A DNA stretch of 64,000 nt. Origin: Actinomycetes bacterium. Lineage in GTDB: Bacteria > Actinomycetota > Thermoleophilia > UBA2241. Positions 1 through 64,000 of the stretch are shown here, in pieces. The notes below the pieces were generated by a model. It did no database searches. It had not been told where the DNA came from and saw nothing but the letters and a program-made list of their open reading frames with translations. The first letter of the stretch is position 1. Each line of letters begins with the position of its first letter. The translations under genes were made by a program, and so were the position numbers. The DNA is taken from assembly GCA_029547745.1 (NCBI GenBank), contig JAKPOQ010000004.1:66737-130736 (forward strand), in the 5' to 3' direction.

Positions 1-45
1 ATGAAGCTGAGCAAGTCGAAGGGCGCCGGTAAGCTGTTGAAGTAG
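1..45 (+). CDS. C-terminal tail of an unidentified gene (partial)
   Basis: Frame 1 is open from the window edge to a TAG at 43-45 and would encode a lysine-rich tail ending KGAGKLLK. It converges on dinG, whose stop lies 11 bp away. The ATG at position 1 may simply be an internal methionine, since the gene probably begins outside the window. Basic tails like this occur on nucleic-acid-binding and ribosomal proteins, but 14 residues do not allow identification. It could also be a chance open stretch. Confidence 0.3.
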   Translation: MKLSKSKGAGKLLK

Positions 46-55
46 ACTGGCGAGC

Positions 56-3000
56 CTACGGGCGGCCGAGGCTGGCGGCGAGGTCTTCGGGCGCCGGCCG
101 CAGCCGCCGCAGGTGCGTGGCCACGACCGCCGGCACCTCGTCGGGGGCGGCGCACACGACGGGTATCGGCGGCAGGCTCTCGAGGAAGTCACGGCCGTAC
201 GGCTGCTGCGTGAGGCGATGGTCGAGGACGACCACGACGCCGACGTCCGTCTCGGTGCGGATGAGTCGCCCGAAGCCCTGTCTGAACCTGAGGACGGCCT
301 CGGGCAGGTAGAAGCTTCGGAACCAGTCGACGCCCGCCTCGACGCAGGCCTGGCGGCGGGCGTGGAAGAGCGGGCCTTGGGGCGGGAACGGCAGCTTGGC
401 GATGACGAGGCACACGAGCGTCTCGCCCGGAAAGTCCTGGCCGGTCCACAATGAGTCGACACCGAGGAGGATCGTCTCGGGGTGCGCGCGGAACTCCTCG
501 GCGAGCGCGGCTGCGCTCCCGTGGAGACCCTGGGCGAGCACGAGCACCCCATCGTCCTCGACGTGCGCGCCCACAGCGGCGGCGACCCGGTACATGTCAC
601 GCTTGTTGGTGAAGAGCGCCAGAGTGCGGCCTCCGGTGACCTCCGCGATGTGTTTGAGGCGCGCCGTCTGCCGGTCGGCGGCCTCGTCGGGCCGCCAATC
701 ACGTCCGGGGTCGTGTTCGAGGACGAGGACGGCCTGTCGGGTGAAGTCGAACGGCGAGGGGAAGACGCGTTCGTCGACCCCGAGGTCGTCCGCCAGGCCG
801 GTCGTCTCGCGGAAGTAGGTGAACGAGCCCCCGACCGTGAGCGTCGCGCTCGTCAGGACGGCGCCGCGCAAACGGTCCCAGAGGGCGGCGCGGCAGGAGG
901 CGGCGACCGAGAGCGGCGTCCTCGTGAGCGTCCAGCGCGGCCCCGGGGCGAACGCCGCCGGCTCGGGCGTCTCGGCCGGGGCCTCGATCTCGGCCCAGAG
1001 GACCGCGTCGGGGGAGCTCGTCTCGGGCAGCTCGGCGAGAAGGGTGGCCGCCCTGTCCGCATCGTCGACTAGCGCCAGCAGCGGCGACCGCTCACGGTGG
1101 TCGTCGGGAAGCGTCTCGGCTGCCTGCGCCGCCGCGCCGGCCAAGGCGGCGAGACGCTCGCTGAGGAGGCTCGTCGCCGTGGCCAGCGCATCCCAGGACG
1201 GCGCCTCGCGGAGTCCGGGTGTGAGCCAGGCGGCGAGGCCGTAGTCGGCGCTTGCGGGAGGGCCGGCCGGCGCGCGCGCCGCGCGGCCATGCGGCGCGCG
1301 GCGCGCGCGCCGGCCGGCCCCCGTGTCGCTCCCGACCGCCGTCTCGGCGACGGCGGCGAGGGCCTCGCCGACCGCGCGCGCCAAAGACGGGAGGTCGGCG
1401 AGCAGGCGCTCGGCGGCCTCGGCGCCGGCGCGGAGCGCCTGCGCCTGCTGAGGCGTGGCGTGGCGCGCCAAGGAGCGCAGGCGCGTCGCCAGGGGCCGCT
1501 GTCGCCCGTGGCCACGCAGGCTGTGACCGAGGACCTCGAGGGTCCGCCGGTCGATCTGGTCGCTGAACGCGGACGTGGCCTCGGCGGGGAGCAGGTGCGC
1601 CTCGTCGATGATCACATGCTCGTGTTCGGGGAGGATCTCGTGGCCGGTCAGGAGCAGGGCGTGATTGACGAGGACGAGGTGGGCGGCCTCGGCACGGCTG
1701 CGCGCGAGGCGCCAGGGACAGCGGCCGCGGGCCGGACAGTGGCGGCCCAGGCAGGTGGCTCGCGAGGAACGCAGCTCGTGCGCCAGGGCCGTCAGGGCCG
1801 GCAGTTCGCGTTGCGCGCGGAAGGGAAGGGCCGAGAGGTCGACCTCGCCCCAGCGCGTGCGACCGACCAGGTAGGCGAGCGCCAGCGCCCGATCGACGTC
1901 GGGCAGAGCGCCGGCCTCGCCCCGGACGGCGTCGTCGAGCCGGCGTCGGCAGAGGTAGTTCTCGCGGCCCATGAGCACGGCCCAGTTCCAGCCCGGCGGG
2001 AGGGCCGCCTGGACGAGGGGGAGCTCGTGGGCGGCGAGCTGACGCTGGAGGGCTTTGGTCTTGGTACTGACGACCACGCGTGTGCCCGACGCGGCGCCGG
2101 CGAAGGCCGCCGGCAGGAGGTAGGCGAGGCTCTTGCCCATGCCCGTCCCGGCCTCGAAGAGGCCGATGCCGCCTGTTTCGAGGATGCCGGCGACCGCCTC
2201 TGCCATCGTCACCTGTCCGGCGCGCGGGCAGTAGCCGGGGAGCCGCGCCGCCAGTCCGGCGGGAGACTGCGTGGCAGCGGACGTCGGCCGGCGAGCGTCG
2301 CTGCGACGGCGCGCCCGGTCGTCGGCGCCGGCGGCGTCGTCGGCCCCCGTCCGGTCACCGGGGTCGAACTCCGCGCGCCAACCGTCGGCCGCGCACGGGA
2401 GGGCGGTGAGGGCGGCGCCGCGGGCGGCCCGCTGCGGCTCGGCGGCGACCGGCGGCGTCGGGGCCGCCTCGGGCGCCGCCCTCACCGCGTCGAGGATCCT
2501 GAGCGGGCGCCAACGGACGGCCTCGAGCAGGCCGCGCTCCTCGGCGGCGAGGCCGGCCGCTCTCGCCGCCAGGCGGCGCAGCAGCTCGGAGGTGGCCACG
2601 GCGTCGGGGAGGGCGCGGTGCTGCGGCGGCGCGATGCCGAGGGCCTCTGCCAGGATGGACAGCGCATGACGGTCGTGTTCGGGGAAGAGGACGAGCGCGG
2701 CCTCGAGGGTGTCGAACCAGTCGCCGCCCAGCGGGGCGAGACCGGCGCGTCGGGCGGCTGCCTCGAGATGGGCGCGGTCGAAGGCGGCGTTATGGGCGAC
2801 GAGCAGCGCGCCCTCGGCGAAGCGTGAGAGCGCCGCGTAGGCTTCGGCCATCGTCGGGGCTGCGGCGAGGGCGGCCCCGTCGATGCCCGTCATGCGGGTG
2901 ACGGCGAGCGGCACGGGGACATCGGCGCGTACGAGCGTCGAGAGACGATCGGTCTCGCGCAGGCGGGCGTCGAGGCGGACGGCCCCGAGGTCGATGATGC

Positions 3001-3070
3001 GGTCGCGGGCGGGGTCGAGTCCGGTCGTCTCGGTGTCGACGACGACGAAGCTCAGCGGGACGTCGGGCAT
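56..3070 (-). CDS. dinG: DnaQ-type exonuclease / DinG-family helicase fusion
   Basis: A 1004-residue fusion of a DEDDh 3'-5' exonuclease and an XPD/DinG-type superfamily 2 helicase, expected to act on DNA or DNA-RNA structures in repair and replication. Residues 1-175 are the exonuclease: DTETTG supplies the D-x-E pair, AHNAAFD the second Asp and HRALPDA the His/Asp motif. Walker A GTGMGKS lies near 307 and the DEAH box IIDEAHLL near 488; motif VI is RFRQGFGRLIR near 940. Four cysteines (NYLC near 375, then C-x4-C-x5-C near 437-448) match the iron-sulfur domain of XPD/DinG, which some Gram-positive DinG fusions lack. Residues ~210-270 and ~583-603 are low-complexity; the second is encoded by a long palindrome. 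The start is ATG 3070, 6 nt after a possible -10 box, without a Shine-Dalgarno sequence. No SOS box is visible upstream. Confidence 0.93.
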   Translation of the reverse strand: MPDVPLSFVVVDTETTGLDPARDRIIDLGAVRLDARLRETDRLSTLVRADVPVPLAVTRMTGIDGAALAAAPTMAEAYAALSRFAEGALLVAHNAAFDRAHLEAAARRAGLAPLGGDWFDTLEAALVLFPEHDRHALSILAEALGIAPPQHRALPDAVATSELLRRLAARAAGLAAEERGLLEAVRWRPLRILDAVRAAPEAAPTPPVAAEPQRAARGAALTALPCAADGWRAEFDPGDRTGADDAAGADDRARRRSDARRPTSAATQSPAGLAARLPGYCPRAGQVTMAEAVAGILETGGIGLFEAGTGMGKSLAYLLPAAFAGAASGTRVVVSTKTKALQRQLAAHELPLVQAALPPGWNWAVLMGRENYLCRRRLDDAVRGEAGALPDVDRALALAYLVGRTRWGEVDLSALPFRAQRELPALTALAHELRSSRATCLGRHCPARGRCPWRLARSRAEAAHLVLVNHALLLTGHEILPEHEHVIIDEAHLLPAEATSAFSDQIDRRTLEVLGHSLRGHGRQRPLATRLRSLARHATPQQAQALRAGAEAAERLLADLPSLARAVGEALAAVAETAVGSDTGAGRRARRAPHGRAARAPAGPPASADYGLAAWLTPGLREAPSWDALATATSLLSERLAALAGAAAQAAETLPDDHRERSPLLALVDDADRAATLLAELPETSSPDAVLWAEIEAPAETPEPAAFAPGPRWTLTRTPLSVAASCRAALWDRLRGAVLTSATLTVGGSFTYFRETTGLADDLGVDERVFPSPFDFTRQAVLVLEHDPGRDWRPDEAADRQTARLKHIAEVTGGRTLALFTNKRDMYRVAAAVGAHVEDDGVLVLAQGLHGSAAALAEEFRAHPETILLGVDSLWTGQDFPGETLVCLVIAKLPFPPQGPLFHARRQACVEAGVDWFRSFYLPEAVLRFRQGFGRLIRTETDVGVVVVLDHRLTQQPYGRDFLESLPPIPVVCAAPDEVPAVVATHLRRLRPAPEDLAASLGRP
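1260..1320. repeat. 26-bp-arm palindrome inside the dinG coding sequence
   Basis: Arms 1260-1285 and 1295-1320 are perfectly complementary over 26 bp, entirely G/C, around a 9-nt centre. It stays in frame and encodes an Arg/Ala/Gly/Pro-rich segment (about residues 583-603) between helicase motifs. It looks like the intergenic hairpins of this window, but is located within a gene. Confidence 0.8.
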
Positions 3071-3076
3071 GGCGCG

Positions 3077-3082
3077 AGCATA
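3077..3082 (-). promoter_or_regulatory. possible -10 box of dinG
   Basis: On the minus strand TATGCT is followed by 6 nt and the dinG ATG, so the transcript would start at or next to the start codon. No -35 match is apparent, and dinG may also be read through from the regulator gene upstream (61-bp gap). Confidence 0.4.
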
Positions 3083-3131
3083 GCAGGGTGAGGGGACGGG
3101 GCCGCGCGCCCGGGTCGGGCGGCGGATAGGC

Positions 3132-4226
3132 TCAGGCAGAGTCGGCTTCGCGGCGCGCGAGCAGGCAGTCGAGAGCGCCGGCGGCGATCGTCGCGATGAG
3201 CGTGAGGAGCTCGGACCGGCCTTCGGTGCTCGCGCCCGCCAAGGTCAAGGTGAGGGTCAGCGGTCGATCACGGCAGGGAGCCGAGGCGACGAGCACGTGC
3301 GCCGGCTTGGTCTCGATCGCCCGCGACGCGGACGCGGCGGCGCCGGAGGCGCCGGCGCTCTCGTCGCCCCAGCTTGCCACGCACGAGAGCGCATGCAGGG
3401 CGTCGGCCGCGAGGGTCGCCGTCTCGTGGAGCAGGTCGGCGGGCGACGACCGCGCGTGAAGGGCGCCGTGCGCGGCCGAGACCGCCTCGACTGCGCGGCG
3501 CAGGTCGAGGACGTCCTGGTCGCTGCGCCGCAGTTGGGCGAACACGTGCGCGTTGTGGAGGGCGACGGCGGCCTGGCCGGCGATCGCCGTGGCGAGGCGC
3601 ATCTCCTGGCGCGTGAAGCGGCGTTCACGCGAGTGGTCGAGGACCTCGAGCAATCCGATCGCCTGGCCGCGGTGCACCATGGGCAGGACGAGAAGGCATT
3701 TGTCGCCGTCGCGACGCATGATCGCCACCTCGGCTGGGTCGGCGCGGGGATCGCTGACATTGACGACGACGGTCTCGTGTTCCTCGAGGGCGCGCTTGGC
3801 CATCGGGAACTGGTTGACGTTGTAGATCCACGAGTCGGGTCGCCGGTTGCCAAGGTCGTCGTAGTCGGCGAGGACGGTGACCGTGCGGGACTCGCGGTCG
3901 TAGTCCGAGATCACGCAGAAGTGGCAGTCGAGCAGGCTGGTCATCTGGCGGGCGACCTCACGCAGGAGGTCGGCGAGGTCGAGTTGACTCGTGACGGCGA
4001 TGGCCGTCTTCACCAGCGTCTCGAGCTCCCGTTCGCGGGCGAGGCGGGCGGCGAGATGGTTGCTCCCCCCGATCAGGGTGGCCAGTTCCTCGATGTCTTC
4101 CTGCTTGATGCGCCGGTGCCCGCCCGCCGTGCGTGTACAAGGGAGGAACCCGGACGCGGTCCAGCGACGGATCGTGTGCGTGGAGACGCCGAGGCGGCGC
4201 GCGGCGTGCTGGACGCTGAGGTACAT
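3132..4226 (-). CDS. HTH-GAF transcriptional regulator (copy A)
   Basis: A 364-residue protein with an N-terminal MerR/excisionase-like winged helix (residues ~1-50: SVQHAARRLGVSTHTIRRW, then GGHRR) and a GAF-type sensor domain (~75-235), followed by a weakly conserved C-terminal third. It is probably a ligand- or signal-responsive DNA-binding regulator. It is a clear paralogue of the gene at 4444-5511: HTH, linker and GAF align throughout. The start is set at ATG 4226 instead of ATG 4241 because 4226 aligns with the paralogue start MYLSVQ and lies 6 nt after a -10 box preceded by TTGACT. There is no Shine-Dalgarno sequence, so the mRNA is probably leaderless. dinG follows after 61 bp and may be co-transcribed. 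The ligand is unknown. Confidence 0.85.
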   Translation of the reverse strand: MYLSVQHAARRLGVSTHTIRRWTASGFLPCTRTAGGHRRIKQEDIEELATLIGGSNHLAARLARERELETLVKTAIAVTSQLDLADLLREVARQMTSLLDCHFCVISDYDRESRTVTVLADYDDLGNRRPDSWIYNVNQFPMAKRALEEHETVVVNVSDPRADPAEVAIMRRDGDKCLLVLPMVHRGQAIGLLEVLDHSRERRFTRQEMRLATAIAGQAAVALHNAHVFAQLRRSDQDVLDLRRAVEAVSAAHGALHARSSPADLLHETATLAADALHALSCVASWGDESAGASGAAASASRAIETKPAHVLVASAPCRDRPLTLTLTLAGASTEGRSELLTLIATIAAGALDCLLARREADSA

Positions 4227-4232
4227 GGACGG

Positions 4233-4262
4233 AAGGTACATAGTCGCCGACGATCAAGTCAA
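4233..4262 (-). promoter_or_regulatory. promoter of HTH-GAF regulator A
   Basis: Minus strand: -35 TTGACT (4262-4257), 18-bp spacer, -10 TACCTT (4238-4233), then 6 nt to ATG 4226. The layout matches the promoter of paralogue B (17-bp spacer, same 6-nt gap). Confidence 0.65.
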
Positions 4263-4266
4263 CTCC

Positions 4267-4302
4267 GGGGAAGTTCTGCGCTCCGCAGAGGCGAAGTTCC
4301 CC
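4267..4302. promoter_or_regulatory. paired GAAGTTC motifs, possible operator or terminator
   Basis: GAAGTTC (palindromic form GAA-N-TTC) occurs at 4270-4276 and 4293-4299, 23 bp apart, immediately upstream of the -35 box of regulator A. The outer bases also form an imperfect hairpin (GGGGAA / TTCCCC) around an inner TCTGCG/CGCAGA stem. It may be an operator for autoregulation, or the terminator of regulator B. The same heptamer recurs at 5577-5583 upstream of regulator B. Confidence 0.4.
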
Positions 4303-4443
4303 GTCCGGCGCGTCGAGCGTTCCTTCCCGCAAACGCGGCTGAGCCGTACCATCTCCGTTCCGGTCATGGGTGCGCCGCGTTCCGCTTCGTGCGCTACACG
4401 GCGGTCGGATCGAGCAGCCGCCGTGGACCATCGCGGCGGACGC

Positions 4444-5511
4444 TCAGCGTGCCATCAGGGCGCCGCCGGCGGCGGCGATGAGGTCCAGCAGCTCGGTCTG
4501 GCCTTCGCTCGGGGGTTCCACCAGCGTGACCGCCAGGGTCAGATCGCTGGCGCCGGACGGGTCGCGGGCGACGACGAGTGTCGCCTGCGTGCCGCGCTCG
4601 TCCCCGTCGTCGAAGGCTGCCGAAGCCTCGCCGAAGGCGCCGGCGCTGGCGCCGCCCGCGCTGGCCACGCATGAGACCGCTTCGAGCGCGTCGCAGGCGA
4701 CGCGGGCGACTTCGGCGAGCGCGGCGTCCGGCGCCGCCGCGACCACGGCCGGGACCCTGCCGGTGAGGCAGCGCAGGGCGGAACGCAGGCGCGAGATGTC
4801 GTGGTCGCTGCGCGTCTGGTCGGCGAACAGCTTGGCGTTGTGCAACGCCGCTGCAGCTTGGCCGGCGACCGCGCGGCACAGACGCAGCTCCTGTCGCGAG
4901 TACTGCCGCGAGCGCTTCTGGTCGACGACCTCGAGCAGGCCGATGACGTGATCCTGGTGGACGAGCGGCGCCATGAGGAGGCTCTTGTCCCCGTCGCGGC
5001 GCAGGACTGCGGCCTCCGCTTGGTCAACGTGCGGATCGTCGACGTTGACGACGGCCGTGACGCGTTCCTTGAGGACGCGACGGGTCAGAGGGTACTCGCT
5101 GAGCTTGTAGGGCCCGCTGTCGGGCAGCCGCTGACCGGAATGGTCGTAATCGGCCAGGACGTAGACGATGCCCGCGCGCTCGTCGAACTCGGAGATGGCG
5201 CAGAAGTGGCAGTCCAGAAGCGCCGTCATGCGGCGTGCGATCTCTGCCAGCAGCTCGGTGACGTCGAGCCTGCTGGCCAGGGCGATGGAGGTGTCGACGA
5301 GGACGTCGAGCTCGCGCTCGCGAGCGAGCTGGGCGGCCAGGTGGTTCGAGTCGCCGATCGCGCGCGCGAGGTCGTCGATGTCGCGCTCGTCGATCCGGCG
5401 GTGGCCCCCCGCGGTCCGCATGCAAGGGAGGAACCCGGTGGCCGTCCAGCGTCTGACGGTGACCGGTGAGACACCGAGGCGGCGTGCCGCCTGCTGCACG
5501 CTCAGGTACAT
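4444..5511 (-). CDS. HTH-GAF transcriptional regulator (copy B)
   Basis: A 355-residue paralogue of copy A, with the same excisionase/MerR-like HTH (residues ~1-50: SVQQAARRLGVSPVTVRRW, GGHRR) and a GAF domain (~75-235) plus a divergent C-terminal region of about 110 residues. The GAF portions share LDCHFC, ADYD, a conserved RRDGDK stretch and HNA, suggesting a common type of signal. It is transcribed away from the saccharopine-dehydrogenase-like gene at 5709, so control of that gene is a reasonable guess. ATG 5511 lies 6 nt after the -10 of a near-consensus promoter and has no Shine-Dalgarno sequence. A 217-bp gap separates it from copy A. Confidence 0.87.
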   Translation of the reverse strand: MYLSVQQAARRLGVSPVTVRRWTATGFLPCMRTAGGHRRIDERDIDDLARAIGDSNHLAAQLARERELDVLVDTSIALASRLDVTELLAEIARRMTALLDCHFCAISEFDERAGIVYVLADYDHSGQRLPDSGPYKLSEYPLTRRVLKERVTAVVNVDDPHVDQAEAAVLRRDGDKSLLMAPLVHQDHVIGLLEVVDQKRSRQYSRQELRLCRAVAGQAAAALHNAKLFADQTRSDHDISRLRSALRCLTGRVPAVVAAAPDAALAEVARVACDALEAVSCVASAGGASAGAFGEASAAFDDGDERGTQATLVVARDPSGASDLTLAVTLVEPPSEGQTELLDLIAAAGGALMAR

Positions 5512-5517
5512 GGCGCA

Positions 5518-5546
5518 AACCTACAACCGTTTCTGCCCGTGGTCAA
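5518..5546 (-). promoter_or_regulatory. promoter of HTH-GAF regulator B
   Basis: Minus strand: -35 TTGACC (5546-5541), 17-bp spacer, -10 TAGGTT (5523-5518), then TGCGCC and the ATG. Predicted transcription starts at the A of the ATG, giving a leaderless mRNA. Confidence 0.75.
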
Positions 5547-5566
5547 TGATGACTAAGTTGTGTTCC

Positions 5567-5595
5567 TTGGACTGATGAAGTTCGCTGACGAATGT
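5567..5595 (+). promoter_or_regulatory. possible promoter/operator of the 5709 gene
   Basis: Plus strand: TTGGAC (5567-5572), 17 bp, GAATGT (5590-5595). The spacer contains GAAGTTC (5577-5583), the heptamer found twice before regulator A, and TTCGCTG is repeated at 5581-5587 and 5595-5601. The -10 is weak. Confidence 0.35.
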
Positions 5596-5708
5596 TCGCT
5601 GGAAAGCGCCATGTTCTGCTGGGAGAATGTGATCGATCCTGACGGCCGTCGCCGCCGACCCATCGGAGGGTCGCACGGGCGACGGCCGGACCACGAAAGG
5701 GTGAGACC

Positions 5709-6896
5709 ATGAAGGTCCTGCAACTCGGTGTCGGCGCGGTCGGCGAAGTCAACGCCCGTGTCGCCGCGCAGGAACCGCACGTCTCGACGGTCGTATTGGC
5801 CGACATCGACGAAGCGCGCGTGCGCGCCGTGGCGGCGAAGCTGCCCCCCGGCAAGGCGCAGTGCCTCGTCCTCGACGCTTCGGACCGAGCGGCGCTGGTC
5901 GACGCCGCCAAAGATGCCGGCTTCGTCCTCAACGCCCTTGCGACGGCCTGGGACATCCCGGTGATGGAGGCGTGCCTCGAGGCCGGCGCGAACTACCTCG
6001 ACATGGGGACCGGTGGTCCGCGCGAGATCACCGGCACGGCCGATCTCGACGAGCAGCTCGCCCTGGACGGCGAGTTCAAGAGGCGTGGCCTGACGGCCAT
6101 GGTCTCGTTCGGCATCGACCCGGGGGCCAGCGACGTGTTCGCGCACGCCCTGTACGACGAGTTCGACGCGGTCACGGCCCTGACCGTGCTGGACGGCGAC
6201 AACGGCACCGCCGACGGCTACGAGTTCGTGTGTTCGTTCTCGCCCGAGACGATGATCGAGGAATGCCTGCTGCCGCCGTATGTCTTCCGCGACGGTCGCG
6301 AGTCTCGCAACGAGGCGCTTTCGGTCTCGCGGGAGTTCGAGTTCCCGGCGCCGGTAGGGCGCCTGCGGCTGTGGAACGTCGACCACGAAGAGGCGCAACT
6401 CATGCCGCAGTTTCTCGGCGGCAAGGGACTGCGCGACGCGGCGTTCTTCATCGCCCTGGACGACCGCTTCGTCGAGGCCCTGCGCGTCTTCCGGTACCTC
6501 GGCCTGAACCAACGCGCGCCGGTCGAGTTCCGCGGCGCCCGGTTCTCGCCCCTCCAGTTCGTCGCCTCGCGTCTGCCGCAGCCCGCCGAGCTCGCGGGCA
6601 AGATCCACGGGGCCGTCTGTGTGGGAGCGCTGTGCGAGGGCACGCTGGCCCGTCGGCCGGCGCGGCGTTTCATGTACCAGACAACGTCGCACGACGAGGC
6701 TTGGGAACGCCTGGGCGTGCAGGGCACGGCTTGGCAGACCGGGGCGTCGGCGGCCTGCGCCGTACGCCTGTTCGCGCGCGGAGAGGTCGCCCGCCGCGGC
6801 GTCGTGCCACCCGAGCTGCTCGACCCCGCGCCGTTCATCGCCGAGATGCGCGCCGTCGGCCTCGAGGTGGGGGTAGTGGACCTTCCGGTCGCCTGA
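5709..6896 (+). CDS. saccharopine dehydrogenase family oxidoreductase (1)
   Basis: A 395-residue protein with an N-terminal NAD(P)-binding Rossmann fold (QLGVGAVGEVNA, then an acidic VLADID at the end of the second strand) and the saccharopine dehydrogenase C-terminal region, including the GIDPGASDVFA segment typical of the family. It is cytoplasmic. Family members act on saccharopine, carboxynorspermidine or related imine/opine substrates; the exact substrate cannot be read here. AAAGGGTG upstream of ATG 5709 serves as Shine-Dalgarno sequence. It diverges from HTH-GAF regulator B and is followed by a strong hairpin and an MFS transporter. A second member of the family lies at 16713. Confidence 0.85.
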   Translation: MKVLQLGVGAVGEVNARVAAQEPHVSTVVLADIDEARVRAVAAKLPPGKAQCLVLDASDRAALVDAAKDAGFVLNALATAWDIPVMEACLEAGANYLDMGTGGPREITGTADLDEQLALDGEFKRRGLTAMVSFGIDPGASDVFAHALYDEFDAVTALTVLDGDNGTADGYEFVCSFSPETMIEECLLPPYVFRDGRESRNEALSVSREFEFPAPVGRLRLWNVDHEEAQLMPQFLGGKGLRDAAFFIALDDRFVEALRVFRYLGLNQRAPVEFRGARFSPLQFVASRLPQPAELAGKIHGAVCVGALCEGTLARRPARRFMYQTTSHDEAWERLGVQGTAWQTGASAACAVRLFARGEVARRGVVPPELLDPAPFIAEMRAVGLEVGVVDLPVA

Positions 6897-6902
6897 CGGG
6901 GA

Positions 6903-6955
6903 GCGTGGGGGCGGGCGGCGGGGCGGCTACGGCGCCCCGCCGCCCGCCCCCACGC
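6903..6955 (+). terminator. 23-bp perfect GC hairpin
   Basis: Arms 6903-6925 and 6933-6955 pair perfectly over 23 bp around a 7-nt loop, starting 6 bp after the stop of the preceding gene. There is no T tract. It is a probable transcription end or mRNA 3' stabiliser. Confidence 0.7.
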
Positions 6956-6993
6956 AGGTGGGCCCTTCGGAGGCATGCCCGCTCGCGCTCCGA

Positions 6994-6999
6994 TAGCAT
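6994..6999 (+). promoter_or_regulatory. possible -10 box of the MFS gene
   Basis: TAGCAT ends 8 nt before ATG 7008, and no Shine-Dalgarno sequence is present, suggesting a leaderless or nearly leaderless mRNA. The -35 is not recognisable. Confidence 0.35.
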
Positions 7000-7007
7000 A
7001 GGCGCTG

Positions 7008-8255
7008 ATGCCTTCCCTGATGCAACGGCTGCGCCGCGGGTTCCAAGCCTATCCCGGCCAGTTCTGGCTCCTCGTCCTGTGCATCTTCGTCTTCACGGCG
7101 GCCTCGTCGCTCGGCTTCCCGTACGAAGCCATCTTCCTGAACCACGAGCTCGGGATCAGGATGACGGTCGTCGGCGTCGTTTTCGGCATCGTCCCCGCGT
7201 TGGTCATCCCCTTGCAGATGTGGGGCGGCCAGCTCACCGACCGGTTCGGCCGTCGCAGGATGACGATCCTCGCGCTCACGGTGGGGACGCTCTGGTACGT
7301 GGGGTTCGCTTTCGTCCGCGAGGTGTGGCAGGTCGCTCTGCTCGTCGGGATCGAGAGCGCGTTCGGCTGGCCGCTCTTCCAGACGGCGACCAACGCCATG
7401 GTCGCCGACATGGTGGGTCCGGCGCTGCGGCAGGAGGGGTTCAGCGTGACGCGCGTGGCGATGAACCTCGGCGTTGTCGTAGGACCGGCGGCGGCCGGCC
7501 TGGCGCGCGGCGCCGGCGTGAGCTTCCGCGACCTGTTCCTGGCTGCCGCCGCCGGTTGCGCCACCATGATCGTGCTGGCCATCGCCGGTCTTCGTGAGAG
7601 CCGTCCGGCCGTGGTCGAAGAAGCCGGGGACGAGAAGGGCGAGGGGCGGCGAGGCTACGCCGTGGTGATGCGCGACCGTCGCTTCCTCACGTTCCTGGCC
7701 GTGGCCCTGCCCCCGGTGTTCGTGATCGGGACGTTCGTCTCGATCTTCTCGGTTTACGTGACCGGCGAGATCGGCATCCCGGACGGGACGTGGGGTTGGC
7801 TGCTGGGATTGAACGCCCTCGTCGTCGCCACCGTCCAGTACCCGCTTGTGCGGGCGACGAAGTGGAAGAACCGCATGATCCTGCTCGCCTTCTCGAGCGC
7901 CCTGCTCGGGATCGGTATCGGCGGCTCGGCGTTCGCCGGTGGGCTCGCTTCACTGGTGGTCCTCGTGATCATCATGAGCTTGGGCGAGACCCTCCTGGCC
8001 CCGGTGGCGACGGCCGAGGTCGCCGACTTCGCCCCCGAGGAGTTGCGCGGCCGCTACATGGGCGCCTGGACGATCGTCTGGAACGGAGGCGCCGCGATGG
8101 GCCCGGCCTTCATGGGCTGGGCGATGGACACGCTGGGGGCGCGGGAGGCGTTCGTCGTCCTGCTCGTCGTCGGCCTCGTCGGGGCGGCGCTCTTCGTGTC
8201 GCGGGCGCCGGAGTGGCGGCGGCATCGGCGGGCGGTCACGGCGGGCGAAGCCTGA
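7008..8255 (+). CDS. major facilitator superfamily transporter
   Basis: A 415-residue integral membrane protein with about twelve hydrophobic segments. The loop between helices 2 and 3 carries the MFS signature as GGQLTDRFGRRR (near residues 71-83). A charged central loop (around residues 195-215) separates the two six-helix halves. The family moves small molecules by proton coupling or facilitated diffusion; resemblance to multidrug/sugar-efflux type MFS is only general. It lies between a saccharopine-dehydrogenase-like gene and a convergent methyltransferase gene, so transport of a related amino-acid-like compound is possible but unproven. ATG 7008 is preceded by a -10-like box and no Shine-Dalgarno sequence. 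Confidence 0.9.
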   Translation: MPSLMQRLRRGFQAYPGQFWLLVLCIFVFTAASSLGFPYEAIFLNHELGIRMTVVGVVFGIVPALVIPLQMWGGQLTDRFGRRRMTILALTVGTLWYVGFAFVREVWQVALLVGIESAFGWPLFQTATNAMVADMVGPALRQEGFSVTRVAMNLGVVVGPAAAGLARGAGVSFRDLFLAAAAGCATMIVLAIAGLRESRPAVVEEAGDEKGEGRRGYAVVMRDRRFLTFLAVALPPVFVIGTFVSIFSVYVTGEIGIPDGTWGWLLGLNALVVATVQYPLVRATKWKNRMILLAFSSALLGIGIGGSAFAGGLASLVVLVIIMSLGETLLAPVATAEVADFAPEELRGRYMGAWTIVWNGGAAMGPAFMGWAMDTLGAREAFVVLLVVGLVGAALFVSRAPEWRRHRRAVTAGEA

Positions 8256-8280
8256 GACCGCCCGGGCGGCGTCCGCCGCC

Positions 8281-8324
8281 GCGTGGGTCCGGCGCCCACC
8301 GCCGCTGGCGTGGGTCCGGCGCCC
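8281..8324. repeat. 17-bp direct repeat between convergent genes
   Basis: GCGTGGGTCCGGCGCCC is present at 8281-8297 and 8308-8324. The 87-bp gap between the MFS gene and the convergent methyltransferase gene also holds short GC inverted repeats that could end transcription from both sides. Confidence 0.6.
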
Positions 8325-8342
8325 TCCGCCCGCGCAGGCGGC

Positions 8343-9779
8343 TCACGATCCCGCGGATGCCCCTCTGACGATGTCCTCGAGCGCCTCCGCCTTGTCGGCG
8401 GCGAGCTTGGGACCTCGCGCCTCCGCCTCGGCCAGGATCGCCCGCACCTGGTCGGCGGCGTCGTCGGCTTCAGTGCGCCCTCGGGCGCGCCACGCCTCGA
8501 TGCTCAGCCGTGTGGCGATGGTGGGGAGGAACACCTCGCCGGCGCGCAGCCGGCGGGCCGTCTCCTTGTCGTTCAGGTAGCTTCCCGAAAAGCCGAGCCG
8601 CTCGATGGTCGCGGCCATGACTGTCGCCGGCGACACCTCTGCGCCGTCGACCAGGCGGAGGATCATCGCCGCGATCTCGGCGTCGATCACGATCTGCGGC
8701 AGGCTCATGAGATTGGCTCCGCTCAGGAGGCCGATTCCGCCGGTCACGAGGTCGGCCCCCGCCGAGACGGCGACGAGGCCCTTGAGCGCCTTCTCGTAGC
8801 CGGCCTGGATGCCGCCGTACTTGGCGTCGGTGGCGAGACCGGGACACAGCACGGGGACGCCGAGCTCGTGGGCGACCTCGGCGCAGGCGGCCGCCATGAG
8901 GGCCGATTCGAGCGCCCCGAAGGCGAACGTGCCGGCCCTCATGTCGAGCAGGCTGGCGCCGGCGCCCAGCATGACCGGCGTCCCCGGCGCGGCCGTCTCG
9001 ATCACCGTTGCGGCTCCGAGGAACTCGGCCACGTCCATGGCCACGGCTCCGGCCACCGTGATCGGCGCCGTCCCGCCGGCGATCGGCATCGGGTAGATGA
9101 CGATGGGAGTCCCATGGCGCGCCGCCTCGAGGTTGGCGTCGAGGAAGTCGCGGTCGATCGCGAGCGGCGAGGAGGTGCAGCAGACGACGCTGACACGCGG
9201 TCGGCGCCGGAACTCGTCCAGGTCGCCGCAGACGACCTCCATCATCCGCATCAGGACCTCGACCTGCCGCCGGTCGGTGACCTCGTCCTGGAGGTGCTTG
9301 TCGGACCAGCAGAGCCCGGTCTGGTACGCGCGGAAGGGGCGCTCAGTCTCTGCCGTGTCGGTCGCGGCGACGAGCATCCACATGACGTCGACCACCGACA
9401 TCGCGTCGGCGACGATGGTGGACTCACGCTGGTCGCGAAGGGTGCCGGGGCGGTAGTCGCCGCTGTCCATGTCGAGGACGTGGGTCGGGGCGCCCGAGGG
9501 CACGAAGTGCGTGCGGGCGCCGTCGAGGAGCACGTCCTCGGCAGGAGTCGCGCCGCCGAGCAGGACGTCGCGGGGACACGCGCGCAAGGCTTCGGCCACC
9601 AAGCTGCGTGGCAGGCGGGCTACGCCGGCGTCGCGGTCCACGTCGGCTCCGGCCGCGGCCAGGACGGCCAGGCCGCGGCCGGAGCCGAAGCGCATGCCGG
9701 TGCGTTCGAGCAGGCCGAACGCCTCCTCGACGATCAGGTGCCGTTCGTCTTCGCTCAGCCAGCTCGCGGTGAGCCGCAT
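8343..9779 (-). CDS. MttB-family (trimethylamine methyltransferase-like) protein, non-pyrrolysine
   Basis: A 478-residue protein of the MttB superfamily, corrinoid-dependent methyltransferases that demethylate quaternary or tertiary amines. The open frame has no in-frame TAG, so this is a non-pyrrolysine member; characterised relatives such as MtgB act on glycine betaine. Recognisable family regions include the N-terminal ERTGMRFG segment and the central glycine-rich core (VLCPGLATDAKYGG, then GADLVTGGIGLLSG). The start is ATG 9779 because GGGAGG lies 4 nt upstream; the frame extends further upstream without support. No corrinoid protein, corrinoid reductase or methyltetrahydrofolate methyltransferase gene is present in the window, so its partners are encoded elsewhere. 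The substrate is unknown. Confidence 0.83.
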   Translation of the reverse strand: MRLTASWLSEDERHLIVEEAFGLLERTGMRFGSGRGLAVLAAAGADVDRDAGVARLPRSLVAEALRACPRDVLLGGATPAEDVLLDGARTHFVPSGAPTHVLDMDSGDYRPGTLRDQRESTIVADAMSVVDVMWMLVAATDTAETERPFRAYQTGLCWSDKHLQDEVTDRRQVEVLMRMMEVVCGDLDEFRRRPRVSVVCCTSSPLAIDRDFLDANLEAARHGTPIVIYPMPIAGGTAPITVAGAVAMDVAEFLGAATVIETAAPGTPVMLGAGASLLDMRAGTFAFGALESALMAAACAEVAHELGVPVLCPGLATDAKYGGIQAGYEKALKGLVAVSAGADLVTGGIGLLSGANLMSLPQIVIDAEIAAMILRLVDGAEVSPATVMAATIERLGFSGSYLNDKETARRLRAGEVFLPTIATRLSIEAWRARGRTEADDAADQVRAILAEAEARGPKLAADKAEALEDIVRGASAGS

Positions 9780-9828
9780 GATCCCTCCCGGCTGTCGTCT
9801 GCAGGTGCGCCCGCCATGGTATCGGGGC

Positions 9829-9871
9829 GCGCCGGCGCTGTCGCGGGCCCGGCCCGCGACAGCGCCGGCGC
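9829..9871. repeat. 21-bp-arm perfect palindrome upstream of the MttB-like gene
   Basis: Positions 9829-9849 and 9851-9871 pair perfectly around a single central base. It lies 50 bp upstream of the methyltransferase start and at the edge of the ABC pseudogene, so it is not an obvious terminator. Confidence 0.65.
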
Positions 9872-9888
9872 CGGCGGCGGGCGCCGCC

Positions 9889-10790
9889 GACGAGGGCGCG
9901 GCCTTCGCCCATGTCGCCTGGGTGATCCTCATCGCCGGTCTGATCGGCGTGACTTCGGCTCTCGCGCTCGGTGGCGACGCTCGTCAGGGAGGCTCGGGGA
10001 CAGGTCATCACCGACCACATCTCGGACCTCATCCACGCCAAGTCGATCGCTGTCGACTTCGAGTACTACGAGGACTCGCGGTACTACGCCGCCCTCCACC
10101 GCGCCCAGCAGGAGGCGTCCTACCGCCCAACGTGCATCGTCAACGATGTGACGATCATGGGGTAGAGCATCATCGCCCTGATGGTCATGGTCGGCATCAT
10201 CTTGACCGTCCGCTGGTTCGTAGGGGTGATCGTCGTCGGGTGACGCTGCCCAGCGCCCACAGGCGCCTCCGCTACTCGGCCCGCATGTGCGAGCGGCAGC
10301 GCCGGAGCACCGTCGAGGACCGCCGTTCCCCTGAGTTCAAGTTTGAAGTGCAACGCCTCCTCCGCTGACCGCTGACCGACGGCACCTGCGCCGAGGAGCT
10401 GCGCCTCTTCGACCGCGACGACACGTTCCGCGGCTGGCGCCACGCTCTGCGCGACGCCCTTCACGGTCAGCGCCTGGCGATTCGCCGGGCGGCGGTCCCT
10501 GGTCGGGCGTGCTGCGCGCAAGGCCGGCGCGCACGAAGTCCTCGAGAGCCTGCGCCCGGCTACGACACGATGCTGGGGAAGTGGTTCGAGGACGGCGAGG
10601 AGATCTCGATCGGCGGGTGGCGGAAAGTCGCCCGCGCCCGTCGCGCCGTCGTGCTGATCAACCACCGCTTCTCGACGGTGCGCAACGCCGACCGTGTCGA
10701 CATCCTCGACGAGGGGCGGATCGTCGAGAGCGGAACGCACTTCGCCCTCATGCCGGTCGCGCCCTCCTACCGGTTGAGGGCGCTCTGCAG
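9889..10790 (+). pseudogene. ABC exporter remnant (fused membrane/ATPase type)
   Basis: Fragments of one ABC exporter appear in order but in different frames. A membrane-helix piece (FAHVAWVILIAGLIG) is in frame 1; a stretch with SDLIHAKSIAVDFEYYED is in frame 2 and stops at TAG 10163, after which the frame continues as a hydrophobic helix to TGA. Frame 1 then resumes with CERQRRSTVEDRR, stops at 10366-10368, and continues with ELRLFDRDD. The C-terminal end of the ATPase follows (GYDTMLGKWFEDGEE, then INHRFSTVRNADRV and DEGRIVESGTH). Walker A, most of the nucleotide-binding domain and much of the membrane domain are deleted. At least two frameshifts and two or more stops rule out function. 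Confidence 0.85.
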
Positions 10791-11070
10791 GTCGCGCGCG
10801 TGCTCCTCCTCGATGGACAGGATGTCCTCGAGGGCCTGGCGCGGGTCCGTACTCCTGAAGCATCTCGGCCTGGGCGATACGCTCGCGGTGCCGCCCGATG
10901 CCGTCGAGTCTACCCTCGAGGTCCCGCTCGAGCATCGTCTTCGCGTCGGGCGCGACATGGATGGCGGTGACGTCGACCGCCGGCACGCCGCCGAGGAAGT
11001 CGATCTGGCTCGACAGAGTGATCGCGTGCTGGTGTTCCTCGTTGGAGTGCCGGCCTTCGAGGGCACGTAC
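10767..11070 (-). pseudogene. ferritin-like (bacterioferritin-type) gene remnant
   Basis: On the minus strand, a ferritin-like four-helix sequence is recognisable: NEEHQHAITLSSQIDFLGG near 11050-10990, then DAKTMLERDLEG and RIAQAEMLQEY ending near 10849. A one-base deletion shifts the frame, and the final helix resumes as QALEDILSIEEEHARDLQ, ending at the stop 10769-10767. The N-terminal third, including any start codon, is missing; an in-frame stop lies just upstream of the preserved part. Metal-ligand-type Glu and His residues (EEH) remain. It runs tail-to-tail into the ABC exporter remnant and abuts the 3' end of the RND gene. Confidence 0.75.
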
Positions 11071-11101
11071 ACGTCTCGGCCGGGCGGCCCCTCAGCCGGC
11101 T

Positions 11102-14100
11102 TCAGTCACTGAGGGTCGTCCCGATGGTCCAGTCCTCCTCGGGGCCGCGACGGCGAAGCTTGTCGAGCGCGAGATACAGGACCGGCACGAGGATCAGGGT
11201 CAGGATGGTGGACGTGAAGAGGCCTCCGATCACGACCACGGCCAGGGGCGTGGACAGGAAGGCACTCTCCCCGAGCCCGAGCGACATCGGCAGAAGGGCG
11301 AGGATCGTGGCGACGGCGGTCATCAGGATGGGACGCAGTCGGCGCCGGCCGCCCTCGATCACCGCCGTCCGTGCGTCCATGCCGCGGCGCCGGAACTGCT
11401 CGACGAGGTCGAGCAGGACGATCGCGTTCGTCACCACGATGCCGATGAGCATAAGGGCGCCTACGAGGCTCGGCATGCCCAGGCTGGTCCCAGTGACGAG
11501 CATGAGGATGACGGCGCCGACCACGGCGAACGGGATACTGACGAGGAGGATGAGCGGGTTCAGCAGGCTGCGGAACGTCACCACCATGATCACGTAGACG
11601 ATGAGCACGGCGATGACCATGGCGATACCGAGGGTACGGAAAGCCTCGTCCATGACGGTCTTGGCGCCGGCGATCTCCCAAGTGGCGCCGTCGGGCAGGT
11701 CGACCTTGGCGAGGGCCGCCTCGGTGTCGGTCGAAGCGGCCCCGATGTTGTTGTTGGTCGGGGCGCCGGTGATGGTCGCCGTGCGGGCGGAGTCGACGCG
11801 CGTGACCTGCACGGGGGTCATGGTCTCCTCGACCGTGGCGATGTCGCCCAGGCCGACCATGCCTTGTGCCGCGGGGACGCTCAGGCGCTCGAGCATCGCC
11901 GTGACCGCGCCGGGGATCGGCGGCAGGGTGATCTCGCCGACGCTGAGTTGCGCAGGCAGCACGCCTTCCTCGGTCGGGACGGAGCCGAGCGGGAACCCGT
12001 TCAGGATGAGGGTCGAGAAGCGACTCAACGTGGTGACGTCGACGCCCGCCGCCGCCGCCTTGGCCTGGTCCACGGTGACCGTCGCCGACGGCTGTCCCTC
12101 GCTGAGGTTCGAGGACACGTCGGCGAGCACCGGGACGCTCTTGACGGCCGCGAGGGCGATGTCGTTCGCCTTCTTGAGGACGGCGGGGTCCGTGGCGGTG
12201 ACACGGACCTCGATCGCCGTCATGTCGCCCATGGACGCGTCCTCGCCTCTGACGGTCACCTCGCCGATGCCCTGAAGGTCTGCGACGCGGGTGCGGAGGT
12301 CTTCGATGACGGCCAGCTTGTCGGCCTCGGGGTCGAGCTGCACCGTGAAGACGGCGCTGCTGGCCGAGGCGCCGATTCCTCCGCCGGCGCCGAACAGGCT
12401 TCCGGTGCTGCCGGCCGTCATCTGGTAGATGTCGATGCCTCGAGTGTCGGCGAGCACGTCCTCGACCTTCGTCGCCGCGGCGAGCGTGGCGTCCAAGCTG
12501 GTGCCGGGGGGCATCTTCTGGTCGATCGACATGGTCGGCGCCGCCGAGGTGTCGAACAGGTTCGTCTTGAGCAGCGTGGTCCCCGCCATGGTCGCGACGA
12601 AGATGGCGACGGCGGCGACGAGGGTCATGGCCTTGTGGTCGATGGCGAGTTTGAGGACCGGCAGGTACAAGCGTTGCAGTCGTGTGACCTCGGCCGGGTC
12701 GCGATGGCCGACGTGGCCCTTGGAGAGGACGAACGTGGCGACGACCGGCACGACGGTCAGCGCGACCAGCAGGCTGGCGAGCAGAGCGAAGGTCACGGTG
12801 ATCGCGAACGGGCGGAAGAACTCCGAGGCGAGGCCGTGGAGGAACCCGAGGGGCAGGAAGACGGCGACCGTCGTGAGGGTGCTCGCCGTGATCGCGCGGG
12901 CGACCTCGCGCGTCGCGCCGTAGGCGGCGGCATGGACGTCGTCGCCCTCCTGTAAGTGACGATGGGCGTTCTCGATGACGACGATGGAGTCGTCGATGAC
13001 GCGGCCGATGGCGATGGTGAGGCCGCCCAGGGTGAGCACGTTGAGTGACTCGCCGCGCCACCACAGGAGGGCGAGGGCGGCGATGATGCTGAGCGGGATC
13101 GACAGACCGGCGATGAGCGTCGAACGCCAACTGTGCAGGAACAGCCAGATGACGAGCACGGCGAAGACGGCGCCGATGAGACCCTCGCGCCACAGCGAGG
13201 CGATGCTCTCTTCGATGAAGGTCGACTGGTCGAGGACGGTGGTGAGGGTGACCTTGTCGCCGAGCTTCTGGTCGAGGTCGGCGATGGTGTCCGTCACGGC
13301 GTTGGCGACGTCGACGGTGTTCGCGTCCGAGGTCTTGACCACGGAGACGCCCACCGACTCGGCGCCGTTCGTGCGGGTCACGGCGGTGGGCTTCTTGGCC
13401 AGGATGCGCACATCGGCGATGTCGCCGAGCTTGACGTTGCCGTCGTCCGTGGCGACGACCAGGTCCCTGAAGGCGGCCACGGTGGTCGCCTCGGCGCGGA
13501 CCGTCACGGGGTAGACGAGGCTGCCCGAGGTCACCGTGCCGGCGCCGGTCGTGAGGTTCGCCGTCGTGATGGCGGTGGTGATGCCCTCCAGTGGCACTCC
13601 CAGTCGCAGCACCTTGGCCGGGTCGAGACGGATCTGCAACTGCCGCTCCTGGGCGCCCGACACGGTCACCGCCTGCACGCCGTCGATCTCCTGCAGGCGG
13701 GGGACGACGGCGGTGGTCAGGAGTTCGGCGAGCTCGCGGGGCGGAAGGTCCGAGCTGACGGCGAGTTGCACCACGGGGAGCGAGTTGATGTTGAGGGCGG
13801 CGACCTTCGACTCGAGGGCGTTCTCGGGAAGCGCCGACTGGACCGCAGCGACGGCCGCCTGGACGTCCGCCTGCTTGGCGGCCATGTCGGTGCCGAACTC
13901 GTACTCGATGGTGGTGATGCTCATGCCCTCGTTCGAGTACGACGTGTACTCCTTGATGTCGCTGGTCGCCCGGATCGCCTGTTCGATGGGTGTCGTGACC
14001 GTCGCGTCGACGTCGCTGGCGGAGGCGCCGGGGACGACGGTGACCACCGTGAGGTAGGGGAAGGTCAGGTCCGGGATGAGCTCCTCTTTGAGCGACCTGA

Positions 14101-14188
14101 TGCCGTACACGCCGAGCAGGACGACGGCGACGACGATGAGGGCGACGATCGAACGGTTGCGCAGTGAGAGCTTGGTCAGCCAGCTCAA
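11102..14188 (-). CDS. RND (AcrB/SwrC-like) efflux transporter
   Basis: A 1028-residue inner-membrane proton-driven exporter of the resistance-nodulation-division superfamily. It has the expected plan: TM1 (residues ~14-30), a long extracytoplasmic domain, TM2-6, a second large loop, and TM7-12. The proton-relay segment reads GGLTIAIGRVIDDSIVVIEN, with the paired Asp residues conserved. No membrane-fusion protein or outer-membrane channel gene is adjacent, consistent with a monoderm exporter such as SwrC. The start is a TTG at 14188, chosen because AGGAGG lies 6 nt upstream and the translated MSWLTKLSLRNR is typical of the family N terminus. The substrate is unknown. Confidence 0.93.
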   Translation of the reverse strand: MSWLTKLSLRNRSIVALIVVAVVLLGVYGIRSLKEELIPDLTFPYLTVVTVVPGASASDVDATVTTPIEQAIRATSDIKEYTSYSNEGMSITTIEYEFGTDMAAKQADVQAAVAAVQSALPENALESKVAALNINSLPVVQLAVSSDLPPRELAELLTTAVVPRLQEIDGVQAVTVSGAQERQLQIRLDPAKVLRLGVPLEGITTAITTANLTTGAGTVTSGSLVYPVTVRAEATTVAAFRDLVVATDDGNVKLGDIADVRILAKKPTAVTRTNGAESVGVSVVKTSDANTVDVANAVTDTIADLDQKLGDKVTLTTVLDQSTFIEESIASLWREGLIGAVFAVLVIWLFLHSWRSTLIAGLSIPLSIIAALALLWWRGESLNVLTLGGLTIAIGRVIDDSIVVIENAHRHLQEGDDVHAAAYGATREVARAITASTLTTVAVFLPLGFLHGLASEFFRPFAITVTFALLASLLVALTVVPVVATFVLSKGHVGHRDPAEVTRLQRLYLPVLKLAIDHKAMTLVAAVAIFVATMAGTTLLKTNLFDTSAAPTMSIDQKMPPGTSLDATLAAATKVEDVLADTRGIDIYQMTAGSTGSLFGAGGGIGASASSAVFTVQLDPEADKLAVIEDLRTRVADLQGIGEVTVRGEDASMGDMTAIEVRVTATDPAVLKKANDIALAAVKSVPVLADVSSNLSEGQPSATVTVDQAKAAAAGVDVTTLSRFSTLILNGFPLGSVPTEEGVLPAQLSVGEITLPPIPGAVTAMLERLSVPAAQGMVGLGDIATVEETMTPVQVTRVDSARTATITGAPTNNNIGAASTDTEAALAKVDLPDGATWEIAGAKTVMDEAFRTLGIAMVIAVLIVYVIMVVTFRSLLNPLILLVSIPFAVVGAVILMLVTGTSLGMPSLVGALMLIGIVVTNAIVLLDLVEQFRRRGMDARTAVIEGGRRRLRPILMTAVATILALLPMSLGLGESAFLSTPLAVVVIGGLFTSTILTLILVPVLYLALDKLRRRGPEEDWTIGTTLSD

Positions 14189-14256
14189 GGAAGGCCTCCT
14201 CCGGCACGGACGACGTCCCGCAGCCGCGCGACGTCAGCGACGTATCTTACAGAGTG

Positions 14257-14309
14257 GCGCGCGGGCCGCGCGACCCGCCGCGGGGCGGCGGGTCGCGCGG
14301 CCCGCGCGC
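14257..14309 (-). terminator. 25-bp perfect GC hairpin after the ADP-ribosylglycohydrolase-like gene
   Basis: Arms 14257-14281 and 14285-14309 pair perfectly with a GGG loop, beginning 4 bp beyond the stop of the gene at 14313-15236. No T tract follows. It separates that gene from the RND gene downstream. Confidence 0.75.
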
Positions 14310-14312
14310 TCG

Positions 14313-15236
14313 TCACACGCCGGCGAGGGCGGCGAGGCGGTCGGCCACGGCGCGCAGGGGCTCGCGGAGCTGCAGCACCGCGAGCCAGCGCGCCGGGATG
14401 CCCGCCTCGCCATGCACAGCGCCGGCGAGGGCGCCGGTGATGGCGCCCACGGTGTCGGCGTCGTCGCCGAGGTTCACGACGGTGCAGAGGGCCTCCTCGA
14501 AGGTGGCGGCGCGGAGGTTCGCCCAGACCGCGGTACGCAGGCTGTCGACGACGAAGGCCGAGTTCTGGACCTCTTCCGGCTCGGCCGTCTCGGCCTCGAG
14601 CAACGCGGCGCTGATCCGGCGGTCCTCCTCCTCGAGGGACGCGGCGACCGCCGGCAGCCGCTCGCGCAGCCCGTCCTGCATGGCCGCCACGAGCAGATCG
14701 TTGAGGGCGACGCAGGCCCAGCCGGCGAGCGGGTCGAAGTGCGTCAGCATCGACTCGTCGAGGGAAGCTTTGCGGCGGCGTCCGGCGTCGCCGTAGTACA
14801 GGAGGGCCAGCGGCGCGCAGCGCATCAGGCTGCCGTTCGCGGCCACCGGATGGCCGAGGATCTCCCAGGCGCGCCGTGAGGCGAGGTCCCAGGGCGTGCC
14901 GGCCCGGTAGCTGAGGAGCACCGTGCGCACGGTGAGGCTGACGTCGCGCGGCCGCTGCTCGAACCAGTCGCGGTACCGGCGCATGACGTCCTCGGGATCG
15001 TGGGCCCCGTGTTCGGCCAGGCTCTCGGCCAGGCGCAGCGCCATGTCGGTCGCGTCGGTCGTCTGCCCTGGGGTGAGCTCGTGGCAGCCGCCGCCCACCA
15101 TGTCGACGATGACGCCGTACCGCTCGACCACTTGCGCCGCTGAAAGGAACTCGGCCGGCGCGCCCAGGGCCTCGCCGACGGCGAGGCCGATGAGCGCGCC
15201 GCGAAAGCGGTCGCGAAGGTCAGGCGAGGAGGTCAC
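14313..15236 (-). CDS. ADP-ribosylglycohydrolase family protein
   Basis: A 307-residue protein of the ADP-ribosylglycohydrolase (ARH/DraG) fold, enzymes that remove ADP-ribose from proteins or hydrolyse related N-glycosidic bonds with a dinuclear Mg or Mn centre. The N terminus has the family RFRGALIGLAVGEALGAPAE, and the C-terminal metal-binding region reads GDDADTVGAITGALAGA. The first metal motif, usually T-D-D-T/S, reads T-D-A-T here (TTDATDMAL), so one metal-ligand Asp is replaced by Ala; activity may be reduced or altered. The start is GTG 15236, overlapping the M20 peptidase stop by 17 bp, which suggests translational coupling. The substrate is unknown. Confidence 0.85.
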   Translation of the reverse strand: MTSSPDLRDRFRGALIGLAVGEALGAPAEFLSAAQVVERYGVIVDMVGGGCHELTPGQTTDATDMALRLAESLAEHGAHDPEDVMRRYRDWFEQRPRDVSLTVRTVLLSYRAGTPWDLASRRAWEILGHPVAANGSLMRCAPLALLYYGDAGRRRKASLDESMLTHFDPLAGWACVALNDLLVAAMQDGLRERLPAVAASLEEEDRRISAALLEAETAEPEEVQNSAFVVDSLRTAVWANLRAATFEEALCTVVNLGDDADTVGAITGALAGAVHGEAGIPARWLAVLQLREPLRAVADRLAALAGV

Positions 15237-16581
15237 GGGCGACGCGCTCGAAGAAGAGCGCCTGGTAGGTCACGTCCCCGACGGCGATGCGTTCGTCCGG
15301 CATGTGGTCGCGGCCGCCCTGCATGGCGCGCAGGCTCTCTCCCGGGAAGGGGGCGAACCCGTACGCCACGCATCCCGGGAACGCCTCGCGGACCCAGCGT
15401 GAGTCGGTGAAGCTCGCCGACCACATGGGGGCGAGGACGGCGTCGGGCAGGTCGCGGCACAGCACGCGGGCGATGCTCTCGCTGAGCGCCGTCGGCGCCG
15501 GCGAGGCGTTAGGCTCGGTCACGTCGATCCACTCGAACCGCCAGTCGATGCCCAGGGGGTCCAGGACCTCCGCTACGAGGGCCCGCGTCTGTTCGAGGCT
15601 CATCCCCGGGAGGATGCGACAGTCGACGCCGGCCTCGGCGTGGGTGGGGATGACGTTGACGGCCTTGCTGGCCTCGAGGATGGTGGGAGTGAAGGTGACG
15701 CCTAGGAGCGGCTCGATGAGCCCGGCGACCTCGGGGTCGGCGCGCCGCAGGTCGCGCGCCGCCTCCCGCGCCGTCGCCGGGTCCTTGAGCCGCTCGCGCA
15801 GACCGTCTTCGACGAGAGCGTCGATCAACGCGGCGGTCATGGGCGACACGCTCGCGGGTGGGTCGTACAGCCCCAGGGCGACGACCGCCTTCGCCAGGTC
15901 GATGACCGCGCTGCGCTCCTTCTCGGGCACCGACCCGTGCCCGCCGGCCCCGCGGGTGCGGATGCGGAACTGCGCGAACGCCTTCTCGCCCACGGCGAGC
16001 AAGACCACCTTGCGCCCGTCGACCGGCAGCCACAGGCCGCCCATGCCCTCGTTGAGCAGGTAGTTGCACCGGATGAGCTCGGGGCGGTGCTCGCAGAGCC
16101 AGCGCACGCCGCAGTGCGTCCCGACCTCTTCGTCCACGCTGGCGATGTACACGACCGTCCCGGCGAAGTCGGCGCCCGAACGCGCCAGGTGGGCGACGGC
16201 GACCGCCTCGGCGGCCACCTGGTTCTTCATGTCGGTCGCGCCGCAGCCCCAGACGTAACCGTCCTTCACGACGCCGGCGAACGGGGGCACCGACCACTCG
16301 CCCTCGTCGGCGGGGACGACGTCCATGTGCCCCATGAGGACGAGCGTGGGGCCCGGGCGGGAGCCCTCCAGCCTGGCGACGAGGTTCTGGCGCTCGGGCA
16401 GCTCGCCCGTGAGCGTGGACGGTACGCCGTTCGCCGCCAGATAGTCCCTGAGGACGAGGGCGCAGGCGGTCTCGTCGCCGGGCGGGTTCGTGGTGTCGAC
16501 GCGCAGGATGGAGGTGAACAGCTCGAGGACTTCGTCCTCGAGCCCCTTCCATTCCCGGTCGTCGAGTCCGTACGGGCTCAT
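15220..16581 (-). CDS. M20 family metallopeptidase / deacylase
   Basis: A 453-residue zinc-dependent hydrolase of the M20 family (ArgE/DapE/carboxypeptidase G2 type). Metal-binding and catalytic motifs are present: LMGHMDVVPAD (His and catalytic Asp), CGATDMKNQ (bridging Asp) and SVDEEVGTHCG (catalytic Glu-Glu). The central dimerisation domain begins near the GAGGHGSVPE segment. Such enzymes cleave acyl-amino acids or small peptides in the cytoplasm; the exact substrate cannot be deduced. The start ATG 16581 was chosen over the upstream extension because MSPYGLDDREW begins the conserved region and a promoter lies about 40 bp upstream. It overlaps the ADP-ribosylglycohydrolase-like gene and is divergent from the saccharopine-dehydrogenase-like gene at 16713. 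Confidence 0.9.
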   Translation of the reverse strand: MSPYGLDDREWKGLEDEVLELFTSILRVDTTNPPGDETACALVLRDYLAANGVPSTLTGELPERQNLVARLEGSRPGPTLVLMGHMDVVPADEGEWSVPPFAGVVKDGYVWGCGATDMKNQVAAEAVAVAHLARSGADFAGTVVYIASVDEEVGTHCGVRWLCEHRPELIRCNYLLNEGMGGLWLPVDGRKVVLLAVGEKAFAQFRIRTRGAGGHGSVPEKERSAVIDLAKAVVALGLYDPPASVSPMTAALIDALVEDGLRERLKDPATAREAARDLRRADPEVAGLIEPLLGVTFTPTILEASKAVNVIPTHAEAGVDCRILPGMSLEQTRALVAEVLDPLGIDWRFEWIDVTEPNASPAPTALSESIARVLCRDLPDAVLAPMWSASFTDSRWVREAFPGCVAYGFAPFPGESLRAMQGGRDHMPDERIAVGDVTYQALFFERVARDLLA

Positions 16582-16622
16582 GGACAGCGTGCTCTGGGGA
16601 GGTGGCTGCACATCGTCTCTGC

Positions 16623-16652
16623 ATGATAACGGCCTGTACGCACGGCTGCGAA
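16623..16652 (-). promoter_or_regulatory. promoter of the M20 peptidase gene
   Basis: Minus strand: TTCGCA (16652-16647), 18-bp spacer, TATCAT (16628-16623), giving a leader of about 35 nt before ATG 16581. Confidence 0.45.
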
Positions 16653-16712
16653 CCTCGTAGGCTTGTTCGGCAATGACGCGCGCGAGCACGATGCGAGACC
16701 GGAGGACGAGCC

Positions 16713-17903
16713 ATGCGGATCGCCGTCATCGGAGCAGGGGCCATGGGGCGCTGGGCGGTCAAGGAGCTGGGGGTCAGCCCACGCGTCGATGAGGTCGTCG
16801 TCGGCGACATCAATCCGGAGCAAGCTCGCGCCGTCGCCACCGTCCAGGGCGGCGACAAGGCGCGGCCCGTGACGGTCGACGCGAGCGACCAGGGGAGCGT
16901 CCAGGCCGTCATCGCGGGCTGCGACGCGGTCGTGAACGCGACGCAGCACTTCTGGAACATCACCGTCATGCATGCCGCCGCCGGCGCCGGGGTCCACTAC
17001 ACCGACATGGGCGGGCTGTTCTACGTCACGAAGAGACAGCTCGAGCTGGACGACGAGTTCAGGAAGGCCGGCGTCACGGCCGTCATCGCCATGGGCGGCG
17101 CTCCCGGGGTGACCAATATCCTGGCGCGCTACGGCGCCGAGAGGCTCGACACGGTGGAGGAGGCGCACGCCTACTGCGGCAACGTCGACCACACCGACTG
17201 GAGCGGCTACAAGGGCTGGGTCGTGCCGTATTCGTTGGAGACGCTCTGCGACGAGTTCAGCGTCCCGGCGCCGCAGTTCGTCGACGGCGAGTGGGACGAG
17301 AGCGTCATCGGCGGTGAAGGCGTCGCCGCGGTCGACTTCGGCGAGCCCGCCGGCACCCTCGAGGCCCATCACACGATCCATTCCGAGCCGGCCACGTTCT
17401 GGCACGCGTGGAAGGACAAAGGCCTGAAGAGCGCCACGTTCCGTCTGTCGCTTCCCGAGGAGTTCACGGCTCAGATGCGCTTTCTGAACCGTATCGGCAT
17501 GACGCGGACGGACGAGATCGAGGTCAAGGGCGGCAAGGTGCGGCCCCGCGACGTCCTTCTGAAGGTCGTCGCCGAGATCCCCAAGCCGGTGGGCGTCGTG
17601 CTCGACGACGTCGACTACCTGATGAGCGTCGTGCGCGGGACGAAGGACGGGCGCCGGCTCGAATGGCGCGTCCGCGCCATCGTGCCGGCGCACAAGGAGC
17701 ACGGCGCCGGCGGGGGTGACGTCGACACCGGCATCCCGCCGGCGATCGTCGCCCAGATGATGGCCGCCGGCGAGATCGCCGGCCCGGGAGTCTACGTGCC
17801 TGAGCAGATCGTGCCCTGCGAGCGCTTCTTCGCCGAGTTCGCACGCTGGGGCGCGACCGTCGACGCGCAGAGGCGCGAGATCGTCGCCGCGCCGGGAGTC
17901 TGA
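16713..17903 (+). CDS. saccharopine dehydrogenase family oxidoreductase (2)
   Basis: A 396-residue relative of the protein at 5709-6896. The N-terminal Rossmann motif is VIGAGAMGRWA with an acidic VVGDIN after the second strand, suggesting NAD(H) or NADP(H) binding; MGGAPGVTNILA is the family core turn. The substrate cannot be read; saccharopine, carboxynorspermidine and lysine-derived imines are family options. GGAGG lies 8 nt before ATG 16713. It is divergent from an M20 peptidase and convergent with a DUF72 gene, so it appears monocistronic and ends at a strong hairpin. Having two distant copies within 11 kb suggests separate substrates. Confidence 0.85.
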   Translation: MRIAVIGAGAMGRWAVKELGVSPRVDEVVVGDINPEQARAVATVQGGDKARPVTVDASDQGSVQAVIAGCDAVVNATQHFWNITVMHAAAGAGVHYTDMGGLFYVTKRQLELDDEFRKAGVTAVIAMGGAPGVTNILARYGAERLDTVEEAHAYCGNVDHTDWSGYKGWVVPYSLETLCDEFSVPAPQFVDGEWDESVIGGEGVAAVDFGEPAGTLEAHHTIHSEPATFWHAWKDKGLKSATFRLSLPEEFTAQMRFLNRIGMTRTDEIEVKGGKVRPRDVLLKVVAEIPKPVGVVLDDVDYLMSVVRGTKDGRRLEWRVRAIVPAHKEHGAGGGDVDTGIPPAIVAQMMAAGEIAGPGVYVPEQIVPCERFFAEFARWGATVDAQRREIVAAPGV

Positions 17904-17955
17904 GGGCGGCGCGCCGCCCGGGACGCGCTTCGGCCTGCGGCCGCGGGTGACGGAC

Positions 17956-17996
17956 GGTCGGGGCGGGCGGCGCCCCAGGCGCCGCCCGCCCCGACC
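17956..17996. terminator. 19-bp perfect GC hairpin between convergent genes
   Basis: Arms 17956-17974 and 17978-17996 pair perfectly with a CCA loop, between the stops of the genes ending at 17903 (+) and 18012 (-). It could terminate transcription from both sides. No T tract is present. Confidence 0.75.
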
Positions 17997-18011
17997 CCGC
18001 ATTCGTCGCCG

Positions 18012-19013
18012 TCAGGCTGGGAGGAGGGTGCCCTGGGCGGCGTCGGCGGGCTCGCCACCCTCGCCGCCGGCCGGCGACCGCACGGCGTCTCCTGCGTCCT
18101 GCGGGACGGCGGTCGGTCTGGGGGCGCCGAGTAACTGGGTCATGCGCCGTGCGTTGCGTATGCCCCAGTCCTCGTAGTTGTTGTTGAACAGCACGTGGAC
18201 GGTCCCGGCGCGGGCTTCGAGCTCGCGCACGCGCGGCACCCACTCCATGAGCTGCGCGTCGCTGTACAGGTACTTGAAGCGGTCCGAGGCGACGGTCGTG
18301 CGTGCCGCCCAGGTCGCCGCGTTGCGTCCGTGGAAGCGTACGTAGGCGAGGGGCGCCGTCGCGGCGACGACGGGCGGCGTGCTCGAGCGGAAGCCCTGGG
18401 GCTCGTCGACGGAGACGTACGCGAGCCCCTCGTCCTCGAGCAGCCGCAGCGTCGCCGCCGCGACGGCGCCGTCCATCCAGCCGCCGCCACGGAACTCGAC
18501 CGCGACGGTGATGCCCGGGAGCCGCTCCGGTATCTCGCGCAGGTAGCGTTCGTTGGCCGGACCGCGCACGAACCATGGAGGGAACTGGAACAGGACGGCG
18601 CCGAGGCGTCCGGCCGCGCGCAGGGGCTCGAGCGCGACACGGTGGATCTCCCAAAGGCGCTCCATGGCGTCGTCGGCGAGGTCCCTGCGATACACGCTGC
18701 GCTTCGCGCGCGCTTCGGGCCGGACGGCGGTGCGGAGCCAGCCGGGGAGCCGCTGCGCCTGCGCCGGGTGGCCCGTCAGCAGACCGTGCGCCTTGACGTC
18801 GAACACGAAACCATCGGGGGTCCGCTCCACCCACAGGCGGCTGTTGCGCTCGCTCGGGGGGGCGTAGTACGTCGCGTCCACCTCGACCAGCGGGAACTGC
18901 GTGGCGTAGTAGCGCAGACGGTCCGCGGCGCTGGTGACGCCGGTGGGGTAGAAGCGCCTGCAGGCGATCAGTGTCGGATCGGTCCAGGAACAACTGCCGA
19001 CCAGGGTCGTCAT
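18012..19013 (-). CDS. DUF72 family protein
   Basis: A 333-residue member of DUF72 (YecE-like), a TIM-barrel-type family of unknown biochemical role, thought to be nucleic-acid related. The family features are visible: an N-terminal GSCSW, an early FPLVEVDATYYAPPS, a central LFQFPPWF, VEFRGGGW, and the C-terminal VLFNNNYEDWG. The C-terminal 40 residues are low-complexity. The start is ATG 19013, because MTTLVGSCSW is the natural N terminus. The sequence around this start is tandemly duplicated (35-bp unit), placing a second, out-of-frame ATG 35 bp upstream. Confidence 0.87.
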   Translation of the reverse strand: MTTLVGSCSWTDPTLIACRRFYPTGVTSAADRLRYYATQFPLVEVDATYYAPPSERNSRLWVERTPDGFVFDVKAHGLLTGHPAQAQRLPGWLRTAVRPEARAKRSVYRRDLADDAMERLWEIHRVALEPLRAAGRLGAVLFQFPPWFVRGPANERYLREIPERLPGITVAVEFRGGGWMDGAVAAATLRLLEDEGLAYVSVDEPQGFRSSTPPVVAATAPLAYVRFHGRNAATWAARTTVASDRFKYLYSDAQLMEWVPRVRELEARAGTVHVLFNNNYEDWGIRNARRMTQLLGAPRPTAVPQDAGDAVRSPAGGEGGEPADAAQGTLLPA

Positions 19014-19073
19014 GGAAGAACCCCGCCTCCTCCGCCGGGGGTCGTCATGGAGGAACCCCGCCTCTTCCGCCGG
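19004..19073. repeat. 35-bp tandem duplication over the DUF72 start codon
   Basis: Units 19004-19038 and 19039-19073 differ at two positions. Each contains an ATG ACG ACC on the minus strand. Because 35 is not a multiple of three, the upstream ATG is out of frame with DUF72. Confidence 0.85.
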
Positions 19074-19133
19074 GGACACGCTCAGCCGGCCCGTCTCGCC
19101 CGCGCGTAGTGTCAGAGACGTTCCCTTGCGGCC

Positions 19134-19163
19134 TTGTACTCCGGGCGACATCGTGACTATACT
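19134..19163 (+). promoter_or_regulatory. promoter with no protein gene downstream
   Basis: TTGTAC (19134-19139), 18-bp spacer, TATACT (19158-19163) on the plus strand. The next plus-strand gene is tRNA-Leu, which has its own promoter, so this one may drive a small RNA. Confidence 0.5.
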
Positions 19164-19169
19164 CGGTCG

Positions 19170-19285
19170 GCAAAGCTTAGTCGGCGCCAGGGTCTCTGAA
19201 GACCATGTCCTCTTGTCCGACGCGGCAGAGAGGTACCGAAGGGGGCGCCGCCGGTGGGCGGGCTGTCGAGTGTAGGGCCCGCCCT
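19170..19285 (+). ncRNA. candidate small RNA between DUF72 and tRNA-Leu
   Basis: A promoter at 19134-19163 predicts a start near 19170. The stretch ends in a hairpin GGGCGGGC (19256-19263) with GCCCGCCC (19277-19284). Internal pairings are possible (GGTC/GACC around 19190-19204; CCTCTT with AGAGAGG). No match to SRP RNA, tmRNA, 6S or RNase P cores was recognised, and no ORF with a good start is present. Existence of a transcript is inferred only. Confidence 0.3.
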
Positions 19286-19304
19286 CCGTTCGTCCGCCGT
19301 CGCG

Positions 19305-19333
19305 TTGACCGTCCCCGAGCCGTTCCCTATACT
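19305..19333 (+). promoter_or_regulatory. tRNA-Leu promoter
   Basis: TTGACC (19305-19310), 17-bp spacer, TATACT (19328-19333); transcription would begin about 6 nt before the mature tRNA. Confidence 0.8.
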
Positions 19334-19345
19334 CTGCCTGCCTGT

Positions 19346-19434
19346 GTCGGAATGGCGGAATTGGTAGACGCGCTAGGTTGAGGGCCTAGTGAGGGCATAA
19401 CCTCATGGGGGTTCAAGTCCCCCTTCCGACACCA
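19346..19434 (+). tRNA. tRNA-Leu (anticodon GAG)
   Basis: The acceptor GTCGGAA pairs with TTCCGAC, followed by discriminator A and an encoded CCA (19432-19434). The anticodon stem CTAGG/CCTAG encloses loop TTGAGGG, giving anticodon GAG, which reads CTC and CTT. A long variable arm (class II) and a T-loop containing GTTCAAGTC complete the leucine-type structure. Confidence 0.96.
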
Positions 19435-19446
19435 CCCTCCCCGCGC

Positions 19447-19899
19447 TCACCCTTCACGGTCCGTTCGGACGTTGCGCCAGAGTGAGAGCCCCGTCTCGTC
19501 GTCGAAGGCGCGCTCGAGCGGCTCGCCGCCGGTCAGTTCGTCGAGGAACACCTCGCCCGCGAACACTGTGCACCCCTCGACGACGTGGCCGCCGAAGCAC
19601 CGGCCGTCTTCGCCCGCGACGGCGGCGTGCGCGTGGACCGCGGTCGCCCCGTCGCGGCGCGACACGTTCCCCAGCAGGGAGACGAGTTCCAGTCGCTGGT
19701 CGAAGTCCCGCTCGCGGTACACGTGCGCGACCTGGTCGTACCACGCCAGTCGGGCGCGCTGCAGGGCGCCGACGGCGCGGACCTCGCCGACGAGCACGCG
19801 GTGCTCGTCGGCGAGGTCCGCGATCGCCGCGAGCAGATCGGCGCCGAAGGGCAGGCGGGCGACGAAACGCCGGCCGCCGCTGGACTCGCGAGAAGGCAT
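19447..19899 (-). CDS. PPC/DUF296 domain protein
   Basis: A 150-residue single-domain protein of the PPC (DUF296) family, small trimeric proteins whose fold is shared with plant AT-hook proteins and some bacterial DNA-binding-like proteins. Typical features are the early RLPFGADLLAAI segment, GEVRAVGALQRARLAWYD, the HAHAAVAGEDG strand and the GGHVVEGCTVFAGEV segment, where a conserved histidine-rich pocket may bind metal. The start ATG 19899 has AGGAGG seven bases upstream; the frame is open further upstream but unsupported. It converges on tRNA-Leu. The bacterial function is unknown. Confidence 0.82.
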   Translation of the reverse strand: MPSRESSGGRRFVARLPFGADLLAAIADLADEHRVLVGEVRAVGALQRARLAWYDQVAHVYRERDFDQRLELVSLLGNVSRRDGATAVHAHAAVAGEDGRCFGGHVVEGCTVFAGEVFLDELTGGEPLERAFDDETGLSLWRNVRTDREG

Positions 19900-20048
19900 C
19901 GTGCATCCTCCTGTCATGTCGATCCATGCGGTCGGCGGCAGTCTATCGCGCGGCGCGGTTGTCAAGAGGCGGGCGTGGGTATGAGCGCTGTGGACGGCGG
20001 GTGGCGCCCGCGCGAGGCGGTGCGCCGCCGCAGACCGACGGAGGGGCC

Positions 20049-20351
20049 ATGAGCGAGACCCGTAACTTGCGTCATCCGGAGCCCGGCGAGAAGGAGGCTT
20101 GGCGGGAGGCGTTCGACGAGCTCGAGCTGCGCATGGACGCCCTGCGCCAGGCGTTTCTCGACGGGGCGCGCTCGTTCAACATGACCGACGAGATCGTGGA
20201 GCGCATCCACGCGCGGTTCGACGACCTGGGTGAGCAGGTCCACGCCATGCATTGCACGTACCCGTTCGGTGGCTGGCCGGGTCAGGAAGCCTGCCGGTTC
20301 GAGCCGCCGGTCGCATACGAGAGCGAGGCCGGCAGACCTGCCGGGGACTGA
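20049..20351 (+). CDS. small hypothetical protein (100 aa)
   Basis: The product is acidic and largely helical in character (charged heptad-like stretches from about residues 12-65), with a C-terminal part holding two cysteines and GGWPGQEACRFEPP. No family was recognised. GGAGGGG lies just before ATG 20049, and the STAS-HATPase fusion gene starts 35 bp downstream, so the two may form an operon and the small protein may be a partner of that regulator. This is context only. Confidence 0.6.
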   Translation: MSETRNLRHPEPGEKEAWREAFDELELRMDALRQAFLDGARSFNMTDEIVERIHARFDDLGEQVHAMHCTYPFGGWPGQEACRFEPPVAYESEAGRPAGD

Positions 20352-20386
20352 GTGGGCTTTGCCCGCGACCTTCGACAGCGAGGACG

Positions 20387-21142
20387 ATGGCCGCCAACGT
20401 CGAGGCTGAGATCCGTGGCGGGGTGTGCATCGTGCGCTGTGCCGGCGACGACGGCGACGAGCTCGTGCGTTCGCTCGACGACGAGCTTACACGCTGCCGC
20501 TCCGCCGGGGCGCACGACGTGGTCGTCGACCTGCAGCCCGCGGCAGGGATCGACGCGGGTGCGGTCGCCGTCCTGAGCAGGGCGGCACATGCCTTCCATG
20601 ACGCCGGCGGCGAGTTCGTCGTCATCTGCGAGGACCGTGATCTGCGCGAGCGCCTCGCCGCGGCGGGGCTCAGCGGCGCCCCTTCCGGGGCGTCGGCCGG
20701 CCCCGCCCTCGAGGGCGCCGAACATGTGGCGCTGCCGGACCGACCGCGCTGGCAGTTCGAGTTCAGCTTTCCCGCAGACTGCCACGAGCTGCCGAACGCG
20801 CGCCGTCGCATCGTCGCCCTGGCCGAGATCTGCGGCATGGAGGGAACGCCGCTCTTCGAGCTCCACGTCGCCGCGGGGGAGGCGCTCGCGAACGCGTTCC
20901 GACACGGTTCGCCGCAGGGCGCCGACGACGACATCACGGTGCGCTTTTTCTGCTATCCGGACGAGGTGGCCGTCGAGGTGGGCGACCGCGGCGCCGGCAT
21001 GGATGCGGCGCCGATCTGCGCGCCCGAGCCGACGCAGGCAGCGGGGCGCGGCATCCACTTCATGCGCACCATGGCCGACGACGTCCTCTTCGCCTGCGGC
21101 CCGACGGGGACCCGGGTCCTGCTCACGAAGAAGCTTCGCTGA
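20387..21142 (+). CDS. STAS domain-HATPase (RsbW-like) fusion protein
   Basis: A 251-residue fusion of an anti-sigma-factor-antagonist-like STAS domain (residues ~1-100) and a histidine-kinase-type ATPase of the SpoIIAB/RsbW family (~120-251). In partner switching these two are usually separate proteins that bind and phosphorylate each other. The ATPase looks complete: N box EALANAFRHG, G1 box GDRGAGMD, G2 box GRGIHFMRTMADDV and a GTRVLLTKKL end. In the STAS domain the segment that normally holds the phosphorylated serine reads GIDAGAVAVL, so the acceptor is absent. No sigma factor gene is adjacent. ATG 20387 is chosen because the STAS fold begins there; the Shine-Dalgarno sequence (GAGGA) is weak. 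Confidence 0.83.
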   Translation: MAANVEAEIRGGVCIVRCAGDDGDELVRSLDDELTRCRSAGAHDVVVDLQPAAGIDAGAVAVLSRAAHAFHDAGGEFVVICEDRDLRERLAAAGLSGAPSGASAGPALEGAEHVALPDRPRWQFEFSFPADCHELPNARRRIVALAEICGMEGTPLFELHVAAGEALANAFRHGSPQGADDDITVRFFCYPDEVAVEVGDRGAGMDAAPICAPEPTQAAGRGIHFMRTMADDVLFACGPTGTRVLLTKKLR

Positions 21143-21249
21143 CGGTCGTCGCGTCGTGTGTGCCGAACGGGCCCGCGCGGCATCCTGTGGGAAGGGCGCC
21201 GCGGCGGGGTCCTGACGGGACGGTCTACGGCGGCCGCGGGACGGAAGGG

Positions 21250-21255
21250 TAGAAT
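21250..21255 (+). promoter_or_regulatory. -10 box of polA
   Basis: TAGAAT followed by 6 nt and ATG 21262, with no Shine-Dalgarno sequence, predicts a leaderless polA mRNA. A clear -35 is not visible. Confidence 0.5.
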
Positions 21256-21261
21256 CGGGGC

Positions 21262-24036
21262 ATGACCGCGGACGACCTCAGCCGGCGCCTCTACCTCCTC
21301 GACGGTTCGAGTCTCGCCTTCCGCGCCTTCTTTGCTCTGCCCGACACCATCACCACGGCCGACGGCTTCCCGACGAACGCCCTGTTCGGCCTCAGCCAGA
21401 TGTTCCTCAAGATCGTCGCCGAATACCGGCCCGCGAACGTGGTCGTCGCCTGGGACGGGCCGGAGAAGACGTTTCGCCACGAGGAGTACGTCGAGTACAA
21501 GGCACAGCGCCCGGAGATGCCCGACCTGCTCGCGGAACAGTGGCCGCACCTCCCCGAGGTCGTCGAGGCTTTCGGTTTCGTCGATCTCGTGCAGCCGGGC
21601 TACGAAGCCGACGACATCCTCGGCACGCTCGCGCAGGCGGCCAAGCGCGCCGGCGTCGGCGCCGTCGTCGTGACCGGCGACCGCGATGCCCTGCAGCTCG
21701 TCGACGACGACGTCTGGGTCATGGCCACGGGGCGCGGTGTCACCGACGTCAAGGTCTACACGCCGGCCGCGGTCGTCGAGCGCTTCGGCGTGCCGCCGGA
21801 GCGTGTCCCCGACTTCATCGGCTTCAAGGGCGATGCGTCGGACAACATCCCCGGCGTGCCGGGCATCGGAGAGAAGACGGCCGCCCTCCTCGTACAGCAG
21901 TTCGGCAGTCTCGAGGCCGTGTACGAACGCATCGACGAGGTCGCCTCCGAGAAGCGGCGCGCCCTGCTCCTTGAGCACGAAGAGACGGCGCGCCTGTCGA
22001 AGCGCCTCGCCACCATCGTGCTCGATGTGCCGCTCGAGATCGATGTCGCGGAGCTCGTGAGCCGGCGCGACTATCGTCTGCCGGTCGACAGAGTCGAGCA
22101 GGTGTTCCGACGCTACGAGTTCCGCAGCCTCATCCGTCGTCTGCATGAGGTGGCGCGAAAGCTCGAGGAAGGGGCCGCGGGGACGGCCGCCGAGCCCGAC
22201 GCCGACGCCGCCTCTGTCGCTTCCGGCGTCGTGCCCGGCGCGTCGGGGGCGTCTCCGGCGGCTGCTGCCCGCGGCCCGAAGCTCGTCATCGAACATGGGG
22301 CGGGGCCGCTGGCGGCGATGCTCGAACAGCGCGAGGCGGCGCTCGCCCTGGAGCCCGCCGGCGACGGCGTCGCCGCTGCGGTCGGCGACGACGCCGTCGC
22401 CGTCGCCGCCCTTCTTCCCGCCGACGAGCTGCCGGCCTTGTGGCGCCTGGGCGGGCACGTCGTGGTGCACGACGCCAAGGCCCAGCCCGGCTACCGGAGC
22501 GCGGCCGCCGAGTCGGCCTTCGACACGGCGATCGCGCCGGCCTTCGACACGGCGATCGCCGCCTATCTCCTGGCGCCCGAGGCGCCCGAGAAGGAGCGCA
22601 CCCTGGAGGCGCTCGGCGCTCGGGCGGCGGTCACGGCGACCGACCCGGCGAGCCCCGCGGGAGCGGCGGCCGCGGCGGGTGAGACGGCGGGCGAGGCGCA
22701 GGACGGCGCCCGCGCCGCGGCCGCCGCCCGCGCCGCCCTCGCCGCGGCCGCCGCCCGCGCCGCCCTGACATGGCAGGTGGCGGCGGACCAGCGGCCTCGA
22801 CTGGCCGAGCTGGGCCTGGAACGTCTCTTCCGCGAGATAGAGCTTCCGCTCGTCCGCGTGCTGGCGCGCATGGAGGCCGTCGGCGTGCGCATGGACCCCT
22901 ACCGGCTGGGCGAGATCACGGCCCGTGTGCGCGAGCGCGTCGACGAGGTGACCGATCGCATCTACAAGCTCGCCGGGCGGCCCTTCACCATCGGCTCGCC
23001 GCAGCAGCTCGCGGAGGTCCTCTTCCACGACCTCGGCCTGGAGCCGGTGCGCAAGGGGAAGACCGGGTACTCGACCGACGCCCGCGTCCTGCGGGCGCTG
23101 CGCGACCGGCACCCGATCGTCCCCGCCGTTGAGGAGTGGCGCGAGCTCACGAAGCTCCTCAACACGTACCTCGAGCCGCTGCCCACGTACATCGACCCGA
23201 CCACGGGCAGGCTCCACACCACGTTCAAGCAGACGGTGACCGCCACGGGACGACTCTCGAGCGTGAACCCCAACCTGCAGAACATCCCGGTGCGCACGGA
23301 GCTCGGGGCCGAGATCCGTTCCTGCTTCGTCGCCGAGGAGGGCCGTCTGCTCGTCGTCGCCGACTACTCGCAGATCGAGCTGCGCCTCATGGCGTATCTT
23401 TCCGGCGAGGAGGCGCTCATCGAGGCGTACCACCGCGGCGAGGACGTCCATCGCGTGACCGCCGCCGCCGTCGCCGGCATCCCGGTCTCCGAGGTCACGA
23501 AGCAACAACGCGAGCGCGCCAAGGCGGTCAACTTCGGCATCATGTACGGCCTGTCCGCCTATGGGCTTTCTGAACAGCTCGGGATCCCCGTGGAGGAGGC
23601 GCGCGCCTTCATCGACGCGTACTTCGCGCGCTACCCGAAGGTCATGGAGTTCCGCGAGCGCGTGATCGCCCAGGCGAGGCGGGACGGGTATGTGACCACA
23701 CTCTTCGGACGCCGCAGGGCCGTGCCCGAGCTGCGCTCCGGCGTGCACAGCGTGCGCTCCCTCGGCGAGCGTCTCGCCGTCAACACGGTCCTCCAGGGCA
23801 CGGCGGCCGACATCATCAAGGTGGCCATGGTCGGCGTCGACCGCACGATCGAGGGGCGCGGGCTGACGGCGCGCCTCGTCCTTCAGGTCCACGACGAGCT
23901 CGTGGTCGAGGCGCCGCGGGACGAGGTCGCAGCCGTCGAAGACGTGCTGCGGGCCGAGATGTGCGGCGCCTGCGAGATCGACCCGCCGCTCGAGGTCGAG
24001 ATCGGCTCCGGGCCGGACTGGTTCACGGCGAAGTAG
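21262..24036 (+). CDS. polA: DNA polymerase I
   Basis: A 924-residue family A polymerase for gap filling in excision repair and Okazaki-fragment processing. Residues 1-295 are the 5' nuclease (LLDGSSLAFRAFFAL; YEADDILG; GDRDALQLV; FKGDASDNIPGVPGIGEKTA). The middle ~340-500 region corresponds to the 3'-5' exonuclease but lacks the D-x-E motif (ALALEPAG in its place), so proofreading is probably lost, as in other bacterial Pol I proteins. The polymerase domain is intact: motif A VADYSQIELR, motif B RAKAVNFGIMYG, motif C QVHDEL. Within the degenerate exonuclease part there is a tandem duplication (FDTAIAPAFDTAIAA) and an Ala-rich repeat linker near 475-510. rpsA follows. Confidence 0.97.
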   Translation: MTADDLSRRLYLLDGSSLAFRAFFALPDTITTADGFPTNALFGLSQMFLKIVAEYRPANVVVAWDGPEKTFRHEEYVEYKAQRPEMPDLLAEQWPHLPEVVEAFGFVDLVQPGYEADDILGTLAQAAKRAGVGAVVVTGDRDALQLVDDDVWVMATGRGVTDVKVYTPAAVVERFGVPPERVPDFIGFKGDASDNIPGVPGIGEKTAALLVQQFGSLEAVYERIDEVASEKRRALLLEHEETARLSKRLATIVLDVPLEIDVAELVSRRDYRLPVDRVEQVFRRYEFRSLIRRLHEVARKLEEGAAGTAAEPDADAASVASGVVPGASGASPAAAARGPKLVIEHGAGPLAAMLEQREAALALEPAGDGVAAAVGDDAVAVAALLPADELPALWRLGGHVVVHDAKAQPGYRSAAAESAFDTAIAPAFDTAIAAYLLAPEAPEKERTLEALGARAAVTATDPASPAGAAAAAGETAGEAQDGARAAAAARAALAAAAARAALTWQVAADQRPRLAELGLERLFREIELPLVRVLARMEAVGVRMDPYRLGEITARVRERVDEVTDRIYKLAGRPFTIGSPQQLAEVLFHDLGLEPVRKGKTGYSTDARVLRALRDRHPIVPAVEEWRELTKLLNTYLEPLPTYIDPTTGRLHTTFKQTVTATGRLSSVNPNLQNIPVRTELGAEIRSCFVAEEGRLLVVADYSQIELRLMAYLSGEEALIEAYHRGEDVHRVTAAAVAGIPVSEVTKQQRERAKAVNFGIMYGLSAYGLSEQLGIPVEEARAFIDAYFARYPKVMEFRERVIAQARRDGYVTTLFGRRRAVPELRSGVHSVRSLGERLAVNTVLQGTAADIIKVAMVGVDRTIEGRGLTARLVLQVHDELVVEAPRDEVAAVEDVLRAEMCGACEIDPPLEVEIGSGPDWFTAK
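22515..22559 (+). repeat. 24-bp-period tandem duplication within polA
   Basis: A 21-bp sequence at 22515-22535 recurs exactly at 22539-22559 and duplicates FDTAIA in the protein, inside the degenerate exonuclease domain. Confidence 0.85.
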
Positions 24037-24062
24037 GGCGCCGGTCTCGGGCTTCGCGCCCT

Positions 24063-24104
24063 ATGCGCGGGCGCCGGGCGCCCTTCGCGCGGGCGCCCGC
24101 GCAT
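24063..24104 (+). terminator. hairpin after polA, overlapping the rpsA promoter
   Basis: Arms 24063-24075 and 24092-24104 pair over 13 bp. The 3' arm lies between the presumed -35 and the -10 of rpsA, so the end of polA transcription and the start of rpsA are physically interlocked. Confidence 0.55.
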
Positions 24105-24148
24105 GGTATAATCCCCCGGTTTGCGGCCCGGTCGCGGTTCCCGGGCCG
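24084..24148 (+). promoter_or_regulatory. rpsA promoter and leader hairpin
   Basis: A perfect TATAAT at 24107-24112 lies 17 bp after TTCGCG (24084-24089). The predicted leader of about 80 nt contains a hairpin CGGCCCGG (24124-24131) with CCGGGCCG (24141-24148), which could serve autogenous control by S1, known in other bacteria. Confidence 0.6.
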
Positions 24149-24199
24149 TTCCCATCCCGACAAACGACGGACCGCAGCGACCGGGAGGAAGACCGACCG

Positions 24200-25807
24200 A
24201 TGACCGACGAAGCGACCGAGACCACCGCCCCGACCACCGCCCCGACCGTGAGTGCCTCCGCCGAGGCGCCTTCCGCCGAGGCCACCTCCGCCGAGGCGTC
24301 CGCCGCCGCGCCGGCGGCGCTGCCCAGCGACGGACCCAAGGTCGTCGAGGGCAGCGAAGGCTACCTCATCGAGGTCGACGGCGAGATCGTGCCGAACTAC
24401 GACGCGACCATCACGGTCTTTACCGAAGGCGACATCGTCACCGGAAAGGTCGTGCGCATCGACAAGGACGAGGTCCTCGTCGACATCGGATACAAGAGCG
24501 AAGGCGTCATCCCCGTCAACGAGCTCTCCATCCGCAAGAACGTCAACACCGCGGACGAGGTGCAGCTCGGCGAAGAGATCGACGCGCTCGTCATGCAGAA
24601 AGAAGACGCCGACGGGCGTCTCATCCTCAGCAAGAAGCGGGCGCGCTTCGAGAAGGCCTGGAAGCGTATCGAGGAGGCCCACGAGACGGGCACTCCGGTG
24701 CAGGGCACCGTGATCGAGGTCGTCAAGGGCGGCCTCATCCTCGACCTCGGCGTCCGCGGCTTCCTCCCTGCCTCGCTGGTCGACATCCGCCGCGTGCAGG
24801 ATCTTTCCGAATACGTCGGGCAGCAGCTCAACTGCCGTGTCATCGAGATGAACCGCAACCGCAACAACGTCGTGCTCTCGCGGCGCGCGGTCCTCGAGGA
24901 GGAGCGCAAGGAGGTCCGCCAGCAGATCATCGACGAGCTCAACGTCGGCGACATCGTCGAGGGCACCATCTCGAACATCGTCGACTTCGGGGCGTTCGTC
25001 GACCTCGACGGCATCGACGGTCTCATCCACATCAGCGAGCTCAGTTGGACGCACATCAACCATCCGTCCGAGGTGCTGCAGGTCAACCAGAAGGTCAAGG
25101 TCAAGGTGCTCGACATCGACCGCGACCGCCAGCGCATCTCCCTGGGTCTCAAGCAGACCCAGGAGGACCCGTGGCAGAAGATCGTCGCCCGCCACAAGGT
25201 CGGCGACATCGTCGACGGCCGCGTCACCAAGATCGTCGCCTTCGGCGCCTTCGTCGAGATCTACGAGGGCATCGAGGGCCTCGTCCACATCAGCGAGCTC
25301 GCCAACCGCCACGTCGAGCGCCCGGACGAGATCGTCGCCGTGGGCCAGCAGGTCCGCGTCAAGATCATCGAGGTCGACTCCGAACGTCGCCGGCTCAGCT
25401 TGAGTATCAAGCGCGTCGACGGCGAGAACGTGCGCCCGATGCGACCGGTTCAGGAGGCGGCGCCGGCCGCCCCGCCCGCGGGCGGGGCGGAGGCGGCGGC
25501 CGAGGCCGAGCCCGAGGCAGCCGTCGAAGCCGGAGCGACTCCGGAGGCCGAGGCCGAGGTCGTGCCTGAGGGCGGGCCCGAGGCCGCCGTGAGCGAGACG
25601 GCGGCCGCCGCGGAATCGGCCGAGGCCGAGACCGCGGACGAAGGGCCGGTCGAAGGCGCGCCGCCGGCGGTCCCGGAGCACGAGCCCACGCTGGGGCTGA
25701 GCGACGAGGTGTTCCCCCAGGGCGCGGCGTCGGCGATCGAGGACGAAGTGCCGGGCACGAGCACGGACGACGCCGCGTCGCAGGACGCTCCGGGGCCAGA
25801 GGCCTGA
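24200..25807 (+). CDS. rpsA: 30S ribosomal protein S1
   Basis: A 535-residue S1 protein that helps the ribosome bind mRNA. Four S1 OB-fold repeats run from about residue 70 to 415 (starting at VFTEGDIVTGKVVRI, GTPVQGTVIEVV, GDIVEGTISNIV, GDIVDGRVTKIV), the usual number for Gram-positive actinobacteria compared with six in E. coli. The flanks are unusual: the N-terminal ~50 residues are Thr/Ala/Glu-rich and the last ~115 residues are an acidic Ala/Glu/Pro tail. GGGAGGAAG lies upstream of ATG 24200. The gene has its own strong promoter. coaE follows after a short hairpin. Confidence 0.96.
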   Translation: MTDEATETTAPTTAPTVSASAEAPSAEATSAEASAAAPAALPSDGPKVVEGSEGYLIEVDGEIVPNYDATITVFTEGDIVTGKVVRIDKDEVLVDIGYKSEGVIPVNELSIRKNVNTADEVQLGEEIDALVMQKEDADGRLILSKKRARFEKAWKRIEEAHETGTPVQGTVIEVVKGGLILDLGVRGFLPASLVDIRRVQDLSEYVGQQLNCRVIEMNRNRNNVVLSRRAVLEEERKEVRQQIIDELNVGDIVEGTISNIVDFGAFVDLDGIDGLIHISELSWTHINHPSEVLQVNQKVKVKVLDIDRDRQRISLGLKQTQEDPWQKIVARHKVGDIVDGRVTKIVAFGAFVEIYEGIEGLVHISELANRHVERPDEIVAVGQQVRVKIIEVDSERRRLSLSIKRVDGENVRPMRPVQEAAPAAPPAGGAEAAAEAEPEAAVEAGATPEAEAEVVPEGGPEAAVSETAAAAESAEAETADEGPVEGAPPAVPEHEPTLGLSDEVFPQGAASAIEDEVPGTSTDDAASQDAPGPEA

Positions 25808-25819
25808 TCGACGACCTCG

Positions 25820-25850
25820 GCGGGCGGCGCGCGTATGGGGCGCCGCCCGC
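25820..25850 (+). terminator. 11-bp GC hairpin after rpsA
   Basis: Arms 25820-25830 and 25840-25850, 9-nt loop, no T tract, between rpsA and coaE. It may only attenuate, as coaE has no visible promoter of its own. Confidence 0.5.
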
Positions 25851-25865
25851 GCGGAGCGATGCGTC

Positions 25866-26510
25866 ATGAGCAGACGAAAGCGACTCCCGCGCCTGGGCGT
25901 CACCGGAGGCATCGGCTCCGGCAAGTCGACGGCTCTCGCGTACCTGCGCCAGCTCGGCGCCGCCGTTATCTCGAGTGACGACGTCGTGCACGACCTCCTG
26001 GAGGAGGACGAGATCGTCGCCGCGATCAGGGAGCGGTTCGGCGACGAGGTCGTGGTCGACGGGGTCGTCAGCAGGCCCGCCCTCGCCCACGTCGTCTTCG
26101 AGGACCGCGAGGCCCTCGACTGGCTCGAGGCTCTGTTGCACCCGAACGTGCGCCGCAGGGTCGAGCAGTGGGCGCGCGAGCAGGAGGAGGCCCGGCCCCG
26201 TCCGGCGCTGGTCGTCGTCGAGGTGCCGCTGCTGTTCGAGACGGGCTGGAACGAGTCGTTCGACCACACGATGCTCATCACGGCGCCGGCCGACGTGCGG
26301 CGCAAACGGGTCAGCGGGAAGCTCACCGAGAGCGAGTTCCAGCGTCGCCTCGAGCAACAGATGCCGGAGGAAGAGAAGATCGCCCGGGCCGAGTTCGTGT
26401 GCCGGAACACGGGTACGCGCCACGAACTCAGGGACGCGGTGCGCGAGGCGTTCGCGACCATCATCGCCGCGGCTACCGGGCGCCACGAGACTCCGGCATC
26501 GGGGCGATGA
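25866..26510 (+). CDS. coaE: dephospho-CoA kinase
   Basis: A 214-residue kinase for the last step of coenzyme A synthesis (dephospho-CoA plus ATP to CoA). The P-loop is GGIGSGKST near residue 14; ISSDDVVHDLL carries the substrate-binding Asp residues, and VEVPLLFETGW is the characteristic lid-region motif. Length is typical. Its TGA overlaps the ATG of the following lytic transglycosylase gene (ATGA at 26507-26510), so the two are translationally coupled. The actinobacterial order rpsA-coaE-uvrB is preserved apart from the inserted transglycosylase. Confidence 0.95.
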   Translation: MSRRKRLPRLGVTGGIGSGKSTALAYLRQLGAAVISSDDVVHDLLEEDEIVAAIRERFGDEVVVDGVVSRPALAHVVFEDREALDWLEALLHPNVRRRVEQWAREQEEARPRPALVVVEVPLLFETGWNESFDHTMLITAPADVRRKRVSGKLTESEFQRRLEQQMPEEEKIARAEFVCRNTGTRHELRDAVREAFATIIAAATGRHETPASGR

Positions 26511-27103
26511 GACGCGCGATCCTCGTGGCCGCCACCGTGGTCGCGGTGGCGGCCACGCTGTTCGCGCTGCACCGTATGCCGACCGACCGGTACGCGCGGT
26601 GGTTGCCTGTCCCGCTTGCCAGGGCTGTGTACCCGCTCGAGCACGACGGCCTGATCCGCGAGGCGGCGCGCCGCAACGACGTCGACCCGGCGCTCGTCGC
26701 CGCCGTCATCTACGCCGAGAGCGGCTTTCGCGAAGATGCCGTGTCGTCGCGCGGGGCTGTCGGTCTCATGCAGCTCCTGCCCTCGACGGCGACCGAGATC
26801 GCGCGTCGCACAGGAGGGGAGCGCTTCGTGGTCGACGACCTTCGCGACGCAGCCGTCAACATCCGCTACGGTACGCACTACCTCGCCGCCCTCCTCGAAC
26901 GCTATGACGGGTCACTCGTCGAAGCCCTTGCCGCCTATCAGGCGGGAGCCCGGGTCGTCGACCGGTGCGTGGCGCGGGGCGCTGGCGCTGTCCGCATCGG
27001 CGATATCCCCTACGCGGACACGCGTGACTACGTGCACGAGGTGATCGGCATGACGCGCATCTACCGGCGGGCGTACGCCGCCGAGCTCGGGGGCCAGGAG
27101 TGA
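26507..27103 (+). CDS. lytic transglycosylase (SLT domain), membrane-anchored
   Basis: A 198-residue protein with one N-terminal hydrophobic segment (residues ~4-22: signal anchor or signal peptide) and a soluble lytic transglycosylase domain (~45-190). Catalytic Glu is in [11 protein letters not shown]; further family motifs are [22 protein letters not shown] and ALAAYQAG. It cleaves peptidoglycan glycan strands outside the membrane. The start is ATG 26507, overlapping coaE by four bases. The gene ends before a very long hairpin that insulates it from the SOS-controlled uvrB promoter. Confidence 0.9.
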
Positions 27104-27135
27104 CGGGCGGGAGCGCGACGGCGAGCGGGTCTCGT

Positions 27136-27192
27136 CGCGTGCGGGGCCGCGCCCGCCGGGCGAGACGCCCGCCGGGCGCGGCCCCGCACGCG
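27136..27192 (+). terminator. 27-bp near-perfect GC hairpin between the transglycosylase gene and uvrB
   Basis: Arms 27136-27162 and 27166-27192 pair at 26 of 27 positions with an AGA loop. It ends 4 bp before the -35 of uvrB. No T tract is present. Confidence 0.8.
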
Positions 27193-27195
27193 GTG

Positions 27196-27224
27196 TTGCG
27201 AACATGTGTTCGCCTTGGTACAGT
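27196..27224 (+). promoter_or_regulatory. uvrB promoter with LexA (SOS) box
   Basis: -35 TTGCGA (27196-27201), 17-bp spacer, -10 TACAGT (27219-27224). A perfect LexA/DinR-type operator CGAACATGTGTTCG (27199-27212) overlaps the -35 and spacer, so LexA binding would block RNA polymerase. This is the Gram-positive/actinobacterial SOS box form CGAAC-N4-GTTCG. Confidence 0.88.
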
Positions 27225-27320
27225 CGGGCAAGATGGGAGACAGTGGACGACATCGACCGATGCGCGAGTCCCGCCTCCGATGAGCGCGTCCGGGGGTTCG
27301 ATGGACCAGTCCGGTGTCCG

Positions 27321-29333
27321 ATGAGCGAGTTCAAGATCCAATCGAGCTACGGCCTCACCGGCGACCAGCCCGAGGCGGTCGCCGCGCTCTCCGAAGGTGT
27401 GCGGCGCGGCGACCGCCACCAGACGCTGCTCGGCGTCACCGGCTCGGGCAAGACGTTCACCATGGCCAACGTCATCGAGCGCGTGCAGAAGCCCACGCTC
27501 GTCATCGCCCACAACAAGACCCTGGCGGCGCAGCTCTGCAACGAGTTCCGCGAGTTCCTGCCCGACAATGCCGTCGAGTACTTCGTGAGCTACTACGACT
27601 ACTACCAGCCCGAAGCTTACGTGCCGGCTCAGGACCTCTACATCGAGAAGGACTCGTCCATCAACGATGAGATCGACCGCCTGCGACACTCGGCGACGAC
27701 GTCGCTGTTGCTACGCCGCGACGTCGTCATCGTCGCCTCGGTGAGCTGCATCTACGGTCTCGGCTCGCCGGAGGAGTACCTCGAGAGCGTCGTCCTCTTG
27801 CAGGTCGGCGAGACCGTCGACCGCGACGACGTCCTGCGCAAGCTCGTCGCCAACCAGTACGCGCGCAACGACTTCGAGCCCGCGCGCGGCAAGTTCCGCG
27901 TCCGCGGCGACTCCGTCGAGATCTGGCCCGCCGACGAAGACGCGGCCGTGCGGGTGCTCTTCTGGGGCGACGAGGTCGAGGAGATCGTCCGCTTCGACCC
28001 GGTCGGCGGCGAGGTGCTCGAGAGGCCGCGCCACGTCGCCATCTACCCGGCGACGCACTTCATCACCAGCGGGCCGGCGATCGAGCGTGCCCTCGTCGAG
28101 ATCCAGCGCGAGCTCGACGAGCGCTGCGCCTGGTTCGAGGAGCACGGCAAGATCCTCGAGGCCCATCGTCTTCGTCAGCGCACGCTCTACGACATGGAGA
28201 TGCTGCGCGAGATGGGCTTCTGCAACGGCATCGAGAACTACTCGCGCATCCTGCTCGGCAAGGAGCCGGGGGCGACCCCCAACTGCCTGCTCGACTACTT
28301 CCCCGACGACTGGCTGTGCTTCATCGACGAGTCGCACATGACGCTGCCCCAGATCGCCGGCATGTACGAGGGCGACCGTTCGCGCAAGACCACCCTCGTC
28401 GACTACGGGTTCCGCCTGCCGAGCGCGCTCGACAATCGGCCGCTCCGCATCGACGAGTTCCTCGCCAAGGTGCCGCAGGTCGTCTTTGTGAGCGCGACGC
28501 CGGGCGAGTTCGAGCTTGCCAACAGCGTCAACATCGCCGAGCAGCTCATCCGGCCGACCGGGCTGGTCGACCCCGAGATCGAGGTGCGGCCCATCGAGGG
28601 CCAGATCGACGACCTCATGAACGAGATCGCGGCGCGCGTCGAGAAGGACCAGCGCGTGCTGGTCACGACGCTCACGAAGCGCATGGCCGAGGACCTCACC
28701 GACTACCTCGTCGAGAACGGACTGCGGGTCCGCTACCTGCACAGCGAGATCGACACCATCGAGCGCATCCAGATCGTGCGCCAGCTCCGCCTCGGCGAGT
28801 TCGACGTCCTCGTGGGCATCAACCTGCTGCGCGAGGGTCTCGACCTGCCCGAGGTCACGCTGGTGGCGATCCTCGACGCCGATAAGGAAGGCTTCCTGCG
28901 CGGCCAGACGAGCCTCATCCAGACCATCGGGCGCGCGGCGCGCAACGTCGACGGCAAGGTCATCATGTACGCCGACAGGACGACGGCGGCGATGCGCGCC
29001 GCCATCGACGAGACCAACCGGCGGCGCGCCAGGCAGATCGCCTACAACGAGGCCCACGGCATCACGCCGCGCAGCATCGTCAAGGCGGTGAGCGACATCG
29101 CCCAGATGGTCAGCGACCAGGCGGGCGTGCCGACGAAGGGCCGCCGAGCGGCCAAGGCCGTGGCCCGGCGGCTGGCCATGCCCACCGCCGATCTGGAACG
29201 CCTCATCGCCGACCTCGAGGCCGAGATGTTCCAGGCGGCGGACGAGCTCAAGTTCGAATATGCGGCGAAGCTCAGGGACGAGGTCAAGGAACTGAGCCGC
29301 GAGCTGAGCCGGCGAGGGGCTGCGGCAGGCTGA
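27321..29333 (+). CDS. uvrB: excinuclease ABC subunit B
   Basis: A 670-residue UvrB, the helicase-like damage-verification subunit of nucleotide excision repair. Walker A is [11 protein letters not shown] (near 40), the DNA-clamping beta-hairpin region reads [12 protein letters not shown] (near 92), motif [11 protein letters not shown] is near 537, and the C-terminal UVR motif for UvrC contact is at about 625-660. Length is standard. The start is ATG 27321 ([17 protein letters not shown]), because the conserved N terminus begins there; the open frame upstream covers the promoter. The leader is about 90 nt. The gene is SOS controlled. uvrA follows after 103 bp. Confidence 0.97.
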
Positions 29334-29398
29334 GCGCGCGCCGAGCGGCGCAGCCGACTCGGCGTGCGCCTCGGGCGCGGCGTCCCCGTCCCCGCGTC

Positions 29399-29430
29399 GG
29401 CCGACGTCGGCCGGCCCTCTGTGGCACACT
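29399..29430 (+). promoter_or_regulatory. uvrA upstream palindrome and possible -10
   Basis: GGCCGACGTCGGCC (29399-29412) is a perfect 14-bp palindrome. CACACT (29425-29430) lies 6 nt before ATG 29437, the spacing seen at other leaderless genes here. The palindrome would cover the -35 zone. It is not a LexA box. Confidence 0.35.
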
Positions 29431-29436
29431 GAAGAC

Positions 29437-32292
<2,856 letters not shown>

Positions 32293-32301
32293 TATTGTGC
32301 C

Positions 32302-32602
32302 GGTCCGAGAAGCATCCCCGGCTCATCGGCTTGGTTTCGTCGACACCGGCCTGAACGGCCCCTGACGATCGGTCCGCCAACGGACGAGGGGGCCGCCGTA
32401 AGGGGGGCGATAAGTGGCTGCCGGGTGCTCGGCCAGCCGGGGGGCAGAGTGGCGCCTGGCGCCGTTCGCGTAGTCGGTGCTCGCCGAAGGAGCGCGGACG
32501 GCTGCGGTCTGGGCTGTCGCGGACGTAAGCCCACACCGATCTCCATCCCTGGGTCACAGGCAGATCGAGGGAATCCTGTCAGCGAGGAAAGGAGAAATAT
32601 CG
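32302..32602 (+). other. 300-nt untranslated leader of the symporter gene
   Basis: No convincing ORF occupies this stretch, although the symporter frame is open from 32477. Several GC stems can form, for example GGTCCG with CGGACC-like segments near 32370 and GTGGCGCCTGGCGCC near 32450. GCTCGCCGAAGGAGC near 32480-32494 resembles the glycine-riboswitch element GCCGAAGG, but the other conserved elements were not found. No riboswitch family was recognised. Confidence 0.35.
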
Positions 32603-34141
32603 GTGTTCGACTTCGATGAGATCGTCGTCCACCTGGGGGCTTTCGACTGGGTCATCGTCGTGGTGTACATCGCGACGATGCTATATATCGGCTTCTACTT
32701 CCAGAAGCGGTCCAAGGGCTTCGACGACTACTTCATGGCGGGGCGCGGCCTGACGGCGCCCCTCCTGGTCGGGACCCTGGTCTCGACCTTCTACGGCCTC
32801 GACACGCTCTTCGGCACCTCCGAGGTCGGCTACTACGAGGGGATCTCGGCTTTCTTTGCCTACTCGCTGCCCTATACGGCGACTTACGTCGCCATGGCCT
32901 TCCTCGCTCCGCAGTTCAAGGGCCGCTTCCCCGAGAACTCGACCATGCAGGACATCGCCTTCAAGAAGTACGGCACGCCCGCCGGGGTCGTGACCTCGAT
33001 CGCCTCCTTCGTGTACTCGACGAACACGATGGAGATGATGGGCATCGGCTTCTTGCTCCACCTCGTCCTCGGGATGCCGTTCTGGATGGGGGTGCTGATT
33101 GGAGCGATCGTCGTTCTCGTCTACACCCTGACCGGCGGCCTCTGGGCGGTCACGATCACTGACTTCGTGCAGTTCTTCGTCATGCTGTTCACCGTGGGCC
33201 TCGCCCTGATCATCGCCTGGTACGAGCTCGGCGGCTATGACAGGGTCTGGGACGGGCTCAAGGCTTTCGCCGGCGAAGACCCCGGTTACTACTTCAGCCC
33301 CGGGGCCGGCTACCTGACGCCGTGGACGCTGGTCGCCTACTCCGTCACTGCATTGGCCGTGTTCTGTGACCCGGCCTTCTTCCAGCGCATGTTCGCCTCG
33401 GCGGGCCCGAACGAGATCAAGAAGGCGTTCGCCGCCGGCGTGCCCATGTGGCTGTCCTTCGACTGGGCGGTCACCTTTCTCGGCATGGCGGGGGCGGCGG
33501 CCATCGGCCTCGGTATCATCCCCGAGGTCGAGCCGAACGAGGCGCTCTTCGCCATCCAGGGCGAGTACCTGCCCGCCGGCCTCATGGGCCTGGCCTTCGT
33601 CGGCGCCCTTGCGGCGGCGATGTCGACCTCTGACTCATACTTCCTCGCCAGCGGCGGGGTCATCGGCTACGACCTCTACAAGGTCGTGCGGCCGCAGTCG
33701 ACCGACAGCCAGAGAGTACGGATGACGAAGATCGGCATCCTCATCTCGGCCGTCCTCTCGATCTCGCTGGCGTTCGTCTTCGAGCGGATCATGACCGTCT
33801 GGGTCTTCCAGGCGACGGTCATCGTCTGCACCGCCCTCGTGCCCGTCTACATGGGGACGTTCGCCAAGCGGCGGCCGAAGAAGATCGCCGGCACGGTGAC
33901 GACCGCCGCCGGACTGATCCTCTCGCTCGGCTACTACCTCGCGGTGCAGCTCCTGGGCCACTGGGACTCCGACATGGAGGTGCAGGTGCTGGAGCTCGAC
34001 TTGCCCGGTCTGGGCTCGGTGTCCCTGTGGATGGAGTACGGGATCCTCATCATCACCCCGATCGTCCTCGTGATCTTCCTGATCGCCAACGCCCTGGGTA
34101 AGGAAGTCCATACCGAGGAGGCCGAGGAGGTGGCGTCATGA
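32603..34141 (+). CDS. sodium:solute symporter (SSS) family transporter
   Basis: A 512-residue integral membrane protein of the SSS family (LeuT fold), with about thirteen hydrophobic helices starting at WVIVVVYIATMLYIGFYF. Family features include YFMAGRGL after helix 1, the GLDTLFGTSEVGYYEG segment near the predicted sodium site, and ALAAAMSTSDSYFLA in helix 8, where conserved Ser/Thr usually help bind sodium. The substrate (organic acid, amino acid, proline or other) cannot be assigned. GTG 32603 is chosen because GGAG lies 8 nt upstream and VFDFDEIVVHLG starts the family region. The stop overlaps a small membrane-protein gene (ATGA). It has its own promoter and a long leader. Confidence 0.92.
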   Translation: MFDFDEIVVHLGAFDWVIVVVYIATMLYIGFYFQKRSKGFDDYFMAGRGLTAPLLVGTLVSTFYGLDTLFGTSEVGYYEGISAFFAYSLPYTATYVAMAFLAPQFKGRFPENSTMQDIAFKKYGTPAGVVTSIASFVYSTNTMEMMGIGFLLHLVLGMPFWMGVLIGAIVVLVYTLTGGLWAVTITDFVQFFVMLFTVGLALIIAWYELGGYDRVWDGLKAFAGEDPGYYFSPGAGYLTPWTLVAYSVTALAVFCDPAFFQRMFASAGPNEIKKAFAAGVPMWLSFDWAVTFLGMAGAAAIGLGIIPEVEPNEALFAIQGEYLPAGLMGLAFVGALAAAMSTSDSYFLASGGVIGYDLYKVVRPQSTDSQRVRMTKIGILISAVLSISLAFVFERIMTVWVFQATVIVCTALVPVYMGTFAKRRPKKIAGTVTTAAGLILSLGYYLAVQLLGHWDSDMEVQVLELDLPGLGSVSLWMEYGILIITPIVLVIFLIANALGKEVHTEEAEEVAS

Positions 34142-34293
34142 TGGTCGCGGCGACGAGCGGCTGGGACATCGCCAACTACATCTTTGGGGCGATAGCCATG
34201 ATCGGGCCGTTCACCATCCTCTGGTGGTTCCTGAGAGCGGCCGGGCGGCGGTTCAAGGATCTGGACGAGCAAGCTCGTCAGCGGGACGAGTAG
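34138..34293 (+). CDS. small membrane protein, symporter accessory subunit
   Basis: A 51-residue protein, MMVAATSGWDIANYIFG at its start, with one transmembrane helix (residues ~15-33, including FTILWWFL) and a charged C terminus (RRFKDLDEQARQRDE). Its ATG overlaps the symporter TGA by four bases (34138-34141), a strong sign of coupled synthesis. Small single-helix proteins next to SSS symporters are known as symporter small accessory proteins, and it probably assembles with the transporter. It is too short for routine gene callers, but position, overlap, hydrophobic profile and a clean stop support it. Confidence 0.75.
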   Translation: MMVAATSGWDIANYIFGAIAMIGPFTILWWFLRAAGRRFKDLDEQARQRDE

Positions 34294-34299
34294 TCCTTG

Positions 34300-34365
34300 G
34301 GCGGCGCGACCGGGGCGCCTTGGCGCCCCGGTCGCGCCGCCTTGACGCCCCGGTCGCGCCGCCTT
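34300..34365 (+). terminator. 20-bp perfect hairpin with duplicated 3' arm
   Basis: Arms 34300-34319 and 34322-34341 pair perfectly over 20 bp with a two-base centre, 6 bp after the small-protein stop. A 20-bp sequence (34324-34343) containing most of the 3' arm is repeated at 34346-34365, so two alternative hairpins can form. Confidence 0.75.
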
Positions 34366-34387
34366 CCCGGCCCCTCTCGTTCGCAGG

Positions 34388-34393
34388 GTACAA
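34388..34393 (+). promoter_or_regulatory. -10 box of uvrC
   Basis: TACAAT, then 7 nt, then GTG 34402, with no Shine-Dalgarno sequence: a probable leaderless start. The -35 is weak, and no SOS box is seen. Confidence 0.5.
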
Positions 34394-34401
34394 TCGCTCC
34401 T

Positions 34402-36264
34402 GTGAACGAGAGTCCGAGGCGTGACCGGGAGGAGTGGCGGGCGCTGGTAAAGCGGCTGCCGCGTGAGCCCGGCGTCTATCGCTTTCGCGGCGAAGGCGGC
34501 GAGGTGCTCTACGTCGGCAAGGCGAAGGACCTCCGTGTGCGTGTGAGGTCGTACTTCCGCGCCGGGACGGTGCTGCACGGCCGGGTGGCGGAGATGCTGC
34601 GCCAGGCCCGCGACCTCGACTGGGTGGTCTGTTCGTCCGAAGCCGAGGCGCTGCTGCTCGAGGACAATTTCGTCAAAGAGGCGCGGCCGCCGTTCAACGT
34701 GCGCCTGCGCGACGACAAGAGCTATCCGTCGATCGAGGTCACGCTGAGCGAGGAATGGCCGCGCCTGCGCTTCTATCGCGGGCCGCGCAAGCCGGGCAAC
34801 TTGTACTTCGGGCCTTATCCCAATGCGCGCGCCGTGCGCGAGACCCTGGACCTCGTCGGCCGCATCTTCCCCTACCGCAAGTGCCGCGGCGCAAAGCCGG
34901 GGCGGTCAAGCGGCGCCCCCTGTCTGCAGTACTCCATCAAGCGGTCGCTGGCGCCCTGTGACGGACGCGTGGACCGTGAGACCTACCTCGGGGTCGTCGC
35001 GCAGGCGACCGACTTTCTCCGCGGCCGTCTGGGCGCGGTCGAACGGCAGCTCGAGGAAGAGATGGAGAGGGCGGCGGGCGAGCGCCGCTACGAGGTGGCG
35101 GCGGCCCTGCGTGACCGCCTCGCCGCAGTCCGCCAGGTGCGCGAACGACAGGCTATCCGGGTCGCCGACGAGACCGCCTTCGATGTGGTCGGCCTCAGCC
35201 GGCGGGAGCCGGGAGCGAACGTGCAGCTCTTCCGCGTCCGGGAGGGCAACGTCGTCGACCGGCAGAGCTTCTTCCTGGAGAACGCGGCCGGACGGGAGAG
35301 CGACGAGGTCCTCGAAGAGTTCCTCCTCGACTACTACTGGGAGGGAGCCGCGATCCCGGCCGAGATCATCGCCCCGCTCAGCGGCGATGCGGCGGGGCTC
35401 GCGCAGGTGCTGAGCGAGCGGCGCGGGGCCCAGGTGGATCTGCGCCCCGCGCGCCGGGGGGCCAAGCTGCGCCTGCTCGAAATGGCCGCCCACAACGCTG
35501 ATTTGGCGGCGGCGGAAGAGGCCGAGCGGCTCGCCCGTCGCGAGCCCGAGCGCCAGGCGGCGCTCGCTCGCCTGGGCGAGGCTCTCGGCCTGCCGCGCCT
35601 GCCGCTGCGGATCGAAGGCTACGACATCTCCAATCTCGGCGAGGAGGACGCGGTCGGGGCGATGGTGGTGTTCGAAGGCGGACGGCCGCGGCGCAGCCAC
35701 TATAGGCGGTTCGCGATCCGTACCGTGGCGGGGCAGGACGACTTCGCGATGTTGGCCGAAGTCGTGGCGCGCCGTTTCGAGCGTCAGGCTCACTCTCAGG
35801 GAGAGGCGGACGACGAGAGCTTCGCCGCCACGCCGGACCTGATCGTCGTCGACGGCGGCAAGGGGCAGCTCGCCGCCGTGAGCGGGGTCCTTCGGGAGCG
35901 GGCCGTCGGCGTGCCGGCCGTCGCCCTCGCCAAACAGCAGGAGGAGGTCTTCGCGAGCGCTCACGGGAATGCCCTCGCGCTGGCGGCGGACGACCCGGCC
36001 GTGCTCTTGCTCCGTCGTCTGCGCGACGAGGCGCATCGGTTTGCGATCACCTATCACCGTCGTCGCCGGCAGGCCGAGCTGCACGCGTCGCCCGCCCTGG
36101 CCAGTCTGCCCCAGGTCGGACCCGTCCGGCGTCGGCGCCTCCTCCAGTACTTCGGCAGCCCCGAACGGGTGCTCAATGCCAGTCGGGAGGAGCTCGAACG
36201 AGTGCCGGGGGTGCCGCGCAAGGTCGCTCGGGAGGTCTACGCCCATCTTCACAAGACCGGTTGA
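34402..36264 (+). CDS. uvrC: excinuclease ABC subunit C
   Basis: A 620-residue dual endonuclease that makes both incisions in nucleotide excision repair. The N-terminal GIY-YIG domain (residues ~15-95) has GVYRF and LYVGKAKDLRVRV; the UVR motif (~205-240) contacts UvrB; the RNase H-like C-terminal nuclease (~390-545) begins with RIEGYDISNLG and includes VVDGGKGQLAAV; a helix-hairpin-helix pair ends the protein. The start is GTG 34402: no in-frame ATG is near, and the conserved domain starts soon after. The DNA-repair gene ogt follows immediately, then rapZ-yvcK-whiA. Confidence 0.96.
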   Translation: MNESPRRDREEWRALVKRLPREPGVYRFRGEGGEVLYVGKAKDLRVRVRSYFRAGTVLHGRVAEMLRQARDLDWVVCSSEAEALLLEDNFVKEARPPFNVRLRDDKSYPSIEVTLSEEWPRLRFYRGPRKPGNLYFGPYPNARAVRETLDLVGRIFPYRKCRGAKPGRSSGAPCLQYSIKRSLAPCDGRVDRETYLGVVAQATDFLRGRLGAVERQLEEEMERAAGERRYEVAAALRDRLAAVRQVRERQAIRVADETAFDVVGLSRREPGANVQLFRVREGNVVDRQSFFLENAAGRESDEVLEEFLLDYYWEGAAIPAEIIAPLSGDAAGLAQVLSERRGAQVDLRPARRGAKLRLLEMAAHNADLAAAEEAERLARREPERQAALARLGEALGLPRLPLRIEGYDISNLGEEDAVGAMVVFEGGRPRRSHYRRFAIRTVAGQDDFAMLAEVVARRFERQAHSQGEADDESFAATPDLIVVDGGKGQLAAVSGVLRERAVGVPAVALAKQQEEVFASAHGNALALAADDPAVLLLRRLRDEAHRFAITYHRRRRQAELHASPALASLPQVGPVRRRRLLQYFGSPERVLNASREELERVPGVPRKVAREVYAHLHKTG

Positions 36265-36274
36265 TCTGCGGACC

Positions 36275-36778
36275 TTGGACCTGCCTGAGCTCACCTGGGA
36301 GGGTTACGTGACCCCGTACGGGATCGGCCTGCTGGCTCGGGCCGACGACCTGCCGCTGTGCCTCGAGTTGCCGGCGGCAGGCCGTCGGCCGATCCCGTCG
36401 CCGGCAGGGGCGAGCGCCTGGCGATCACGCCTGGAGCGGTACTTCGCGGGGCAGCCGGTCGATTTCGAGCTCGACCTCGGCGCTTTCGCCGCCGCCTGGC
36501 GGCTGACACCGTTCCAGACGGCCGTGTACGCAGCCCTCGCCCGTCTGCCTTACGGTGTGGCGGTGAGCTATCGGGACCTCGCGACTGCAGCCGGCCGCCC
36601 TCGCGCCTGGCGAGCCGTCGGCACGGCCCTGGCGGCGAATCCGCTGCCCATAATCCTCCCCTGTCACCGGGTGGTGCGGAACGACGGTCGGCTGGGTGAG
36701 TACGGCGGCCGGCCTGAGTGGAAGGCCCGCCTGCTGCGCCTCGAGGGCCTGACTGTCGGCGACGGGAGGCTGTCTTGA
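36275..36778 (+). CDS. ogt: methylated-DNA-[protein]-cysteine S-methyltransferase
   Basis: A suicide alkyltransferase of about 167 residues that removes methyl groups from O6-methylguanine. The active site LPCHRVVRNDGRLGEYGG contains the acceptor cysteine; the HTH recognition segment VSYRDLATAAGRPRAWRAVG precedes it with the usual arginine finger, and TPFQTAVYAALARLPYG starts the catalytic domain. The N-terminal domain is short. The start is uncertain: no ATG is available, TTG 36275 (11 bp after the uvrC stop) gives the best length, and GTG 36308 is an alternative. Its stop overlaps the likely TTG start of rapZ. It is placed within a repair/regulation operon. Confidence 0.85.
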   Translation: MDLPELTWEGYVTPYGIGLLARADDLPLCLELPAAGRRPIPSPAGASAWRSRLERYFAGQPVDFELDLGAFAAAWRLTPFQTAVYAALARLPYGVAVSYRDLATAAGRPRAWRAVGTALAANPLPIILPCHRVVRNDGRLGEYGGRPEWKARLLRLEGLTVGDGRLS

Positions 36779-37647
36779 ACGGAGCCATGCAGTTCGTGAT
36801 CATCACCGGCCTCTCGGGCGCGGGCAAGTCCCAGGCCATCGACTCGTTCGAGGACGCCGGCTATTTCTGCGTCGACAACCTTCCGCCCGAGCTGGTGCCG
36901 ACGCTCGTCGACCTCTTCCGTCGCGAGGGCAGCAAGGTAGACCGTGTGGCCATCGTCAGCGACGTGCGCGGCGGCGAGTACTTCGGTCGTCTGGAGCATG
37001 TGCTCGACGAGCTTCACGAGCGCGGCGTCGAGCACACCATCGTCTTCCTCGAAGCCTCGAACGAAGCTCTCGTACGGCGCTTCAAGGAGACACGGCGAAG
37101 GCATCCGGCCGCCGAGGGCGGCAGAGTGATCGACGGCATCCGCCGCGAGCGTCGGCTGCTGGCGCCGCTGCGCGAACGCGCCACCCTCGTGATCGACACG
37201 AGCGACATCTCGATCCACGAGCTCAAGGCGCGGCTCAACCGGGACATCATCCAGCACTCGCGGCGCACCAACATCGTCTTCGCCGTCGTGTCGTTCGGGT
37301 ACAAGTACGGCATCCCCATAGATGCGGACCTGCTCTTCGACGTGCGCTTCCTGCCCAACCCTCACTACCGACTGCGCCTGCGACCGCTGACAGGCCTGGA
37401 CGACGAGGTGCGCGAGTTCGTCATGCGCTCGCCGGAGACATCCGAGTACCTTGAGCGACTGTTCGGTCTGCTCGACTTCCTGTTCCCGCGTTACGCGGCC
37501 GAGGGCAAGGCGCACCTGACCATCGGCGTCGGGTGCACGGGGGGTCGTCACCGCTCGGTGACCGTCGCCCAGCTCATCGGCGAGCGCTACGAGAAGCAGG
37601 GCTACTACACCATCGTACGGCACCGCGACATCGCCAGGGACGCGTGA
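36775..37647 (+). CDS. rapZ: RNase adapter / nucleotide-binding protein RapZ
   Basis: A P-loop protein of about 290 residues. In E. coli RapZ guides RNase E to the sRNA GlmZ; in actinobacteria the role is less clear. Walker A is TGLSGAGKSQAI; the C-terminal domain has VSFGYKYGIP, DVRFLPNPHY and the signature GCTGGRHRSV. GGGAGG lies 5 nt before TTG 36775, which overlaps the ogt stop (TTGA) and is chosen here; ATG 36787 is the alternative. yvcK follows after 34 bp. Confidence 0.93.
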   Translation: MNGAMQFVIITGLSGAGKSQAIDSFEDAGYFCVDNLPPELVPTLVDLFRREGSKVDRVAIVSDVRGGEYFGRLEHVLDELHERGVEHTIVFLEASNEALVRRFKETRRRHPAAEGGRVIDGIRRERRLLAPLRERATLVIDTSDISIHELKARLNRDIIQHSRRTNIVFAVVSFGYKYGIPIDADLLFDVRFLPNPHYRLRLRPLTGLDDEVREFVMRSPETSEYLERLFGLLDFLFPRYAAEGKAHLTIGVGCTGGRHRSVTVAQLIGERYEKQGYYTIVRHRDIARDA

Positions 37648-37681
37648 ACGGCGCTGTCGCCGCCACCGCACCAGAGGCCCG

Positions 37682-38932
37682 ATGACGTTCCGTCACGTTG
37701 ACTGGCTATATCCCGGGATCGGCCTCAAGCGGTGGCTGGCGCTGGCCACCGGTGGCGGCCTGGCGCTCGTCTATTCGCTCGCCGTCCTGGCCGGCGTGGC
37801 GTGGTCGGACGATCTGATGCGTGGACTCGGCTGGGGCGCCATGACCGACCGCCGCCTGGCCGCCGCGGTGCTGGCCCTCGACGGCGTCGTCGTGGGGACG
37901 GCCGCGCTGGCCGTCGGGGCGCGCCGCGTCTGGCTCTGGCGGCGCACGAACCCAGAGACGGCGAGCGAGATCCGCGCCAGTACGAGGCTCGCCCGCGGTC
38001 CCCGCATCGCCGCCGTGGGCGGCGGCAACGGCCTCGCAGCGCTCCTGTCCGGTCTCAAGGCCCGGACCAGCAACATCACCGCCGTCGTGACGATGGCCGA
38101 CGACGGCGGCAGCTCCGGGCGCCTGCGGCGCGACATGGGGTTGCCGCCGCCCGGCGACATCCGCAACTGCCTCGTCGCCCTGGCCGACGACGAGTCGCTC
38201 ATGTCACGGCTGTTCCAGTATCGCTTCGCCGACGGCGGCCTCGAAGGCCACAGCTTCGGCAACCTGTTCGTCGCCGCGCTCGCCGAGGTGACGGGCGACT
38301 TCGAGCGCGCCGTGCAGGAGTCGACCCGGGTGCTCAAGGTCCGCGGCCGCGTCTTGCCCTCGACCCTGGACGACGTCGTGCTGCATGCGCAACTCGAGGA
38401 CGGCGGCCTGGTCAGCGGCGAGAGTACGATCACGGCGTGCGACCGCCTTCCGCGCCGCGTCTGGCTGACGCCCGAGGAGCCGCATGCCCTGCCCCAGGCG
38501 GTCGATGCCGTGCTGCGCGCCGACATGGTCGTCCTTGGCCCTGGGAGTCTCTACACGAGCGTCGTGCCGAACGTCCTCATCCCGGTCGTCCGCGATGCGC
38601 TCGCGCGCACGCGGGGCTGGGTCGTGTACGTATGCAACGTGATGACCGAACCTGGTGAGACCGACGGTTACACGGCCGGCGACCACCTCGAGGCGCTCTA
38701 TCGTCACGGCCTCGCCGGCATGGTCGACATCGTGATGGTCAACGACGGTCCGGTGACGGGGGACTCGGCGGCGGCCTACGAGCGCGCCGGGGCCACCCCC
38801 GTCGCCGTCGACGAGGAGCGCCTCGCGACGATGGGTGTGCGCGTCGTGCGCGGGGACTTCGCCCAGATGGGGCAGGCGGTGCGTCACGACCCCGTGCGGC
38901 TCAGCGACGCCCTCCTCCGGATCCTGCGCTAG
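37682..38932 (+). CDS. yvcK: YvcK/CofD-like (gluconeogenesis factor) protein
   Basis: A 416-residue protein of the YvcK family, needed in Bacillus for growth on gluconeogenic carbon sources and for cell-wall homeostasis, and able to bind UDP-sugars in characterised homologues. The core starts near residue 105 with IAAVGGGNGLAALLSGLK and includes MADDGGSSGRLRRDMG, GDIRNCL and GPGSLYTSVVPN. Two N-terminal hydrophobic segments (residues ~18-40 and ~58-82) are present, longer than in Bacillus YvcK, suggesting membrane attachment. ATG 37682 is the first start after rapZ; whiA follows after 7 bp. Confidence 0.93.
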   Translation: MTFRHVDWLYPGIGLKRWLALATGGGLALVYSLAVLAGVAWSDDLMRGLGWGAMTDRRLAAAVLALDGVVVGTAALAVGARRVWLWRRTNPETASEIRASTRLARGPRIAAVGGGNGLAALLSGLKARTSNITAVVTMADDGGSSGRLRRDMGLPPPGDIRNCLVALADDESLMSRLFQYRFADGGLEGHSFGNLFVAALAEVTGDFERAVQESTRVLKVRGRVLPSTLDDVVLHAQLEDGGLVSGESTITACDRLPRRVWLTPEEPHALPQAVDAVLRADMVVLGPGSLYTSVVPNVLIPVVRDALARTRGWVVYVCNVMTEPGETDGYTAGDHLEALYRHGLAGMVDIVMVNDGPVTGDSAAAYERAGATPVAVDEERLATMGVRVVRGDFAQMGQAVRHDPVRLSDALLRILR

Positions 38933-38939
38933 ACGGGAC

Positions 38940-39866
38940 GTGGCCTTCAGCCGGGACGTGAAGCGCGAACTGGCGGCGATCGTGCCGTCGGAGGGGCACT
39001 GTCGGCGCGCCCAGCTCTCGGGCCTGCTGTTCGGCGCCGGCACCTTCTCGATGGGCGCTGGCGGCCGCATCGCGGTGCGCGTCACGGTCTCTCTGCCGGC
39101 CGTCGCTCGCAACGCTCTCGCCTTGCTCAGGCCGTACGAGGCCGAGGCTGAGTTGCGCACGGTGAGCTCGTCGCCCGGCGGCCGCCGCTACGAGGTCGTG
39201 CTCGGCGGCGAGCCGGACCTCCAGCTCCTGAACGAGGCCGGCGTGCTTTCCGACGCGATGCAGCTTCACCTGGCGGCGCCGGGGCGGATCGTCGAGCGCC
39301 GCTGCTGCGTCGTCGCCTTTGTGCGCGGCCTCTTCCAGGGCTGCGGCACGCTGTCGTCGCCGGGGGCCCCCGTCCATGTCGAGTTCACCCTGGCCGGCGA
39401 GGAGCTGGCGGCGCAGACGCAGACCCTGCTCGCCCGTGTCGGTCTCGACTTCAGGCTGGCGCGCAGGGGACGGAACGTCGCCTGCTACAGCAAGCGCTCG
39501 GACACCGCCGCCGACCTTCTCGCCGTGCTCGGCGCGCATGATGCCCGCTTGCGCTGGGAGGAGCAGGCGGTGGTGGGTGAGATGCGCGGCCGTGCGAACC
39601 GGCTGGCGAACTGCGACGAGGCCAACGCGCGCCGCGCGGCGGCGGCCGGCGAACGCCAGGCCGCCGCCGCGCGGCGCCTGAGGGCCTCGTCCGTCTGGGA
39701 GACCATGCCGGCCGCGCTGCGGCAGGCGGCGGACCTGCGCCTCGAGCACCCCTACCTGAGTCTCGGCGAGCTCGCCGCCGCCGCCGACCCGCCGTTGAGC
39801 AGGTCGGCCCTGAACCGTCGCCTTCGCCGCGTCGTGGAGCTCGGCGAGGCCGTCGCCCCGCCCTGA
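38940..39866 (+). CDS. whiA: DNA-binding protein WhiA
   Basis: A 308-residue WhiA, in Streptomyces a sporulation regulator working with WhiB and in other Gram-positives linked to division and chromosome segregation. The N-terminal LAGLIDADG-like fold is in two halves (LSGLLFGAGTFSMG and FVRGLFQGCGTLSS), without the catalytic acids of homing endonucleases. The C-terminal helix-turn-helix covers about residues 260-305 (LSLGELAAAADPPLSRSALN). GTG 38940 begins the conserved FSRDVKRELA and lies 7 bp after yvcK. A bidirectional hairpin follows at 39956. Confidence 0.94.
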   Translation: MAFSRDVKRELAAIVPSEGHCRRAQLSGLLFGAGTFSMGAGGRIAVRVTVSLPAVARNALALLRPYEAEAELRTVSSSPGGRRYEVVLGGEPDLQLLNEAGVLSDAMQLHLAAPGRIVERRCCVVAFVRGLFQGCGTLSSPGAPVHVEFTLAGEELAAQTQTLLARVGLDFRLARRGRNVACYSKRSDTAADLLAVLGAHDARLRWEEQAVVGEMRGRANRLANCDEANARRAAAAGERQAAAARRLRASSVWETMPAALRQAADLRLEHPYLSLGELAAAADPPLSRSALNRRLRRVVELGEAVAPP

Positions 39867-39955
39867 TGTGCGCGAGGCGCGCCGCCGCCCTGATGCGCGC
39901 CACCGCCCTGGTGTTACGCGTAAGCCGTGCCGCCGCCTCTGCCTGAGGTCGACCG

Positions 39956-39993
39956 GTCAACCGGGGACGGTGGGCGGGCCGTCCCCGGTTGAC
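39956..39993. terminator. 15-bp perfect hairpin between convergent whiA and gap-like genes
   Basis: Arms 39956-39970 and 39979-39993 with an 8-nt loop, 9 bp from the stop of the minus-strand gene and 90 bp after whiA. It may terminate both directions. Confidence 0.7.
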
Positions 39994-40002
39994 GGCCGCG
40001 CG

Positions 40003-41232
40003 TCACATGCTCCTGGCGACGTGCGTGGTCAGCTCGCCCAGGCGGTGCGTGTAGCTTCCCATCTCGTTGTCGTACCAGCCGAAGATCTTGACGTGCGTGA
40101 GCGGGATGCGGACCGTGTCGCCCTTGGCGCCGCTGGCGCAGGCCGACGGGAGGGTGAGGTCCATGAACCCCGTCCGCGAATGCGTCTCGGCGGCCTCGAT
40201 CACCACGGCGGCGTCCTCGGCGAGCATGTCGGCGGAAACGTTCTGCTCCTCCGTGTACTTGAGCAGGCCCTTGGCCTCGCCCTCCGCCGCCTCCCTGTAG
40301 ATGGCGTTGACGGCGTCACGGCCGAGCGTGACCGTGCCATCCGGCAGGGCCTCGCTCTGGAAAGTGACGTTGAGGATGATGAGGCTGACGGTGTTCGTCG
40401 GGATACGCACCGAATCGGCCATGAAGCCGATGCGGGCGATCTCGGGCATGACGAGCTCGAGGGCCGCGGCGGCGTTGGTCGAGGTCAGGATGACGTTGCC
40501 CATGGCGCCGCGACTCTTGCGCAGGTCGGTGGCGCCGGCCTTGGGTACCGCGTCGAGCACCGGCTGCGATGGGGTCACGGCGTGGACGGTGCTCATGCCC
40601 GCCGTGATCATGCGTCGCGTCGGCTCGCGCTCGAGGAGCGGCCGCATCATGTGGGCCAGCGCCGTCGTCGTGCAGGACGCGGCCGACACCAGCTTGTGTC
40701 GCGCCGGGTCGAAGTCGAACTCGTTGATGCCGTTGATGAAGAGGCCGGCGTCGTCGGGCAGGGGAGCGCCCTTCTTGGCCTTGAAGGCCGAGCTGTTCAG
40801 GACGACCCGCGCGCCGGCGGCGAGATGGCCGCGGATCGACCCTTTGGGGTCGTCGGCCTCCGCGTGCGGGTCGCGGAACTTGCCCGTGCAGTCCACGACC
40901 ACCGCGACCTCCTGCTCGCGCCAGGCGATGTCCTTCGGGTCGCGCGCCTCGCGCAGGATGACGAGCTCCTTGCCGTAGGCCGTGATGAGGCCGCCCTCCT
41001 CGTCGACCACGCGGACGTCCGGCCTGCCGGATTGGCCGTAGAGGAAACGGTGCAGGGCGCCGTAGGTCGAGTCCTTGGCGATGTACTGGGCGAGCGCGTC
41101 GAGGGACGTGCCCACCTGACGACCGACGTTGATCACGATGCGGTCGAAGTCGTCGTGTCCGAGGTGATGCCACAGCGTCAGCTTGCCGATGCGGCCGAGC
41201 CCGTTGATGCCGAGTGTCCGTTGCCCACCCAT
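40003..41232 (-). CDS. divergent glyceraldehyde-3-phosphate dehydrogenase-like protein
   Basis: A 409-residue GAPDH-fold protein, about 75 residues longer than the canonical gapA product encoded at 45823. The Rossmann motif is INGLGRIGKLTL; the catalytic cysteine is kept in SAASCTTTALAHM and the partner histidine in STVHAVTPSQP. The NAD contact NTVSLI and C-terminal WYDNEMGSYTHR are also family-like. Canonical [10 protein letters not shown] is changed, so substrate or cofactor preference may differ; a gluconeogenic, NADP-linked or other phosphorylated-aldehyde role is possible. ATG 41232 is chosen over the upstream extension; GAGGGG lies upstream. It is divergent from the giant PPDK-like gene. 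Confidence 0.85.
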   Translation of the reverse strand: MGGQRTLGINGLGRIGKLTLWHHLGHDDFDRIVINVGRQVGTSLDALAQYIAKDSTYGALHRFLYGQSGRPDVRVVDEEGGLITAYGKELVILREARDPKDIAWREQEVAVVVDCTGKFRDPHAEADDPKGSIRGHLAAGARVVLNSSAFKAKKGAPLPDDAGLFINGINEFDFDPARHKLVSAASCTTTALAHMMRPLLEREPTRRMITAGMSTVHAVTPSQPVLDAVPKAGATDLRKSRGAMGNVILTSTNAAAALELVMPEIARIGFMADSVRIPTNTVSLIILNVTFQSEALPDGTVTLGRDAVNAIYREAAEGEAKGLLKYTEEQNVSADMLAEDAAVVIEAAETHSRTGFMDLTLPSACASGAKGDTVRIPLTHVKIFGWYDNEMGSYTHRLGELTTHVARSM

Positions 41233-41289
41233 CGCTCTCGATCCCCTCTCTGGTCGACTTGTGGCGCGCGATCGCTGCGCCCCGCGGCA

Positions 41290-41327
41290 GGTCCGCGTCG
41301 CCGGCTGTGCAGCCGGCGACGCGGACC
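41290..41327. promoter_or_regulatory. 18-bp-arm perfect palindrome between divergent genes
   Basis: Arms 41290-41307 and 41310-41327 pair perfectly. It lies between the divergent starts at 41232 (-) and 41435 (+), so it cannot be a simple terminator of either; it may be an operator, an insulator or a 5' leader hairpin. Confidence 0.6.
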
Positions 41328-41434
41328 ATGGTAGCGCAGCCCCCGCGCGCCCGGCCATGCCGGAACGGCGCACCTGCGCAGCGAGCATGGGCCCGTCCGG
41401 CGGGCGTCGCCACCGGGGTATCATTGACGGTATC

Positions 41435-44400
41435 GTGAGGACATCACAGCTGCCTTTCGAGTCCGACGCCCTGCGCGCCAACATCGCCACCACGGCGCAG
41501 GAGGTGGTGATCCCCGAGCGCTATGCGCCGCTCGTGGAGGCCGTCGCCGGCCTGCACGGTGTGCGCGCGACGCTCGTCGACACTCTGAGCGAGTACTTCC
41601 ACGGCTTCCGCAACGTCGATCTGCTGGTCGACGGGTTCCAGACCATCGTCCTTCGCAACTGGCCCTACTTCGAGCGCTCGCCGGACCGTGCTCTGCTCTT
41701 CGGCCTGCTCGGCGAGCTCATGGTGCAGCTCCTCGACGAGGACCTGACGGAGGAGCAGGCGTCGCCCCTGCTGCGCGCCCTGCTGCTCTGGGCGACGGAA
41801 GCGCTGAAGGGGAGCCACGGCGAGGCCTACGAAGAGACGCTGCGCGGCCTGGCCCCGGACCTGTCGCGATTGCTCGACCGGTACCGGCGGTCCTTCCTCG
41901 AGCGGGACGTCCTTGTACGCAACCTTGTCGAGCAGGCCGTGCCACGGGCCGCCCTGGCGGCCCCGTTCCTCGAGCTGTATCGGAAGGTCCTCGTCGCCGC
42001 CTACGGCGTCGTCCGTGACCGCCTCGACGTTCCCGGCTGGGTCGACACCCAGGGCGGAGGGCTCACCGACCCGGGCGCCGTGGCCCGGCGGTTCTCATGG
42101 CTCGCGCGGCGGCGCACGACCGACCTCGTCCGCGCCGCCGAACGGGCTCCGGCGGAGACCCTGCTCTCGCCCCGGTTCCCCCTGTTCTCCGAGATCGCGC
42201 AACGGGCGATCGACGAGCTTTTCCACATCGAGAACCTGGAGGACCGGTTCGCGGTATGCCTCTTCTTCCTCAAGGACCAGACTCTCGGCTACCGCCAGAA
42301 GGAGGTCATGGCCGACCTCCTCGACGTCGTGCGGCAGTTGATGCGCCCCGACCGGCACACCGACGCCGAGACCATCCTCACGCGCCTCACGGCTTTCTTC
42401 CGTGGTCGCGAGGACGAGTTCCTCCTCGCGCGGTTCCAGTGTTACGAGGCCATCGGCGTGGCCATCGGCGAGGCGGGCAACGTGCGCGCCGCCGACCACC
42501 TCATCGAGGACATCCTGTACTGGCAGTTCCAATACCCGGACATCCGCGGCGCGACCGACGAGTGGGAGACCGTGGTCAACCCCTACCACCTGCCGAAGAT
42601 CCGCTGCTGGATGCACATCATCGAATCGAACCCGGCGCTCTTCGAGCGGCTCGCCGCGGCGCTCAACGTCCAGCTCCGCCTCGGCGGCGTCTACATCGCC
42701 GACACCGACCTCTTCCAGCGCGACGTGACCCGCTTCCTCAACGCGGACATCAGGCCGATCTACTTCGTCGCCAAGCAGCTCCTGCGGGCGTTCCCGGTGT
42801 ACTTCAGCGAGGTGGGCGCCGAGGGCGAGCTGCGTTCCGTCTCGACCGAGATCGACGAGGTCTGCGGGCGCCACGACTCGCTCATGCACTTCCTGCGCAA
42901 ACAGGTGCACGCCGAGTCGTCGAACCGGCTCGTCGCGTTCAGTCGCGCCGTCCTCGTGTACTGGCTCAGCCTCGACCCGTCGGGGCTCGAGCCGTTCGTC
43001 TCGGAGAGCACGATGGCTGCCGTGCGCCGCGAGCTCGACTGGGCGCGCGGCCCGCACGCCACGCTGCACGCCCTGCGGCGACGGCTCATGCCGCGCATCG
43101 GCGTCGCCGACGGCGGTCGCCCCGACGACGGCGGTCGCTCCGACGGCGGCGGGCGGGGGGACGGGGCGGGGCGCGGCGGCCACCGCGCCCGGGCGCGCGC
43201 GGACGCGGAGCAGGAGGTCGACGCGTTCCTCGACCGGCTCCTTGCGCTGACGCCGGACGAGCTCGCCGCCGAGCTGTCGCAGATAGGGGACGGGCAGGGC
43301 GACGACGGCGGCGCGATCGACGACGTCCAGCGCCGCCGCGTCGCCCTGCTCGTGCGTACATACCAGCTCCTCGCCCGCAAGTACTCCTTCACGGCCGACG
43401 ACGTCGGTCCCGCGGTGGCTCGTCACACTCAGCTCGAGGCGAAGGTGCGCGAGCGCTTCGCCGACGCGCTCGCGGCCTGGCAGAGGCGCCCGACGGCCTA
43501 CGCGCGGGACAGGCTGCTCGACGCCGCGCTCTCCGTCCTCGAGGCGCTCAAGGCCATCATCTTGAGCGCCGAGGTCTCGACCCCGACCGAGAACATCTAC
43601 CAGAAGCGCCACATCGCCGCCGGCATCCCGTCGATCTACGGGAACTACAGCGAGCCCAAGTTCGACGCCCTTGGCCTCTCGTTTCGCGTCGAGAACCTGG
43701 CCGGGCGCCTGCTCGAGGACCTTGTCGCCGAGGGCGTCGAACAGTACGTGACGCGCGACTCGCTGCGGCGCATGAGCCGGGCGATCCGGCGCTTCGAACG
43801 TGCGCTGGCCGTCGACGGCGTCGACTCGCGCGCCCTCGACGCCAACCTGAGCATGCTCGAGGCGAGCTTCGCGAGTCGCAACTTCACCTTCCACCAGTAC
43901 CAGAACGTCTTCCAGTTCCTCGCCCAGAGCGTCACCGAGCTCTCCACGCGGTCGGTGCTCAGCCACGAGCAGGTCCTGCACGCCGTGCTCGTCAACGACC
44001 CCCGGCAGTGCGAGGCGCGGGGCATGTCGGTCGACGCCGTCGCCGAGATGGTCCTGCGCGAGGTGCTGGTGTCGGCGCTCGGCATGCAGACGCTCGACCG
44101 CTACGTCGGGGCGGCCTTGCGCCAGATCTCGATGCTCAACGGACGGCTTGACAACCGCGCCCTGACGCGCATGATGAACTACGACCCCGAACGTCTGATG
44201 TCGCCGCTGCACCGCCCCCGGCCGGCGACCGACGATCAGCGCACGCTGGGCTTCAAGGGACTGGGCCTCAAGCAGATGGCGGCCTACGGCCATCGCGTCC
44301 CCGAGGGGTTCGTCGTCACCACGGAGCTCTTCCAGGCGATGCCGGCGATGTCGTACGCGCCGCTCTACGACGAGACCATCGAGCGCATCCGTCACGCCGT

Positions 44401-45733
44401 GAGCGCGCTCGAGCGGCGGACGAAGCGGCGTCTCGGTGATGCGCGGCGCCCGCTGTTGCTCTCCGTCCGGTCGGGCGCCGCCATCTCGATGCCCGGCCTC
44501 ATGGCGACCTTCGTCAACGCCGGTCTCAACGACGTCCTCACCGAGGCTCTCGCCCGCGCCCCCGGGTTCGCGTGGGCGGCGTGGGACAGCTACCGGCGTC
44601 TGCTGCAGTCGTGGGCGATGTCGGACGGCCTCGAGCGCGATTTCTTCGACGCGATCATGACCGAGTTCAAGGCGCGCTACGGGGTCGAGCAGAAGCTCGA
44701 CTTCAGCGCCGCGCAGATGCGCGAGATCGCCATCCAGTACAAGGCGCGCGCCCTTGACCTCGGGGTACGTTTCGTCGACGACCCGTGGGAGCAGGTCGTC
44801 GTCTGCGTCCGCAAGGTGCTCGATTCCTGGGGATCGCCACAGGCGCGGCTGTATCGCCAGTACGTGGGCATCGCCGAGGAGTGGGGTACCGCGGTGGTCG
44901 TCCAGCGGATGGTGTTCGGGAACCTGAACCGGCAGTCGGGCTCGGGGGTGACCTTCACGAGCAACCCGCTCGAGCCGCACAGCCGGCAGGTGCGTCTCTT
45001 CGGCGACTTCGCCGTACAGAGTCAGGGCGAGGACCTCGTCGGCGGTCTCGTGTTCCCCTTGCCGATCTCAGAGGCGCAACGTCTCGGGAGTCCCGCGTAC
45101 CGGGGCACGGAGCACTCGCTCGAACGCGACTACCCAGCGATCTACGCCGAGCTGCTGGCCGTGGCCCGCGACCTCGTGGAGTACCGGGAGTTCGACCCCC
45201 AGGAGATCGAGTTCACCTTCGAGTCGCCGGCGGCCCACGACCTCTACGTGCTGCAGAAGCGGGCCGTGGTGCAGGGACAGGACATGGACGCCCCTTACTT
45301 CGACACGTCGTCACCGAGCTACGGCCCGCCGGTGGCCGTAGGCATGGGGGTGTCGGGCGGCGCCTACTCGGGGCGCGCCGCTGTCGATGCCGGGCAGATC
45401 GACCGCCTGCTCAAAGAGGCTCCTGACGAGGGCATCGTGCTCCTGCGCCCCGACACCGTCCCGGAAGACATCGCCATGATCACCAGGGTCGACGGCATCC
45501 TGACGGCGCGTGGCGGCGCGACGTCCCATGCCGCGGTGACCGCCAAGCGTCTGGGCAAGACGGCGGTCGTCGAGTGCGCCGACCTCGAAGTCGTCGAGCA
45601 CGAGGGCATCGTCCGCTTGGCGGGGCACGAGCTGCATGCCGGCGACTGGTTGTCGATCGACGGCCGGACCGGCAACATCTTCCTCGGCCGCATCCCGACG
45701 CAGAGCCGGCCGCCGGCGACGAAGGGTCGGTGA
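41435..45733 (+). CDS. giant PPDK-like phosphotransferase (ATP-grasp + phosphohistidine domain)
   Basis: A 1432-residue protein. The N-terminal ~930 residues match no family I recognise: largely alpha-helical, with a Gly/Arg/Asp-rich linker near 555-595. From ~938 (LGFKGLGLKQMAAYG) to ~1310 it resembles the ATP-grasp nucleotide-binding part of pyruvate phosphate dikinase (LSVRSGAAISMPGLM; TFTSNPLEPHSRQ). The PEP-utiliser swivelling domain follows, with phosphohistidine at about residue 1365 in GGATSHAAV. The C-terminal PEP/pyruvate TIM barrel is missing, so the final acceptor must differ: perhaps the N-terminal region, another protein or a sugar, as in water dikinases or rifampin phosphotransferase. 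GTG 41435 lies 10 nt after TATCAT. gapA follows after 89 bp. Confidence 0.85.
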   Translation: MRTSQLPFESDALRANIATTAQEVVIPERYAPLVEAVAGLHGVRATLVDTLSEYFHGFRNVDLLVDGFQTIVLRNWPYFERSPDRALLFGLLGELMVQLLDEDLTEEQASPLLRALLLWATEALKGSHGEAYEETLRGLAPDLSRLLDRYRRSFLERDVLVRNLVEQAVPRAALAAPFLELYRKVLVAAYGVVRDRLDVPGWVDTQGGGLTDPGAVARRFSWLARRRTTDLVRAAERAPAETLLSPRFPLFSEIAQRAIDELFHIENLEDRFAVCLFFLKDQTLGYRQKEVMADLLDVVRQLMRPDRHTDAETILTRLTAFFRGREDEFLLARFQCYEAIGVAIGEAGNVRAADHLIEDILYWQFQYPDIRGATDEWETVVNPYHLPKIRCWMHIIESNPALFERLAAALNVQLRLGGVYIADTDLFQRDVTRFLNADIRPIYFVAKQLLRAFPVYFSEVGAEGELRSVSTEIDEVCGRHDSLMHFLRKQVHAESSNRLVAFSRAVLVYWLSLDPSGLEPFVSESTMAAVRRELDWARGPHATLHALRRRLMPRIGVADGGRPDDGGRSDGGGRGDGAGRGGHRARARADAEQEVDAFLDRLLALTPDELAAELSQIGDGQGDDGGAIDDVQRRRVALLVRTYQLLARKYSFTADDVGPAVARHTQLEAKVRERFADALAAWQRRPTAYARDRLLDAALSVLEALKAIILSAEVSTPTENIYQKRHIAAGIPSIYGNYSEPKFDALGLSFRVENLAGRLLEDLVAEGVEQYVTRDSLRRMSRAIRRFERALAVDGVDSRALDANLSMLEASFASRNFTFHQYQNVFQFLAQSVTELSTRSVLSHEQVLHAVLVNDPRQCEARGMSVDAVAEMVLREVLVSALGMQTLDRYVGAALRQISMLNGRLDNRALTRMMNYDPERLMSPLHRPRPATDDQRTLGFKGLGLKQMAAYGHRVPEGFVVTTELFQAMPAMSYAPLYDETIERIRHAVSALERRTKRRLGDARRPLLLSVRSGAAISMPGLMATFVNAGLNDVLTEALARAPGFAWAAWDSYRRLLQSWAMSDGLERDFFDAIMTEFKARYGVEQKLDFSAAQMREIAIQYKARALDLGVRFVDDPWEQVVVCVRKVLDSWGSPQARLYRQYVGIAEEWGTAVVVQRMVFGNLNRQSGSGVTFTSNPLEPHSRQVRLFGDFAVQSQGEDLVGGLVFPLPISEAQRLGSPAYRGTEHSLERDYPAIYAELLAVARDLVEYREFDPQEIEFTFESPAAHDLYVLQKRAVVQGQDMDAPYFDTSSPSYGPPVAVGMGVSGGAYSGRAAVDAGQIDRLLKEAPDEGIVLLRPDTVPEDIAMITRVDGILTARGGATSHAAVTAKRLGKTAVVECADLEVVEHEGIVRLAGHELHAGDWLSIDGRTGNIFLGRIPTQSRPPATKGR

Positions 45734-45792
45734 CCGGTCGCGACGGAGGAGTGCGCGCGAGACGCGGTTTGGCCGCTGCCGCGAAGCGGTAG

Positions 45793-46821
<1,029 letters not shown>

Positions 46822-46899
46822 GGGACGGGCGTGCGGCGCCGCTCTCATGCCGCCAGGACGCCGCAGGCAACGGACATCACGATCGAGGGAGGCCGCCCC

Positions 46900-48084
46900 G
46901 TGCGCAAGCGTTCAGTGACCGACTACCCGCTCGCCGGCAAGCGCGTGCTCGTGCGGGTCGACTTCAACGTACCGCTCGAGGGCGGTCGCGTGGCCGACGA
47001 CACACGCATCCGCGCCGCGCTGCCGACCATCGAGTACCTGCTCGGCCAGCGGTGCGCCGTCGTCCTCGCCTCGCACCTCGGCCGCCCCAAGGGCAAGGTC
47101 GTCGAAGAGCTGCGCATGGCGCCGGTCGCGGCGCGGCTCGCGGAGCTGCTCGGGCGGCCCGTGAAGACGGCGAGGGACTGTGTGGGACCGGAGGTCGAGG
47201 CCGCAGCCCGCGCCCTCGCTCCGGGCGAGGTCCTGCTGCTCGAGAACCTGCGTTTCCATGCCGGGGAGACGGCGAACGACCCGGCGTTCGCAGCGCAGCT
47301 CGCCGCCCTGGCGGACGTCTACGTCAACGACGCCTTCGGCGCCGCCCACCGGGCGCACGCCTCGACCGAGGGTGTCGCCCACCTGCTCCCGGCGGTCGCC
47401 GGGCTGTTGCTGACGCGTGAGCTCGAGATGCTCGGCAAGCTGCTGACCGACCCCCAGCGGCCGTTCGTCGTCGTGCTCGGCGGCGCCAAGGTCTCGGACA
47501 AGATCGGCGTCATCGAGAGGATGCTCGACACGGCCGACGCGGTCCTCGTCGGCGGCGCCATGTGTTTCGCCTTCTTCAAGGCGGACGGGCGCGAGGTGGG
47601 CACGTCCCTGGTCGACGAGGAGGGGCTTGACGCCGCGGCGGCGATCGCCGCCAAGGCGCAGCGCGAAGACCGCGTGTTCGAGCTGCCCGTCGACATCGTC
47701 GTCGCTCCGGCCGCCGAGGCCGGCGCGCCGAGCACGGTCGTGGCGGCCGACGCCATGCCGGTCGACCAGATGGGGCTGGACATCGGGCCGGCGACGGCGG
47801 CGGCGTTCGCCGCCCGCATCGCCGGCGCCCGGACGGTCTTCTGGAACGGCCCCATGGGGCTCTTTGAGATCGAGGACTTCGCTGCGGGAACGCGGACCGT
47901 CGGCGAGGCGGTCGCCGCCGGGGACGCCGTCTCGGTGGTCGGCGGCGGCGACACGGTGCGGGCCGTCCGGCGCTTCGGGTTGGAGGGTCGCATCACGCAC
48001 GTGTCGACCGGCGGCGGGGCCGCTCTGGAGTTCCTCGAGGGCAAGGCGCTGCCCGGCGTCGTCGTCCTGATGGACCGGGAGTGA
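46900..48084 (+). CDS. pgk: phosphoglycerate kinase
   Basis: A 394-residue two-domain kinase transferring phosphate from 1,3-bisphosphoglycerate to ADP. RVDFNVPLEGG, SHLGRPKG and LLLENLRFHAGE are the N-terminal substrate motifs; GGAKVSDKIG and the C-terminal GGGDTVRAV loop bind nucleotide. GTG 46900 is chosen because GGGAGG lies 7 nt upstream and VRKRSVTDYPLAGKRVLV is the family N terminus; the frame is open upstream from 46831. The TGA overlaps the tpiA GTG (GTGA). Confidence 0.97.
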   Translation: MRKRSVTDYPLAGKRVLVRVDFNVPLEGGRVADDTRIRAALPTIEYLLGQRCAVVLASHLGRPKGKVVEELRMAPVAARLAELLGRPVKTARDCVGPEVEAAARALAPGEVLLLENLRFHAGETANDPAFAAQLAALADVYVNDAFGAAHRAHASTEGVAHLLPAVAGLLLTRELEMLGKLLTDPQRPFVVVLGGAKVSDKIGVIERMLDTADAVLVGGAMCFAFFKADGREVGTSLVDEEGLDAAAAIAAKAQREDRVFELPVDIVVAPAAEAGAPSTVVAADAMPVDQMGLDIGPATAAAFAARIAGARTVFWNGPMGLFEIEDFAAGTRTVGEAVAAGDAVSVVGGGDTVRAVRRFGLEGRITHVSTGGGAALEFLEGKALPGVVVLMDRE

Positions 48085-48854
48085 CGGTGGCTCCCGAGCG
48101 CCGCCCGCTCATCGCGGGCAACTGGAAGATGTACAAGACGCGGCCCGAGACGGCGGCCTTCTGCGCCGCGTTCCTGCCCCTTGTGGCCGGCGTCGAGGGC
48201 CGCGACGTGGTGCTCTGCCCGCCGGCGGTGTGCCTCGAGACGGCCCTCGCCGCGACGCGCGGCGCCGGGGTCGGCGTCGGCGCCCAGACCATGCACTTCG
48301 CCGCCGAGGGCGCCTACACCGGCGAGATCGCGCCGCGCATGCTGGCCGAGCTCGGCGTCTCGCATGTGATCCTCGGCCACTCGGAGCGGCGGCAGTACTT
48401 CGCCGAGAACGACGCCGACCTCGCGCGCAAGGTCCGCGCGGCGCTCGATGCGGGGTTCACCCCGATCCTGTGCTGCGGCGAGACGCTTGAAGAGCGTGAG
48501 GCGGGGCGGACCGAAGCCAAGGTCGGCGGGCAGCTCGACGCCGACCTCGCCGAGGTCGACCCAGCAGAGCTGCCCGCCGTGACCGTCGCCTATGAGCCGA
48601 TCTGGGCGATCGGCACGGGTAGGACGGCGACCCCCGAGACGGCGCAAGAGACGGTGGCGTTCATCCGGCGGCGCCTGCGCGAGCGCTTCGGCGCCGCCGC
48701 CGACCGGGTGCGCATCCTGTACGGCGGCAGCGTCAAGGCGGCGAACATCGATGCCCTCATGGTGCAGCCCGACATCGACGGCGTGCTCGTCGGCGGGGCG
48801 AGCCTCGAGGCGCAGGAGTTCGCGCGCATCGTGCGCTTCGTGGAGCCCGCGTGA
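48081..48854 (+). CDS. tpiA: triosephosphate isomerase
   Basis: A 257-residue TIM barrel interconverting dihydroxyacetone phosphate and glyceraldehyde 3-phosphate. Catalytic residues are present: Lys in AGNWKMYK, His in LGHSERR and Glu in YEPIWAIGTG; the phosphate-binding YGGSVKAAN follows. GTG 48081 overlaps the pgk stop, and the tpiA stop overlaps the gpmI GTG, so the three genes are translationally coupled. Confidence 0.97.
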   Translation: MTVAPERRPLIAGNWKMYKTRPETAAFCAAFLPLVAGVEGRDVVLCPPAVCLETALAATRGAGVGVGAQTMHFAAEGAYTGEIAPRMLAELGVSHVILGHSERRQYFAENDADLARKVRAALDAGFTPILCCGETLEEREAGRTEAKVGGQLDADLAEVDPAELPAVTVAYEPIWAIGTGRTATPETAQETVAFIRRRLRERFGAAADRVRILYGGSVKAANIDALMVQPDIDGVLVGGASLEAQEFARIVRFVEPA

Positions 48855-50422
48855 GCGGCGCACGCGGGGCGTCGCTCTCGCCGACAGGACGGATCTTCCG
48901 CCCCGTCGTCCTCGTGGTGATGGACGGGTGGGGCTACGCGCCGGCCGGCCCCGGCAATGCCGTCGCCCTGGCGCGCACGCCCGTGTTCGACGCGCTCTGG
49001 GGGGCGTACCCTCACACGACGCTCGCAGCGTCCGGTGAGGCGGTCGGTCTGCCTCCGGGCCAGATGGGCAACTCCGAGGTCGGGCACCTCAACATCGGCG
49101 CCGGACGCGTGGTCTACCAGGACCTCACCCGCATCACGAAGGCGATCGAGGACGGCTCGTTCTTCAGGAACCGCGTCCTTGTACAGGCGATGGCGAAGGC
49201 CGCCGGCCGCGCCTCCAGGCTCCACCTCATGGGCCTGGTGTCGGACGGCGGCGTGCACAGCGACCTCGGCCACCTCGAGGCCTGTCTCGAGCTCGCCCGT
49301 CGCGAGGGTGTCCGGGACGTCGTCGTCCACGCCTTCCTCGACGGTCGCGACACGCCGCCGAAGAGCGCCCCGGGGTACCTGGCCCGGGTCCAGAAGACGA
49401 TGGACCGGCTCGGCGTCGGCCGCTACGGTGTGGTCAGCGGCCGTTACTACGCCATGGACCGCGACGGGCGCTGGGAGCGCACCAAGCTCGTGTACGACGC
49501 CCTCGTCTACGGCGATGGTCTCTTCGCCGCCGATGCCCAGGCCGCGGTGCGGGCGGCCTACGAGCGCGGCGAGACGGACGAGTTCGTGCGCCCGACCGTG
49601 GTCGCCCCCGAGGTCGAGGCGCGCGTGCGTGCGGGCGACGTCTGCCTGTTCTTCAACTTCCGGCCCGACCGCGCCCGCCAGCTCACGCGCGCCTTCTTCG
49701 AGAGGGAGTTCGACGGCTTCGACCGGGGTCCGACCCCGCCGGCGGTCGACTTCGTGACGATGACGCGTTACAAGAAGGAGTTCCCGCTGCCGGTGGCCTT
49801 CGAGCCGGAGCACCTGACGAACGTCCTGGCCGAGGTCCTTTCCGCCGCCGGCCTGCGTCAGCTCCACATCGCCGAGACCGAGAAGTACGCTCATGTGACG
49901 TTCTTCTTCAACGGCGGCGTCGAGGCCGAGTACCCCGGGGAGTCACGGATCCTTGTCCCCAGTCCGCGCGACGTGCCGACGTACGACAAGAAGCCCGAGA
50001 TGAGCGCCTTCGCCGTCACCGACGCGCTCGTGCACCGGCTCGGCGCCGGCGTCTGCGACTTCGTCGTCGTGAACTTCGCCAACGCCGATATGGTGGGGCA
50101 CAGCGGCGTCATCCCCGCCACCGTCAAGGCGGTCGAGACGGTCGACGCCTGCGTCGGCAGGGTTGTCGACGCCGTCGCCGCCCTCGGCGGCGCCTGTCTC
50201 GTGACCGCCGACCATGGCAACGCCGAGGAGATGCTGCAACCCGACGGGAGTCCGAACACCGCCCACAGTACGAACCCTGTGCCGTTTCTGGCCACGGCGA
50301 CCGGCGTGAAGAGCTGCGACGGCGGGCGGCTGTGCGACCTCGCGCCGACCATCCTCGGGCTGCTCGGTGTCGCGCCGCCCGCCGAGATGACCGGTACGCC
50401 GCTGCTCGAGCCCGTGGCATGA
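48851..50422 (+). CDS. gpmI: 2,3-bisphosphoglycerate-independent phosphoglycerate mutase
   Basis: A 523-residue dimanganese mutase of the alkaline phosphatase superfamily, interconverting 3- and 2-phosphoglycerate. VMDGWGYAP starts the phosphatase domain; the phosphorylated serine is in MGNSEVGHLNIGAGR; further metal ligands are in NADMVGHSG and TADHGNAEE. GTG 48851 overlaps the tpiA stop. Many actinobacteria use the cofactor-dependent enzyme instead, so this is a mild lineage clue. Confidence 0.96.
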   Translation: MSGARGASLSPTGRIFRPVVLVVMDGWGYAPAGPGNAVALARTPVFDALWGAYPHTTLAASGEAVGLPPGQMGNSEVGHLNIGAGRVVYQDLTRITKAIEDGSFFRNRVLVQAMAKAAGRASRLHLMGLVSDGGVHSDLGHLEACLELARREGVRDVVVHAFLDGRDTPPKSAPGYLARVQKTMDRLGVGRYGVVSGRYYAMDRDGRWERTKLVYDALVYGDGLFAADAQAAVRAAYERGETDEFVRPTVVAPEVEARVRAGDVCLFFNFRPDRARQLTRAFFEREFDGFDRGPTPPAVDFVTMTRYKKEFPLPVAFEPEHLTNVLAEVLSAAGLRQLHIAETEKYAHVTFFFNGGVEAEYPGESRILVPSPRDVPTYDKKPEMSAFAVTDALVHRLGAGVCDFVVVNFANADMVGHSGVIPATVKAVETVDACVGRVVDAVAALGGACLVTADHGNAEEMLQPDGSPNTAHSTNPVPFLATATGVKSCDGGRLCDLAPTILGLLGVAPPAEMTGTPLLEPVA

Positions 50423-50497
50423 GCACGTCGCCCGTTCGTGCTTGCGCGCCGTCCGCCGCTTCGTGGACCGCCTCCTCCGGCTCGGCGGCTCCGCCCG

Positions 50498-50526
50498 TTG
50501 TGGAATGTGGACGGAGATGCAACAAT
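50498..50526 (+). promoter_or_regulatory. possible secG promoter
   Basis: TTGTGG (50498-50503), 17 bp, AACAAT (50521-50526), in the 161-bp gap after gpmI. TACTAT (50526-50531) is an alternative -10. Confidence 0.35.
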
Positions 50527-50583
50527 ACTATGCTCGCATACGAAACTCAGGGCCGACCGGCCTGATACCAAGGAGAGAGTCGC

Positions 50584-50805
50584 GTGCTGACCGCCATCCT
50601 CGTCGTCGTCCATATCGTGGTGAGCCTCGTGCTCCTCGTGCTCATCCTCATGCACTCCGGCAAGGACGCCGGCATGGCGAGCTCGACCGGCTTCTCGTTC
50701 GCCTCGCAGGCGAGCGTCATGGAGCGCAACCTCACGCGCTACACCATCATCGCCGGCGTCGTCTTCTTCATCACGACGTTCCTGCTCGCGTGGAGGCTCG
50801 CCTGA
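50584..50805 (+). CDS. secG: preprotein translocase subunit SecG
   Basis: A 73-residue membrane protein with two helices (residues ~4-24 and ~50-70) separated by a Gly/Ser loop (GKDAGMASSTGFSF), the usual SecG topology. It assists SecYE in protein export. GTG 50584 is preceded by AAGGAG at a suitable distance. Its position after gpmI/tpiA is the common actinobacterial order. Confidence 0.93.
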   Translation: MLTAILVVVHIVVSLVLLVLILMHSGKDAGMASSTGFSFASQASVMERNLTRYTIIAGVVFFITTFLLAWRLA

Positions 50806-51014
50806 CGTCGCGACACCGGTAGTGTGTGGGGCGGGTGCGCCTCCTCGACGAGCAGGCGCGGCCGCCTTAGGACATCAAAGGGGACCAAAGCCCACAGGGG
50901 GCGTGTTCACGGGAGGTGCTGGACGGCTGGGGACAGGGAGGGGCCTGCGACCTGCGACGGACACCCGCGCGGTGGGCCCCGGAAAGGGACCGATGACTCT
51001 CGAAGGAGGTCACT

Positions 51015-52700
51015 TTGATCAATCTCAGGAAGAACTGGCGCAGCCTGATGCTTCTTGCCGTGCTGCTCGTGGCCGTCAGCCTCGTGTTCGCCGCCTGCGG
51101 CGAGGAGGAAGAGGCGGCGCCTGAGGGTGAAGAAGGCACCCCGAAGCCCGGCGGTGTGTACAACTACGTCCTCTCAGCGAACCCGACGGCGATCGACGCT
51201 GTCGGCGTGCAAGAGAGCGAGGGCTGGCAGATCGCCCACAACACACTCGAGGGGCTCGTCACGTACGTCCAGGACGAGAGCGGCGGCATGGTGGCCGAGC
51301 CGAAGATCGCCGAGAGCTGGGAGTCCAACGACGACGCGACCGTCTGGACCTTCCATCTCAAGAAGGGCGTCATGTTCCAGGCCCCGGTGAGTCGCGAGGT
51401 CGTGGCTCAGGACTTCGTCGATTCGTGGAACCGGGCGACCGACCCCGCCAACGGATCGTACACGTCCTACGTCCTTGCCCCGATCAAGGGCTGCACCGAC
51501 AGCGGCTACTGGGAGGGCAAGAAGGGCCTCACGGGAGTCAGGGCGGTCGACGACTCCACGCTCGAGGTCACCTTGCGCTACCCGTTCGCCGAGTTCGCGC
51601 AGACTCTCGGCCACCCGGTCGCTTCGGTCACGCCGGTCGACTACATCGAGAAGATCGGCGCCAAGGCGTACAACCGCAAGCCGGTCGGCACAGGGCCTTT
51701 CATGGTCAAGGAGTGGAAGAACAACCGCTACATCGATCTGGTGAAGAACCCCGACTACTGGGACAAGGAGAACGCGGCGTATCTGGACGAGGTACATTGC
51801 GCGATCATCACTGAGTCGTCGACCCAGTGGCTCGAGTTCCAGAAGGGCAAGCTCGACTACTCCACGGTGCCTCCGGGGCAGGTCAAGACCGTGGAGGGCA
51901 TGCCCGAGGTGAAGAACGGCGAGTGGACGGCGAAGGCGTGGCCGACGCTGTCGACGTATTTCTACGGCTTCAACATGAACAACCCGGTCGTTGGCGCTCC
52001 CGCCGGCGACAAGGGGCTCCAGATCCGCAAAGCCATGGCTCTCTCGGCCGACACGCAGCATGTCATCAGCATCGTCGGCGAGGGCGTGCCGCTTCCTGCC
52101 ACGGGCATCGTCCCCGAGGGCATCCCGGGATACAAGGCCGGTCAGTCGCCTTATGCGTACGACCCGGAGGCGGCCAAGGAGACCGTCGCCGGTCTGGGCA
52201 AGCTTCCGACGCTGCGTGTCTGGTACAACACCGACGAGGGCCATCAGAAGATCGCCGAGGTCCTGCAAGCCGGCTGGAAGGCCGCCGGCCTGAACGTCGA
52301 GCTCGAGAACTTCGAGTGGGGCGCCTATCTCGACAAGCTGGCCAAGAGCCAGAAGGGCGACGAGTCGAGCGCCCAGATCTTCCGCATGGGCTGGATCGCC
52401 GACTACCCGTCGCTCGACAACTTCCTCTACCCGCTGTTCCACAGCTCGCAGTCGGCGACGATGTACACGTTCTACAACAACCCTGAGTTCGACGACCTCG
52501 TCGTCCAGGCTCGCCAGACGACGGACGCGACGCAGCGCACCAATCTGTACCTGCAGGCCGAGAAGCTGATGCTTCAGGATGCTCCCATCATCCCCATTTA
52601 CTACTACCGGGACTTCCGCGTCACCAACAACAGGATCGGCGGCTTCGTCCACGACCCGATGTATCAGACGCACTTCTGGGAGCTGTGGGTGAAGGAGTGA
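51015..52700 (+). CDS. oppA: peptide ABC transporter substrate-binding lipoprotein
   Basis: A 561-residue extracellular solute-binding protein of family 5 (OppA/DppA). The N-terminal signal (residues 1-27) ends in LVFAAC, a lipobox with cysteine 28 as lipid anchor; an acidic linker EEEEAAPEGEEG follows. The mature part shows the family pattern (PKIAESWESNDDATVWTFHL; PVGTGPFMVKEW; IFRMGWIADYPS). It captures peptides or similar solutes and delivers them to the permeases encoded at 52891 and 53867. TTG 51015 is the start: AAGGAGGT lies 5 nt upstream, and MINLRKNWRS is a proper signal start. The 209-bp upstream gap contains no recognised element. A strong intercistronic hairpin follows. Confidence 0.94.
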   Translation: MINLRKNWRSLMLLAVLLVAVSLVFAACGEEEEAAPEGEEGTPKPGGVYNYVLSANPTAIDAVGVQESEGWQIAHNTLEGLVTYVQDESGGMVAEPKIAESWESNDDATVWTFHLKKGVMFQAPVSREVVAQDFVDSWNRATDPANGSYTSYVLAPIKGCTDSGYWEGKKGLTGVRAVDDSTLEVTLRYPFAEFAQTLGHPVASVTPVDYIEKIGAKAYNRKPVGTGPFMVKEWKNNRYIDLVKNPDYWDKENAAYLDEVHCAIITESSTQWLEFQKGKLDYSTVPPGQVKTVEGMPEVKNGEWTAKAWPTLSTYFYGFNMNNPVVGAPAGDKGLQIRKAMALSADTQHVISIVGEGVPLPATGIVPEGIPGYKAGQSPYAYDPEAAKETVAGLGKLPTLRVWYNTDEGHQKIAEVLQAGWKAAGLNVELENFEWGAYLDKLAKSQKGDESSAQIFRMGWIADYPSLDNFLYPLFHSSQSATMYTFYNNPEFDDLVVQARQTTDATQRTNLYLQAEKLMLQDAPIIPIYYYRDFRVTNNRIGGFVHDPMYQTHFWELWVKE

Positions 52701-52766
52701 TGCTGGAGGCGCCTTTCGGCTTGCGTATGCAGTGGTGAATACCTAGACTGCACGCGGCCTTTTCAG

Positions 52767-52803
52767 TGGTGGCCCGCCGCTGGGCGCCAGCGGCGGGCCA
52801 CCA
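52767..52803 (+). terminator. 17-bp perfect intercistronic hairpin after oppA
   Basis: Arms 52767-52783 and 52787-52803 with a GCG loop, in the 190-bp gap between the binding-protein gene and the permease genes. Such hairpins often leave binding-protein mRNA in excess over the permease mRNA. Confidence 0.75.
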
Positions 52804-52890
52804 TCACTCGTACGCCGAACGGGCGCCTGGGCCCGATCGCGAGCGCCAGTCCAGGCCATCGTCGAGGCAGGTCGAGGGAACGCACGAACG

Positions 52891-53865
52891 ATGCTGACCT
52901 ACATCGTCAGACGTCTTCTGCAACTGTTCATCGTGCTGTTCGGGGTCAGCATCATCACGTTCGTGATGCTGTACGTCATCCCCGGCGATCCGGCGCGCAT
53001 GCTGGCCGGCAAGAACGCGACCGAAGAGAAGATCCAGGAGATCCGCGTCCAGAAGGGCCTCGACAAGCCCATCTACATCCAGTACGGCAAATGGCTGGGC
53101 GGCGTCCTGCAGGGCGACCTCGGCGAGTCCTACTACCTGCAACAGAGCGTCGGCAGCATGATCGTCGAGAACGCGCCGAACACCATCCAGTTGGCGCTGG
53201 CGGCGGTCCTGATCGAACTGCTGGGCGTACCTCTGGGCATCTACTCCGCCCTGCGTCAGTACTCGTTCTGGGACACGACGCTGACGACGGCGGCCCTCAT
53301 CGTCTGGGGCATCCCCGTCTTCGTCCTCGGCGTGTTCATGCAGTGGTTCTTCGGCCTCAAGCTCGATCAGTGGCTCGGGGTCGACATCTTCCCGCTCACG
53401 GGCGCCGGCGACAACGTCCTCTGGGTCATCCCGGCGTCGTGGGAGAGCCTCATGAGTCTGGTCCTCCCGGCGGTGACGCTGGGCGTGATCGAGGTCGCCT
53501 ACATCTCCTACATGCAGCGCGCCTCGATGCTCGAGGTCATCCGCAGTGACTACATCCGCACGGCCCGCGCCAAGGGCCTTTCCGAGCGCGTGGTCGTCGG
53601 CAAGCATGCCCTGAAGAACGCCGTCATCCCCGTGATGACGATCGCCGGCATCGACCTCGGCGCCCTGCTGGGCGGGGCGATCCTCACCGAGACGGTGTTC
53701 GCGCGCCCCGGCATAGGGCTCATGATCTACGAGGCGATCGGACGGCGCGACGCACCGGTCATCGCCGGGGGCGTGCTCTTCGCCACCGTCGTGTACGTGT
53801 TCGCCAACCTGTTCGTCGACCTCGGCTACGCCGCCGTCGACCCGCGGATCAGGCTGGAGGAGTAG
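52891..53865 (+). CDS. dppB: peptide ABC transporter permease (DppB/OppB type)
   Basis: A 324-residue inner-membrane permease with six predicted helices, starting with MLTYIVRRLLQLFIVLFGVS, typical of OppB/DppB. The EAA-type loop that contacts the ATPases is IRTARAKGLSERVVVGKHALKNAVIPV (residues ~225-250; given here only by its ends as one family stretch TARAKGLSE...LKNAVIP). The C-terminal GVLFATVVYVFANLFVDLGYA... segment fits the family. The gene is 1 bp from dppC. It forms a heterodimeric channel with dppC. Confidence 0.94.
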   Translation: MLTYIVRRLLQLFIVLFGVSIITFVMLYVIPGDPARMLAGKNATEEKIQEIRVQKGLDKPIYIQYGKWLGGVLQGDLGESYYLQQSVGSMIVENAPNTIQLALAAVLIELLGVPLGIYSALRQYSFWDTTLTTAALIVWGIPVFVLGVFMQWFFGLKLDQWLGVDIFPLTGAGDNVLWVIPASWESLMSLVLPAVTLGVIEVAYISYMQRASMLEVIRSDYIRTARAKGLSERVVVGKHALKNAVIPVMTIAGIDLGALLGGAILTETVFARPGIGLMIYEAIGRRDAPVIAGGVLFATVVYVFANLFVDLGYAAVDPRIRLEE

Positions 53866-53866
53866 G

Positions 53867-54862
53867 GTGGCGAGCGACGAGCATGATCGCGGGCGCGAGC
53901 CGGTGACGGGCCTGACGGAGGTGGAAGGGGCGGCGGCCGGCGCCGCCGTCGCGGCGGCGCCGGCCGCCGCCCCCAAGGTCCTCAGCCCGTGGTCCGACAC
54001 CTGGCGGCGGCTCAAGAAGAACAAGCTCGCCCTCATCGGGTTGGGCATCATCGCCGTGTTCATCGTCGTGGGGATCGTCCAGGTGATCGCCTACCCGCTC
54101 ACGGACGGACGCGGGCTGACGCCCTACGACCCCAACGCCGAGAACTACAGCCTGTCGCCGACCGGCCACGGTTCGTCGCCGAGCCTGTCGCATCCCATGG
54201 GCACCGACTACCTCGGCCGCGACATCCTGTCGCGGGCCCTCGTCGCGACCCGCATCTCGCTGCTCGTCGGCGTCATCGCCGTGGCCATCGGCCTCATCAT
54301 CGGCCTCATCCTGGGCCCGATCTCGGGCTACTACGGCGGGTTCGTCGACACCGTCATCATGCGGCTCGCCGACATCTTCTTCGCCTACCCGTACATCCTC
54401 TTCGTGCTGCTGATCATGACCGTCCTCGGGCCCGGTTTCGTGAACGTGTTCCTGGCGATCGGCATCTTGGGGTGGGCATCCTTCGCACGCATCGTGCGCG
54501 GCCAGGTGTTGAGCGTGAAGAGCATGGAGTACGTCGAGGCGGCCCGTGCCCAGGGCGCGAGCGACCTGCGCATCATCTTCCGCCATGTGCTGCCGAACAG
54601 CATGGCGCCCGTCTACGTGACGATCGCCATGTCCGTCGGCGGGGCGATCGTCACCGAGGCGGCCATGAGCTTTCTCGGCATCGGCGTGCAACCCCCGAAC
54701 GCGAGCTGGGGCAAGATGATCTCCGACTACCTCAACTACCTCTTCGCGGGGAGCTGGTGGATGGTGCTGTTCCCCAGCGTGCTCCTCACCGTCACCGTCT
54801 TCGGCTTCATCTCGTTCGGCAATGGCCTGCGCGACGCCACCGACCCGAGGCTCAAGGAGTAG
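53867..54862 (+). CDS. dppC: peptide ABC transporter permease (DppC/OppC type)
   Basis: A 331-residue partner permease. An Ala-rich cytoplasmic N terminus (residues ~20-37) precedes the first helix; HPMGTDYLGRDILSR is the typical DppC segment after it. The coupling loop reads EAARAQGASDLRIIFRHVLPN, with later WGKMISDYLNYLF near the end. The start is GTG 53867, one base after the dppB stop, so the two subunits are made in step. dppD follows after 2 bp. Confidence 0.93.
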   Translation: MASDEHDRGREPVTGLTEVEGAAAGAAVAAAPAAAPKVLSPWSDTWRRLKKNKLALIGLGIIAVFIVVGIVQVIAYPLTDGRGLTPYDPNAENYSLSPTGHGSSPSLSHPMGTDYLGRDILSRALVATRISLLVGVIAVAIGLIIGLILGPISGYYGGFVDTVIMRLADIFFAYPYILFVLLIMTVLGPGFVNVFLAIGILGWASFARIVRGQVLSVKSMEYVEAARAQGASDLRIIFRHVLPNSMAPVYVTIAMSVGGAIVTEAAMSFLGIGVQPPNASWGKMISDYLNYLFAGSWWMVLFPSVLLTVTVFGFISFGNGLRDATDPRLKE

Positions 54863-54864
54863 CA

Positions 54865-55890
54865 GTGGGGGAACGTCTGCTCGAAGTCAAGGACCTCTCC
54901 ACCCACTTCTTCACCCATGTCGGAGTGGTCAAGGCCGTGAACGGGGTGAGCTTCACGCTCGACCGCGAAGAGACGATCGGCATCGTCGGTGAGTCCGGCT
55001 CGGGCAAGACCGTGGCCGCCCTGTCGGTGATGCGCCTCGTCCCCGACCCGCCGGGCAAGATCGTCGCCGGCGACGTGAGGCTCGCGGGCCGCGACCTGCT
55101 CGCCCTGACCGAGGACGAGATGCGCGCGGTGCGGGGCAACGACATCGCGATGATCTTCCAGGACCCGATGACGAGCCTGAACCCGGTGTTCAAGGTCGGC
55201 GACCAGATCGCCGAGGCGATCATGCTGCACCAGGACAAGAAGAAGGACGAGGCTTGGGAGATGGCCGCCGCCCTGCTCGAGCGGGTGGGCATCCCCGACG
55301 CGAAGAAGCGCGTGAACCAGTACCCGTTCGAGTTCTCTGGCGGCATGCGGCAACGCGCCATGATCGCCATGGCGATCAGTTGCAACCCCGACATCCTCAT
55401 CGCCGACGAGCCCACGACGGCCCTCGACGTCACGATCCAGGCGCAGATCATGGACGTGATCCGCGAGATGCAGACGCAGTTCCGCTCCGGCGTCATCATG
55501 ATCACGCACGACCTCGGCGTCGTGGCCGAGATCGCCGACAAGGTGATGGTCATGTACGGCGGCCGGACGGTCGAGTACGGACCGGTCGACGCCATCTACT
55601 ACGACCCGCACCACCCGTACACTTGGGGTCTGCTGGGGTCGTTGCCGCGGCTCGACCTCGCCGAGAAGCACCGTCTGCAACCGATCAAGGGACAGCCGCC
55701 GGACCTCCTGCTCCTTCCGCCGGGCTGCCCGTTCGTGGGGCGCTGCGCCTACGAGGTTCCGCGCTGCCGCGGTGAATGGCCGCCCCTCGAGCTCGTCGGG
55801 CCCGACCATGGCGTGCACTGCTGGATCCCCGTCGAGCGGCGCCTCGAGATGCGCGCCGGCCTTCCGCGCTTCAAGGAGTGGGTCGCGTGA
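54865..55890 (+). CDS. dppD: peptide ABC transporter ATP-binding protein (DppD/OppD type)
   Basis: A 341-residue ATPase. Walker [14 protein letters not shown] loop [10 protein letters not shown], signature [12 protein letters not shown], Walker [13 protein letters not shown] and the switch His in [10 protein letters not shown] are all present. The C-terminal oligopeptide extension contains the cysteine pattern CPFVGRC...PRC, which in some family members binds an iron-sulfur cluster. GTG 54865 starts [11 protein letters not shown], directly after dppC. Its stop overlaps the dppF GTG. Confidence 0.94.
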
Positions 55891-56954
55891 GCCTGCTCGA
55901 GGTCAAGAACCTGAAGAAGTACTTTCCGATCAAGACGGGAGTGCTCAAGCGGACCACAGGCCAGGTCTATGCGGTCGACGACGTCAGCTTCTCGGTCGAC
56001 AAGGGCGAGACCCTGGGCCTCGTCGGCGAGAGCGGCTGCGGCAAGTCGACGACCGGCCGCACGGTGCTGCGTCTCATCGAGGCGACCGGCGGCAGCGTCA
56101 CGTTCGACGGCGTCGACGTCATGGCCGCCTCGCGCGCCGAGGTGCAGAAGCTGCGCCGCGACATGCAGATCATCTTCCAGGACCCGTACGCCTCGTTGAA
56201 CCCGCGCAAGCGCGTCAAGCACATCATCGGCGAGCCCCTCGACATCCACGGCATCGGCACCGAGCAGGAACGCAGGCGTCGCGTGTTCGAGCTCATGGAG
56301 ACGGTGGGCCTGAGCGCCGAGCACGCCGAGCGCTACCCGCACGAGTTCTCGGGCGGGCAGCGCCAGCGCATCGGCGTCGCCCGGGCGCTGGCGCTGCGTC
56401 CGCGACTCATCATCTGCGACGAACCGGTCAGCGCCCTCGACGTGTCCATCCGCGCCCAGATCATCAATCTGCTCGAGGACCTCCAGGACGAGCTGGGGCT
56501 CACGTATGTGTTCATCGCCCACGACCTCTCGGTCGTCAAGCATCTCTCGGACCGCGTCGCGGTGATGTACCTCGGCAAGATCGTCGAGATCTCTGACAGC
56601 GATCTGCTCTACGACCATCCTCAGCATCCGTACACCGAGGCCCTGCTCTCGGCCGTGCCGATCCCCGATCCGGCGACCGAGCGCGCCCGCCGGCGCATCA
56701 TCCTCGAGGGCGACGTGCCCAGCCCGGCGAACCCGCCCAAGGGGTGCGTCTTCCATCCGCGCTGTCCGCGGGCCCAGGAGGTCTGCACCTCGGCGATGCC
56801 GGCGCTCGCCGTCACCGGAGAGGCCGGCGAGCGCCACCAGGTCGCCTGCTACTTCCCGACCCGCTACGAGGGCGGTCGGCGCTCCGTGTCCGAGTCGTCG
56901 TTCGCCGGCGCCCAGCCCGGCGCGGCCGGCCCGGCGGGGGCCGCGGACGCCTGA
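55887..56954 (+). CDS. dppF: peptide ABC transporter ATP-binding protein (DppF/OppF type)
   Basis: A 355-residue second ATPase of the importer. Walker [14 protein letters not shown] loop [10 protein letters not shown], signature [12 protein letters not shown], Walker [13 protein letters not shown] and the switch His in [10 protein letters not shown] are intact. The C-terminal extension again carries [14 protein letters not shown], a probable metal-binding site. GTG 55887 overlaps the dppD stop by four bases. It completes the five-gene import operon. Confidence 0.94.
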
Positions 56955-57045
56955 GCGCCAGGCCTCGCGCCGGGGCGTCGCCTGTCCGATGGGTGTGTCT
57001 CGTCATCGCCGTCGTCACGAGGGTCGCGTCTGTGAGGGTCGCGCC

Positions 57046-57981
57046 ATGCGTGTCGCGGGTCGCCGCGGGCCGGCTGTCGTTCTCACACTGGTCCTGCTGG
57101 GTCTGTCGGTGTTCGGCCTCGGGGCCTGTGGCGGCTCCGGTAACGCGACCGACACGGGCGACGCCGTCCTCGCGCGTGTCAACGGCGAGTCGGTCACGCG
57201 CGCGGACGTCGAGGACGTCCGCGCCGAGGCGCGGCTGGCGGGGGACGAGAAGGACGCCGACGCGGCGCTCGAGGACGCCATCGGCCGCGCACTCGTTCGT
57301 CAGGAAGCGGAGCGCCTCGGTGTCGTCGTGAGTCCGGCGGACGTGGATGAGCGGATCGCCGCCGTGACCAGGCGCCTGGGCGGGGAAGAGGCCCTCGCCC
57401 AGGCGCTCGACGACGCGGACATGAGCGCCGAACAGCTTCGTCGCGGCGCTGAGTATGGGCTGCTGCGCGGCCAGGTGCGGGACGCGCGCTTCGGCGACCT
57501 CGGCGTGAGCGACGCCGCGGCGCGCGCGTTCTACCGCCGCAACCTCGACGACCTCTTCACCGAGCCGGCGGCCGTCGACCTCAGCATGATCGTCGTGCGC
57601 ACCAAGAGGCTGGGCGAGAAGGTGATCGACGAGCTGGCCGCGGGAGCGTCGTTCGCCCGCGTGGCGAAGACGTACACGCGTGACCCGGCGTCCAGGGAGA
57701 CGGGGGGACGGTTGGGCTGGATCGCGTCGGCGTCTCTTCCCGACCCGCTGCGCGTCGCGGTCGAGCGCATGACGAAGGGGGCCGTCACGGGACCCGTCGA
57801 AGGACCGATGGGCTGGTACGTGCTCAAGCTGCACGGGCGGCGCAGCGCCTCGGTCGAGACGTTCGCGGAGGTCGAGAAAGCCGTGCGCGGCGAGCTCCTC
57901 TTGCGCAAGCGGACGCGGGCGCTGGACCGCTGGATCGCGGCCGAACGCAAGCGCGCCGAGGTGGTCCTGAGCTCGCCCTGA
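57046..57981 (+). CDS. parvulin-type peptidyl-prolyl isomerase lipoprotein (SurA/PrsA-like)
   Basis: A 311-residue exported folding factor. The signal ends at LGAC (lipid-anchor cysteine 28), then a SurA-N-like helical region with the typical VLARVNGESVTRADV and a parvulin (PpiC) domain at ~175-280 (LSMIVVRTKRLGEKVIDEL; RDPASRETGGRLGWI; GAVTGPVEGPMGWYVLKL). It probably assists folding of secreted proteins at the outer face of the membrane. ATG 57046 is chosen because GAGGGT lies upstream and the signal peptide starts there. Confidence 0.88.
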   Translation: MRVAGRRGPAVVLTLVLLGLSVFGLGACGGSGNATDTGDAVLARVNGESVTRADVEDVRAEARLAGDEKDADAALEDAIGRALVRQEAERLGVVVSPADVDERIAAVTRRLGGEEALAQALDDADMSAEQLRRGAEYGLLRGQVRDARFGDLGVSDAAARAFYRRNLDDLFTEPAAVDLSMIVVRTKRLGEKVIDELAAGASFARVAKTYTRDPASRETGGRLGWIASASLPDPLRVAVERMTKGAVTGPVEGPMGWYVLKLHGRRSASVETFAEVEKAVRGELLLRKRTRALDRWIAAERKRAEVVLSSP

Positions 57982-57988
57982 GGCGCCG

Positions 57989-58050
57989 GGCGGCGCCACG
58001 GCCGCCGTGCCGGAGGCAGGGATGGAGGCGGCGCCACGGCCGCCGTGCCG
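57989..58050. repeat. 24-bp direct repeat and hairpin after the PPIase gene
   Basis: A 24-bp sequence at 57989-58012 recurs exactly at 58027-58050. Within the region CCGTGCC (58043-58049) pairs with GGCACGG (58054-58060), a likely end of the PPIase transcript. Confidence 0.7.
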
Positions 58051-58124
58051 AAGGGCACGGACCCGGGCGCCGCCCTGCTATACTGCCCCGCGACGCGCGC
58101 GGCCCGGCCGCTGCGGACGACCCC

Positions 58125-58520
58125 ATGAAGATCGTGCTGTGGATACTCGGCGTCCTCGCCCTTCTCCTCGTGCTCCTCGGGGCCGTCAATCGCGCCACGC
58201 TCGTCTCGCTCGACTACGTCGTGGGGACCACGGGTCCCGTCTCCCTCTTCTGGGTCGCGCTCGTCGGCGCGGCGGCCGTCCTCGTGGCAGGTCTCGCTGG
58301 ATGGGCGGCGGGCGCCGCTCGCGCCGGCGGGGCGCGCGCCAAGCTCGAGCGCGAGCTCGAGGCGACCTATCGGCGGCTGCGTGAGAGCCAGGCGCGCGCG
58401 GCGGCCACGCCTGCCGGCGGGACGGCCGTGGCGGACGCGGACGCTGCGACCGCCGCGGCGCCGAACGCAGTGATGCCGGAGGCGGGGTCGGCGCCCGGCG
58501 GGCGCGACGCGCCGGCTTGA
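58125..58520 (+). CDS. LapA-domain (DUF1049) membrane protein
   Basis: A 131-residue protein with two transmembrane helices (residues ~2-21 and ~42-68) and a coiled-coil-like tail (ARAKLERELEATYRRLRESQ), the pattern of the LapA/DUF1049 domain. In Gram-negatives LapA participates in lipopolysaccharide control; in actinobacteria the role is unknown. The last ~40 residues are Ala/Gly-rich. No Shine-Dalgarno sequence stands out before ATG 58125. It is followed by recJ. Confidence 0.75.
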   Translation: MKIVLWILGVLALLLVLLGAVNRATLVSLDYVVGTTGPVSLFWVALVGAAAVLVAGLAGWAAGAARAGGARAKLERELEATYRRLRESQARAAATPAGGTAVADADAATAAAPNAVMPEAGSAPGGRDAPA

Positions 58521-58586
58521 CGCCTGCGGGGCGCCGTCCCGCTATCCGTCGCCGCACGGCGATACACTGAGCGCCGTGATGCAGCC

Positions 58587-61253
58587 TTGATCGACGACGG
58601 TTCCTGGCGCATCGCGCCGGTCGACTACGGCGCCGCCCGGCGGCTGGCCGGCGAGCTCGGCGTGAGCGACACGTTCGCCCAGGTCCTCGTGCGCCGCGGG
58701 TTCGCCCAGCCCGAGGAGGCGTACGCCTTCCTGCACCCTGACGACCTGGTGTCCGACCCCTACCTGGTGCCGGGGGTGTCGGAGGCGCGGCGTCGTATCG
58801 ACCGGGCGCTCAAGCGTGGCGAGCCGATCGCCGTGCACGGCGACTACGACACCGACGGCATCACTGCGACCTTCCTCCTCGTGAGCGTCCTCGAAGAGCT
58901 TGGCGCCGATGTGCGCTGGCGCCTCCCGAACCGCTTCACCGAGGGTTACGGCGTGGCCATGAGCACCGTCGAGGAGCTCGCCGCCGAGGGCGTCAAGCTG
59001 CTCGTGACGGTCGACTGCGGCGTCAGCGCCGGCGACGAAGTCGAACGGGCGCACGAATTGGGGATGGACGTCGTGGTCACCGACCACCACGAGATCGAGG
59101 GCCCCCTGCCCTCGTGCGTCGTCGTCTCGCCGAAGCTCCCGGGGGCGCCGTTCCCCCACCTGGCCGGTGTGGGGGTCGCCTTCAAGCTCACCCATGCGCT
59201 GCTGCAGGACGAGGGCGCGGCTCGCGTCGAGGTCCCGCTCGCCCTGCGACCGTTCACCGATCTCGTCGCCCTGGGGACGATCGCCGACCTCGTGCCGCTG
59301 GTCGACGAGAACCGGACCTTGGTCAGGATGGGCCTCGGGCGGCTGCGCAGCGCGTCGCGCCCCGGTCTCGCGGCGCTCATGGAGGTCGCGGACGTAAGGC
59401 CCGGCGCGCTCACCGCGGGCGGCGTCGGCTTCCGCCTCGCCCCCCGCCTCAACGCCGCCGGGCGTCTCGAAGACGCGACCATCGCTCTCGAGCTGCTGGC
59501 GTGCGCCGACCGCGAGGCGGCCCTTCCGCTCGCCCTCCGCCTCGACGGCCTCAACCGCGAGCGCCAGGAGATCGAGCGCGGCATCTTCGCCGCCGCCGTC
59601 GCCCAGGTCAGTGAACCCTTGCCCCCCGCGCTCGTCCTCTCGTCTCCCGACTGGCACGAGGGCGTCGTCGGCATCGTCGCCTCCCGGGTGGCCGAACGGT
59701 TCCACCGCCCCACTATCCTGCTCTGCGAGGACGGCGAGCTCGCCAAGGGGTCGGGCAGGAGCATCGCGGCGTACGACCTGCTCGCCGGCGTCCACGCCGC
59801 GTCCTCGCACCTCATCGCCTACGGCGGGCACCGCGCGGCGTGCGGACTGCGTCTCGCACGCCGCGCCATCCCCGCCTTCCGCGAGGCCTTCACCGCCCAT
59901 GCGGCGGCGACACTGAGCGCAAGCGACCTCGAGCGCACACGCGTCGCCGACGCCCTGGTGTGCGGCGACGAGCTCAACCTTCAGCTCGCCGACGAGCTTG
60001 AGCTGCTCGCGCCGCACGGGACGGGCAACCCGCGCGTCACCCTTGTGCTGCACGGCGCCGAGGTCGTCGCGCCGCGGCTCACCCGCGACCGCCGGCACCT
60101 TCAGTACCGGGTGCGTCGCGACGGCGCGTCGTGCGGCGCCGTGCACTTCAACTTCGACGGCCTGGGCGAGGTCAGCGCGCCCGGTCGCTACGACGTCGTG
60201 CTCGCGCTGGGCAAGAACGCCTACAACGCCAGCGTCACGGCCCAGGTCGAGGTCAAGGCGCTGCATCGCCTGGCCGCCGGCGACGACGACCTCTGCCCGA
60301 CGCCCTGCGACACGACGTGTGCGGCGCGTCTGCGCGGCGACGAGCTCTGGCGCAGTCTGCTGGACGGCGCCCAGCTTGAGGTGTGGCGGCCGCGGGCCGA
60401 GGCGGCCGACGCCGTCGACCGCGCACGCCGTGAGGGTCGCCTTCTCGACAAGCGCGGCCGCCCGGCCGTCTCGACCGTCGCCGCCCTCGCGGCCACCGGT
60501 GAGCGCGTCCTCGTACTGGTCGCCGACGTTGCCCGCCGGCGCCCGTTGCTCACCCGTGACGCCCTGCCTCCGGCCCTCGCCCGGCGCGCCCTGTACGTAC
60601 AGACGGCGTGCGCCCAGCGCCTGCGGCTTGCCGTCGGTGCAGGCGGCGAAAGGGACGGGTGCCCGGTCGCAGGCGTGGGCACGATCGGCGAAGCGGGCGT
60701 CGGGCCAGGCGCGGTCGTGTCGACAGGTCGCGGGGCCGACGGCCCGCCCGACGTGGTCATGGCCGGCGTCGACCTCGCCGCCGCGCATCCCGGGCTGGTG
60801 GGCGCGTTCCGTCACATCGTGTTCGTCGATCCGCCGTTCGGCGCGGCCCTGCACGACGATGTCGTCGCAGCGGCCGCGCCCGACGCCTACATCCATGCGC
60901 TGTGGGGACCCGCTGACGTACACTTCACGGAGCAGGTGCTGGACGCGGGGTACGACCTCGACGCGACGCTGCGCCGCGTGTGGCGCGCGCTCGCCGCGGG
61001 CGGCGGCCGGTTTGACGACCGGCTCGAGCAGGAACTTCTTGTACAAGGGCCGTTCCTCGCGCCGGTCGCGACCGTGGCCGCCGCCCTGCGCGTGCTGAGC
61101 GCGGCCGGGTTGCTGCGGACGGACGGGGCGGCCTACGAGCTCAAGCGGCCGCTACACAAGGCCGACATGACGACCATCGAGGCGTACCGCGCATGGCGCA
61201 GACGGTTCCACACTCGAGCGTACCTCGCGAGCTGCCTGAGGCGGCGGCGCTAG
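58587..61253 (+). CDS. recJ: single-stranded-DNA-specific exonuclease RecJ
   Basis: An 888-residue 5'-3' single-strand exonuclease of the DHH superfamily. Catalytic motifs are HGDYDTDGITA (motif I), VDCGVSAGDEV, VVTDHHEIEG (motif III, DHH) and the DHHA1-region GGHRAACGLRL near residue 410. An OB-fold follows (~450-560), then a C-terminal extension (~580-888) with the RecJ-specific VLVLVADVARR and VFVDPPFGAAL segments, as in longer Gram-positive RecJ. TTG 58587 is the first in-frame start after TACACT (58563-58568). The last 61 bp overlap rel in another frame. Confidence 0.92.
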   Translation: MIDDGSWRIAPVDYGAARRLAGELGVSDTFAQVLVRRGFAQPEEAYAFLHPDDLVSDPYLVPGVSEARRRIDRALKRGEPIAVHGDYDTDGITATFLLVSVLEELGADVRWRLPNRFTEGYGVAMSTVEELAAEGVKLLVTVDCGVSAGDEVERAHELGMDVVVTDHHEIEGPLPSCVVVSPKLPGAPFPHLAGVGVAFKLTHALLQDEGAARVEVPLALRPFTDLVALGTIADLVPLVDENRTLVRMGLGRLRSASRPGLAALMEVADVRPGALTAGGVGFRLAPRLNAAGRLEDATIALELLACADREAALPLALRLDGLNRERQEIERGIFAAAVAQVSEPLPPALVLSSPDWHEGVVGIVASRVAERFHRPTILLCEDGELAKGSGRSIAAYDLLAGVHAASSHLIAYGGHRAACGLRLARRAIPAFREAFTAHAAATLSASDLERTRVADALVCGDELNLQLADELELLAPHGTGNPRVTLVLHGAEVVAPRLTRDRRHLQYRVRRDGASCGAVHFNFDGLGEVSAPGRYDVVLALGKNAYNASVTAQVEVKALHRLAAGDDDLCPTPCDTTCAARLRGDELWRSLLDGAQLEVWRPRAEAADAVDRARREGRLLDKRGRPAVSTVAALAATGERVLVLVADVARRRPLLTRDALPPALARRALYVQTACAQRLRLAVGAGGERDGCPVAGVGTIGEAGVGPGAVVSTGRGADGPPDVVMAGVDLAAAHPGLVGAFRHIVFVDPPFGAALHDDVVAAAAPDAYIHALWGPADVHFTEQVLDAGYDLDATLRRVWRALAAGGGRFDDRLEQELLVQGPFLAPVATVAAALRVLSAAGLLRTDGAAYELKRPLHKADMTTIEAYRAWRRRFHTRAYLASCLRRRR

Positions 61254-63442
61254 CGCGCGTCCCCGAGCAGTACCAGCCGCTGCTCGACGAGCTCTTCGCT
61301 GCGATCGAACGCTACGATCCCGACCCCGACCGCGAGCTCATCGTGCGCGCCTTCGCCGCCGCCTGTCTGCTGCACGGCGGTCAGGAGCGTAAGAGCGGCG
61401 AGGCCTACATCCACCATCCTGTCGGCACGGCGCTGAACGCCGCCGAGCTCAACCTCGACTCGGTCACGATCGCCGCGGCGCTCCTGCACGACGTGGTCGA
61501 AGACACGGGCACGCCGATCACGTGGATCGAGGAGCAGTTCGGCGCCGAGATCGCCATGCTGGTCGACGGCGTCACCAAGCTCACCAAGATGCACTTCACC
61601 TCGCAGGAGGAGGAGCAGGCCGAGAACTACCGCAAGATGATCGTCGCGATGTCGACCGACATCCGCGTCATCCTCATCAAGCTCTGCGACCGTCTCCACA
61701 ACATGCACACGCTCGGCTACCTGAGCAAGCAGAAGCAGATCCAGAAGGCGAAGGAGACGCTCGAGGTCTACGCGCCCCTGGCGCACCGGCTCGGCATCCA
61801 CAACGTGAAGTGGCAGCTCGAGGACCTCGCCTTCGCGACCCTGCACCCGCGCAAGTACCAGGAGATCCAGAGGTGGGTCTCGCAGCGTCGCGCCGACCGC
61901 GAGGACTTCGTCGACGAGGCGGCCGAGTTCCTGCGCGTCGAGCTCGAACGCGCCGGGATCGAAGCCGAGATCACCGGTCGCGCCAAGCACTTCTACTCCA
62001 TCTACGTGAAGATGAGCCGGCGCGGCAAGGAGTTCAACGAGATCTTCGACCTGACGGGCCTGCGCGTGCTCGTCGACTCCGTCAAGGACTGCTACGGCGC
62101 GGTCGGCATCATCCACTCCATCTGGAAGCCGATCCCCGGGCGCTTCAAGGACTACATCGCGATGCCCAAGTTCAACATGTACCAGTCGCTGCACACGACG
62201 GTGATCGGCCCCGGCGGCAAGCCTCTCGAGATCCAGATCCGCACCTCCGACATGCACCAGACGGCTGAGTTCGGGGTGGCCGCGCACTGGCTCTACAAAG
62301 AGAAGGGCGAGCGCGACCCCGACAAGCTGGCCTGGTTACACCAGATGATGGAGTGGCAGTCCGAGACCGCCGGCGACGCGCGCGAGTTCATGGACACGCT
62401 GAAGATCGACCTCTTCGAGGACGAGGTCTTCGTCTTCACGCCCAAGGGCGACGTCAAGAGTCTCGCCGCGGGCTCGACGCCGATCGACTTCGCCTACGCC
62501 GTGCACACCGACGTCGGCAACCACACCGTCGGCGCGAAGGTCAACGGCCGCATCGTCCCGCTGCACCACAAGCTGCACTCCGGCGACATCGTCGAGGTCA
62601 TCACTTCGAAGTCGTCGCAGGGGCCGTCGCGCGACTGGCTCGACATCGTCGTCACGTCGCGGGCGCGGCAGAAGATCCGCCAGCACTTCCGCCGCGAGCA
62701 GCGCGAAGACTCCGAGCACTCGGGCCGCGAGCTGCTCCAGGACACACTCCGCCGCGACGGGCTGCCGGCGACCAAGATCCTCTCGGCCAAGGTCTTTTCG
62801 CAGATCGCCAGGGAGATGGGGTTCGCCAAGCCCGACGACCTGTTCGCGGCGATCGGCTCGGGCCGGGTGGCCGTAAAGACCGTCGCGACGAAGGTCATGC
62901 AACGCGCCGGGACGATGAGGGAGGCGACGCCCCCGCCCGAGATGCTGCCGCATCGCGAAGAGCAGGGGCGCGAAGAGCCCCAGGCCCTGTCCGGCGAGTT
63001 CGGCATCGTCGTCGAGGGCATGAACGACATCATGGTCCGTATGGCGAAGTGCTGTAAGCCCATCCCGGGCGACGACATCGTCGGCTACATCTCCCTCGGC
63101 AAGGGCGTCACCATCCACCGCAGCGACTGCAAGAACGCGCGCGCCCTCATGAAGAATCCCGAGCGCTTCAGCAAGGTGGCGTGGCAGGGCAGGGGCGGCA
63201 TGGCCTTCAGGGTCGAGATCCAGGTCGAGGCTCTCGACCGCAACCACCTGCTCGAGGACGTCGCCCGTACCTTGGGCGATTCCGGCGTGAACATCATCTC
63301 GGGGCAGGTGCAGACGCTGCCCGACGGCGCCGTGCGCGACCGCTTCACCATCGAGGTGGGCGACGTGCGGCAGCTCGACAACATCCTCGCCAACATCCGC
63401 GCCATCGACACCGTGTACGACGCCTACCGCATCGTGGCCTGA
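61193..63442 (+). CDS. rel: bifunctional (p)ppGpp synthetase/hydrolase (RelA/SpoT homologue)
   Basis: A 749-residue long RSH enzyme that makes and degrades the stringent-response alarmone. The hydrolase domain has HDVVEDT and the LKLCDRLHNM-like segment KLCDRLHNM; the synthetase has RFKDYIAMPKFNMYQSLHT; TGS starts at VFVFTPKGDVKSLAAG near 417; zinc-finger/helical region includes MAKCCKPIPGDDIVGYIS; the ACT domain ends the protein. ATG 61193 lies inside the recJ end (61-bp overlap). The stop codon lies inside the stem of a 28-bp hairpin. Both activities look intact. Confidence 0.96.
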   Translation: MAQTVPHSSVPRELPEAAALARVPEQYQPLLDELFAAIERYDPDPDRELIVRAFAAACLLHGGQERKSGEAYIHHPVGTALNAAELNLDSVTIAAALLHDVVEDTGTPITWIEEQFGAEIAMLVDGVTKLTKMHFTSQEEEQAENYRKMIVAMSTDIRVILIKLCDRLHNMHTLGYLSKQKQIQKAKETLEVYAPLAHRLGIHNVKWQLEDLAFATLHPRKYQEIQRWVSQRRADREDFVDEAAEFLRVELERAGIEAEITGRAKHFYSIYVKMSRRGKEFNEIFDLTGLRVLVDSVKDCYGAVGIIHSIWKPIPGRFKDYIAMPKFNMYQSLHTTVIGPGGKPLEIQIRTSDMHQTAEFGVAAHWLYKEKGERDPDKLAWLHQMMEWQSETAGDAREFMDTLKIDLFEDEVFVFTPKGDVKSLAAGSTPIDFAYAVHTDVGNHTVGAKVNGRIVPLHHKLHSGDIVEVITSKSSQGPSRDWLDIVVTSRARQKIRQHFRREQREDSEHSGRELLQDTLRRDGLPATKILSAKVFSQIAREMGFAKPDDLFAAIGSGRVAVKTVATKVMQRAGTMREATPPPEMLPHREEQGREEPQALSGEFGIVVEGMNDIMVRMAKCCKPIPGDDIVGYISLGKGVTIHRSDCKNARALMKNPERFSKVAWQGRGGMAFRVEIQVEALDRNHLLEDVARTLGDSGVNIISGQVQTLPDGAVRDRFTIEVGDVRQLDNILANIRAIDTVYDAYRIVA

Positions 63443-63492
63443 GGCGCGGGGCGGGCCGCCGCAGGGCGGCCCGCCCCGCGCCTCAGGCCACG
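63433..63492 (+). terminator. 28-bp perfect hairpin containing the rel stop codon
   Basis: Arms 63433-63460 and 63465-63492 pair at all 28 positions around a GCAG loop. The 5' arm begins within the last codons of rel and includes its TGA (63440-63442). No T tract is present. Confidence 0.85.
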
Positions 63493-63554
63493 TGCCGAGG
63501 ATCGACGCAGGGCCGGCAGCGGCGGTCGACGCTTCGACGGACCGTCTGGTAGGG

Positions 63555-63608
63555 TAAGCGGCCGAACGCCGTCCTCCAAGATAAGCGCCCGAACGCCGTC
63601 CCCCAAGA
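63555..63608 (+). repeat. 27-bp tandem repeat upstream of the hydrolase gene
   Basis: Units 63555-63581 and 63582-63608 differ at two positions. The second unit ends in the AAGAGG-type Shine-Dalgarno region of the following gene. Confidence 0.8.
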
Positions 63609-63615
63609 GGAAGCC

Positions 63616-64000
63616 ATGTCCGAACCGTTCGACGTCTTCTCGGTCCCGCTCGGCCCGCTCCAGGCGAACTGCTTCATGGTGGTAGGCGCCGACGCCGGCC
63701 TCGTCGTCGACCCCGGCGACGAGGCGCCGATCGTGATCGACGCCTTCGGCGAGCTCGGTTTCGGCCCGTCGGCGATCCTTCTCACCCACGGGCACTTCGA
63801 CCATTTCGGCGCCGTGGCGCCGCTGGCGAGGCACTTCTCGATCCCCGTGTACGTAGGCGCCGACGACGCCGGCCAGATGGCCGACGGCGGCCTCGATGCC
63901 ATGGCGGGCTTCGCCATCGAGCCCTTCAAGGACCCGGTGCTGCTGAGCGGCGAGCAGGCGCTCGACCTGCCGTTCTCGCCGCTCGCCATCCCGACGCCGG
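63616..64000 (+). CDS. metallo-beta-lactamase-fold hydrolase (partial)
   Basis: The first 128 residues of an MBL-fold protein; the gene continues beyond the window. The metal-binding motif LLTHGHFDHFGAV is complete, with the early strand NCFMVVGADAGLVVDPGDE typical of glyoxalase II-like hydrolases. Candidates include hydroxyacylglutathione-hydrolase-like or other thioester hydrolases. AGAGGAAG precedes ATG 63616. In other bacteria such a gene often follows rel; a role in methylglyoxal removal is possible but not shown. Confidence 0.87.
   Translation, partial: MSEPFDVFSVPLGPLQANCFMVVGADAGLVVDPGDEAPIVIDAFGELGFGPSAILLTHGHFDHFGAVAPLARHFSIPVYVGADDAGQMADGGLDAMAGFAIEPFKDPVLLSGEQALDLPFSPLAIPTP

Follow-up and report, generated by a model that had tools for sequence, protein, structure and literature searches.

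How does a gene for a DinG-like helicase come to carry, in the middle of its reading frame, a long and perfect palindrome built entirely of G and C? Long perfect palindromes are rare in genes because the encoded protein is constrained and the DNA is destabilised. The palindrome lies in the stretch of 64,000 nucleotides that we analysed (the window), which is part of a 2.27-Mb metagenome-assembled genome of 203 contigs (G000), and we compared it with relatives labelled Thermoleophilia. An earlier note on this DNA had described a perfect 26-bp, all-G/C stem inside dinG, and a repeat search of the window bore the description out: the arms at 1260-1285 and 1295-1320 were 100% complementary, and the frame around them was intact over 1004 codons. 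The features at the locus are as follows.

56-3070, minus strand: dinG-like gene with a DnaQ-type 3'-5' exonuclease domain and a DinG/XPD-type helicase, 1004 amino acids, intact (open frame, domains)
1295-1320, minus strand: first palindrome arm in the sense of the dinG mRNA, GGGCCGGCCGGCGCGCGCGCCGCGCG (repeat search and sequence)
1286-1294, minus strand: loop of the dinG palindrome, 9 nt (repeat search)
1260-1285, minus strand: second palindrome arm in the sense of the dinG mRNA (repeat search, alignment)

The product of the open frame contained the domains RNase_T, DEAD and Helicase_C_2, and its closest solved structures were 8zef (3'-5' exonuclease DinG) and 6fwr (DinG helicase). The palindrome encodes residues 584-604 of the 1004, within GAGRRARRAPHGRAARAPAGPP, and thus lies mid-gene and wholly inside the frame.

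The note had also held that ordinary codon use does not produce such a stem, and our recoding experiments led to the same view. Among 1500 synonymous-codon shuffles of dinG the longest stem was 14 bp, and 26 bp was reached in none (0/1500); when the peptide was held fixed and dinG's own codon use was drawn at random, the maximum among 20,000 trials was 19 bp. The peptide does favour self-complementary codons, and a few of the 20,000 recodings reached 16-19 bp, as might be expected of chance stems in low-complexity Arg/Ala/Pro/Gly coding within very GC-rich DNA, but no recoding arrived at the observed length.

At the RNA level the palindrome and its surroundings are predicted to fold into a very stable hairpin (-90.5 kcal/mol over 101 nt, z = -7.1 relative to dinucleotide shuffles). 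The stem had been called terminator-like, a description that suits the stem and nothing else about it: like intrinsic terminators it has a GC-rich stem and a short loop, but it differs from them in being flanked by no T-tract on either side, so that no run of T follows the stem, and in lying mid-gene rather than at the gene's 3' end. On these grounds we rejected the terminator reading of the dinG stem.

Aligning dinG with its relatives placed the palindrome segment in a hypervariable linker. A single same-genus relative had dinG (G001, locus L034, UBA2241, 71% identical); its linker was of the same length but of another, non-palindromic sequence, and relatives of another genus had a linker ~10 residues shorter. 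Because length was equal and sequence different in G001, the segment, which the note had called an insert, is better described as a reworked linker than as a clean insertion. The outer part of the second arm (A P A G P P) still aligned with A P D G P P in the same-genus relative; overall, 14 and 10 of the 26 positions differed in the two arms. With both arms this far from G001, a single copying event is not legible there. The structural setting of the linker is given below.

1322-1453, minus strand: long helix preceding the linker, residues 540-583 (structure prediction)
1238-1327, minus strand: codes for the hypervariable linker (residues 582-611), pLDDT ~28-36 (alignment, structure prediction)
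1112-1219, minus strand: helices after the linker, residues 618-653 (structure prediction)

The prediction is thus of a helical hairpin whose tip, residues 582-611, is a disordered loop, in a model of modest quality (mean pLDDT 65, built with 14 sequences from the window and the compared loci). The suggestion that the palindrome occupies a loop tolerant of change therefore agrees with both the alignment and the predicted disorder.

The dinG palindrome is not alone. In samples that amounted to ~0.53 Mb for G000 and ~1.11 Mb for G001, we called genes by a simple rule, masked the 120 nt that follow a called start and the 30 nt that precede a stop, and counted perfect coding stems from 16 bp upwards. 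The 375 kb of G000 coding DNA contained 29 such stems compared with ~0.2 in synonymous-codon shuffles, the 826 kb of G001 contained 14 compared with 0.2, and other members of the family (110 kb coding) contained 4 compared with 0.2 expected. By contrast, none was found in 174 kb from four genomes of the same class but other families, whose GC content was equal or higher. Long perfect stems were spread over many unrelated coding genes, in numbers above codon-level chance. The palindrome-forming process that the note had supposed to act within genes is thus visible as a lineage-wide excess, and at that level the idea that the stems are chance by-products of GC-rich coding is refuted; we regard it as next to impossible for dinG. 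Three further examples in the window are listed here.

9643-9688, minus strand: coding palindrome in an MTTB-family gene, 18-bp perfect stem (repeat search)
19776-19822, minus strand: coding palindrome in a PCC-domain gene, 22-bp perfect stem (repeat search)
39629-39677, plus strand: coding palindrome in whiA, inside the HTH domain (HTH_WhiA), 19-bp perfect stem (repeat search, orthologue comparison)

Elsewhere in G000, a called gene 497 codons long, for which no homologue was found among the compared loci, contained a perfect stem of 34 bp around a loop of 3 nt (L160:4324-4394, contig C167), and a 25-bp perfect hairpin (L136:1451-1503, contig C20) lay in a 32-residue segment missing from the G001 orthologue. 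Where codons pair within the stems, position 2 opposite position 2 (phase 2) was the dominant arrangement (24/42). Perfect hairpins of 19-22 bp also occurred within the first ~35 codons of three genes in the window, at 9829-9871 (MTTB), 34300-34341 (uvrC) and 53927-53973 (OppC-type permease); these may be intergenic if the true starts lie downstream.

Were the stems remnants of old hairpins, simple decay would predict more near-perfect than perfect ones. A strict count of imperfect stems gave almost none, and we used a less strict, fairer count instead. In 16-bp spans of G000, perfect stems numbered 29 compared with 0.7 expected, those with one mismatch 17 compared with 2.7 and those with two mismatches 45 compared with 23, which corresponds to enrichments of ~40-fold, ~6-fold and ~2-fold, respectively. 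The far greater enrichment of perfect stems is the opposite of what decay predicts. At G001 sites orthologous to stems of 14-20 bp, quasi-palindromes were often found. The dinG linker itself offers another comparison: in a relative of another genus (L036) it contained an independent 17-bp perfect stem with a 13-nt loop, and two sisters of L036 (L035 and L042) had the same two arms with mismatches. Judged by their sequences, the arms of the sisters appear to be a quasi-palindrome and those of L036 its perfected product. Linkers bearing indels housed all three of the longest stems for which a spanning orthologue existed (25, 26 and 29 bp), and among stems of 14-20 bp with orthologues a gap was present in one only. 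In an L160 case the arms showed 0 and 2 differences, that is, both in one arm; for several other hairpins the differences from the orthologue were divided over both arms.

A process that turns imperfect into perfect repeats is already described: in quasipalindrome mutation a template switch of the nascent strand makes an imperfect repeat perfect (PMC7202029, PMC6357072), and the same kind of mutation also occurs within yeast coding genes (PMC8604942). We consider it probable that DNA replication gave rise to the dinG palindrome as a by-product in this way, and that the palindrome was kept in a tolerant loop. Where a short inverted repeat is imperfect, the nascent strand would fold back and be copied from its own other arm; one arm would thereby become the exact reverse complement of its partner, leaving the repeat perfect and longer. 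Selection would purge most such events within genes; the DinG linker would take an open-frame Arg/Ala/Pro/Gly peptide, and the palindrome would be kept because it sits in the disordered tip between two DinG helices. The process, or the tolerance of it, would have to be unusually strong in this Thermoleophilia family for dozens of genes to contain perfect palindromes. That a template switch took place, and in which direction it ran in dinG, is what we infer from these comparisons.

Another explanation is that the dinG stem was selected as an RNA structure, as an intragenic terminator, an attenuator or an mRNA-stability element. The stability of the hairpin is what this would predict, as is the whiA stem, which was perfect also in the same-genus relative (L069:12865-12913) with one compensated G-C/C-G pair; this conservation in both species could be explained by template switching or by selection. 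Terminator function fits poorly, since the dinG stem has no T-tract and at least 5 T within 10 nt accompanied none of the in-gene hairpins (0/28 in G000, 0/14 in G001). Nor did same-genus dinG have a stem at the corresponding place, and the hairpins were scattered across unrelated genes. Selection on RNA pairing should also favour G-U over A-C mismatches, and no preference for G-T over A-C was seen in the sense strand (31 compared with 36, 16-bp spans of both genomes, a weak test in that most two-mismatch stems arise by chance). The missing bias points to a process at the DNA level rather than to selection for mRNA structure, which we think unlikely as the origin of the dinG stem.

Palindromes that enter genes in frame are known from Rickettsia, whose palindromic elements are summarised in PMC6649704, citing Ogata et al. 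2000, as copies of one mobile family that lose stem identity over time. The palindromes described here likewise lie in frame and in tolerant segments of proteins, and the 25-bp palindrome of L136, in its 32-residue segment that the orthologue lacks, looks much as an inserted mobile element would. The Rickettsia elements are, however, copies of a single family, whereas the present hairpins are perfect and unrelated in sequence: no common sequence family emerged among them beyond GC-rich composition, apart from two G000/G001 pairs that look orthologous, and the only other match within the own genome was 84% over ~41 bases. dinG showed neither homologous copies nor a clean insertion, with no net gain in length relative to the same-genus relative. 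For want of sequence-related copies we rejected the in-frame insertion of a mobile palindromic element as the source, and we hold it to be very improbable.

An artefact of assembly or library preparation, such as a fold-back chimera in a metagenome-assembled genome, would also yield perfect arms. G000 is fragmented, and dinG was split across contigs in six relatives, with four of the six breaks falling within residues 535-605 (random-break chance ~3e-4, the four being from one genus). Contig ends in or near the dinG linker were seen in G009 (L041/L043), G010 (L044), G011 (L014/L042) and G012 (L015), and the clustering fits a linker that is hard to assemble. One G001 hairpin, in a called gene at L080:178-227 (contig C14), has ~23-bp perfect arms around a two-base NN assembly gap and is possibly a scaffolding artefact. 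Against a chimeric origin of the dinG palindrome stand a frame that is open over 1004 codons and a linker length that matches the same-genus relative; moreover, similar hairpins occurred in assemblies from several projects and in none of the same-class controls, and the whiA hairpin was found in two independent assemblies. We therefore judge an artefact to be quite unlikely.

Template switching of the nascent strand, our preferred origin for the dinG palindrome, raises the question of why it should be so frequent in this family. Two exonucleases of E. coli, ExoI and ExoVII, keep quasipalindrome template switching in check. The part played by ExoI is the subject of a study that appears as a citation within PMC6357072. 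Neither XseA nor XseB was detected, at the cut-offs of the protein families, in any of the 15 family genomes (G000 and 14 relatives), XseA was present in all four control genomes, and it was not found in two further families. Searching with a generic hairpin covariance model matched 9 of 160 class genomes (E up to 0.02), and 16 of 40 in a separate search; because scoring was limited in each genome to the 40-150 best among thousands of candidates, these counts are not quantitative. The matches were confined to three families without detected XseA (Fisher ~2e-4, ignoring kinship). Loss of ExoVII, which trims fold-back 3' ends, might have left template switching unchecked, producing perfect palindromes genome-wide and reshaping protein loops, a proposal that we put forward as tentative and rather doubtful. 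As a sufficient cause, simple loss of ExoVII was rejected: one family in which XseA was not found (f4) had no stem longer than 12 bp in 24 kb and hence no excess, the tested genomes of another (f6) keep XseB, and the families are not independent, three of them amounting to few events. Loss of SbcD was likewise rejected, as it followed no pattern and several family genomes have SbcD.

The closest described parallel is provided by the coding palindromes of Nematomorpha mitochondria, perfect repeats that occur in many genes, are gained and lost between species and have been attributed, as a proposal, to template switching (PMC6649704). Common to both are perfect inverted repeats in unrelated protein genes. 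In Nematomorpha these come without a matching surplus of imperfect ones; in the bacterial lineage near-perfect stems are somewhat enriched, though far less than perfect ones. The mitochondrial stems reach 284 bp and pair mainly in phase 1, whereas those described here are bacterial and GC-rich, reach 34 bp and pair mainly in phase 2. Quasipalindrome mutation as studied in E. coli (PMC7202029, PMC6357072) and yeast (PMC8604942) shares the conversion of imperfect into perfect repeats, coding DNA included, but is known from single hotspots and short repeats; in the present lineage stems of 16-34 bp are frequent, and the event is one that we infer. No report of a comparable lineage was found in the literature searched, coverage of which was incomplete. 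Dozens of coding palindromes in a free-living bacterial lineage would amount to a natural experiment on palindrome formation and persistence; they would reveal template switching as a way in which proteins gain new loop sequences and would offer a testable link to the missing nuclease ExoVII.

Finally, the note had ascribed intergenic and genic palindromes to one process. A process does act in genes, but intergenic stems of at least 16 bp lay mainly in co-directional or convergent rather than divergent gaps (22 compared with 2 in G000 and 26 compared with 2 in G001, as raw counts, not per number of gaps). This placement suggests that ordinary terminators probably make up many of them, which need not then have arisen by the process that makes genic palindromes, and a link between the intergenic palindromes and that in dinG is possible. 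Two adjacent and similar genes, each for a regulator that combines a MerR-type HTH with GAF, also occur in the window (3132-4241 and 4444-5511, minus strand), and they are probably a tandem duplication.
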